Program-made: the position numbers and the translations under genes
The notes under the pieces: model-generated
Seen by the model: the letters and a program-made list of their open reading frames with translations, nothing else
What the model was told of the DNA's origin: nothing
Database searches by the model: none
In this document: positions 1-34,758 of the stretch, piece after piece
Layout: every line of letters starts with the position of its first letter
Numbering within the stretch: the first letter of the stretch is position 1
Assembly (NCBI GenBank): GCA_035714365.1
Contig: DASTMB010000090.1
Location: 1-34,758 of the forward strand
From: Mycobacteriales bacterium
GTDB lineage: Bacteria > Actinomycetota > Actinomycetes > BP-191
Length of the DNA stretch: 34,758 bases
Direction: 5' to 3'

Positions 1-1
1 G

Positions 2-391
2 CTCGCTCGTCTGCGCAAGGTCGAGGACGAGGGTGGCTTCACCCTCATCGAGCTCCTCGTCGTCATCATCATCATCGGCATCCTCGCCGCGATCGCGATC
101 CCGTCGTTCCTGAGCCAGCGCAAGAAGGGCTGGGAGGCGGCGTCGAAGTCGGAGCTCCGCAACGCCGCGGTGGCGCAGGAGTCGTACTTCACGGAGAACG
201 CGACGTACACGACGGACAAGACCGCGACCGGCCTCGGCGGCGAGGGCTTCAACGCCTCCACCAAGGTCACGCTGAACGTCGTCAGCGCGAGCTCGACCGC
301 GTACTGCATGAGCGCCGTGCACACCAGCGGTGGCGCGACGTACTACCTGACCAACACCGGTGGCCAGCCCACCACCACGCCCTGCACCTGA
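2..391 (+). CDS. Type IV pilin, major-type (5' end cut off)
   Basis: Open frame entering from the window edge. The start codon lies upstream; only the last residues of the basic leader are visible, followed by the prepilin peptidase site GG|FTLIE with Glu at +5 and the hydrophobic stretch LLVVIIIIGILAAIAIPSF. This is the class III signal and N-terminal helix of type IV pilins, which are cleaved and methylated by PilD and assembled through that helix. The mature chain is about 118 residues, small for a pilin. Two Cys near the C-terminus (in AYCMS and TTPCT) could close a D-region disulfide loop. It is the first gene of a pilus cluster and is followed at once by a strong hairpin terminator, as expected for a highly expressed major subunit. 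That it is the major subunit is an inference from size and position. Confidence 0.93.
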   Translation, partial: LARLRKVEDEGGFTLIELLVVIIIIGILAAIAIPSFLSQRKKGWEAASKSELRNAAVAQESYFTENATYTTDKTATGLGGEGFNASTKVTLNVVSASSTAYCMSAVHTSGGATYYLTNTGGQPTTTPCT

Positions 392-416
392 TCCACCCCG
401 TAACACCTCGCGCGGC

Positions 417-443
417 GGGGCGGCTCCCTCCGGGAGCCGCCCC
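417..443 (+). terminator. Hairpin terminator after the first pilin
   Basis: A perfect 12-bp stem (417-428 with 432-443) encloses a 3-base loop and is almost all G/C. It is followed by gttcgccgttt, a weak T-rich tail. It lies 26 bases after the pilin stop codon, so it would end or dampen transcription and separate the abundant pilin message from the minor pilin genes. Confidence 0.8.
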
Positions 444-489
444 GTTCGCCGTTTCAAGGCCGCCCGCGCCCGCGCCGATACCTCCCCGT

Positions 490-900
490 ATGGACGGCGG
501 CGCGACGCGTGACGAGGGCTTCACGCTGATCGAGCTCCTCGTCGTGATCGTGGTCCTGGCCGTGCTGGCCGCCATCGCGATCCCGAACTTCCTCGCGCAG
601 CGCGACAAGGCGCACCGCACCTCCGCCGTCTCCGACATGAAGCACGCGGCGCTGGCGATCGAGAGCTGGGCCGTCGACCACGAGGGCTCCTACGCCGGCC
701 TGAACGGCGCGACGCAGGACACGCCGGCGCTGACCGACGAGGGCTTCCGCAGCACCGACTGGGTGTCGGTGACCGTGAGCGCGACCCACGACTCCTACTG
801 CATCCGCGGGACGAACGAGCGGCTGCCCGGCAAGGAGTTCGTCTTCCGTAATGCGGACGGCGTAGTCGAGATGGGCTCTCCGGGCGCCATCCCGTGCTGA
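490..900 (+). CDS. Second type IV pilin
   Basis: A 136-residue prepilin with a short leader (MDGGATRDEG) cut before FTLIE, Glu at +5, and the helix LLVVIVVLAVLAAIAIPNF. Two Cys, in SYCIRG and at the very C-terminus (IPC), define a D-region-like loop as in the preceding pilin. The helix and the FLAQRDKA segment closely resemble the first pilin, so the two are probably paralogs; this one may be an alternative or minor subunit. The ATG at 490 is chosen because it gives a typical short leader, although no good Shine-Dalgarno sequence precedes it. It follows the terminator at 417-443 and so probably has its own promoter. Confidence 0.9.
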   Translation: MDGGATRDEGFTLIELLVVIVVLAVLAAIAIPNFLAQRDKAHRTSAVSDMKHAALAIESWAVDHEGSYAGLNGATQDTPALTDEGFRSTDWVSVTVSATHDSYCIRGTNERLPGKEFVFRNADGVVEMGSPGAIPC

Positions 901-970
901 CGCGCTCAACTCGGGCACCGGGGGAGCCGAAGTGATGGGAAGCCGTCCACTCCCCCCAGGAGCCTTCCGT

Positions 971-2584
971 ATGACCGACACTCCGCACCGCCGCCTCCGG
1001 CGAGCAGCGGGCTGCCTGCGTCCCGGGGAGCGCCGCCGCCGTCGCCTCGCCGGCGACGAGGGGTTCACGCTCCCCGAGATGATGGTCGCGTTGATGATCA
1101 TCGGTCTCGTCCTGCTGACCACGGGCGGGGCGCTGATCACCTCGGTCGTCGCGCAGCGGCTCCAGGAGCGGAACGTCCGCGGCACCCAGCTCGGCAACGC
1201 GATCGTCGAGCAGATGCGCGCGCTGCCCTGGGACTCGCTCGGCTTCTACGCGTCGGACTCCGGCTACACCGCGACGTACCAGAGCCGCGAGACGGTGACG
1301 CTGGCGGAGGTGTCGCCGCACGACTCGCGCGTCCCGAGCCCGGCGCCGTACACGGTCACCCAGGGCGGGATCAGCTACACCGCCCAGGTGCACGTCGTCT
1401 GGGAGGACGACGCCTCCGACGGCACCGGCGCCGCCGACACGAACGGCACCCACGACTTCAAGCACGTCTACGTCGACCTGTCCTGGCTCGGCGCGAAGGC
1501 GACGCGCAGCGTCTCCGTCGAGGGCACCCGCGCGCCGACGATCGAGGAGGTCGCGCCGGCGGGGCAGGCGGCGGTCACGCCGTTCGTCATCAAGAGCTAC
1601 GCGGCGACGCCGACCACCTCGACGATCGACGGCTCCGGGCTCACGACGGCGACGCTCGCGTTCAGCGCGACGACGTCCACGGTCGCCACGTCGATGACCA
1701 TCTCGTACAAGGACCGCAACAACACGACGAAGACGCTGGCCATGTCCGCGCCGGCCGGCACCGGGTCCACCTGGACGGCGTCGCTGCCGACCGGCTCCGG
1801 GCCGTTCAACAGCGGGTCGGTGACCTACTCGCTGGCGGCCGTCGGGCCGCTGGGCGCGGCCGCGTCGAGCAACGTGTCGGTCAGCTACTCCGTCAGCACC
1901 ACGCCGTCGTTCAACATCGACACGCACGCCGTGAGCCCGTCGTCGGTGCAGCTCGACGCGGCCGGCTACACGACGCAGCAGATGACCGTCACGGTCCACA
2001 CGACGACGCCCGCCTCCGCCGTCAGCGTCAAGTACGCCGGCAAGACGGGGACGTCGGCCGGGTTCGCGCTGAACAGCAGCGACGCCGGGCAGACCTGGAC
2101 CAAGGTGTTCCCGGTGGGGACGGGGCCGTTCAACAGCGGCGGCTCGACGTTCACGGTCACCGGCACCTCGCAGGGCGGCGCCACGGCGCAGTGGGCCACG
2201 ACCGTCACGATGCTCGCCGCGTCGGCGACGCCCGTCGCGATCGTCGGCGTCACGGTCTCGCCGACGCCGTTCTGCGTCAGTGACTCCGCCTACACACTCT
2301 GGCAGAGCACGATCTACTACATCGGCGTCTCCGGCGTGAGCTCCACGGACGTCGTGGACGTGACGTTCAACGACGACTCCAAGACGAGCGCGAGCCTGAC
2401 CAACGGCTTCCTCTACAACGGCTACTACGTCTTCCAGACCACCCTGCCGACCACGATGAAGTGGTCGGCCGCGGGGACCGCCCTGGTCGCCTCGATCAAC
2501 GCCCGCCGCGTCTCGGACAACACGCAGACGCCGGGCAACTACTCGACCACCATCAAGCGCACCAGCAAGGCGAACCAGTGCTGA
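971..2584 (+). CDS. Large minor prepilin with three tandem extracellular modules
   Basis: A 537-residue protein. A 31-residue Arg-rich leader ends at the peptidase site EG|FTLPE (G31/F32), followed by the hydrophobic helix MMVALMIIGLVLLTTGGALI. A PilV/PulJ-like stem runs to about residue 200. Then come three Thr/Ser-rich beta-type modules, each starting with TP, at about residues 203-310, 311-419 and 420-537. The first two share the signature GxTW..(L/F)P.G.GPFNSG and look like Ig/FN3-type folds. The start at 971 is preferred over an in-frame ATG at 932 because AGGAG lies 8 bases before it. The protein would sit in or at the tip of the pilus and display the modules outside. An adhesin role is inference. 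The gene ends in a 7-base overlap with the next start. Confidence 0.88.
   Translation: MTDTPHRRLRRAAGCLRPGERRRRRLAGDEGFTLPEMMVALMIIGLVLLTTGGALITSVVAQRLQERNVRGTQLGNAIVEQMRALPWDSLGFYASDSGYTATYQSRETVTLAEVSPHDSRVPSPAPYTVTQGGISYTAQVHVVWEDDASDGTGAADTNGTHDFKHVYVDLSWLGAKATRSVSVEGTRAPTIEEVAPAGQAAVTPFVIKSYAATPTTSTIDGSGLTTATLAFSATTSTVATSMTISYKDRNNTTKTLAMSAPAGTGSTWTASLPTGSGPFNSGSVTYSLAAVGPLGAAASSNVSVSYSVSTTPSFNIDTHAVSPSSVQLDAAGYTTQQMTVTVHTTTPASAVSVKYAGKTGTSAGFALNSSDAGQTWTKVFPVGTGPFNSGGSTFTVTGTSQGGATAQWATTVTMLAASATPVAIVGVTVSPTPFCVSDSAYTLWQSTIYYIGVSGVSSTDVVDVTFNDDSKTSASLTNGFLYNGYYVFQTTLPTTMKWSAAGTALVASINARRVSDNTQTPGNYSTTIKRTSKANQC
1577..2227 (+). repeat. Two tandem Ig-like modules within the minor pilin gene
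   Basis: Module 1 is 1577-1900 (108 codons) and module 2 is 1901-2227 (109 codons). They align along their length and share the exact 17-base string gggccgttcaacagcgg at 1799-1815 and 2123-2139. A third, more divergent module of about 118 codons follows to the end of the gene. This points to an old internal duplication. Confidence 0.7.
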
Positions 2585-3153
2585 CGAGACTGCGGCCGCG
2601 CCACGCGGCGGACGGCGGCTACACGCTCATCGAGCTGCTCGTCGTCATGATGCTGATGACCGTCGTCGGGACGATGGTGACCACCGGGCTGGTGTCGTCG
2701 ATGCGCGCGGCCCGCCGCGGCCAGAACCGCACCTACACCACCGCGGACGTGTCCCGGGCGGTCGAGCGGATGTCGAAGCAGCTCCGGGCGGCCACCCCGC
2801 TCGTCAGCGGCTCCGCGACGGCGGTCTCCGCGGAGACCTACCACAGCAACGTCCGCTACCGGTACACGTACACGTACACGAGCGCCACGGGCACGATCAC
2901 CGAGACGGTCGCGCGGTACGCGAGCGCGACCGCCGTCTCGCCCTCGTCGACCACCACGAGCACGCTGATCAAGAACGTCACCGGCTCCGCGACGATGTTC
3001 GCCTACTACGACCGCGACAACGTCGTGGTCGACCCGGCGACCTCGCTGCGGGACGTGGCGCGGATCGTCATCGCGGTCACCGCGAAGCCGTCCGAGCAGC
3101 AGCCCATCTCGGTCTCCACCGACGTGTACCTCCGCAACTTCACCGCACTGTGA
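2578..3153 (+). CDS. Pseudopilin / minor prepilin (PilW/PulJ-like)
   Basis: A 191-residue prepilin. The start is GTG 2578, overlapping the stop of the upstream prepilin gene and preceded by AAGG, so the two are translationally coupled. The leader MLTRLRPRHAADGG ends at G14, and the mature protein starts YTLIELLVVMMLMTVVGTMV. Tyr instead of Phe at +1 is slightly unusual, while Glu at +5 is kept. The remainder is Thr/Ser-rich with no Cys. Size, class III signal and position between a large prepilin and a PilX-like gene suit a minor pilin that helps prime pilus assembly. Assignment to a named subfamily is not possible by eye. Confidence 0.85.
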   Translation: MLTRLRPRHAADGGYTLIELLVVMMLMTVVGTMVTTGLVSSMRAARRGQNRTYTTADVSRAVERMSKQLRAATPLVSGSATAVSAETYHSNVRYRYTYTYTSATGTITETVARYASATAVSPSSTTTSTLIKNVTGSATMFAYYDRDNVVVDPATSLRDVARIVIAVTAKPSEQQPISVSTDVYLRNFTAL

Positions 3154-3162
3154 GGAAGACCC

Positions 3163-4359
3163 ATGCGCCGACTCGTCCGTAAGCGCCAGGCCGGCGACGA
3201 CGCCGGCTCGATGGTGCTCGCGCTCGTCGTCATCCTGATGACGGGGACGATCATCACGGGCCTGTCCGTCGTCATGATCAACGGCCAGACGCAGAGCCGC
3301 TTCGACCAGAACTACACGAACGCGCTGCACGGCGCCGACGCGGGCCTCCAGCAGGCGCTGTTCCAGGCGAACAGCGGGAAGACGCCCACCACCAGCTGCA
3401 CCTCGGCGGCGCCCTGCCTCGACGGCGACGTGAAGTTCTGGTGGAGCACCGCCACGACCACGAACGGCTGGACGGTCACCTCCGTCGGCCAGCGCGGGGC
3501 GGTCAAGCGTACCGTCGTCGCGGACGTCGTCAAGGCGCCGCGGTTCTTCCTCGCGGCGTTCGGCGACAAGGAGATCGAGCTCAAGGGCTCCAACGGCGCC
3601 GACTCGTACAACCACCTCACCGGCGCCACCGACACCGGCAACGGTGCGCTCGGCAGCAACGGTGACGTCAACATGGACGGCGCGAGCACCCACGCCGACC
3701 TCGTCGACCTCTACAACCACGACACCGCGCACAACACCTGCACCCAGTCCGGCAACGGCGACGGCTGCGACAACGTCGCCACCGTCGGCCCCAAGCTGGA
3801 CCTGGCCAGCGACCAGAACATGCAGTTCATCAACGACCAGCTCGCCGCGTGCGCCTCGGTCGAGACGCTGCCCGACTGGGTCGCGAGCGCCAACAGCGGC
3901 ACCATCGCGCCGCGTGGCTTCGGCGTCCCGTGGTGCTTCAACACCCTGACGTTCGACGTCAACACCACCGTCACCGGGACCGACGCCAACCCGGTGGTCA
4001 TCTTCGTCAAGGGCCAGATCGACATCGGCCAGGGCATCAACGTCAACTGCGGCACCTGCTCCAACACGCCCGCCACGCCCACCGCCAGCAACCTGCTCAT
4101 CTACAGCGCCGGCTCCACCGACACCGAGTCCGTCGGCATCGGCAACCAGTCGAAGTTCGCCGGCGCCATCTACGCGCCCCGCGCCGGCTGCCTCGGCAAC
4201 CCCAGCGCCGCCCAGGCGGACATCTACGGCGCGCTGATCTGCGGCTCCATCGGCCGCATCACGTCCGGCAACCAGGGCGGCTGGTCGTTCCACTTCGACG
4301 ACGCCCTCACCAGCATCGGCACCGGCGGCTACCGCATCACCCGCTGGGACGAGAAATAG
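3163..4359 (+). CDS. PilX-like pilus assembly protein, Cys-rich
   Basis: A 398-residue protein starting at ATG 3163, with GAGGAAG just upstream and 9 bases after the previous gene. The N-terminus is MRRLVRKRQAGDDAGS followed by a hydrophobic helix (about residues 17-39). It lacks a GFTLIE site, as is typical of the PilX_N type of minor pilus proteins. The long exported part has ten Cys, several in close pairs (CTSAAPC, CTQSGNGDGC, NCGTC), suggesting disulfides. Its second half is a repetitive beta-like Gly/Asn/Ser-rich region. It follows two minor prepilin genes, matching the usual prepilin-prepilin-PilX order. A role in pilus priming or function is likely; the exact role is unknown. Confidence 0.8.
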   Translation: MRRLVRKRQAGDDAGSMVLALVVILMTGTIITGLSVVMINGQTQSRFDQNYTNALHGADAGLQQALFQANSGKTPTTSCTSAAPCLDGDVKFWWSTATTTNGWTVTSVGQRGAVKRTVVADVVKAPRFFLAAFGDKEIELKGSNGADSYNHLTGATDTGNGALGSNGDVNMDGASTHADLVDLYNHDTAHNTCTQSGNGDGCDNVATVGPKLDLASDQNMQFINDQLAACASVETLPDWVASANSGTIAPRGFGVPWCFNTLTFDVNTTVTGTDANPVVIFVKGQIDIGQGINVNCGTCSNTPATPTASNLLIYSAGSTDTESVGIGNQSKFAGAIYAPRAGCLGNPSAAQADIYGALICGSIGRITSGNQGGWSFHFDDALTSIGTGGYRITRWDEK

Positions 4360-4393
4360 GCCGCTCGCCCCTCCCGTCCGCACGCAGGCGGTG

Positions 4394-4462
4394 GCTACTG
4401 GTGAGTAGCGACGCCGCCGTTCACCGAGTGCGCTGGTCGCGCTGCCGCTACTCACCAGTAGC
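4394..4462. repeat. Perfect 17-bp inverted repeat with nested palindromes
   Basis: gctactggtgagtagcg at 4394-4410 recurs as its exact reverse complement at 4446-4462, 35 bases apart. Each arm is itself a small palindrome, CTACT-GGTG-AGTAG. It lies in the 140-base gap between the PilX-like gene and pilD. It could fold as a long transcript hairpin (terminator) or act as a pair of protein-binding sites. No T-tract follows it. Confidence 0.85.
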
Positions 4463-4484
4463 GCTGCTTCGCGGCGGGCCCGGC

Positions 4485-4490
4485 TAGGGT
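4485..4490 (+). promoter_or_regulatory. Possible -10 box of pilD (near-leaderless)
   Basis: TAGGGT fits the actinobacterial -10 pattern TAnnnT and ends 9 bases before the pilD ATG. No Shine-Dalgarno sequence and no clear -35 is present. A short-leader or leaderless transcript is possible but unproven. Confidence 0.35.
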
Positions 4491-4499
4491 GGACGCACC

Positions 4500-5282
4500 A
4501 TGATCGTTGTCGCGTGCGCCGTCCTCGGGCTGCTCGTCGGGTCGTTCCTCAACGTCGTGATCTGGCGCGTCCCGCGCGGCGAGAGCGTCGTGTCGCCGCC
4601 GTCGCACTGCCCGGGCTGCGACAACCCGATCAGCCCGCGCGACAACGTCCCCGTGCTGTCCTGGCTGCTGCTGCGCGGCCGCTGCCGCCACTGCGGCGAG
4701 CCGATCAGCGCCCGTTACCCGGCGGTCGAGCTGCTCACGGCGGGCGTCTTCGCGGCCATGGGGGCGCGGTTCGGGCTGAGCTGGGCGCTGCCGGCGTTCC
4801 TCTACCTCGGCGCCGTCTCCGTGGCGCTGGCGCTCATCGACCTGGACCACCACCGGCTGCCCAACGCCCTCACGCTGCCCAGCTACCCGGTGGGGGCGGT
4901 GCTGCTGGCGGGGGCGGCGTTCGCGGAGGCGGACGACCCGGCGCACGTCCTGCTGCGCGCGGCGCTCGGCATGGTCATCCTCTGGGTCGTCTACTACCTG
5001 CTCTGGTGGCTCTCCCGCGGCAAGGGCATCGGCTTCGGCGACGTGCGCCTGTCCGGCGTCCTCGGCCTCTACCTGGCGTACCTGGGCTGGGACGTGTGGT
5101 TCACCGGCTGGATGCTGACGTTCTTCGCGGGCGGTCTGTTCGGGATCGCCCTGATCGTCCTGCGCCGCGCCACGCGCAAGAGCAAGGTGCCGTACGGCCC
5201 GTTCATGATCGTGGGGAGCCTCGTCGCCGTCTGGGTGGGGGCGTGGATCGCCGACGCCTACCTCGGCGCCACCGTCGGCTGA
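4500..5282 (+). CDS. pilD: Prepilin peptidase / N-methyltransferase PilD
   Basis: A 260-residue polytopic membrane protein of the A24 aspartic peptidase family. It removes the leader of type IV prepilins and methylates the new N-terminus. The N-terminal domain carries the zinc-binding pairs C37-x2-C40 and C62-x2-C65 (HCPGCDNPI and RCRHCGEPI). The catalytic aspartates lie in IDLDH (114-118) and GFGD (178-181), both well conserved. About seven hydrophobic segments follow. It starts at ATG 4500; there is no good Shine-Dalgarno, but a possible -10 box lies just upstream. It would process the four prepilins encoded upstream. Length is normal for the family. Confidence 0.97.
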   Translation: MIVVACAVLGLLVGSFLNVVIWRVPRGESVVSPPSHCPGCDNPISPRDNVPVLSWLLLRGRCRHCGEPISARYPAVELLTAGVFAAMGARFGLSWALPAFLYLGAVSVALALIDLDHHRLPNALTLPSYPVGAVLLAGAAFAEADDPAHVLLRAALGMVILWVVYYLLWWLSRGKGIGFGDVRLSGVLGLYLAYLGWDVWFTGWMLTFFAGGLFGIALIVLRRATRKSKVPYGPFMIVGSLVAVWVGAWIADAYLGATVG

Positions 5283-5489
5283 CCCCGCCGCCACACCGCG
5301 GGCGTAGCCCCATCGGGTGACCGCCGCTCGGCGCAACGCGGGCGCGCGCCCGGAGCAGCCGAGTGCGACGAAATCCTCAAGCCGTCACCCACCGCGACCG
5401 ATTGCTTGCTTGTACGTCCGCCAGAACGAGTACCGAACCGGGCGCACATCCTGTACGGCTCACCGTCCGTGAGCAGAGAGGGATCAGTC
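5283..5489 (+). other. Gap between pilD and pilM
   Basis: About 200 bases without a gene. A 14-base G/C palindrome (CGGGCGCGCGCCCG, 5339-5352) could be a weak terminator for pilD. The stretch from about 5390 to 5460 is less GC-rich and holds TTGCTT and TACCGA in promoter-like order but with 19-base spacing. A promoter for pilM is expected here; I cannot place it with confidence. Confidence 0.35.
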
Positions 5490-6548
5490 GTGGGAGTCAA
5501 GACCGCAGTGGGGCTCGACATCGGGACCTCCAGCGTGCGGGCGGCCGAGATGAACCTGAGCAAGCGGCCGGCCGTGCTGGAGCGCTTCGGCCAGGTCGCG
5601 CTGCCGCCGGGCACCGTGCGCGACGGCGAGGTCGTCGACCCGGACACCGTCGCGCGCGCCATCAAGCAGCTCTGGGCGACCGCCAAGTTCTCGACCAAGA
5701 AGGTCGTGCTGGGCGTGTCGAACCAGAAGGTGATCGTCCGGCAGGTGGACCTGCCCTGGCTGCCCGCGGACGAGCTGCGCAAGTCGCTCGCGTTCCAGGT
5801 CCAGGACTTCATCCCGATCCCGGTCGAGCAGGCGATCCTCGACTTCCACCCGTTGGAGGAGTTCACCAACGAGTCCGGCGGCCGGATGATCCGCGTCCTG
5901 CTTGTCGCCGCGTCGCGCGACATGGTCGCCGCGGCGATGGAGGCGGCGCAGCGCGCGGGCCTGACGCCGGTCATGGTGGACCTGACGCCGTTCGCGATGC
6001 TGCGGGCCCTCGCCCCGGTCGACGCGGCGGGCTTCGCCGCCGAGGCCGAGGCGCTCGTCGACGTCGGCGCCAGCGTCACGAACATCGTCGTCCACCAGGG
6101 CGGGGTGCCGCGGTTCGTCCGCATCCTGCTCATGGGCGGCAACGACGTGACCGACGCGGTGGCCGAGCGCATGGGCGTCCCGGTCGAGCAGGCCGAGGCC
6201 CTCAAGTGGCAGACCGGCATGGGCGCCGGCGCCTACGAGGGCGCCTCGCCCGCCGCGCGGGTCATCGACCAGCACGCGGGCCAGTTCCTCGAGGAGGTCC
6301 GGGGCTCGCTCGACTACTACCTCGCCCAGCCGCAGGCCGCCCGCCTGTCGCGCGTCGTCGTCAGCGGCGGCGGCGCGCAGCTCGCCGGCCTGGTGCAGCG
6401 CCTCGGCGAGGTCCTGCGGGTCCCGGTCGTCCCGGGCCGCCCGCTCTCGAACGTCCGCATCGGCAAGCTCGGTCTCTCCGAGGAACAGCTCGGTCACGTG
6501 GAACCGCTCGCCACCGTGCCCGTTGGACTCGCGATGGGGGTGGCGTAA
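5490..6548 (+). CDS. pilM: Type IV pilus actin-like protein PilM
   Basis: A 352-residue cytoplasmic ATPase-fold protein of the PilM/FtsA family. Visible nucleotide-binding motifs are GLDIGTSSVRAAE at the N-terminus (phosphate 1), DVGASVTNIVV in the middle (phosphate 2) and VVSGGGAQLAGL near the C-terminus (adenosine). PilM polymer or ring binds the N-terminal tail of PilN and links the cytoplasmic motor side to the PilN/PilO membrane complex. The GTG at 5490 is chosen because GAGAGGG lies just upstream and the chain then begins with the family's N-terminal beta strand. An in-frame ATG at 5406 would add 28 poorly conserved residues. The next gene starts directly after the stop. Confidence 0.96.
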   Translation: MGVKTAVGLDIGTSSVRAAEMNLSKRPAVLERFGQVALPPGTVRDGEVVDPDTVARAIKQLWATAKFSTKKVVLGVSNQKVIVRQVDLPWLPADELRKSLAFQVQDFIPIPVEQAILDFHPLEEFTNESGGRMIRVLLVAASRDMVAAAMEAAQRAGLTPVMVDLTPFAMLRALAPVDAAGFAAEAEALVDVGASVTNIVVHQGGVPRFVRILLMGGNDVTDAVAERMGVPVEQAEALKWQTGMGAGAYEGASPAARVIDQHAGQFLEEVRGSLDYYLAQPQAARLSRVVVSGGGAQLAGLVQRLGEVLRVPVVPGRPLSNVRIGKLGLSEEQLGHVEPLATVPVGLAMGVA

Positions 6549-7226
6549 GTGGCGGCCACGCAGCTCGGGAGCAGCACGACCACGGCGGTCGCGCCGAAGG
6601 TCAACCTGCTCCCGCCGGAGATCGCCGAGAAGGCGCGGCTCCGCAAGGCGCAGCTCGCGATGGCGGGCACCGGCCTCGCGGCCGTCGCCGTCGTCGGCCT
6701 GCTGTACACGCAGCAGACCGCGAAGGTGTCGGAGGCCCGCGCGGCCAAGGACGAGGCCGTCGCGACCAACGTCGACCTCCAGACCGAGCTCCACAAGCTG
6801 GACAACGTGCAGCAGACGCGCGTGAAGGTCGACGCGGCCAAGGCCACGCTGGCCTCCGCGATGGCCCAGGAGGTCACCTGGTCCACGTACCTGCACGACA
6901 TGACGCTGACCATCCCGGAGGAGGTCTGGCTCACCAGCTTCAACGCGCAGGTGAACCCGCCCGTCACCACCCCCGGCGCCACCGCACCGGTCCTCGACCC
7001 GGGCATCGGCGTCGTCACGATCAACGGCGTGGCGTTCTCGCACGACGACGTGGCCGCCTGGCTGGAGAGCCTGGCGAAGGAGAAGGGATACGCGAACCCC
7101 TACTTCACGCAGGCCGTCGAGGGCGAGATCAACAAGCGCACCGTCGTGAACTTCACCTCGACCGTGAACCTCACCCCGGCCGCGCTGTCCGGCCGGTACA
7201 CGAACCCGAAGGGACTGGAGCGATGA
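6549..7226 (+). CDS. pilN: Type IV pilus alignment protein PilN
   Basis: A 225-residue bitopic membrane protein. The cytoplasmic N-terminus has VNLLPPE (residues 18-24), the conserved NLLP element by which PilN docks in the PilM groove. One membrane helix follows (about 36-56), then a coiled coil and a periplasmic-type domain. PilN pairs with PilO to form the alignment subcomplex. GTG 6549 follows the pilM stop with no gap, and the end overlaps pilO by 4 bases (ATGA), so the three genes are translationally coupled. In a monoderm actinobacterium the outer domain would lie in the wall zone. Confidence 0.93.
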   Translation: MAATQLGSSTTTAVAPKVNLLPPEIAEKARLRKAQLAMAGTGLAAVAVVGLLYTQQTAKVSEARAAKDEAVATNVDLQTELHKLDNVQQTRVKVDAAKATLASAMAQEVTWSTYLHDMTLTIPEEVWLTSFNAQVNPPVTTPGATAPVLDPGIGVVTINGVAFSHDDVAAWLESLAKEKGYANPYFTQAVEGEINKRTVVNFTSTVNLTPAALSGRYTNPKGLER

Positions 7227-7897
7227 CCAAGCTCCGGCAGCTCTGGCTGCTGACGGCGGTGGGGTCGCTCGCGGTCCTCGCGGCCGGCTACTTCCTCCTC
7301 GTCTCGCCGAAGTCGAACGAGGCGTCCGCGCTGCGCGACGACGTCGAGACCCAGCTCCAGGCGAACACCAAGCTCAAGTCGCAGATCGCGATGCTGAACA
7401 AGCAGAAGAAGGACCTGCCGCGGCTCCAGGCGGAGCTGGAGAAGTTCGCGTCGCGGATCCCCGCCGACGACCCGGGCCTCCCGGCGTTCGTCCGGTCGCT
7501 GTCGGACGCCGCCGAGAACGCCGGCGCCGAGCTGGTCGGCGTCTCGCCGGCGAGCCCGGTGCGCGTGCAGGCGGCCCCGACCGCCGGCACCGTGACCGCC
7601 GCCGCGGCGGCCGGCCCCGGCCTGGCGCTCGCGCAGATCCCGGTGAGCGTGCAGGTGTCCGGCAGCTACAGCCAGATCTCGCAGTTCTTCAGCGAGGTCG
7701 AGGGCCTGTCCCGCGCGTTCCTCATCACGAACGTCGCCGTGCAGCCGGACAAGAAGGCGGCGAACCCGTCCGAGGCCGGTACGGCCGCCGTCGACCGGTA
7801 CCGGCTGAGCGCGTCGCTGTCCGGCAACCTGTTCATGACCACCACCGCCGTCGCTGCGCCCGCCCCGGTCAAGCCGGTCGCGGACGAGACGAAGTAG
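7223..7897 (+). CDS. pilO: Type IV pilus alignment protein PilO
   Basis: A 224-residue bitopic membrane protein. A short cytoplasmic tail is followed by a membrane helix (about 8-27), a coiled coil (about 35-75; LRDDVETQLQANTKLKSQ and on) and a ferredoxin-like outer domain. The segment VSGSYSQISQFFSEVEGL is typical of PilO. A low-complexity Ala/Gly/Pro insert lies at about residues 115-130. It forms heterodimers with PilN. The start overlaps the pilN stop. The Pro/Ala/Val-rich C-terminal tail (after LFMTTT) is probably disordered. Confidence 0.93.
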   Translation: MTKLRQLWLLTAVGSLAVLAAGYFLLVSPKSNEASALRDDVETQLQANTKLKSQIAMLNKQKKDLPRLQAELEKFASRIPADDPGLPAFVRSLSDAAENAGAELVGVSPASPVRVQAAPTAGTVTAAAAAGPGLALAQIPVSVQVSGSYSQISQFFSEVEGLSRAFLITNVAVQPDKKAANPSEAGTAAVDRYRLSASLSGNLFMTTTAVAAPAPVKPVADETK

Positions 7898-7906
7898 GAG
7901 ACCGGG

Positions 7907-8527
7907 ATGTCTGAGAGCACGTTCCCCTTCGAGGCCGCGGGCGACGAGCCCGAGAGCGGCACCGACCGGCGGAAGCTGGCCCTCGTCGCCGGCGCCGGCG
8001 TCCTGCTCGTCGCGCTCCTCGGCTACTTCGTCGTCCTGCCGATGCTGTCCGGCGGCGACGCGGCCCCGCTCGCGGCGGTGCCGCACTCCGCGCCCAAGGC
8101 GAAGGCGAAGGCCAAGGCCGCGGCGGCCCCCGCCGCGCCGAAGCCGGTCGCGCAGCCCGCGTCGTACGCCGACGTCTCCGCGCGGACCGACCCGTTCAAG
8201 CCGCTCATCGAGCAGCAGGTGGCGGCGCCCGTCGTGGCCCCGCCGGCCGGCGGCACCGGCTCCGTCCCGGTGTCGGGCGGCACGACCGGCACGACGAGCG
8301 GCAGCGCCGCGACCGTCGCCGGGCAGCGGGTCGCGCTGGTCCACGTCTACGCGAAGGACGGCAAGTCGTACGCGCAGACCAAGGTCGGCGACACGGTGTT
8401 CTCGCCGGTCGTGGGCGAGACGTTCGGCGGCAGCTTCAAGCTGCTGGCGACGAGCGGCAAGACCGCGACCTACCTGTTCGGCGACGAGCAGTTCAGCCTC
8501 TCCGAGGGCCAGGAGGTCCTCAAGTAG
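7907..8527 (+). CDS. PilP-position membrane protein of the pilus cluster
   Basis: A 206-residue protein with a cytoplasmic N-terminus (about 22 residues), one membrane helix (about 25-45), an Ala/Lys/Pro linker with KAKAKAKA and PAAPKP, then DPFKPL and a C-terminal beta-rich domain (about 135-206; KVGDTVF..GGSFKLLAT..YLFGDEQFSL). In proteobacteria pilMNO is followed by the lipoprotein pilP, whose outer domain begins after a Pro-rich linker. This protein has the same layout but a membrane helix instead of a lipobox, which is sensible in a cell without an outer-membrane secretin. The match to PilP is by position and architecture only. TAGGAG lies upstream of ATG 7907. Confidence 0.7.
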   Translation: MSESTFPFEAAGDEPESGTDRRKLALVAGAGVLLVALLGYFVVLPMLSGGDAAPLAAVPHSAPKAKAKAKAAAAPAAPKPVAQPASYADVSARTDPFKPLIEQQVAAPVVAPPAGGTGSVPVSGGTTGTTSGSAATVAGQRVALVHVYAKDGKSYAQTKVGDTVFSPVVGETFGGSFKLLATSGKTATYLFGDEQFSLSEGQEVLK

Positions 8528-8542
8528 CGCTCGGTCAACGGC

Positions 8543-8580
8543 CGGCGGCCCCGTCACGGACACCCGTGGCGGGGCCGCCG
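8543..8580 (+). terminator. Hairpin terminator of the pilus operon
   Basis: A 17-bp stem with one G-U pair (8543-8559 with 8564-8580) around a 4-base loop, 15 bases after the last pilus gene. No run of T follows, as is common in high-GC actinobacteria. Confidence 0.8.
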
Positions 8581-8586
8581 TCGTGA

Positions 8587-8592
8587 CAGGAT
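8587..8592 (+). promoter_or_regulatory. Possible -10 box of a leaderless aroC transcript
   Basis: CAGGAT (one mismatch to TAnnnT) ends exactly six bases before the aroC GTG. The terminator just upstream means a fresh promoter is expected here, and aroC has no Shine-Dalgarno sequence. These facts together suggest a leaderless mRNA. No -35 is recognised; that region is occupied by the terminator stem. Confidence 0.3.
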
Positions 8593-8598
8593 CGGTTC

Positions 8599-9777
8599 GT
8601 GCTGCGCTACCTCACCGCCGGTGAGTCCCACGGCCCCGCGCTGGTCGCGGTGCTCGAGGGCGTGCCCGCGGGCGTCGAGGTGACCTCCGACGAGATCGCC
8701 GACGAGCTGGCCCGCCGCCGCGCCGGGTACGGCCGCGGCGCGCGGATGCAGTTCGAGCGCGACGAGGTCGCGCTGCTCGGCGGCGTCATCCACGGCCGCA
8801 CCATCGGCGCGCCGGTGGCGGTGCGGATCGGCAACACCGAGTGGCCGAAGTGGTCGGTCGTCATGTCCGCCGACCCCGTCGACCCGGCCGAGCTGGAGGG
8901 GCTGGCCCGCGCGGGGCCGCTGACCCGGCCGCGGCCCGGGCACGCCGACCTCGCCGGCATGCAGAAGTACTCGCTCGACACCGCCCGCCCGGTCCTCGAA
9001 CGCGCCTCCGCGCGCGAGACGGCGTCGCGCGTCGCGGTGGGCACGGTGGCGAAGGCGTTTCTGCGGCAGGCGCTCGGCGCCTCCGTCGTGTCGCACGTCG
9101 TGCGGATCGGCTCGGTGACCGCGCCGGAGGGTGTCTGGCCCGGCCCGGACGACCTGGACGCCGTCGACAGCGACCCGTGCCGCTGCTTCGACCGCGCGGC
9201 GGGCGCGGCGATGGTCGCCGAGATCGACGCCGCCAAGGCCGACGCCGACACGTTGGGAGGCGTCGTCGAGGTCATCGTGTACGGCCTGCCGCCCGGCCTC
9301 GGCTCGCACGTCCACTGGGACCGGCGGATCGACTCGCGGCTGGCCGGCGCGCTCATGGGCATCCAGGCGATCAAGGGTGTGGAGTTCGGCGACGGGTTCG
9401 CGGTCGCGGCGCGGCGGGGGAGCCGGGCGCACGACGAGATCTCGGTCGAGAGCGGCTCGGTGGCGCGCGTCACCGCGCGCGCGGGCGGCGTCGAGGGCGG
9501 CATGACGACCGGCGAGCCGCTGCGCGTCCGCGCCGCGATGAAGCCCATCTCCACGCTGTCCCGGCCGCTCGGCACGCTGGACACGCGCACCGGCGAGCCG
9601 GCGAAGGCGATCGCGCAACGCTCCGACGTCTGCGCCGTGCCGGCCGCCGGCGTCATCGCCGAGGCGGTCGTGGCGATCGCGCTGGCGGACGCGGCATTGG
9701 AGAAGCTCGGCGGCGACTCCGTCGCCGAGACCGCCCGCAACCTGCGCGGGTACCTCGACAACCTGGTCGTTCGATGA
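8599..9777 (+). CDS. aroC: Chorismate synthase
   Basis: A 392-residue enzyme that converts EPSP to chorismate using reduced FMN, the last step of the shikimate pathway. Conserved family segments are [18 protein letters not shown] at the N-terminus, [53 protein letters not shown] and [11 protein letters not shown]. The His of GESHGP and the Arg-rich loop are those used for FMN and substrate binding. The length is normal. It is the first gene of aroC-aroK-aroB-aroQ, and its end overlaps the aroK ATG by 4 bases. It starts at GTG 8599, without a Shine-Dalgarno sequence. Confidence 0.98.
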
Positions 9778-10286
9778 GCCCGGCCTGCGTGCTCGTCGGC
9801 GCGCCGGGCGCCGGCAAGACGACCGTCGGGCGGCTGGTCGCGGAGCGGCTGGGGGTGGCGTTCCGCGACACCGACGCCGACGTCGAGGCGGCGGCCGGCA
9901 AGGCGATCCCCGACATCTTCTTCGAGGCGGGCGAGGCGGAGTTCCGCGCGCTGGAACGCGCCGCGGTCGTGGCCGCGTTGCGCGACCACGACGGCGTGCT
10001 CGCGCTCGGCGGCGGCGCGGTCGGCGACCCGGACACCCGCGCCGACCTGCTGGTGCACCCGGTCGTCTGGCTCACCGTGTCGTTGCACGACGCCGCGAAG
10101 CGCGTCGGCTGGGGGCCGGGGCGGCCGATGCTCGACCTCAACCCGCGCGCCAGGCTGGCCGAGCTGATGGCGGCGCGCCGCCCGCTGTACGAGGAGGTCG
10201 CGACGCACACCGTCGAGACCTCCGGCCGGGCCGCCGAGGAGGTCGCGGCGGACGTGGTCGCGCTGCTCGGGGCACCGGCGCCGTGA
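9774..10286 (+). CDS. aroK: Shikimate kinase
   Basis: A 170-residue P-loop kinase that phosphorylates shikimate at the 3-hydroxyl with ATP. The Walker A motif GAPGAGKTT is at residues 9-17, the Asp-containing shikimate-binding segment DTDADVE follows at about 32-38, and LALGGGAV is the Walker B/substrate region. GRPML belongs to the lid. The length matches the family. The ATG at 9774 overlaps the aroC stop (ATGA), and the end overlaps the aroB GTG by 4 bases, giving tight coupling within the aro operon. Confidence 0.97.
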
Positions 10287-11365
10287 CCGTCGAACGCGTC
10301 ACCGTCGCGACCGATCCGCCGTACGACGTCGTCATCGGCCGCGGCGCCGTCGAGGCGCTCGGCCCGCTGCTCTCCGGCGTCGGGCAGGTGGCGATCGTCG
10401 CCAACGCGGCGGTGGCGGCGCACGCCGACGAGGTGGCGGCGTTCGTCCGCTCCCGCGGGTCCGCCGTGATGCGCGTCGAGGTGCCGGACGGCGAGGCGGC
10501 GAAGGACCTGCGCGTCGCCAACCACGTGTGGGCGGCGCTGGGGCAGGCGGCGTTCAGCCGCACCGACCTCGTGGTCGGCGTCGGCGGCGGCGCGGTGACC
10601 GACCTGGCCGGGTTCGCGGCGGCCACCTGGCTGCGCGGCGTCCCGGTCGCGCACGTCCCCACGACGTTGCTCGGCATGGTCGACGCCGCGATCGGCGGCA
10701 AGGCCGCGATCAACACGGCGGCGGGCAAGAACCTCGTCGGGGCGTTCCACCAGCCGGAGCTCGTGGTCGCCGACGTGACGGCGCTGGCGACGCTGGACCA
10801 GGCCGATTACACGGCCGGGCTGGCGGAGGTCGTGAAGGCCGGCTTCATCGCCGACCCGGCGATCCTGACCCTGGTCGAACGCGACGTCGCCGCCGTGCTG
10901 GGCCGCGACGAGGCGGTCGTGACCGAGCTGGTGACACGGGCGGTGCGCGTCAAGGCCGACGTCGTCGGCGCCGACCCGCGCGAGTCGGGGCGGCGGCTGG
11001 TGCTCAACTACGGCCACACGCTCGCGCACGCGATCGAGCACGATGCCGGCTACGGCGCCTGGCGGCACGGCGACGCCGTCGCGGTCGGGCTGGTCTACGC
11101 GGCCGCCGTCGGGCGGCGCCGCCGCTTCGGCGCGCTGGACGACGCGACCGCCGACCGGCACCGCGCGATCCTGGAGGCGCTCGGCCTGCCCACCCGCTAC
11201 GAGGCGGGCGCGTGGCCGCGGCTGCGCGCCGCGATGCGCACCGACAAGAAGACGCGCGGCGACCGGCTGCGCTTCGTGGTCCTCGACGCGCTCGGTCAGC
11301 CGTCGGTGCTGGACAGCCCGAACGAGTCGTTGCTGGAAGCCGCGTACGCGGAGGTCGCCGGGTGA
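10283..11365 (+). CDS. aroB: 3-dehydroquinate synthase
   Basis: A 360-residue NAD- and metal-dependent enzyme converting DAHP to 3-dehydroquinate. Visible motifs are [16 protein letters not shown] (NAD binding), [31 protein letters not shown], the metal/substrate region [10 protein letters not shown], and [12 protein letters not shown] with the metal-binding His. [11 protein letters not shown] is near the C-terminus, as usual. It starts with GTG in the aroK stop and ends by overlapping the aroQ GTG. DAHP synthase and shikimate dehydrogenase are not in the window. Confidence 0.98.
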
Positions 11366-11802
11366 ACCCGATCTACGTGCTCAACGGACCGAACCTCGGG
11401 CGGCTCGGCCGCCGCGAGCCGGAGGTCTACGGCACGCGCACCTACGACGACCTGGTGCGCGAGGTCGAGGCGACCGCCGCCGAGCTCGCCATCGCTGTCG
11501 ACGTGCGGCAGACCGACGACGAGGCGACGCTGATCGGCTGGCTGCACGAGGCCGCCGAGCGCGCGAGCGGCGTCGTGCTGAACCCGGCGGCGTTCACCCA
11601 CTACTCGTACGCCGTGCGCGACGCGGCGGCCATGCTCGGCGTGCCGCTCGTCGAGGTCCACCTGTCGAACATCGCGGCGCGGGAGGAGTTCCGCCGCCAC
11701 TCGGTCGTGTCCGGGGTGGCGGCGGGGGTCGTCTCCGGCTTCGGCTTCGACTCGTACCGGCTCGCGCTGCGGGCGCTCGTCACACTCCTGGGAGACACCT
11801 GA
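11362..11802 (+). CDS. aroQ: 3-dehydroquinate dehydratase, type II
   Basis: A 146-residue type II dehydroquinase; the enzyme forms dodecamers and makes 3-dehydroshikimate by trans elimination. Family motifs are [18 protein letters not shown] with the catalytic Tyr on the lid, [30 protein letters not shown] and [18 protein letters not shown] with the catalytic His region. The start is GTG 11362, overlapping the aroB stop. The stop shares a base with the next ATG (TGATG). Confidence 0.97.
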
Positions 11803-12872
11803 TGCCCGAGATCCACGAGGCCCGCCGCGGCGCGCTGCGCGCCGTGCTCGCCGACACCGGCGCCGACGCGGCGCTCGTCACGCGGCTGGTCAACGTCCGC
11901 TACCTGACCGGGTTCACCGGCAGCAACGGCGCCCTCCTCGTCACCGCCGACGAGGCCGTGCTGGCCACGGACGGGCGCTACATCACGCAGTCGGAACGCC
12001 AGGCGCCCGACGTCGAACGCGCCATCGTCGGCGCGCCCGCCACCTCGCTCGCCGAGCGCGCGGCGAAGGCCGGCGCGCACCGGCTCGCGTACGAGTCGCA
12101 CGACGTCACCGTCGACCTGTACGAGGCGCTGTCGGCGGCCGGCCCGTCGCTCGGCAAGCTCGGCCGGGCGGTCGAGACGTTGCGGGCGGTGAAGGACGAG
12201 GAGGAGATCGGCCTGCTGCGCGAGGCGTGCGCCGTGGCCGACCGGGCGTTCGCGCGGCTGCTGCCGTCGCTGCGGCCCGGGCGTACCGAGAAGGACGTCG
12301 GCCGCGAGCTCGAGGCGCTGATGCTGGAGGAGGGCGGCGACGGGCCGTCGTTCGAGACGATCGTCGCGTCCGGCCCGAACAGCGCCGTCCCGCACCACCG
12401 GCCGACCGACCGCGAGCTGGGTGCCGGCGAGTTCGTGAAGCTCGACTTCGGCTCGGTCTACCGCGGCTACCACTCGGACATGACCCGCACCGTGGTGCTC
12501 GGCACCGCCGCGGACTGGCAGCGCGAGGTCTACGCGCTCGTCGCCGCCGCGCAGGCGGCCGGGCGCGAGGCGCTCGCGGTCGGCGCCGTCTGCGGCGAGG
12601 TCGACCGGGTGTCCCGCGACGTCATCGTCGCGGGCGGCCACGGCGACGACTACACGCACTCGCTCGGGCACGGCGTCGGCCTGGAGATCCACGAGGCGCC
12701 GACGCTGCGCGGCGGCGCAACCGATACACTCGCCGACCGGATGCCGGTCACGGTGGAGCCGGGCGTGTACCTCGCCGGCCGCGGCGGCGTCCGTATCGAG
12801 GACACGCTCGTCGTGCGAGCGGCGGGCCCCGAGCTGCTGACGACGACGACCAAAGAGCTTCTGGAGCTGTAG
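11802..12872 (+). CDS. pepQ: Xaa-Pro dipeptidase/aminopeptidase (M24 family)
   Basis: A 356-residue M24 'pita-bread' metallopeptidase that cleaves Xaa-Pro bonds. The N-terminal creatinase-like domain (about 1-125) holds [17 protein letters not shown]. The catalytic domain has the dinuclear metal ligands in [19 protein letters not shown] (two Asp), [14 protein letters not shown] (His), VTVEPGVYL (Glu) and [10 protein letters not shown] (Glu). GGAG lies 8 bases before ATG 11802. The gene sits between aroQ and efp, the same place as pepQ in Mycobacterium. A Pro-related peptidase next to the Pro-stall factor EF-P is a recurrent actinobacterial arrangement. Xaa-Pro specificity is inferred from the family. 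Confidence 0.93.
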
Positions 12873-13438
12873 TGGCCACGACGAACGACCTCAAGAACGG
12901 CATGACGCTCGACCTGGGCGACGGCGACCTGTGGAACGTCGTGGAGTTCCAGCACGTCAAGCCCGGCAAGGGCGGCGCGTTCGTCCGCACCACGCTGAAG
13001 AACCTCAAGACCGGCAAGGTCGTCGACAAGACGTTCAACGCCGGCGTGAAGGTCGACGTCGCGCTGGTCGAGAAGCGCGAGATGCAGTTCCTCTACAAGG
13101 AGGGCACCGACTACGTGTTCATGGACACGCAGACGTACGACCAGCTCCACGTCGGCCCGGAGGCCGTCGGGGACATGGCGACGTACCTGCTGGAGAACAT
13201 GAACGCCAACGTCTCCATCCACGAGGGCATCGCGCTGTCCATCGAGCTGCCGGCGTCCGTCGAGCTGGTCATCCAGCACACCGACCCGGGCGTGCAGGGC
13301 GACCGGTCCACCGGCGGCACCAAGCCCGCGACGCTGGAGACGGGCGGCACGATCCAGGTGCCGCTGTTCGTGTCGACCGGCGAGAAGGTGCGCGTGGACA
13401 CCCGCGACGGGCGTTACCTGGGTCGCGTGCAGTCGTAG
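12872..13438 (+). CDS. efp: Translation elongation factor P
   Basis: A 188-residue tRNA-mimic protein that relieves ribosome stalling at polyproline. Three beta-barrel domains are recognisable: KOW-like (1-65), the OB domain with QTYDQLHV, and the C-terminal signature [20 protein letters not shown] through GRYLGRVQS. The domain I loop reads KPGKGGAF with the functional Lys at 33. The usual actinobacterial loop has Pro after the second Gly (PGKGP); here it is Gly. No lysine-modifying enzyme gene is nearby. GTG 12872 shares one base with the pepQ stop (TAGTG). Confidence 0.98.
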
Positions 13439-13846
13439 GTGGGTGCGCGGAGCAAGGCCCGCAAGCGGGCGCTGGACGTCCTCTACGAGGCGGAGCTGCG
13501 CGGCACCGACGTCGTCGCGACGCTGGGGGAGCGGCTGGCGCAGGCCGACCCGCCGATCCCCGAGTACGCCGTGACGCTGGTCGAGGGCGTCGTTGAGCAC
13601 CGCGCGCGGATCGACGAGGTGCTCGCGGCGGTGGCCGCCCCGGACTGGCCGCTGGAGCGGATGCCCGCCGTCGACCGCAACGTGCTGCGCATCGGGACGT
13701 ACGAGCTGCTGTTCCGCGACGACGTCCCGGAGGGCGTGGCGATCTCGGAGGCGGTCGAGCTGGCGACGGCGCTGTCGACCGACGAGTCGCCGAAGTTCGT
13801 CAACGGCGTCCTCGCCCGGGTCGCGAAGGACCACGCCCCCGCGTGA
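13439..13846 (+). CDS. nusB: Transcription antitermination factor NusB
   Basis: A 135-residue all-helical RNA-binding protein of the rRNA antitermination complex; it pairs with S10 (NusE) on boxA. The N-terminal GARSKARKRALDVLYEAE and the C-terminal DVPEGVAISEAVELATAL..ESPKFVNGVLARVAK are classic. GTG 13439 starts directly after the efp stop. A hairpin starting on the last base of the stop codon ends this operon. The gene order efp-nusB followed by bldD is also found in Streptomyces, but there bldD is oriented with the group, while here it is opposed. Confidence 0.97.
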   Translation: MGARSKARKRALDVLYEAELRGTDVVATLGERLAQADPPIPEYAVTLVEGVVEHRARIDEVLAAVAAPDWPLERMPAVDRNVLRIGTYELLFRDDVPEGVAISEAVELATALSTDESPKFVNGVLARVAKDHAPA

Positions 13847-13869
13847 GTGGCGCCGACTACGGCGCCACT
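13846..13869. terminator. Bidirectional hairpin between nusB and the convergent zinc-protein gene
   Basis: A perfect 9-bp stem (13846-13854 with 13861-13869) and 6-base loop. The last base of the nusB stop starts the stem, and the stop codon of the opposing gene lies in the loop. Placement between convergent genes suggests termination from both sides. Confidence 0.7.
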
Positions 13870-14465
13870 ATGCCGTTCTCGGCTGCGAGGCAGGTCAAGC
13901 CGGCGAGAACTGTGACCCAGTACTGCCCCTCACCCTCCGCCGCCGCCTTGCCGAGCGCGTCACTGGACAACGCGAGCAACCGCTTGCTGTAACGGTCCCT
14001 GCGCGCAGCACGGAGACCACCGTCGGGCGAAAGGACGACACTCGCATCGCACTTGCTCGGTATCCCCTCGTCCTTGGGGTGGTCGCTCGGCTCGTGCCAC
14101 CACACGTTACCTACCAGCCAGCCACTGCCTGCCGGGACGTACCGGAACCGCTTTCGGAGCCTGCGCCACTGCTGGTCGTACACCGTCGTGAGACCGGACG
14201 CGCGCGCCACGTGAAGTGCGGGTCCGAGCGACCGCGCGAGCGCGGGCACGGTGGCGCGTGCTCGCGCGACCTCGTCGTCGTACGCGCGGCGGCGCGCCGC
14301 GAACGCGGCCTCTCTCTCCTGAGTAGGCACGTGCTGGCACCGCGTGCACAAGTCGACGAAGGCTGTGCGGCCCTCGCGGCCCTGGTGCGACAGGCAGAAA
14401 GTGCTCCGGCAACGGCCGCAGGAACCGATCGCGGCGACGCCGCAGTAGGAGCACGCGGCGGACAT
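13857..14465 (-). CDS. Putative zinc-binding protein, unknown function
   Basis: 202 residues, family not recognised. The N-terminus has eight likely zinc ligands: C5-x2-C8, C16-x2-C19, C24-x2-H27 and C40-x2-C43, a cross-brace-like layout reminiscent of B-box or AN1 fingers. The rest is soluble, with a Trp- and Arg-rich middle (QQWRRLRKRFRYV, GWLVGNVWWHE) and no membrane segment. The N-terminus begins at ATG 14465; an upstream frame extension would be basic low-complexity. It lies 11 bases after bldD on the same strand and may be co-transcribed with it. Sampled lines are about 65-67% GC, clearly lower than the flanking genes, which hints at later acquisition. A DNA-, RNA- or protein-binding role is possible; none is shown. 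Confidence 0.7.
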   Translation of the reverse strand: MSAACSYCGVAAIGSCGRCRSTFCLSHQGREGRTAFVDLCTRCQHVPTQEREAAFAARRRAYDDEVARARATVPALARSLGPALHVARASGLTTVYDQQWRRLRKRFRYVPAGSGWLVGNVWWHEPSDHPKDEGIPSKCDASVVLSPDGGLRAARRDRYSKRLLALSSDALGKAAAEGEGQYWVTVLAGLTCLAAENGIVAP

Positions 14466-14476
14466 ACGGCGGCGGG

Positions 14477-14980
14477 CTAGACGCCGATCTCGACGGCGCG
14501 GCGGGCGTCGGGCTGGAGCACGCCCCACTGGATGAGCTGGTCGGTGAGCGCGCCCGGCGAGGCGTCGTAGATCACCGCGAGCGACCGGAGGTCCTCGTGG
14601 CGGATCGACAGCACCCGGCCGTTGTAGTCGCCGCGCTGGCTCTGGATGGTGGCGGCGTAGCGCGCGAGCGGCGCGGACTGCTCGACCGGCACGTGGGAGA
14701 GCTGCTCGAGGTCGATGATGATCTTCGGCGAGGTCTCGGTGGGGGTGCCGGAGGAGACGACGCCCTCGGGGAGCAGCTCGTTGATCGGCACGCCGTAGAA
14801 CTCGGCGAGCTCGGCGAGCCGCTGCACGGTCACCGCCCGGTCGCCCCGCTCGTACGAGCCGACGACGACGGCCTTCCAGCGGCCGCGGGACTTCTCCTCG
14901 ACGCCGTGCAGGGACAGGCCCTGCTGCGTACGGATCGCCCGCAGGCGGGCACCGAGTGCCTTGGCGTAGTTGTCGCTCAT
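14477..14980 (-). CDS. bldD: BldD-type c-di-GMP-responsive developmental regulator
   Basis: A 167-residue protein strongly resembling Streptomyces BldD. The N-terminal XRE helix-turn-helix (about 1-75) has LGARLRAIRTQQGLSLHGVE, WKAVVVGSYERGDRAVTVQR and LAELAEFYGVP. The C-terminal domain (about 90-167) has RYAATIQSQRGDYNG and the bipartite c-di-GMP signature RxD-x8-RxxD, here RGD and RHED separated by eight residues. In Streptomyces, tetrameric c-di-GMP dimerises BldD, which represses sporulation genes. The ATG at 14980 has AGGAGCC upstream. A promoter with a near-consensus BldD box lies about 180 bases upstream, so autoregulation is expected. Here it may serve a non-developmental role if the host does not sporulate. 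Confidence 0.96.
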   Translation of the reverse strand: MSDNYAKALGARLRAIRTQQGLSLHGVEEKSRGRWKAVVVGSYERGDRAVTVQRLAELAEFYGVPINELLPEGVVSSGTPTETSPKIIIDLEQLSHVPVEQSAPLARYAATIQSQRGDYNGRVLSIRHEDLRSLAVIYDASPGALTDQLIQWGVLQPDARRAVEIGV

Positions 14981-15157
14981 CGTGCCGGCTCCTGTCGCTG
15001 GGTCAGGCAGCACCCTTCGGGTACCGCCGGGCCGAACAACGCGGACGCCGGTCTCACCACTCGCTCCCCCGGGGAGCCGCCTCCGGAGGAGGCGTGGTGA
15101 CCGTTTCGGTCCCCGGGATCGTCGCTTCGGCCGCGCCACCCCGGTCGCCCGGAGTGG

Positions 15158-15170
15158 TTACACACGGTGA
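15158..15170. promoter_or_regulatory. Probable BldD operator (BldD box)
   Basis: TTACACACGGTGA matches the published BldD consensus TnACnC(A/T)GnGTnA at eight of nine defined positions, and reads equally well on the other strand. It overlaps the last base of the bldD -10 box and covers the expected transcription start, an ideal position for autorepression. Confidence 0.7.
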
Positions 15171-15198
15171 CGGTACGGCGGACACGGAGCGTGGTCAA
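15170..15198 (-). promoter_or_regulatory. bldD promoter (-35 and -10)
   Basis: On the minus strand TTGACC (15198-15193) and TACCGT (15175-15170) are separated by exactly 17 bases, a housekeeping-sigma layout. The start point would be near 15163, inside the BldD box. Confidence 0.65.
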
Positions 15199-15261
15199 GC
15201 GGAACGCCGTAACTCGCCGTGTCGCGGCCGCGCCACACCGCGTCCCGGAGCCGTCGCCTGG

Positions 15262-15267
15262 TACCGT
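15262..15267 (+). promoter_or_regulatory. Possible -10 box of the pyr operon
   Basis: TACCGT fits TAnnnT and would start transcription near 15274, just ahead of the PyrR-binding hairpin. No -35 hexamer resembling TTGACA is present at the right distance, so this is tentative. Confidence 0.4.
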
Positions 15268-15281
15268 GCCTGCCGACCACC

Positions 15282-15315
15282 TTTAACGACCCGTCCCGTG
15301 AGGCGGGGAAGGAGG
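15282..15315 (+). promoter_or_regulatory. PyrR-binding RNA hairpin overlapping the pyrR ribosome binding site
   Basis: The upper stem CCCGTC (15290-15295) pairs with GGCGGG (15302-15307), one G-U pair, around the loop CCGTGA. This reproduces the conserved PyrR binding-loop core CCnGnGAGGC, with TTTAACGA on the 5' side as in other PyrR leaders. Below it, ccacctt just upstream can pair at six of seven positions with the Shine-Dalgarno aaggagg (15309-15315). PyrR-UMP stabilising the fold would therefore block translation of pyrR, the mechanism known for Mycobacterium smegmatis pyr. No terminator or antiterminator is visible. Confidence 0.8.
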
Positions 15316-15320
15316 CTCTC

Positions 15321-16001
15321 TTGGCTGCCGCCTACCCAGGCGCCGCCCCGCGTCGCCCGGTCTCCGGCGACGTCGCCGCCGCCCGTCCGGTCCTCGAGCC
15401 CGCCGACGTGACGCGCGCGCTCTCCCGGATCGCCCACGAGATCGTCGAACGCAACCACGGCGCGGCCGGGCTGGTCCTCCTCGGCATCCCGAGCCGCGGC
15501 GTGCCGCTCGCGCGGCGGATCGCCGCGAAGGTCGCCGACGTCGAGGGCACGACGATCCCGGTCGGCTCGCTGGACGTGACGATGCACCGCGACGACCTGC
15601 GCACCCGCGGCATCCGCGCGCTGGCCGAGACGGACCTGCCGGAGGACGGCATCGACGGTCGCACGGTGATCCTCGTCGACGACGTGCTGTTCTCCGGGCG
15701 CACGATCCGCGCCGCGCTGGACGCGCTGATCGACGTCGGGCGGCCCGCCGCGGTGCAGCTCGCGGTGCTGGTCGACCGCGGCCACCGCGAGCTGCCGATC
15801 CGCGCCGACTACGTCGGCAAGAACATCCCGACCTCGCTGCGCGAGGCGGTCCACGTGCTGCTCACGGAGACCGACGGCCGCGACGGCGTGCTGCTCGGCC
15901 CGGCCGACACGGAGGAGGCAACGGCCGCGGCCCGGGGTGGGGCCCCCGGGCTCGTGGCGGAGCGCGGGGCTGGGGCCCCGCGCGGGGAGGAGACACTGTG
16001 A
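15321..16001 (+). CDS. pyrR: PyrR, pyr operon RNA-binding regulator / uracil phosphoribosyltransferase
   Basis: A 226-residue protein. With UMP bound it binds the pyr mRNA leader; many members also make UMP from uracil and PRPP. The PRPP-binding loop [15 protein letters not shown] is at about residues 119-133, preceded by [15 protein letters not shown] and [10 protein letters not shown], both typical. The TTG at 15321 is taken as start because AAGGAGG ends 5 bases before it and the PyrR-binding hairpin ends at that site. The chain has an Ala/Gly-rich tail after about residue 195 that ordinary PyrR (about 180-190 residues) lacks; the tail is coded by sequence forming two G/C hairpins before pyrB. 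The stop overlaps the pyrB GTG by 4 bases. Confidence 0.95.
15931..15983 (+). repeat. Two G/C hairpins at the pyrR-pyrB junction
   Basis: Hairpin A pairs 15931-15937 with 15944-15950 (7 bp). Hairpin B is a perfect 9-bp stem, 15962-15970 with 15975-15983, with a 4-base loop. B ends one base before GGGGAGGAG, the pyrB ribosome binding site. Both lie in the codons for the extra PyrR tail. They could influence pyrB translation or mRNA stability. Confidence 0.6.
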
Positions 16002-16915
16002 ACCGCCACCTGCTCTCGGCAGCGGACCTCTCGCGCGACGACGCGCTGCTCATCCTCGACACCGCCGACCGGCTGGCCGAGCAGGAGCGCATCGCGCAGG
16101 TCAAGAAGTTCCCGACGCTGCGCGGCCGGACCGTCGTCAACCTGTTCTACGAGGACTCCACGCGCACGCGGACGTCGTTCGAGCTGGCCGCGAAGCGGCT
16201 CTCCGCCGACGTCATCAACTTCTCCGCCAAGGGCTCCAGCGTCTCGAAGGGCGAGAGCCTCAAGGACACCGCCTGGACGCTGGAGGCGATGGGCGCCGAC
16301 GCGGTCGTGATCCGGCACAGCGCCTCCGGCGCGCCGCACCGGCTGGCCGGCTGGATCAAGGGCTCGGTCATCAACGCCGGCGACGGCACGCACGAGCACC
16401 CCACCCAGGCGCTGCTCGACGCGTACACGATGCGGCAGCGCACCGGCCGGCTGGAGGACCTGCGGGTCACCATCGTCGGCGACGTCATCCACTCGCGGGT
16501 CGCCCGCTCCAACGTCCTGCTGCTCGCCACGCTCGGCGCGCAGGTGACGCTCGTCGCGCCGCCGACGCTGCTGCCGGTGGGCGTCGAGACGTGGCCGGCC
16601 GAGGTGTCGTACGACCTGGACTCGGTGCTGCCCAAGAGCGACGTCGTGATGATGCTGCGGGTGCAGCGGGAGCGGATGGGCGCCGCGTACTTCCCGTCCA
16701 CGCGCGAGTACAGCCGCCGCTACGGCCTGGACCGCGACCGGGTGCGGCTGCTCACCGACGAGGCGATCGTCATGCACCCCGGCCCGATGAACCGGGGCGT
16801 CGAGATCGCCGCCGAGGTCGCCGACTCGCCGCGGTCCACGATCGTCGACCAGGTCACCAACGGCGTCTCCGTGCGCATGGCGATCCTCTATCTGATGCTG
16901 GGCGGTGCGGAGTGA
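15998..16915 (+). CDS. pyrB: Aspartate carbamoyltransferase catalytic subunit
   Basis: A 305-residue enzyme joining carbamoyl phosphate and aspartate to N-carbamoyl aspartate. The carbamoyl-phosphate loop [13 protein letters not shown] is at residues 50-62 (S54-T55-R56-T57-R58), [10 protein letters not shown] is the second-subunit loop, [10 protein letters not shown] is in the middle, and [12 protein letters not shown] near the end. There is no regulatory subunit gene (pyrI), as in other actinobacteria. GTG 15998 overlaps the pyrR stop, and the end overlaps the pyrC GTG (GTGA). Confidence 0.98.
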
Positions 16916-18195
16916 GCGACTGGCTGATCAAGGGCGTCCTGCTCGACGGGGCGGCCACCGACCTGCGGCTCTCCGACGGGACCGTGGCCGAGGTCGGCAG
17001 CGGGCTCGACGCCGCTGGCGCGCAGGTGCTCGACGCGGACGGGCTGGTCGCGCTGCCGGGCCTGGTCGACCTGCACACGCACCTGCGCGAGCCGGGCCGC
17101 GAGGACGCCGAGACGGTCGAGACCGGGACGGCCGCCGCGGCGCTGGGCGGGTTCACGGCGGTGCACGCGATGGCCAACACCGACCCGGTCGCCGACGTGG
17201 CCGGCGTGGTCGAGCAGGTGTGGCGGCTGGGCCGCGACGCCGGGCACTGCGCCGTTCACCCGGTCGGCGCGGTCACCGTGGGGCTGGCGGGCGAGCAGCT
17301 CGCCGAGCTCGGCGCGATGGCCGACAGCGCGGCGCGGGTCCGCGTCTTCTCCGACGACGGGCGGTGCGTCTCCGACGCGGGGCTGATGCGGCGCGCGCTG
17401 GAGTACGTCAAGGCGTTCGACGGCGTGATCGCCCAGCACGCGCAGGAGCCGTCGCTGACGGCCGGCGCGCAGATGCACGAGGGCGTCGTGTCGGCGCGGC
17501 TCGGGCTGGCCGGCTGGCCGGCGGCGGCCGAGGAGTCGGTCATCGCCCGCGACTGCCTGCTGGCCGCGCACACCGGCAGCCGCCTGCACGTCTGCCACGT
17601 CTCCACCGCCGGCTCGGTCGAGCTGATCCGCTGGGCCAAGTCGAAGGGCTGGCGGGTGACGGCCGAGGTCACGCCGCACCACCTGCTGCTCACGGACGAC
17701 CGGGCGGAGACCTACGACCCGCTGTTCAAGGTCAACCCGCCGCTGCGCACGCGCGCCGACGTCGAGGCGCTGCGCGAGGGGCTCGCCGACGGCACGATCG
17801 ACGCGGTCGCCACCGACCACGCGCCGCACGCGCTGGAGGACAAGGAGACCGAGTGGGGGTGCGCGGCGTTCGGCATGCTCGGGCTGGAGACCGCGCTGTC
17901 CATCGTGGTCGAGACGATGGTCGAGACCGGCCTGCTGGACTGGGCCAGCGTCGCCGACCGGATGTCGTACCGGCCGGCGCGGATCGGGCGGCTGCGCGAC
18001 CAGGGCGTCGCGCTCGGCGCCGGCGCGCCCGCCAACCTCACGCTGCTCGACCCGGCCGCCCGCTGGACGGTCGACCCGCACGCGCTGGCGTCGCGGAGCA
18101 CCAACACGCCGTACGCCGGCATGACGCTGCCCGGCCGGGTGGTCGCGACGTTCCTCCGCGGCCGCCCCACCGTCCTCGACGGAAAGCTGACCTGA
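16912..18195 (+). CDS. pyrC: Dihydroorotase
   Basis: A 427-residue zinc amidohydrolase of the long, class I type. [10 protein letters not shown] carries the first metal ligands (H55, H57). Further metal/catalytic segments are [27 protein letters not shown] and VATDHAPHA with the catalytic Asp at about 302. It closes carbamoyl aspartate to dihydroorotate. GTG 16912 lies in the pyrB stop. The pyrC stop shares one base with the following ATG (TGATG). Confidence 0.97.
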
Positions 18196-19808
18196 TGCTG
18201 CGCTACGTCCTCACCGCGCTGCTGCTGCTCGCGTTCCTCGGCTGCGTCGCGCTGATGCGCCGCGGCTGGCGGCGGCGCGCGGGCCGCGACGCGGCCCTGC
18301 CGGCCCTGCCGGAGCCGCCCGCGACGCTCGGCCCGGACGTCGTGCCGCCGCTCGTCGGCCTCTACCTCGGCACGACGCGCACCGGCGAGTGGCTGGACCG
18401 GGTCGCCGCCCACGGCCTCGGCGCCCGCGCCAACGCGCGGCTGCGGCTCGTCCCGGAGGGCGTGGTCGTCGTCCGCGACGGCAGCCCGGACGGGTTCATC
18501 CCGCGCGCCGACATCGCGGGGGCGGTCGTCACCGACGCGCAGGCGGGCAAGTGGGTCGGTGAGGGCGGCGTGCTGCTGGTCACCTGGCGGCTCGGCGGCA
18601 CGCAGGTCGACAGCGGGTTCCGGGCAGACACCGAGACGCACGGAAGGTGGGCGGAGGCGTTGCGGCCGAAGCAGGTGCAGGGCGCTCCGGCGCTGGTCGG
18701 CCGGGCCGCGCGCCCGGCGCTGCTGGTGCTGGAGGACGGGCGGTCGTTCCGCGGCGAGGCGTACGGCGCGGCGGGCGAGGCGCTCGGCGAGGCCGTCTTC
18801 AACACCGGCATGACCGGCTACCAGGAGACGCTCACCGACCCGTCGTACCACCGGCAGGTCGTCGTCATGACGGCGCCGCACATCGGCAACACCGGCGTCA
18901 ACGACGCCGACGACGAGAGCGGCCGCATCTGGGTGGCCGGCTACGTCGTCCGCGACCCGGCGCGCGTTGCCTCGTCGTGGCGTGCCGAACGCGGCCTGGA
19001 CGCCGAGCTGAAGCGGCAGGGCGTCGTCGGCATCGGCGGCGTCGACACCCGCGCCGTCACCCGGCACCTGCGCGAGCGCGGCGCGATGCGCTGCGCGGTC
19101 TCCTCGACCGGTGACGACGCCGACACGGTGCTCGCGCGGGTGCTGGCGAGCCCGTCGATGAGCGGCGCCGACCTGGCGCGCGAGGTGTCCACCGCGCAGC
19201 CGTACGTCGTGCCGGCGAGCGGTGACCGCCGCCATCGGGTCGCGGCGCTGGACCTCGGCATGAAGCGGTCCATCCCCGCCTACCTGGCCCACCACGGGTG
19301 CGAGGTGCACGTGCTGCCCGCGACGGCGACGGCGGCGGAGATCCTCGCGACCGAGCCGGACGGCGTGTTCCTCTCCAACGGCCCCGGCGACCCGGCCGCG
19401 ACCGAGTACGCGGTCGACGCGCTGCGCGGCGTGCTGGGGCGGCGCCCTGTGTTCGGCATCTGCCTCGGCCACCAGCTCCTCGGCCGCGCGCTCGGGCTGG
19501 GCACGTACAAGCTGACGTTCGGCCACCGCGGCGTGAACCAGCCGGTCCAGGACCTCGCCACCAAGCGCGTCGCGATCACCAGCCACAACCACGGCTTCGC
19601 GGTGGCCGCGCCGACCGCGCCGGAGACGGCGTTCGGCCGGGTGGCGGTGAGCCACGTCGACCTCAACGACGGCGTGGTCGAGGGGCTGCGCTGCCTCGAC
19701 GTGCCGGCGTTCTCGGTGCAGTACCACCCCGAGGCCGCGCCGGGGCCGCACGACGGCAGCGGGCTGTTCGCGGAGTTCGCGGCGCTGATGGCGGGAGCGC
19801 GGGTGTGA
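18195..19808 (+). CDS. carA: Membrane/PH-like domain protein fused to carbamoyl-phosphate synthase small subunit
   Basis: One uninterrupted 537-residue frame. Residues 1-160 form a small membrane protein: helix RYVLTALLLLAFLGCVALM (3-21), basic stretch RRGWRRRAGR, then a PH-like beta domain (PPLVGLYLGTTRTGEWLDRV; WVGEGGVLLVTWRLGGTQVD). This corresponds to the separate gene between pyrC and carA in Mycobacterium (Rv1382) and Streptomyces. From about residue 173 (RPALLVLEDGRSF) it is a complete CarA, the glutaminase of carbamoyl-phosphate synthase: FNTGMTGYQETLTDPSY, FLSNGPGDP, nucleophile Cys423 in FGICLGHQLL, His511/Glu513 in YHPEA. No stop triplet exists in any forward frame from 18601 to 18810, so one indel cannot hide a gene boundary. 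TTG 18660 and GTG 18675 are weak internal starts that might give some free CarA. Confidence 0.93.
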   Translation: MLRYVLTALLLLAFLGCVALMRRGWRRRAGRDAALPALPEPPATLGPDVVPPLVGLYLGTTRTGEWLDRVAAHGLGARANARLRLVPEGVVVVRDGSPDGFIPRADIAGAVVTDAQAGKWVGEGGVLLVTWRLGGTQVDSGFRADTETHGRWAEALRPKQVQGAPALVGRAARPALLVLEDGRSFRGEAYGAAGEALGEAVFNTGMTGYQETLTDPSYHRQVVVMTAPHIGNTGVNDADDESGRIWVAGYVVRDPARVASSWRAERGLDAELKRQGVVGIGGVDTRAVTRHLRERGAMRCAVSSTGDDADTVLARVLASPSMSGADLAREVSTAQPYVVPASGDRRHRVAALDLGMKRSIPAYLAHHGCEVHVLPATATAAEILATEPDGVFLSNGPGDPAATEYAVDALRGVLGRRPVFGICLGHQLLGRALGLGTYKLTFGHRGVNQPVQDLATKRVAITSHNHGFAVAAPTAPETAFGRVAVSHVDLNDGVVEGLRCLDVPAFSVQYHPEAAPGPHDGSGLFAEFAALMAGARV

Positions 19809-20218
19809 ACGTTGAGCAGGCCGCCGACGAGGCCCGTCGCGCCGGCAAGAACATCGGCGCCGACGCCCGCGAGCTCGGCGAGGTGACGCTCGACGCGTCC
19901 CACCCGGAACGCACCCCGGAGCAGCAGGCGCTCGCCGACGCGGCGGTCGCGCTGCTGCGCGAGGAGATCGAGCGGATGGCCGCGCTGCGCGAGGAGCTCC
20001 TGGCGGAGAAGGAGCGCGGCGCGCCGGCCCGGCCGTCGCCGCGGCTGGACATGATGGCGGCGCGGCTGGAGGGCGCGAGCCGGTTCGCGCTGCGGCTCGG
20101 GCTGGTCACGCCGGCGGAGGCGCGGCAGGTCTGGCACGAGGCCGCGCTGGCAGGGTTGCACGACCGCCCCTCGACGGGGCGCGCCGAGGACGACGACGTT
20201 CGAGGAGGACGCGAGTGA
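19805..20218 (+). CDS. Small helical protein between carA and carB, unknown function
   Basis: 137 residues, family not recognised. It has no membrane segment or Cys. It is rich in Ala, Glu and Arg, with a probable long helix or coiled coil at about 40-75 ([20 protein letters not shown] and on) and a second helical part ([20 protein letters not shown]). The C-terminus is charged and probably disordered ([12 protein letters not shown]). GTG 19805 lies in the carA stop and the end overlaps the next GTG, so it is translated as part of the pyr operon. In Mycobacterium and Streptomyces carA and carB are neighbours, so this gene looks like an insertion specific to this lineage. An adaptor role is a guess. 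Confidence 0.75.
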
Positions 20219-20514
20219 GCACCAACGACGGGTCGCGGGTCGAGGCGGCCGAGGCCGGCGTGCACGCCGAGCAGGGGGAGCGCGCCGCGCACGGCCACGT
20301 CGACGCGCCCGAGGCGGTGTCCGGCGCGCACCACGCGCCGTCCCACGGCGTCGGCCACGACGACGACCACGGCTCGCACGGCGGCCACGGCGCGGACCCG
20401 AACGCAGGCGTCCTGCGCGGCGAGGCGCCGACGCCCGCCTGGGTGTGGACGGCCGCGCTGATCGGCCTCGTGACGATCGGCTTCTGCTTCTGGCTCGCCG
20501 TCAAGATCGGCTGA
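20215..20514 (+). CDS. His-rich single-span membrane protein between carA and carB
   Basis: 99 residues, family not recognised. Residues 1-70 are polar and hold ten His, concentrated in [20 protein letters not shown], with neighbouring Asp. PTPAW is followed by a C-terminal membrane helix (about 75-97, [19 protein letters not shown]) and KIG. The His/Asp tail would be cytoplasmic or external depending on insertion; the short KIG end does not decide. It resembles a metal-binding tail-anchored protein. GTG 20215 overlaps the preceding stop, and carB starts 5 bases after its end. Its place beside a membrane-tethered CarA suggests a membrane-linked carbamoyl-phosphate synthase, but that is inference. 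Confidence 0.75.
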
Positions 20515-20519
20515 CCCAC

Positions 20520-23731
<3,212 letters not shown>

Positions 23732-23732
<1 letters not shown>

Positions 23733-24577
23733 TGCCGCCGGTGCAGGTCGCGGGCGAGGTCCTCGCGCTGAAGCGGATGGGCGCGTACTGGTCGATGACC
23801 GTCGCGGCGCCCGGCATCGCCGAGCAGGTGCGGCCGGGTCACTTCGTGGCCGTCGCGGTCGGCGGCGCCGAGACGTCGATGCTGCTGCGGCGGGCGTTCA
23901 GCTTGTACTCGGCCAGCGACCGTGGCGTCTACGGCGGCACGGTGGAGTTCGTGTTCGCGGTGCACGGCAAGGGCACCGAGTGGCTGGCGCGGCAGCGGCA
24001 GGGCGACCCGCTCGACGTCGTGGGGCCGCTGGGCCGGCCGTTCAAGCTGCCGAAGGAGCCGGTGACGGCGACGCTCGTCGGCGGCGGGTACGGCACGGCA
24101 CCGCTGTTCGGGCTGGCCGAGGCGCTGCGGGCGCGCGGCTGCCGGATCGACTTCGTGGTCGGCGCGGCGACGGGCGACCGGCTGTTCGGGGCGCTGGAGG
24201 CCAAGCGCATCTCCTCCTCGGTGGCGTTCACGACCGACGACGGGTCGGTGGGCGAGCGGGGCCGGGTGAGCGACGTGCTGCCCGAGGTGCTGGCGCGCAC
24301 CGGCAGTGACCTCGTCTACGCCTGCGGCCCGATGGCGATGCTGCGCGCGGTCGCCGAGATCGCGGCCGCGCACGGCATCCCGAGCCAGGTGGCGGTCGAG
24401 GAGTCGATGGCCTGCGGCATCGGCGTCTGCATGACGTGCGTGCTCCCGGCGCGCGGCGAGGACGGGCAGACGCGGATGGTGCGGTCGTGCGTGGAGGGGC
24501 CGGTGTTCATGGGCGACCAGCTCCGCTGGGACGCCCTCGGCACCGTCCCCGCCGACTGTGTGGGAGCCCCGCGATGA
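23732..24577 (+). CDS. pyrK: Dihydroorotate dehydrogenase electron-transfer subunit PyrK
   Basis: A 281-residue iron-sulfur flavoprotein of the ferredoxin-reductase-like family. The FAD motif is LLRRAFSLYSAS, the NAD domain begins with TLVGGGYGTAPLFGLAEAL and includes VYACGPMAM, and the [2Fe-2S] cluster is held by C228, C233, C236 and C253 (CGIGVCMTC ... RSC). It passes electrons from dihydroorotate via PyrD to NAD. The ATG shares a base with the carB stop (TGATG) and the end overlaps the pyrD ATG. Together they form a class 1B enzyme, unlike the quinone-linked class 2 PyrD of mycobacteria. Confidence 0.95.
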
Positions 24578-25581
24578 GCGAGATGGTCACCGTCCGGACG
24601 GTCCCCGACACCGATCCGATGCCGCTGGGCATCGACCTGTCGACGCGGCTCGCCGGCGTCTACTTCCCGAACCCCGTCTTCACCGCGTCCGGCTGCGCGG
24701 CCGCCGGGCAGGAGCTCGGCCAGTTCTTCGACGTCGCCAAGCTCGGCGCGATGGTGACGAAGTCGATCATGCTGGAGCCGCGCTCCGGCCGGCCGACGCC
24801 CCGCATGGCGGAGACGCCGAGCGGGATGCTCAACTCCATCGGGCTCCAGGGCCCGGGCATCGAGACGTTCCTCCAGCGGGACCTGCCGTGGCTCGCCGAA
24901 CGCGGCGCGCGCACGGTCGTGTCGATCGCCGGGTCGAGCGTCGAGGAGTACGCGCGGCTCGCGCAGAAGCTCCGCGGCCGCCCCGGGCTGACCATGCTCG
25001 AGGTCAACATCTCCTGCCCCAACGTCGAGGACCGCGGCACGGTGTTCGCCTGCGACGCCCGCTCCGCCGCCGACGTCGTCAACGCCGTGAAGCGCGTGTC
25101 CAGCGTGCCGGTGTTCGCGAAGCTGTCGCCCGACGTCACCGACATCGTCTCGATCGCCCGCGCCGTGGTCGACGGTGGCGCCGACGGCCTGTCGATGATC
25201 AACACGCTGCTCGGCCTGGCCATCGACACGAAGACGATGCGCCCGGTGCTCGCCGGCGTCACCGGCGGGCTGTCCGGCCCGGCGATCCGCCCGGTCGCCG
25301 TGCGCTGCGTGTGGCAGGTGCACCAGGCGCTGCCGGAGGTGCCGATCATCGGCATGGGCGGCATCCGCACCGGCGTCGACGCGCTGGAGTTCCTCCTCGC
25401 GGGGGCGTCGGCCGTGTCGGTGGGGACGGCGGTGTTCGGCGACCCGAACGCGCCCGTGCGCATCGTCGAGGAGCTGCGTTCGGCGCTGGCCGAGCGCGGG
25501 ATCACCAGCGTCGCCGACGTCGTCGGCCGCGCCCACCGCCCACCCGAGACACATGTACCGGAAGGACCCGACCCCGAGTGA
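24574..25581 (+). CDS. pyrD: Dihydroorotate dehydrogenase, class 1B catalytic subunit
   Basis: A 335-residue FMN TIM-barrel enzyme oxidising dihydroorotate to orotate. The active-site base is a Cys (C148 in VNISCPNVE), the mark of class 1 enzymes; class 2 has Ser. Other conserved parts are NPVFTASGC, NSIGLQGPG, FAKLSPDVTDI, SMINTLLGLAID, GGLSGPAIRP and GMGGIRTGVDALEF. No N-terminal membrane helix is present, consistent with a soluble PyrD-PyrK heterotetramer. It starts at ATG 24574 in the pyrK stop and ends overlapping the pyrF GTG. A poorly conserved tail follows GRAH. Confidence 0.96.
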   Translation: MSEMVTVRTVPDTDPMPLGIDLSTRLAGVYFPNPVFTASGCAAAGQELGQFFDVAKLGAMVTKSIMLEPRSGRPTPRMAETPSGMLNSIGLQGPGIETFLQRDLPWLAERGARTVVSIAGSSVEEYARLAQKLRGRPGLTMLEVNISCPNVEDRGTVFACDARSAADVVNAVKRVSSVPVFAKLSPDVTDIVSIARAVVDGGADGLSMINTLLGLAIDTKTMRPVLAGVTGGLSGPAIRPVAVRCVWQVHQALPEVPIIGMGGIRTGVDALEFLLAGASAVSVGTAVFGDPNAPVRIVEELRSALAERGITSVADVVGRAHRPPETHVPEGPDPE

Positions 25582-26270
25582 CCGCCCCGATCGCCGTAGC
25601 CCTGGACGCGCCCGACGTCGACACCGCGGCCCGGTGGGCCAACGCCGTCCAGCGGTACGTGTCGGTGCTCAAGGTGGGGCTGGAGCTGTTCTGCCGGCAC
25701 GGGCCGGACGTCGTCAACGTCGTGCGCGGCGGCACCGGGCTGGACCTGTTCCTCGACCTGAAGCTGCACGACATCCCCAACACCGTCGCCGGCGCGGCGC
25801 GGTCGGTGGCGCGGCTGAAGCCCGCGTACCTGACCGTGCACGCGAGCGGCGGGCGCGACATGGTGCGCGCGGCCGTCGAGGCGGCGCCGGACGTGAAGAT
25901 CGCCGCGGTGACGCTGCTGACCAGCCTGGACGAGCACGCGTTGCGGGTGCTCGGGGTGGACCAGCAGCCGCGCGACGTGGTGCTGCGGCTCGCGTCGGTG
26001 GCGGTCGAGGCCGGCGCGCGGGCGGTCGTGTGCAGCCCCCAGGAGGTCGCGGCGGTGCGTGCCGAGGTCGGCGACGGCATCACGCTCGTCACGCCCGGCG
26101 TCCGGCTGGAGGGCGGCGACGCGCAGGACCAGGCGCGGGTCGCGACGCCGGCGCGGGCGCTGGCCGACGGCGCCGACCTGCTCGTCATCGGCCGCCCGAT
26201 CACCGGCGCCAGCGACCCCGGCGCGGCGGCCGCGGCGATCGCCGCCGACCTGCAACGGCTGCGGGCGTAG
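25578..26270 (+). CDS. pyrF: Orotidine 5'-phosphate decarboxylase
   Basis: A 230-residue TIM-barrel enzyme making UMP from OMP. It starts IAVALDAPDVDTAARW, has the catalytic Asp/Lys array DLKLHDIPNT (K62), VHASGGRDMVRAA, VTPGVRL and VIGRPITGASDP at the phosphate-binding end. This short form is the common bacterial type, not the longer type found in mycobacteria. GTG 25578 overlaps the pyrD stop. The last enzymatic gene of the pyr set here; pyrE (orotate phosphoribosyltransferase) is missing from the window and must lie elsewhere. Confidence 0.97.
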   Translation: MTAPIAVALDAPDVDTAARWANAVQRYVSVLKVGLELFCRHGPDVVNVVRGGTGLDLFLDLKLHDIPNTVAGAARSVARLKPAYLTVHASGGRDMVRAAVEAAPDVKIAAVTLLTSLDEHALRVLGVDQQPRDVVLRLASVAVEAGARAVVCSPQEVAAVRAEVGDGITLVTPGVRLEGGDAQDQARVATPARALADGADLLVIGRPITGASDPGAAAAAIAADLQRLRA

Positions 26271-26272
26271 GC

Positions 26273-26587
26273 GTGCGCGAGCGGCTGCGGTGGATGGCGC
26301 GGCAGCCGCGCGTGTGGGTGGCGCTCGCCGCGATGGCCGCGGCGCCGTTGCTGGCGGCGCGGGACGGCCGGACCGGGTGGACGGTGCTCGTCGCCTGGGT
26401 GACGGCGGTCCTCGCCGGCCTGTCCATCGGCGAGCGGTACCGCGCCGAGCACCCCGAGGTGGAGCGGCGGGAGCGCGAACGCCACGAGCACCGGGTGGAT
26501 GCGATCCTGTGGCGGTACGAGCGCCAGCGCGAGGCGCGCCGCCGCGCCGCCGAGAGCGGCGAGACGGCGCCGGACGAGCGGCGTTGA
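26273..26587 (+). CDS. Small two-helix membrane protein, unknown function
   Basis: 104 residues. Two membrane segments are visible, about 13-29 (VWVALAAMAAAPLLAA) and 35-52 (GWTVLVAWVTAVLAGLSIG), followed by a highly charged Arg/Glu-rich cytoplasmic tail (VERRERERHEHRVDAILWRY). Family not recognised. GTG 26273 is 2 bases after the pyrF stop, so it is probably translated from the same message. Its final codons overlap the -35 box of the mihF promoter. Confidence 0.7.
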   Translation: MRERLRWMARQPRVWVALAAMAAAPLLAARDGRTGWTVLVAWVTAVLAGLSIGERYRAEHPEVERRERERHEHRVDAILWRYERQREARRRAAESGETAPDERR

Positions 26588-26613
26588 AACGAGCGGGTGC
26601 GACTCGTTAGGGT
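26584..26613 (+). promoter_or_regulatory. mihF promoter
   Basis: TTGAAA (26584-26589) and TAGGGT (26608-26613) are separated by 18 bases. Transcription would start near 26620, giving a leader of about 34 bases with GGGAGGG before the mihF GTG. The -35 overlaps the stop codon of the preceding gene. Confidence 0.65.
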
Positions 26614-26653
26614 CGCGCCCTCGCGTCCGTCGAACGGGGCAGGGAGGGCTTGC

Positions 26654-26986
26654 GTGGCGCTGCCACCGCTGACGCCGGAACAACGCGCCGCCGCGCTGGA
26701 GAAGGCGGCCCAGGCGCGCCGGGTGCGCGCCGAGCTGAAGGACCGGCTCAAGCACTCGGCCACGACGTTGCGGGAGATCCTCGACGCGGGCGAGACCGAC
26801 GAGGCCATCGGCAAGCTCAAGGTCGTCGCGCTGCTCGAGTCGATGCCGGGCGTCGGCAAGGTCCGCGCCCAGCGCATCATGGAGAAGCTGGAGATCTCGC
26901 CGAGCCGCCGCGTCCGCGGCCTCGGCGCCAAGCAGCGGAGCGCGCTGGAACGCGAGTTCGCCGCCGACGCGGGCGCGGCCGGCTGA
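26654..26986 (+). CDS. mihF: Actinobacterial integration host factor (mIHF/sIHF)
   Basis: A 110-residue basic nucleoid protein that binds and bends DNA; the name comes from its role in mycobacteriophage L5 integration. The N-terminus [20 protein letters not shown] forms the long helix, and [20 protein letters not shown] is the helix-two-turns-helix DNA-binding element with its GVGK turn. The length is usual for the family (about 105-110). The GTG at 26654 is chosen from GGGAGGG a few bases upstream; an in-frame ATG at 26597 lies before the expected transcription start. It has its own promoter and is followed directly by gmk, the conserved actinobacterial order. Confidence 0.96.
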
Positions 26987-27543
26987 GCGCGCACCACCTC
27001 ACCGTGCTCTCCGGCCCCTCGGGCGTCGGCAAGGGCAGCGTCATCGCGGAGATCCGCCGCCGGCACCCCGAGGTGTGGCTGTCGGTGTCGGTGACGACGC
27101 GGCCGCCGCGGCCGGGGGAGACCGACGGCGTCGAGTACCACTTCGCCGGCGACGAGGAGTTCGACCGGATGGTCGCGGCGGGGGAGCTGCTGGAGCACGC
27201 GACGTACGCCGGCAACCGCTACGGCACCCCGCGCGGCCCGGTGCTCGACCGGGTGCGCTCGGGCGAGCCGGCGCTGCTGGAGGTGGACCTCCAGGGGGCT
27301 CGGCAGGTGCGCGACGCGATGCCGGACGCGTACCTGGTGTTCCTGGCGCCGCCGTCGTTCGACGAGCTGGCGCGGCGCCTCACCGGGCGCGGCACGGAGG
27401 ACCCGGAGCGGGTCCGCAAGCGCCTCGACATCGCCCGGATCGAGATGGCCGCGGAGGACGAGTTCGACGTCGTCGTGGTGAACGACACCGTCGAGGCGGC
27501 GGCGGACCGCGTGGTAGCCTTGATCTTCGACCCCCGCGCCTGA
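26983..27543 (+). CDS. gmk: Guanylate kinase
   Basis: A P-loop kinase phosphorylating GMP to GDP. It has [14 protein letters not shown] (P-loop), [19 protein letters not shown] (GMP binding), [18 protein letters not shown] and [18 protein letters not shown] (lid). The start is uncertain. There is no in-frame ATG, GTG or TTG close before the P-loop strand except GTG 27004, which would start the protein at the VLSGPSG strand itself and cut the first beta strand. CTG 26983, overlapping the mihF stop as CTGA, restores the normal N-terminus (186 residues) and is the start shown. With GTG 27004 the protein has 179 residues. Confidence 0.95.
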
Positions 27544-27586
27544 CCTGCGCTTTTCGCGCGCGTGCGGGCGAACCCGAGAGGAACGC

Positions 27587-27850
27587 ATGTCCGGCACCGC
27601 CGCCACGCCCGAGGGCATCACCAACCCGCCCATCGACGAGCTGCTCGAGGCGACCGACTCGAAGTACTCGCTGGTGATCTACGCCGCCAAGCGCGCGCGC
27701 CAGATCAACGCGTACTACAGCCAGCTCGGCGAGGGCCTGCTCGAGTACGTCGGCCCGCTCGTGCCCGCGGCGCCGCAGGAGAAGCCGCTGTCGATCGCGC
27801 TGCGCGAGATCAACGCCGGCCTGCTCACGCACGAGCAGGTCGAGGCGTAG
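27587..27850 (+). CDS. rpoZ: RNA polymerase omega subunit
   Basis: An 87-residue protein that helps fold and stabilise the beta' subunit of RNA polymerase. [20 protein letters not shown] and [18 protein letters not shown] are the conserved core, and [17 protein letters not shown] the C-terminal part typical of actinobacteria. GAGAGGA precedes ATG 27587. It follows gmk with a 43-base gap and precedes coaBC, as in Mycobacterium and Streptomyces. Confidence 0.97.
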
Positions 27851-27862
27851 GCCCGGTCTGAC

Positions 27863-29050
27863 GTGGCCCGCGTCGTCCTCGGGGTCTCCGGGGGGATCGC
27901 GGCGTACAAGGCGGTCGAGGTCCTCCGGCTGCTCACCGAGGCGGGGCACTCCGTCCGCGTCGTGCCGACCCGGTCGGCGCTGAAGTTCGTGGGGGCGGCG
28001 ACGTTCGAGGCGCTGTCCGGCGAGCGTGTCACGGCGAAGGTCTTCGACGACGTCCCCGAGGTCCCGCACGTCCGGCTCGGCCAGACCGCCGACCTCGTCG
28101 TGGTCGCGCCGGCGACGGCGGACCTGCTCGCGCGCGCCGCGTCCGGCCGCGCCGACGACCTGCTCGCGGCGACGCTGCTGACCGCGCGCTGCCCGGTCGT
28201 CTACGCCCCCGCGATGCACACCGAGATGTGGGAGCACCCGGCGACCGTCGCCAACGTCGCGTTGCTGCGCGACCGCGGCGCGGTCGTGCTCGACCCGGAC
28301 GTGGGACCGTTGGCCAAGGGCGACGTCGGCCCCGGCCGGCTGCCGTCGCCGGAGTCGATCGTGTCCGTCGCACTGGCCGCGCTCGCCGGGTCGTCGCGCG
28401 GCACCGACCTGGCCGGCCGGCGGGTCGTCGTGTCGGCCGGCGGGACGCGGGAGTACCTCGACCCGGTGCGGTTCCTCGGCAACCGTTCGTCCGGCCGCCA
28501 GGGGTACGCGCTCGCCCGCGCGGCCGCCGCCCGCGGCGCCGAGGTCACCCTCGTCTCCGCCAACGCCGCGCTGCCCGACCCGGCCGGCGTGAAGGTCGTG
28601 CGCGTCGTGTCGGCGGAGGACCTGCGGTCGGCCGTCTTGGCGGCGTTCGCGGACGCGGACGCGGTCGTCATGGCGGCGGCCGTCGCGGACTTCCGGCCCG
28701 CGGTGCGGTCGGCGTCGAAGGTGAAGAAGACCGACGAGGACCCCGAGCCGGTGGCGCTGGTGCGCAACCCGGACGTGCTCGCCGAGCTCGCGGCAGGGCG
28801 GCGTTCGGGGCAGGTCGTGGTCGGCTTTGCGGCCGAGACCGACGACGTGCTCGCCAACGGCCGCGCCAAGCTCACCCGCAAGGGCTGCGACCTGCTCGTC
28901 GTCAACGAGGTCGGCGACGGCGTGGCGTTCGAGGTGCCGGACAACGCCGCCGTGATCCTCGGCGCCGACGGCACCGAGACGGAGGTGCCGCACGGGCCGA
29001 AGGAGGCCCTCGCGCACGCCGTCTGGGACGCGGTGGTGGCGCGGCTCTAG
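27863..29050 (+). CDS. coaBC: Bifunctional phosphopantothenoylcysteine decarboxylase / phosphopantothenate-cysteine ligase
   Basis: A 395-residue two-domain enzyme of coenzyme A synthesis. The N-terminal CoaC flavoprotein domain (about 1-175) has VLGVSGGIAAYKAVEVLRLL, the catalytic-His region PEVPHVRLGQTADLVVVAPA and the cap motif PAMHTEMWEHPA. The C-terminal CoaB domain (about 185-395) has VVVSAGGTREYLDPVRFLGN, NRSSGRQGYALA, MAAAVADFRP and KLTRKGCDLLVVNEV with the ligase Lys. GTG 27863 follows rpoZ by 12 bases. Its stop TAG forms a shared CTAG with the stop of the opposing DksA-like gene. Confidence 0.97.
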   Translation: MARVVLGVSGGIAAYKAVEVLRLLTEAGHSVRVVPTRSALKFVGAATFEALSGERVTAKVFDDVPEVPHVRLGQTADLVVVAPATADLLARAASGRADDLLAATLLTARCPVVYAPAMHTEMWEHPATVANVALLRDRGAVVLDPDVGPLAKGDVGPGRLPSPESIVSVALAALAGSSRGTDLAGRRVVVSAGGTREYLDPVRFLGNRSSGRQGYALARAAAARGAEVTLVSANAALPDPAGVKVVRVVSAEDLRSAVLAAFADADAVVMAAAVADFRPAVRSASKVKKTDEDPEPVALVRNPDVLAELAAGRRSGQVVVGFAAETDDVLANGRAKLTRKGCDLLVVNEVGDGVAFEVPDNAAVILGADGTETEVPHGPKEALAHAVWDAVVARL

Positions 29051-29370
29051 CTCGCGCAGGCGCGGCAGCGGGTGGTCGCGGGGAGGGCGGCGAGGCGTTC
29101 GGCGCCGATGGGGCCGCCGCAGCGCTCGCAGGTGCCGTAGCCGCCGCTGCGCACCCGGTCCAGCGCCGCGTCCAGCGCGGCGAGGCGGCGGCGGGTGGCG
29201 TCGAGGACGGCGGCGAGCTGGGCGCGTTCGAAGCCGATCGTCGCGCCCTCAGGGTCGTGCTCGTCGTCGGCGTTCGAGTCCTCGGCGGCGGCCACGAGCG
29301 CCGCGAAGTCCGCCTCCAGCGCGGCGACCTCGGCCGCGACGCGGTCGCGTTCGGCGCGCAGGTCGGTCAC
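29047..29370 (-). CDS. DksA/TraR-type C4 zinc-finger protein
   Basis: 107 residues: an N-terminal helical/coiled-coil part (about 1-75) and a C-terminal zinc finger C81-x2-C84-x17-C102-x2-C105 (CERCGGPIGAERL..TRCRAC), the DksA/TraR hallmark. Proteins of this family bind in the secondary channel of RNA polymerase; in actinobacteria their roles are less clear. GTG 29370 follows the preceding gene's stop by 11 bases, with no good Shine-Dalgarno sequence; TAGCGT just upstream could be a -10 box. Lying next to a sigma-factor gene on the same strand is suggestive of a joint transcription role, which is inference. Confidence 0.9.
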   Translation of the reverse strand: MTDLRAERDRVAAEVAALEADFAALVAAAEDSNADDEHDPEGATIGFERAQLAAVLDATRRRLAALDAALDRVRSGGYGTCERCGGPIGAERLAALPATTRCRACAS

Positions 29371-29381
29371 GCCCGACGACG

Positions 29382-30269
29382 CTACCCGGCGACGTCCACG
29401 AGCACCGACGCGGGCGGCGGCGGGACCGGGTGGCCGGGCGCGGTCCACTCGACCGGGACGGCGTTGCCGAGCACCTCGTACGTGCCGTCCGCCACCGCCC
29501 AGCCGGCGCTGTCCTGGCCGCGCCACTCGACGCGCCACGTCCGGCAGTCGCCGTCGTGGAACACCAGCGTGTGCTCGTCCGGCGGGAACGCCGCCGGGTC
29601 GCCCCACTCCCACGCCGGCGCGGGCTCGTCGGCGGTCGCGTCGTAGGCGACGAACGACGTCTCGTAGGCGCTCCGGTACGTCAGCGTCACGTCGCTGCCG
29701 CTCGCGCGGCAGAGCGTGAACGCGTACGTCCCCGCGTCGCCGGGCCGCAGCGCGCGCGGGCCGGTCGCGAACGTGCAGAACCCGGTGCGGGCGACGTGCT
29801 CGGCGTACTCGGGCCGCGCGCACGCGGCCGGGTCGCGGGTCGTGCTGACGTGGACGGCGGGCGTGCCGTCGGCGTTGCGCGGGCCGGGGCCGACCCACCG
29901 GCGCGGTGGCGCGGCGGCGGGGGAGGCGGTGGGCTCCGGCGACGGCGCGTCCGGCGGCGGGGACGGCGGCCGGCTCGGCCCCGGACCCGGCGGCAGAGCG
30001 GGCAGCGCGGACGGCGACGGCGCGGGCGAGAGCGCGGGTACGGACGGCGTGGCCGCGACCGGCGAGACCGCCGGCGACGGCGAAGCCGCGGGCACCAGCC
30101 GGTCCGTCGCGCCGGGAACGGCGTGGCCGGACAGGGCGGCGGCGACCGCGACGGCGGCCGACGCGCCGGCCGCCGAGGCGGTGAGGCGGCGGCGGCGCAG
30201 CCGGGTGCGGCCGGCGGCGAGCGCGCGGTCGAGGCCGTCGCGCGGCGGCAGGCGGCGGGGGCCGTTCAT
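29382..30269 (-). CDS. Membrane-anchored extracellular protein, partner of the adjacent sigma factor
   Basis: 295 residues. A short cytoplasmic part (about 1-30, RLPPRDGLDRALAAGRTRLR) is followed by one membrane helix (about 31-49), a long Pro/Ser/Ala-rich linker (about 60-125) and an extracellular domain (about 126-295) with four Cys. GGAGGAGT lies just before ATG 30269, which overlaps the sigma-factor stop as ATGA. This sigma-then-bitopic-protein arrangement is that of sigma/anti-sigma pairs, but the cytoplasmic part is short and lacks the HxxxCxxC zinc anti-sigma motif. The extracellular domain is not recognised. It could sense a cell-surface signal. Confidence 0.8.
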   Translation of the reverse strand: MNGPRRLPPRDGLDRALAAGRTRLRRRRLTASAAGASAAVAVAAALSGHAVPGATDRLVPAASPSPAVSPVAATPSVPALSPAPSPSALPALPPGPGPSRPPSPPPDAPSPEPTASPAAAPPRRWVGPGPRNADGTPAVHVSTTRDPAACARPEYAEHVARTGFCTFATGPRALRPGDAGTYAFTLCRASGSDVTLTYRSAYETSFVAYDATADEPAPAWEWGDPAAFPPDEHTLVFHDGDCRTWRVEWRGQDSAGWAVADGTYEVLGNAVPVEWTAPGHPVPPPPASVLVDVAG

Positions 30270-30772
30270 CGGGACTCCTCCAACGCGGCCGCGAGCAGCG
30301 CGCGGCCCTCGTGCAGGCGGCGCTTCACGGTGCCGACGGGGCGGCGGATCGCGGTCGCGACGTCCGCGATGGGCAGGTCGTACAGGTAGTGCAGGAGCAC
30401 GACGTCGCGCTGCGCGCGGGGCAGCCGGCGCACGGCGTCCCACACGGTGGCGTCGGCGCCCAGCTGCGGGACGGCGTGCGCGGCCAGGTCGGACCACGTG
30501 GCGAGCTCGCGGTCGCGGCGGCGCCAGTGGTCGCGGGCGAGGTTCGCGGCGACGCGGAACGCGTACCCGCGCGGCGTGCGCAGCCGCGCCCACCGGACGT
30601 ACACCTGCGTCATCGCCTCCTGCGCCAGCTCGTCGGCGAGCGCCGGGTCGGCGGTGAGCGCCAGGCAGTAGCCGGCCACGTCCGGGTACTCGCTCGCGTA
30701 GAAGCGGCGGAACTCCTCGTCGCGCGTGCGGACCACGGCGGCTCCCGCGACGAGCTCCTGGACGACGGTCAC
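30266..30772 (-). CDS. ECF sigma factor (SigE-like family)
   Basis: 168 residues. Region 2 (about 18-88) has EEFRRFYASEYPDVAGYCLAL, ADELAQEAMTQVYVRWARL and the DNA-binding end RVAANLARDHWRRRDRE. Region 4 (about 115-163) has LPRAQRDVVLLHYLYDLPIA and the recognition helix GTVKRRLHEGRALL. Region 3 is absent, as in ECF factors. GTG 30772 has GGAGG just upstream; GTG 30736 is a second option with GGGAG at better spacing. The 61-bp dyad overlaps its ribosome binding site. It would recruit RNA polymerase to a stress or envelope regulon, probably including the divergent secreted-protein gene. Confidence 0.93.
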   Translation of the reverse strand: MTVVQELVAGAAVVRTRDEEFRRFYASEYPDVAGYCLALTADPALADELAQEAMTQVYVRWARLRTPRGYAFRVAANLARDHWRRRDRELATWSDLAAHAVPQLGADATVWDAVRRLPRAQRDVVLLHYLYDLPIADVATAIRRPVGTVKRRLHEGRALLAAALEESR

Positions 30773-30776
30773 ACCT

Positions 30777-30837
30777 CCACGTCCCGCGAGCGGCCGGAAA
30801 GGTTCGCCGAACCTTCCGGGCGCGGCGCGGGACGTGG
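30777..30837. repeat. Nested double dyad in the divergent sigma-factor promoter region
   Basis: Outer arms ccacgtcccgcg (30777-30788) and cgcgggacgtgg (30826-30837) are perfectly complementary over 12 bp. Inside, 30794-30806 pairs with 30808-30819 with a single bulge; its centre is aaggttcgccgaacctt. The whole is centred at 30807, almost midway between the two divergent start codons. It could be an operator for a dimeric regulator, a pair of mirror-image sigma promoters, or a long RNA hairpin covering the sigma gene's ribosome binding site. Confidence 0.85.
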
Positions 30838-30858
30838 GGGTGACGAAAGGAGCGCACC

Positions 30859-31392
30859 GTGCGCCGTACCGTTCCGGCCCTGCTGGCCGTCCTCGCCCTC
30901 GCGGCCCCCGCCCGCGCCGCCGCACCCCAGGTGACCGACCCGGCGGGCGACGCGAACTTCACCGGCACCGGGGTCGCCACCGCCCCCGCGTCGCTCGACA
31001 CGCTGGACATCCGGTTGGTCCGCTGGTGGGCCGACACCGCCGCGCAGCACGCCTCGCTCGCGCTCGCCGCGCCGGACCCGGCCGCGCCCGCGCGGTACGT
31101 GCTCCGCCTCGCCACGCCCGCCTGCGCCGTGACGCTCACGTGGGAGACGGCGTGGGACACGGCGTACCTGGCGGGGTGCGGCGACGCCCGCTGGTACGCG
31201 CCGCCGTCGTGGTCCGGCGGCACGCTGACGTTCACCCTGCCGCGCACCGCGCTGCCGTCGTGGCTGGCGGCCGGGACGACGGTCCACGGGCTCGGCGCGA
31301 CGGCCGCGCCGGTGGCCGGCTACGTCGTCGGCGAGCTGTACCCGCCGGCGGACGACGCGGCCGGGACCGCGAAATACGTGGTCGGGTCGTAA
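30859..31392 (+). CDS. Secreted protein, unknown function
   Basis: 177 residues with a clear signal peptide: MRRTVPALLAVLALAAPARA cut before AAPQV. The mature part (about 157 residues) begins QVTDPAGDANFTG, a start common among secreted beta-sandwich proteins, and has two Cys (in PACAV and GCGD) that could pair. There is no membrane segment after the signal and no lipobox. AAAGGAG precedes GTG 30859. It is transcribed divergently from the ECF sigma gene across the dyad and may be a member of that sigma's regulon. Function unknown. Confidence 0.82.
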   Translation: MRRTVPALLAVLALAAPARAAAPQVTDPAGDANFTGTGVATAPASLDTLDIRLVRWWADTAAQHASLALAAPDPAAPARYVLRLATPACAVTLTWETAWDTAYLAGCGDARWYAPPSWSGGTLTFTLPRTALPSWLAAGTTVHGLGATAAPVAGYVVGELYPPADDAAGTAKYVVGS

Positions 31393-31401
31393 CGCCGCTC
31401 G

Positions 31402-31407
31402 TAGGGT
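31402..31407 (+). promoter_or_regulatory. Likely -10 box of a leaderless acetyltransferase transcript
   Basis: TAGGGT ends exactly six bases before the ATG at 31414, so transcription would begin at or beside the start codon. This matches the layout of actinobacterial leaderless mRNAs, and the gene has no good Shine-Dalgarno sequence. No clear -35 was found. Confidence 0.45.
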
Positions 31408-31413
31408 GCCCGC

Positions 31414-31971
31414 ATGTTCTCGCTGCGGGTGGACGACGAGCTGGTGATCGAGCTGGCCGAGATGTGGCACGCCCAGGAGATCTACGACCTGGTCGACCGC
31501 AACCGCGAGCACCTGCGGCCGTGGATGCCGTGGGAGCCGCTCACGACCTCGGTCGCGGACACGACGTCGTTCCTCACGTCGGTCCGCGCCGAGTACGCGG
31601 CCGGCCGGCAGTTCCACGCCAACCTCCGCTACGGCGGCACGCTCGTCGGCGCGATCGGCATGCCGTCGATCGACCGCGCCAACCGCACCGGCGAGATCGG
31701 CTACTGGCTCGGCGCCGAGCACACCGGTCGCGGCATCATGACGCGCGCGACGGCCGCGCTGACGACGGCGGCGTTCCGCGAGATGGGGCTGCACCGGGTG
31801 GCGATCGCGGCCGACGTCGCCAACGCGCGGAGCCGGGCCGTGCCGGAGCGGCTCGGCTTCACGTTCGAGGGCGTCCTGCGCGGCAACAAGGTCGTCCACG
31901 GCCGCAGCGTCGACCACGCCTGGTACGGGATGCTGGAGCACGACTGGGACGCCGGTACACTGCCAGGCTGA
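31414..31971 (+). CDS. GNAT acetyltransferase, RimJ/RimL type
   Basis: A 185-residue acetyl-CoA-dependent N-acetyltransferase. Recognisable parts are [19 protein letters not shown] near the N-terminus (RimL-type substrate region), [20 protein letters not shown] (the acetyl-CoA motif A with GRGI), [20 protein letters not shown] and [12 protein letters not shown]. The substrate cannot be read from sequence; RimJ/RimL relatives acetylate ribosomal protein N-termini, and others act on small molecules. Its last codons contain the probable metK -10 box. Confidence 0.93.
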
Positions 31972-32020
31972 CGCCGCCGGGTCGCCTGCTGCCCCGGCAA
32001 CCACCCCTGTCTGGAGCACC
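31956..32020 (+). promoter_or_regulatory. metK promoter element and short structured leader
   Basis: TACACT (31956-31961) fits a -10 box, so metK mRNA would start near 31968 with a leader of about 53 bases. In the leader GCCGGG (31976-31981) pairs with CCCGGC (31993-31998), and the 3' arm continues as CCCGGCAACC, a string also found in the core of S-box (SAM-I/IV) riboswitches. The leader is too short for a known SAM riboswitch of that type. GGAG precedes GTG 32021. Confidence 0.4.
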
Positions 32021-33217
32021 GTGACCAAGCGCCTGTTCACGTCCGAGTCCGTCACCGAGGGGCACCCGGACAAGATCGCCGACCAGATCTCCGACGCGAT
32101 CCTCGACGAGCTGCTGCGGCAGGACCCGAAGAGCCGGGTCGCCTGCGAGACGCTCATCACGACCGGCCAGGTCCACGTGGCCGGCGAGGTGACGACCAAG
32201 GCGTACGCCGACATCCCCGGGATCGTCCGCAAGACGATCCTCGGCATCGGCTACGACTCGTCGGAGAAGGGCTTCGACGGCGACTCCTGCGGCGTGAACA
32301 TCGCGATCGGCTCGCAGTCGCCGGACATCGCGCAGGGCGTCGACGCGGCGTTCGAGGCGCGCACCGGCGAGTCCGTCGAGGACGAGCTGGACCGCCAGGG
32401 CGCGGGCGACCAGGGGATGATGTTCGGGTACGCGTGCGACGAGACCGACGAGCTGATGCCGTTGCCGATCGCGCTGGCGCACCGGCTCGCCCGCCGCCTC
32501 TCCGAGGTCCGCAAGTCCGGGGACGTCGACTACCTCCGCCCCGACGGCAAGACGCAGGTCTCGGTCGAGTACGCCGACGGCCGCCCGGTCCGCCTGGACA
32601 CCGTCGTCGTGTCGTCGCAGCACGCGGGCGACGTCGACCTGGAGAAGCAGCTCACGCCGGACGTCGTGCAGCACGTCATCGAGCCGGTGCTCGCCGGGCT
32701 CGAGCTGGAGACCGGCGGCTACCGCGTCTTCGTCAACCCGACCGGCAAGTTCGAGATCGGCGGCCCGATGGGCGACGCCGGCCTCACCGGCCGCAAGATC
32801 ATCGTCGACACGTACGGCGGCATGGCCCGCCACGGCGGCGGCGCGTTCTCCGGCAAGGACCCGTCCAAGGTGGACCGCTCCGCCGCGTACGCGATGCGCT
32901 GGGTCGCGAAGAACGTCGTGGCCGCGGGCCTGGCTCGCCGCTGCGAGGTGCAGGTCGCGTACGCGATCGGCAAGGCGCACCCGGTGTCGCTCTACGTGGA
33001 CACGTTCGGCACCGAGACGGTGTCGCTCGACGCGATCCAGCGGGCCGTGGACGAGGTGTTCGACCTGCGGCCGGCCGCGATCATCCGCGACCTCGACCTG
33101 CTGCGCCCGATCTATGCCAAGACCGCGGCGTACGGGCACTTCGGCCGGGACGAGAAGGAGTTCTCGTGGGAGGCGACGGACCGGGCGGACGCGCTGCGGA
33201 GCGCCGCGGGCGCGTAG
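32021..33217 (+). CDS. metK: S-adenosylmethionine synthetase
   Basis: A 398-residue enzyme making SAM from methionine and ATP. Signature segments are [20 protein letters not shown] at the N-terminus, [16 protein letters not shown] (methionine/ATP site), [20 protein letters not shown] and the P-loop-like [20 protein letters not shown], all intact with the usual spacing. The end [15 protein letters not shown] is also typical; that segment doubles as the ribosome binding site and start of the next, overlapping gene. Its place after coaBC and before priA follows the actinobacterial order, interrupted here by the sigma-factor cluster and three other genes. Confidence 0.98.
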
Positions 33218-33744
33218 CCGGGCTCGGCGCGGCGTACCTGCGGCTGCTCCGGCTCGACGGCGAACGCTTCTCGTTCGACGTCGCCGCGCCGCCCGCCGCG
33301 GTCGTCGCGGCGCTGGCCGCGGCGCCGCGGGAGGACGAGCTCGGCCGGTTCCGGACGGTGTGGACGCGGGAGAGCCGCGTGGTCCGCTGCCCGCCCGCGG
33401 GCGGACGCGCGGCGTTCCGGCTGAGCGGCCCCGGGGTGCAGCCGGTGCTGCTCGTCGCGGTGACGGCGGCGGGCGCGGGCAGCCGCGTCGACGCGGAGCT
33501 GCGGCCGCGCGGCTGGGACCGCGCGTTCGGGGCGTTCTGGCTGACGCTGGTGGCCGCCGGAGCGGTCGCGGCCGCGGTCGGCACCCTGGTCGCCCTGGCG
33601 CGGACCGGCCGGGTGGGGCCGGTGGCGGTGGCGCCGTTCTGGCTGGCCGCGATGTTCCTGCTCGGCCGCCGCACCGTCGCCGCGCGCGGCCCCCGGGCGG
33701 CGTTGCGGGCCTGGTGCGTGAGCGTCGCCCAGGGCGCGGGGTAG
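33166..33744 (+). CDS. Membrane protein, first of two tandem paralogs
   Basis: 192 residues, family not recognised. No ATG, GTG or TTG is found in frame between the metK stop and the conserved region ([16 protein letters not shown]), so the start is taken as GTG 33166, inside metK, with AAGGAG 5 bases before it; the overlap with metK is 52 bases. The soluble N-terminal part (about 20-115) has a START/polyketide-cyclase-like pattern ([31 protein letters not shown]) and two membrane helices follow (about 120-145 and 150-168), ending [11 protein letters not shown]. The next gene is its paralog. Confidence 0.75.
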
Positions 33745-33748
33745 CCGC

Positions 33749-34285
33749 GTGCGCGCCTGGGTGCGGCTGCTGGGGCTCTACGCCGAATGCTTCGAGCTGG
33801 TCGTGCCCGCGCCGCCGGAGGCGGTGCTGGCGGCGTTCATGGCGGCCGCGCGGGACCACCGGGTGCGGCTGCGGGACATGTTCCGGCCGGTCCGGCCGGC
33901 GTTCGTCCGGCGGGGCATCCGCGGCGGCGTCGCGGTCCGGGTCGTCTCCCCGCTCTCCTTAACCGGGCACCCGCAGCTGTTCCTCCGGGTCGCGCCGGCG
34001 CCGGAGGGGACGCGCGTGCGCGCCGAGGTCCGCCACCGCCGGTGGGTCCAGGTGCTCGGCGGGGCCGGGCTGACCCTGCTCGCGCTCGCCTGCGTGGCAT
34101 CGACGCTGGCCGTCGTGCCGGTGGCATTCGTGGGGGGTGCGCGCGCCGCGGCCCTCACGGCCGGGGCCGCGCTCGCGCTCGGCGTTGGGTTCGAGGTGGC
34201 GCGGGTGGCGGTCAGCGGGGTCGGGCTGCCGGACCGGGCGCTGCTGCGCGCGTGGTGCCACGAGGTCGCGGGGAGCGCGCGCTGA
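33749..34285 (+). CDS. Membrane protein, second of two tandem paralogs
   Basis: 178 residues. Same plan as the preceding protein: FELVVPAPPEAVLAAFMAAA, later TRVRAEVRHRRWVQVLGGAG, two membrane helices (about 103-125 and 127-150) and the ending ALLRAWCHEVAGSA. The shared final RAxLRAWCxxVA with an invariant Cys marks common ancestry. It begins with GTG 33749, 4 bases after its paralog, and its stop shares a base with the priA ATG (TGATG). Family not recognised; function unknown. Confidence 0.75.
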   Translation: MRAWVRLLGLYAECFELVVPAPPEAVLAAFMAAARDHRVRLRDMFRPVRPAFVRRGIRGGVAVRVVSPLSLTGHPQLFLRVAPAPEGTRVRAEVRHRRWVQVLGGAGLTLLALACVASTLAVVPVAFVGGARAAALTAGAALALGVGFEVARVAVSGVGLPDRALLRAWCHEVAGSAR

Positions 34286-34758
34286 TGGAGCTCCCGGTCG
34301 CGCGCGTGGCCGTCGACGTGCCGGTGTCGCACCTCGACCGGGTCTTCGACTACGCCGTCCCGGAGGTGCTGGACGAGGTCGCGCGGCCGGGGGTGCGGGT
34401 GCGGGTGCGCTTCCGCGACCGGCTGGTCGACGGGTACCTGCTGGAGCGCACCGAGAGCAGCGAGTTCCGGCTCCAGCCGTTGAAGGTCGTCTCGCCCGAG
34501 CCGGTGCTGGCGCCGGAGATCGCGGGGCTCTGCCGGGAGGTCGCCGACCGCGACGCCGGGCTGTTCCTCGACGTGGTGCGCCTCGCCGTGCCGCCGCGGC
34601 ACGCGCGGGTAGAGAAGGAGCCGCCGCGGCTCGGCCCGCCGCGCCCGGTCGCCGTGCCGGAGCCGGGCGCGTGGACGGGCTACGCCAACGGCGCGGCGTT
34701 CGTCACGGCGCTCGCCGAGGGGCGGGCGCCGCGCGCGGTGTGGTGGGCGCTGCCGGGG
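34285..34758 (+). CDS. priA: Primosomal protein N' (PriA), N-terminal part (3' end outside window)
   Basis: 158 codons, cut by the window end. MELPVARVAVDVPVSHLDRV FDYAVPE is the 3' DNA-end-binding domain start of PriA, followed by RPGVRVRVRFRDRLVDGYLL and the actinobacterial segment DVVRLAVPPRHARVEKEPP. PriA restarts stalled replication forks. Actinobacterial PriA proteins often lack intact helicase motifs; that part is not visible here. Position downstream of metK agrees with other actinobacteria. Confidence 0.92.
   Translation, partial: MELPVARVAVDVPVSHLDRVFDYAVPEVLDEVARPGVRVRVRFRDRLVDGYLLERTESSEFRLQPLKVVSPEPVLAPEIAGLCREVADRDAGLFLDVVRLAVPPRHARVEKEPPRLGPPRPVAVPEPGAWTGYANGAAFVTALAEGRAPRAVWWALPG

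Follow-up and report, generated by a model that had tools for sequence, protein, structure and literature searches.

In Mycobacterium smegmatis, the pyr operon is reportedly repressed by PyrR at the level of translation. In the 2007 work of Fields and Switzer, transcriptional fusions carrying a ribosome site of their own are said not to have been regulated, and the mechanism was reportedly proposed for mycobacteria and probably for numerous other bacteria. In Bacillus subtilis, PyrR acts as an attenuator at several sites per operon and needs the terminal loop, the top of the upper stem, and a purine-rich bulge of its target, according to a report on that system (PMC7430163). We analyzed the pyr locus of a Mycobacteriales bacterium in a window of 34,758 nucleotides, by which we mean the whole stretch of DNA under study. 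The hairpin ahead of its pyrR gene is real, and from its sequence it is best read as a PyrR-binding loop that masks the pyrR Shine-Dalgarno sequence, as in the preliminary description of this DNA.

The whole element occupies positions 15274/15275-15318 of the forward strand. It is supported by a match to the covariance model R1 described below and by the minimum-energy fold, and it aligns, below the gathering score, with the Rfam PyrR model RF00515. It consists of two stacked stems, which were recovered as the minimum-energy fold of positions 15274-15335. In the upper part (15290..15307), CCCGTC at 15290-15295 and GGCGGG at 15302-15307 form six pairs, one of which is U-G, and enclose the hexaloop CCGTGA (15296-15301). 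In the lower stem, CCACCTT at 15277-15283 faces AAGGAGG at 15309-15315, which is the pyrR Shine-Dalgarno sequence, with six pairs and one A-A mismatch; one more pair, U15284-G15308, is gained, making the complete 5' arm CCACCTTT (15277..15284). The lower stem can thus be written as CC-A-CCUUU with G-AAGG-A-GG, and an internal bulge, AACGA, is present on the 5' side only. At the place of the A-A mismatch, a U-A pair is found in 50 of 66 distinct leaders. The start codon of pyrR, the TTG at 15321, lies 5 nt past the Shine-Dalgarno sequence. The preliminary description had claimed a 6-bp stem with a CCGTGA loop, pairing of ccacctt with aaggagg, and a TTG start, all of which were found in place. 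The PyrR binding-loop core that it proposed was borne out by an R1 score of 60.9 bits and by alignment to the loop region of RF00515. Its interval, 15282-15315, located the hairpin correctly but left out most of the 5' lower arm.

From its sequence, the protein encoded behind the hairpin is a clear PyrR (pyrR, 15321..16001; NF003547, 284.7 bits with a cut-off of 230; Protein Data Bank relatives 5iao and 1w30 at E about 1e-57). Two segments of Bacillus PyrR, one around RIAHE and a second of 12 residues, which we take to be RNA-contacting, are both conserved in the window PyrR, with S in place of T just before RIAHE, likewise seen in M. tuberculosis 5iao. The gene is followed on the same strand by pyrB (15998..16915; NF002032, 420.6 bits) and pyrC (16912..18195; Pfam Amidohydro_1 and DHOase), each entered through a GTGA overlap, and by carA (18195..19808). 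Two small coupled reading frames (19805-20218 and 20215-20514), neither of which gave a Pfam match, are followed by carB (20520..23732, its start codon read from the junction; NF003671, 1605.5 bits), a gene for a pyrK-like dihydroorotate dehydrogenase electron-transfer subunit (23732..24577; PF10418 and PF00175), pyrD (24574..25581; PF01180, 276.6 bits), and pyrF (25578..26270; PF00215, 174.4 bits), with which the coupled run ends. Stop and start codons overlap at every junction from pyrR to pyrF save for a 5-nt gap before carB, the start codons being our reading of the junctions. These overlaps and domain matches agree with the coupled operon running through pyrF that had been claimed.

Two features of the carA region were observed in addition. 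The second small frame, between carA and carB, encodes a histidine-rich protein with a hydrophobic end. The window CarA (18195-19808, 537 aa; PF25362, PF00988, and PF00117 in a single frame) is a fusion protein in which the CarA part is preceded by a hydrophobic N-terminal segment and by a PH domain of the bacterial type; in other genomes, the small PH-domain protein is encoded separately, just ahead of carA. The frame holds no stop codon but its final one. The fusion is present in all three genomes of the genus, and among the matches listed for 60 class genomes, none but these three spans the query without a break; in one of the genomes (G023), the PH-domain and CarA parts were both found in one open frame. 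This arrangement suggests a membrane-tethered carbamoyl-phosphate synthase subunit.

Upstream of the hairpin, an extended -10 element, TGGTACCGT, is located at 15259..15267 on the forward strand. Of 82 leaders, 62 have its pattern, TGnTAnnnT, at a distance of 10-56 nt 5' of the lower arm, compared with 1.6 +/- 1.2 (maximum, 5) in 200 shuffles, and 0 have it on the reverse strand. A sigma-70 scan of positions 14980-15500, in which both -35 and -10 elements were needed, gave zero promoter-like sites. The extended -10 element, as a putative promoter, predicts a transcript start near 15274, which would make the hairpin the 5' end of the message. A start downstream of 15290, which would speak against the proposed control, is thus not expected. 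A consensus scan of the same interval, 14980-15500, found no terminator-like site, in accordance with the earlier claim of a leader without a terminator.

These properties place the locus close to the pyr operon of M. smegmatis. In both, a PyrR loop is set on the first ribosome site, a terminator is absent, and pyrR is the first gene; the present locus has the binding loop, its overlap with the Shine-Dalgarno sequence, and PyrR encoded within the operon, and no terminator was found. It differs from the M. smegmatis operon in belonging to another genus, in its TTG start, in the A-A mismatch of the lower stem, and in a divergent bldD gene with a riboswitch. By analogy with M. smegmatis, from which PyrR binding, UMP dependence, and repression are carried over, the hairpin is very probably a translational operator that depends on PyrR. 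Transcription of the pyr mRNA would begin at about 15274, with the binding loop at its extreme 5' end. When PyrR is absent, the hairpin would breathe and leave AAGGAGG open to ribosomes; PyrR with UMP or UTP would most likely lock it. With the Shine-Dalgarno sequence held in the lower stem and covered by PyrR, initiation at TTG 15321 would stop. Because the downstream genes overlap start-on-stop, the entire run from pyrR to pyrF would be repressed together.

The same binding event might have a mainly transcriptional output, in which the block of translation is only the trigger and a stalled mRNA, left without ribosomes, undergoes Rho termination or more rapid decay. Polarity is expected in an operon of such length and tight coupling, and the failure to find an intrinsic terminator leaves room for Rho. 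However, the M. smegmatis fusions mentioned above, which had their own ribosome site, reportedly escaped regulation at the transcriptional level, and we consider a mainly transcriptional output unlikely.

Conservation of the leader was examined in a sample of pyrR loci. We took 80 loci of PyrR relatives (the best 80 of 574) and two other genomes of the genus; the organism's own genus, family, and order are each sampled by the same three genomes. A first MAFFT alignment was dropped since the CCTTTAA arm was one column out of register in some rows and since its rows had been chosen by TCCNGNGAGG. For the covariance model R1, we used 29 leaders that share a single linker length, with the organism's own genus left out, and the remaining leaders were aligned by R1 itself. 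When applied to the window and 83 pyrR loci, one of which (L001) is the window's own, R1 gave 82 matches; 40 of these matched rows are the same as rows used in training, and the presence of the other 42 does not follow from the way the model was built. At E <= 1, R1 missed the loci of a Peptococcaceae member (L074) and of Dichloromethanomonas (L081), and GTCCNGNGAGAC hairpins were present by eye in both.

Compensatory changes in the stem had been named beforehand as a test of the hairpin, and they were found. In 66 distinct model-aligned leaders, 89.4% of the cells were paired. Two-sided changes occurred in 9 of 15 pairs, compared with 4.3 +/- 0.6 in shuffles, none of 500 being as high, and the number of cells with both partners changed was 39 (14.4 +/- 3.2 in shuffles). 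Fitting of the alignment to the structure favors that structure; in slid controls, between 1 and 5 pairs showed two-sided changes. Covariation was clearest in the third pair of the upper stem (CG in 60 leaders, GC in 3, UA in 2, and AU in 1). It was also seen in the three outermost pairs of the lower stem, which 19-25 of the 66 leaders lack. The inner pairs of the lower stem were nearly constant (CG in 65 and 66 of 66, and UA in 65 of 66), as expected if these bases are also under constraint from the ribosome. Covariation thus supports mainly the upper stem, and the pairing of the inner lower stem is left unproved by it. Pairing in that region gains support from two leaders (L015 and L042), inspected by eye, in which the CCTTTAA arm is gone and CCTCC stands instead, still matching GGAGG, and from the computed pairing described next.

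The masking of the Shine-Dalgarno sequence was evaluated from computed pairing. In the window leader, the mean computed pairing probability of the Shine-Dalgarno sequence was 0.84 and fell to 0.605 +/- 0.088 when the 5' arm was shuffled, with 1 of 300 shuffles reaching the observed value. Across the 82 leaders, shuffling of the 5' arms lowered the mean computed pairing from 0.78 to 0.54; the real arm surpassed the shuffled arms in 75 leaders and did not in 7. An in-frame start codon was located 4-11 nt past AAGG(AGG) in 74 of the 80 scorable leaders among the 83 loci, the scoring having left out L065 and L071, which were unparsed, and L083, in which no start was found.

Furthermore, R1 was applied to genomes sampled from the class and the phylum. 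Within the class, 289 of 296 genomes and 110 of 114 genera were matched. In the seven misses, a search for pyrR homologues at E <= 0.001 found none in four genomes and a weak match only in two (E 5.6e-5 and 1.6e-4; 26 and 37% identity); of these six assemblies, three have a completeness of just 75-82%. The seventh encodes a strong PyrR, yet the bases ahead of its pyrR read N. The co-occurrence of hairpin and pyrR is read from the side of these seven misses only. In the phylum sample, R1 matched 62 of 119 genomes, ten of them from the organism's own class, which leaves 52 matches among 109 genomes of other classes. Beyond the class, the element is less widespread. In Corynebacterium, four leaders (L054, L061, L063, and L084) carry a variant, CCGCAC...GAGGCGG, in which C-G replaces the U-G pair and there is no closing C-G pair; this hints at an altered PyrR recognition.

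A plain hairpin that hides the Shine-Dalgarno sequence under structure or temperature control, with no part for PyrR, would agree with the fold, which hides that sequence by itself; in the computed ensemble, opening of the Shine-Dalgarno sequence costs about 6.1 kcal/mol. The loop, however, is conserved beyond the needs of pairing: four of its six positions, 1, 3, 5, and 6 (C, G, G, and A), and the next two G residues do not vary in any of the 66 distinct leaders. These leaders were found by the model, and 40 of the 82 matched rows are identical to training rows. In addition, the six class genomes with neither a hairpin match nor masked bases have no convincing pyrR. Control by the fold without PyrR is thus very improbable.

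The present element shares with the B. subtilis-type attenuators the hexaloop, the top of the upper stem, a purine-rich internal bulge, and a CCUUUAA...AAGG lower stem. In those attenuators the loop serves as an anti-antiterminator, whereas here AAGG forms part of a longer Shine-Dalgarno sequence, and the leader showed neither an antiterminator nor a recognizable terminator. RF00515 gave 28.4 bits in a 451-base search versus a gathering score of 54, missing its threshold, and zero matches at E <= 0.001 on the whole genome of the organism; it was dropped as a detector, being too weak here. In the RF00515 alignment, the binding loop faces the first part of the model, and the 71 model positions of the antiterminator/terminator region face 1 base here. 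The element is not assigned to RF00515 as modelled, since it falls short of the gathering score and lacks the attenuator region. Transcription attenuation of the B. subtilis type, with an antiterminator and a terminator downstream, could call on the alignment of the loop to the first part of RF00515; against it stand the near absence of the 71-position stretch, the empty terminator scan, and the distance from the Shine-Dalgarno sequence to the start codon, just 5 nt here and within the short range given above in most scored leaders. We regard attenuation as scarcely credible at this locus.

Folding energy was dropped as evidence because it was uninformative: the stability of the fold was not unusual (z-score, -0.02), and 90 of 200 shuffles folded equally well. 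With an ordinary fold energy and RF00515 below its threshold, the evidence beyond chance is comparative. On the organism's own genome, R1 scored the element at E 1.5e-14, and the runner-up place reached 14.5 bits (E 2.66). The word CCNGNGAGG occurs 15 times in the window on both strands, and all six upper-stem pairs accompany it at the PyrR hairpin only. A chance hairpin in GC-rich DNA, with which the folding z-score would agree, has a negligible probability in view of that E value and of the presence of the element across the sampled class.

We also detected copies of the element away from pyrR. Two R1 matches were obtained in 16 of 296 class genomes, 11 of which belong to one other family (f26). 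In all 10 f26 genomes in which both sites were examined, the pyrR hairpin is accompanied by a second one immediately ahead of a frame that starts as CarA (for example, L137:2346 and 16857 on the forward strand, L136 on the reverse strand, and the loci L162-L177); in the eleventh (G294), the pyrR site alone was looked at. The carA frames begin, e.g., with LEDGRTFRGESFGAEGETFGEAVFSTGM... and were named by eye against the window CarA, which has Pfam domains; AAGGAG(G) forms the 3' arm of each hairpin. By eye, TAnnnT was seen upstream in all 17 stretches inspected. The two-match genomes outside f26 are G025, G075, G131, G132, and G159; in G025, G131, and G132, the second match is a weak one of 25-27 bits, and in G075 and G159 it is close to the start of a contig. 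Recurrence of the hairpin at the ribosome site of another gene would be expected of a translational operator. Among the openly readable papers listed on PyrR, we noticed no report of a carA site. One might speculate that hiding of the Shine-Dalgarno sequence was the original form of PyrR control, that the CCUUUAA...AAGG stem was later reused as the Bacillus anti-antiterminator, and that a portable 45-nt operator was copied to other operon heads, as at carA in this one family; we hold this history to be rather improbable.

The divergent neighbor of pyrR is bldD (14980 to 14477, reverse strand; NF050110), and BldD is described as a c-di-GMP-binding regulator (PMC9530166). The bldD leader contains a c-di-GMP-II-GAG aptamer (RF03169) at 15138-15037 on the reverse strand, which scored 58.8 bits with a threshold of 40. 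This raises the possibility of c-di-GMP feedback on its own receptor. In 118 class genomes, the aptamer was detected in 40 at E <= 0.001, and in at least 8 of the 118 it is separated by no more than about 400 nt from the PyrR hairpin, which is on the opposite strand (G000-G002, G008, G012, G016, G057, and G073). An Rfam scan of 20 loci placed it beside the PyrR hairpin in five, namely three of the organism's own genus, L015, and L042. The neighboring gene passed as BldD in six of the six loci tested, and that of L185 was also BldD by eye. PMC9943018 names c-di-GMP-II-GAG, and bldD and pyrR are both absent from its text. Elsewhere in the organism's own genome, three c-di-GMP-II-GAG aptamers lie on one strand within 2.4 kb (G000:C64:81820-84225, forward strand), the genome total being six matches, and a similar trio is present on C42 of another genome of the sample (G002).

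The operator type is already known from mycobacteria; the class-wide count and the copies at carA add modestly to it. The 45-nt model now detects the element where the Rfam PyrR model stays under its threshold. The element is a candidate for a portable translation switch, controlled by uridine nucleotides, for high-GC hosts, and its carA copy suggests that it can serve the ribosome site of another gene. The presence of the element in 289 of 296 genomes indicates that a PyrR translational operator of the M. smegmatis kind would be near-universal in its class.
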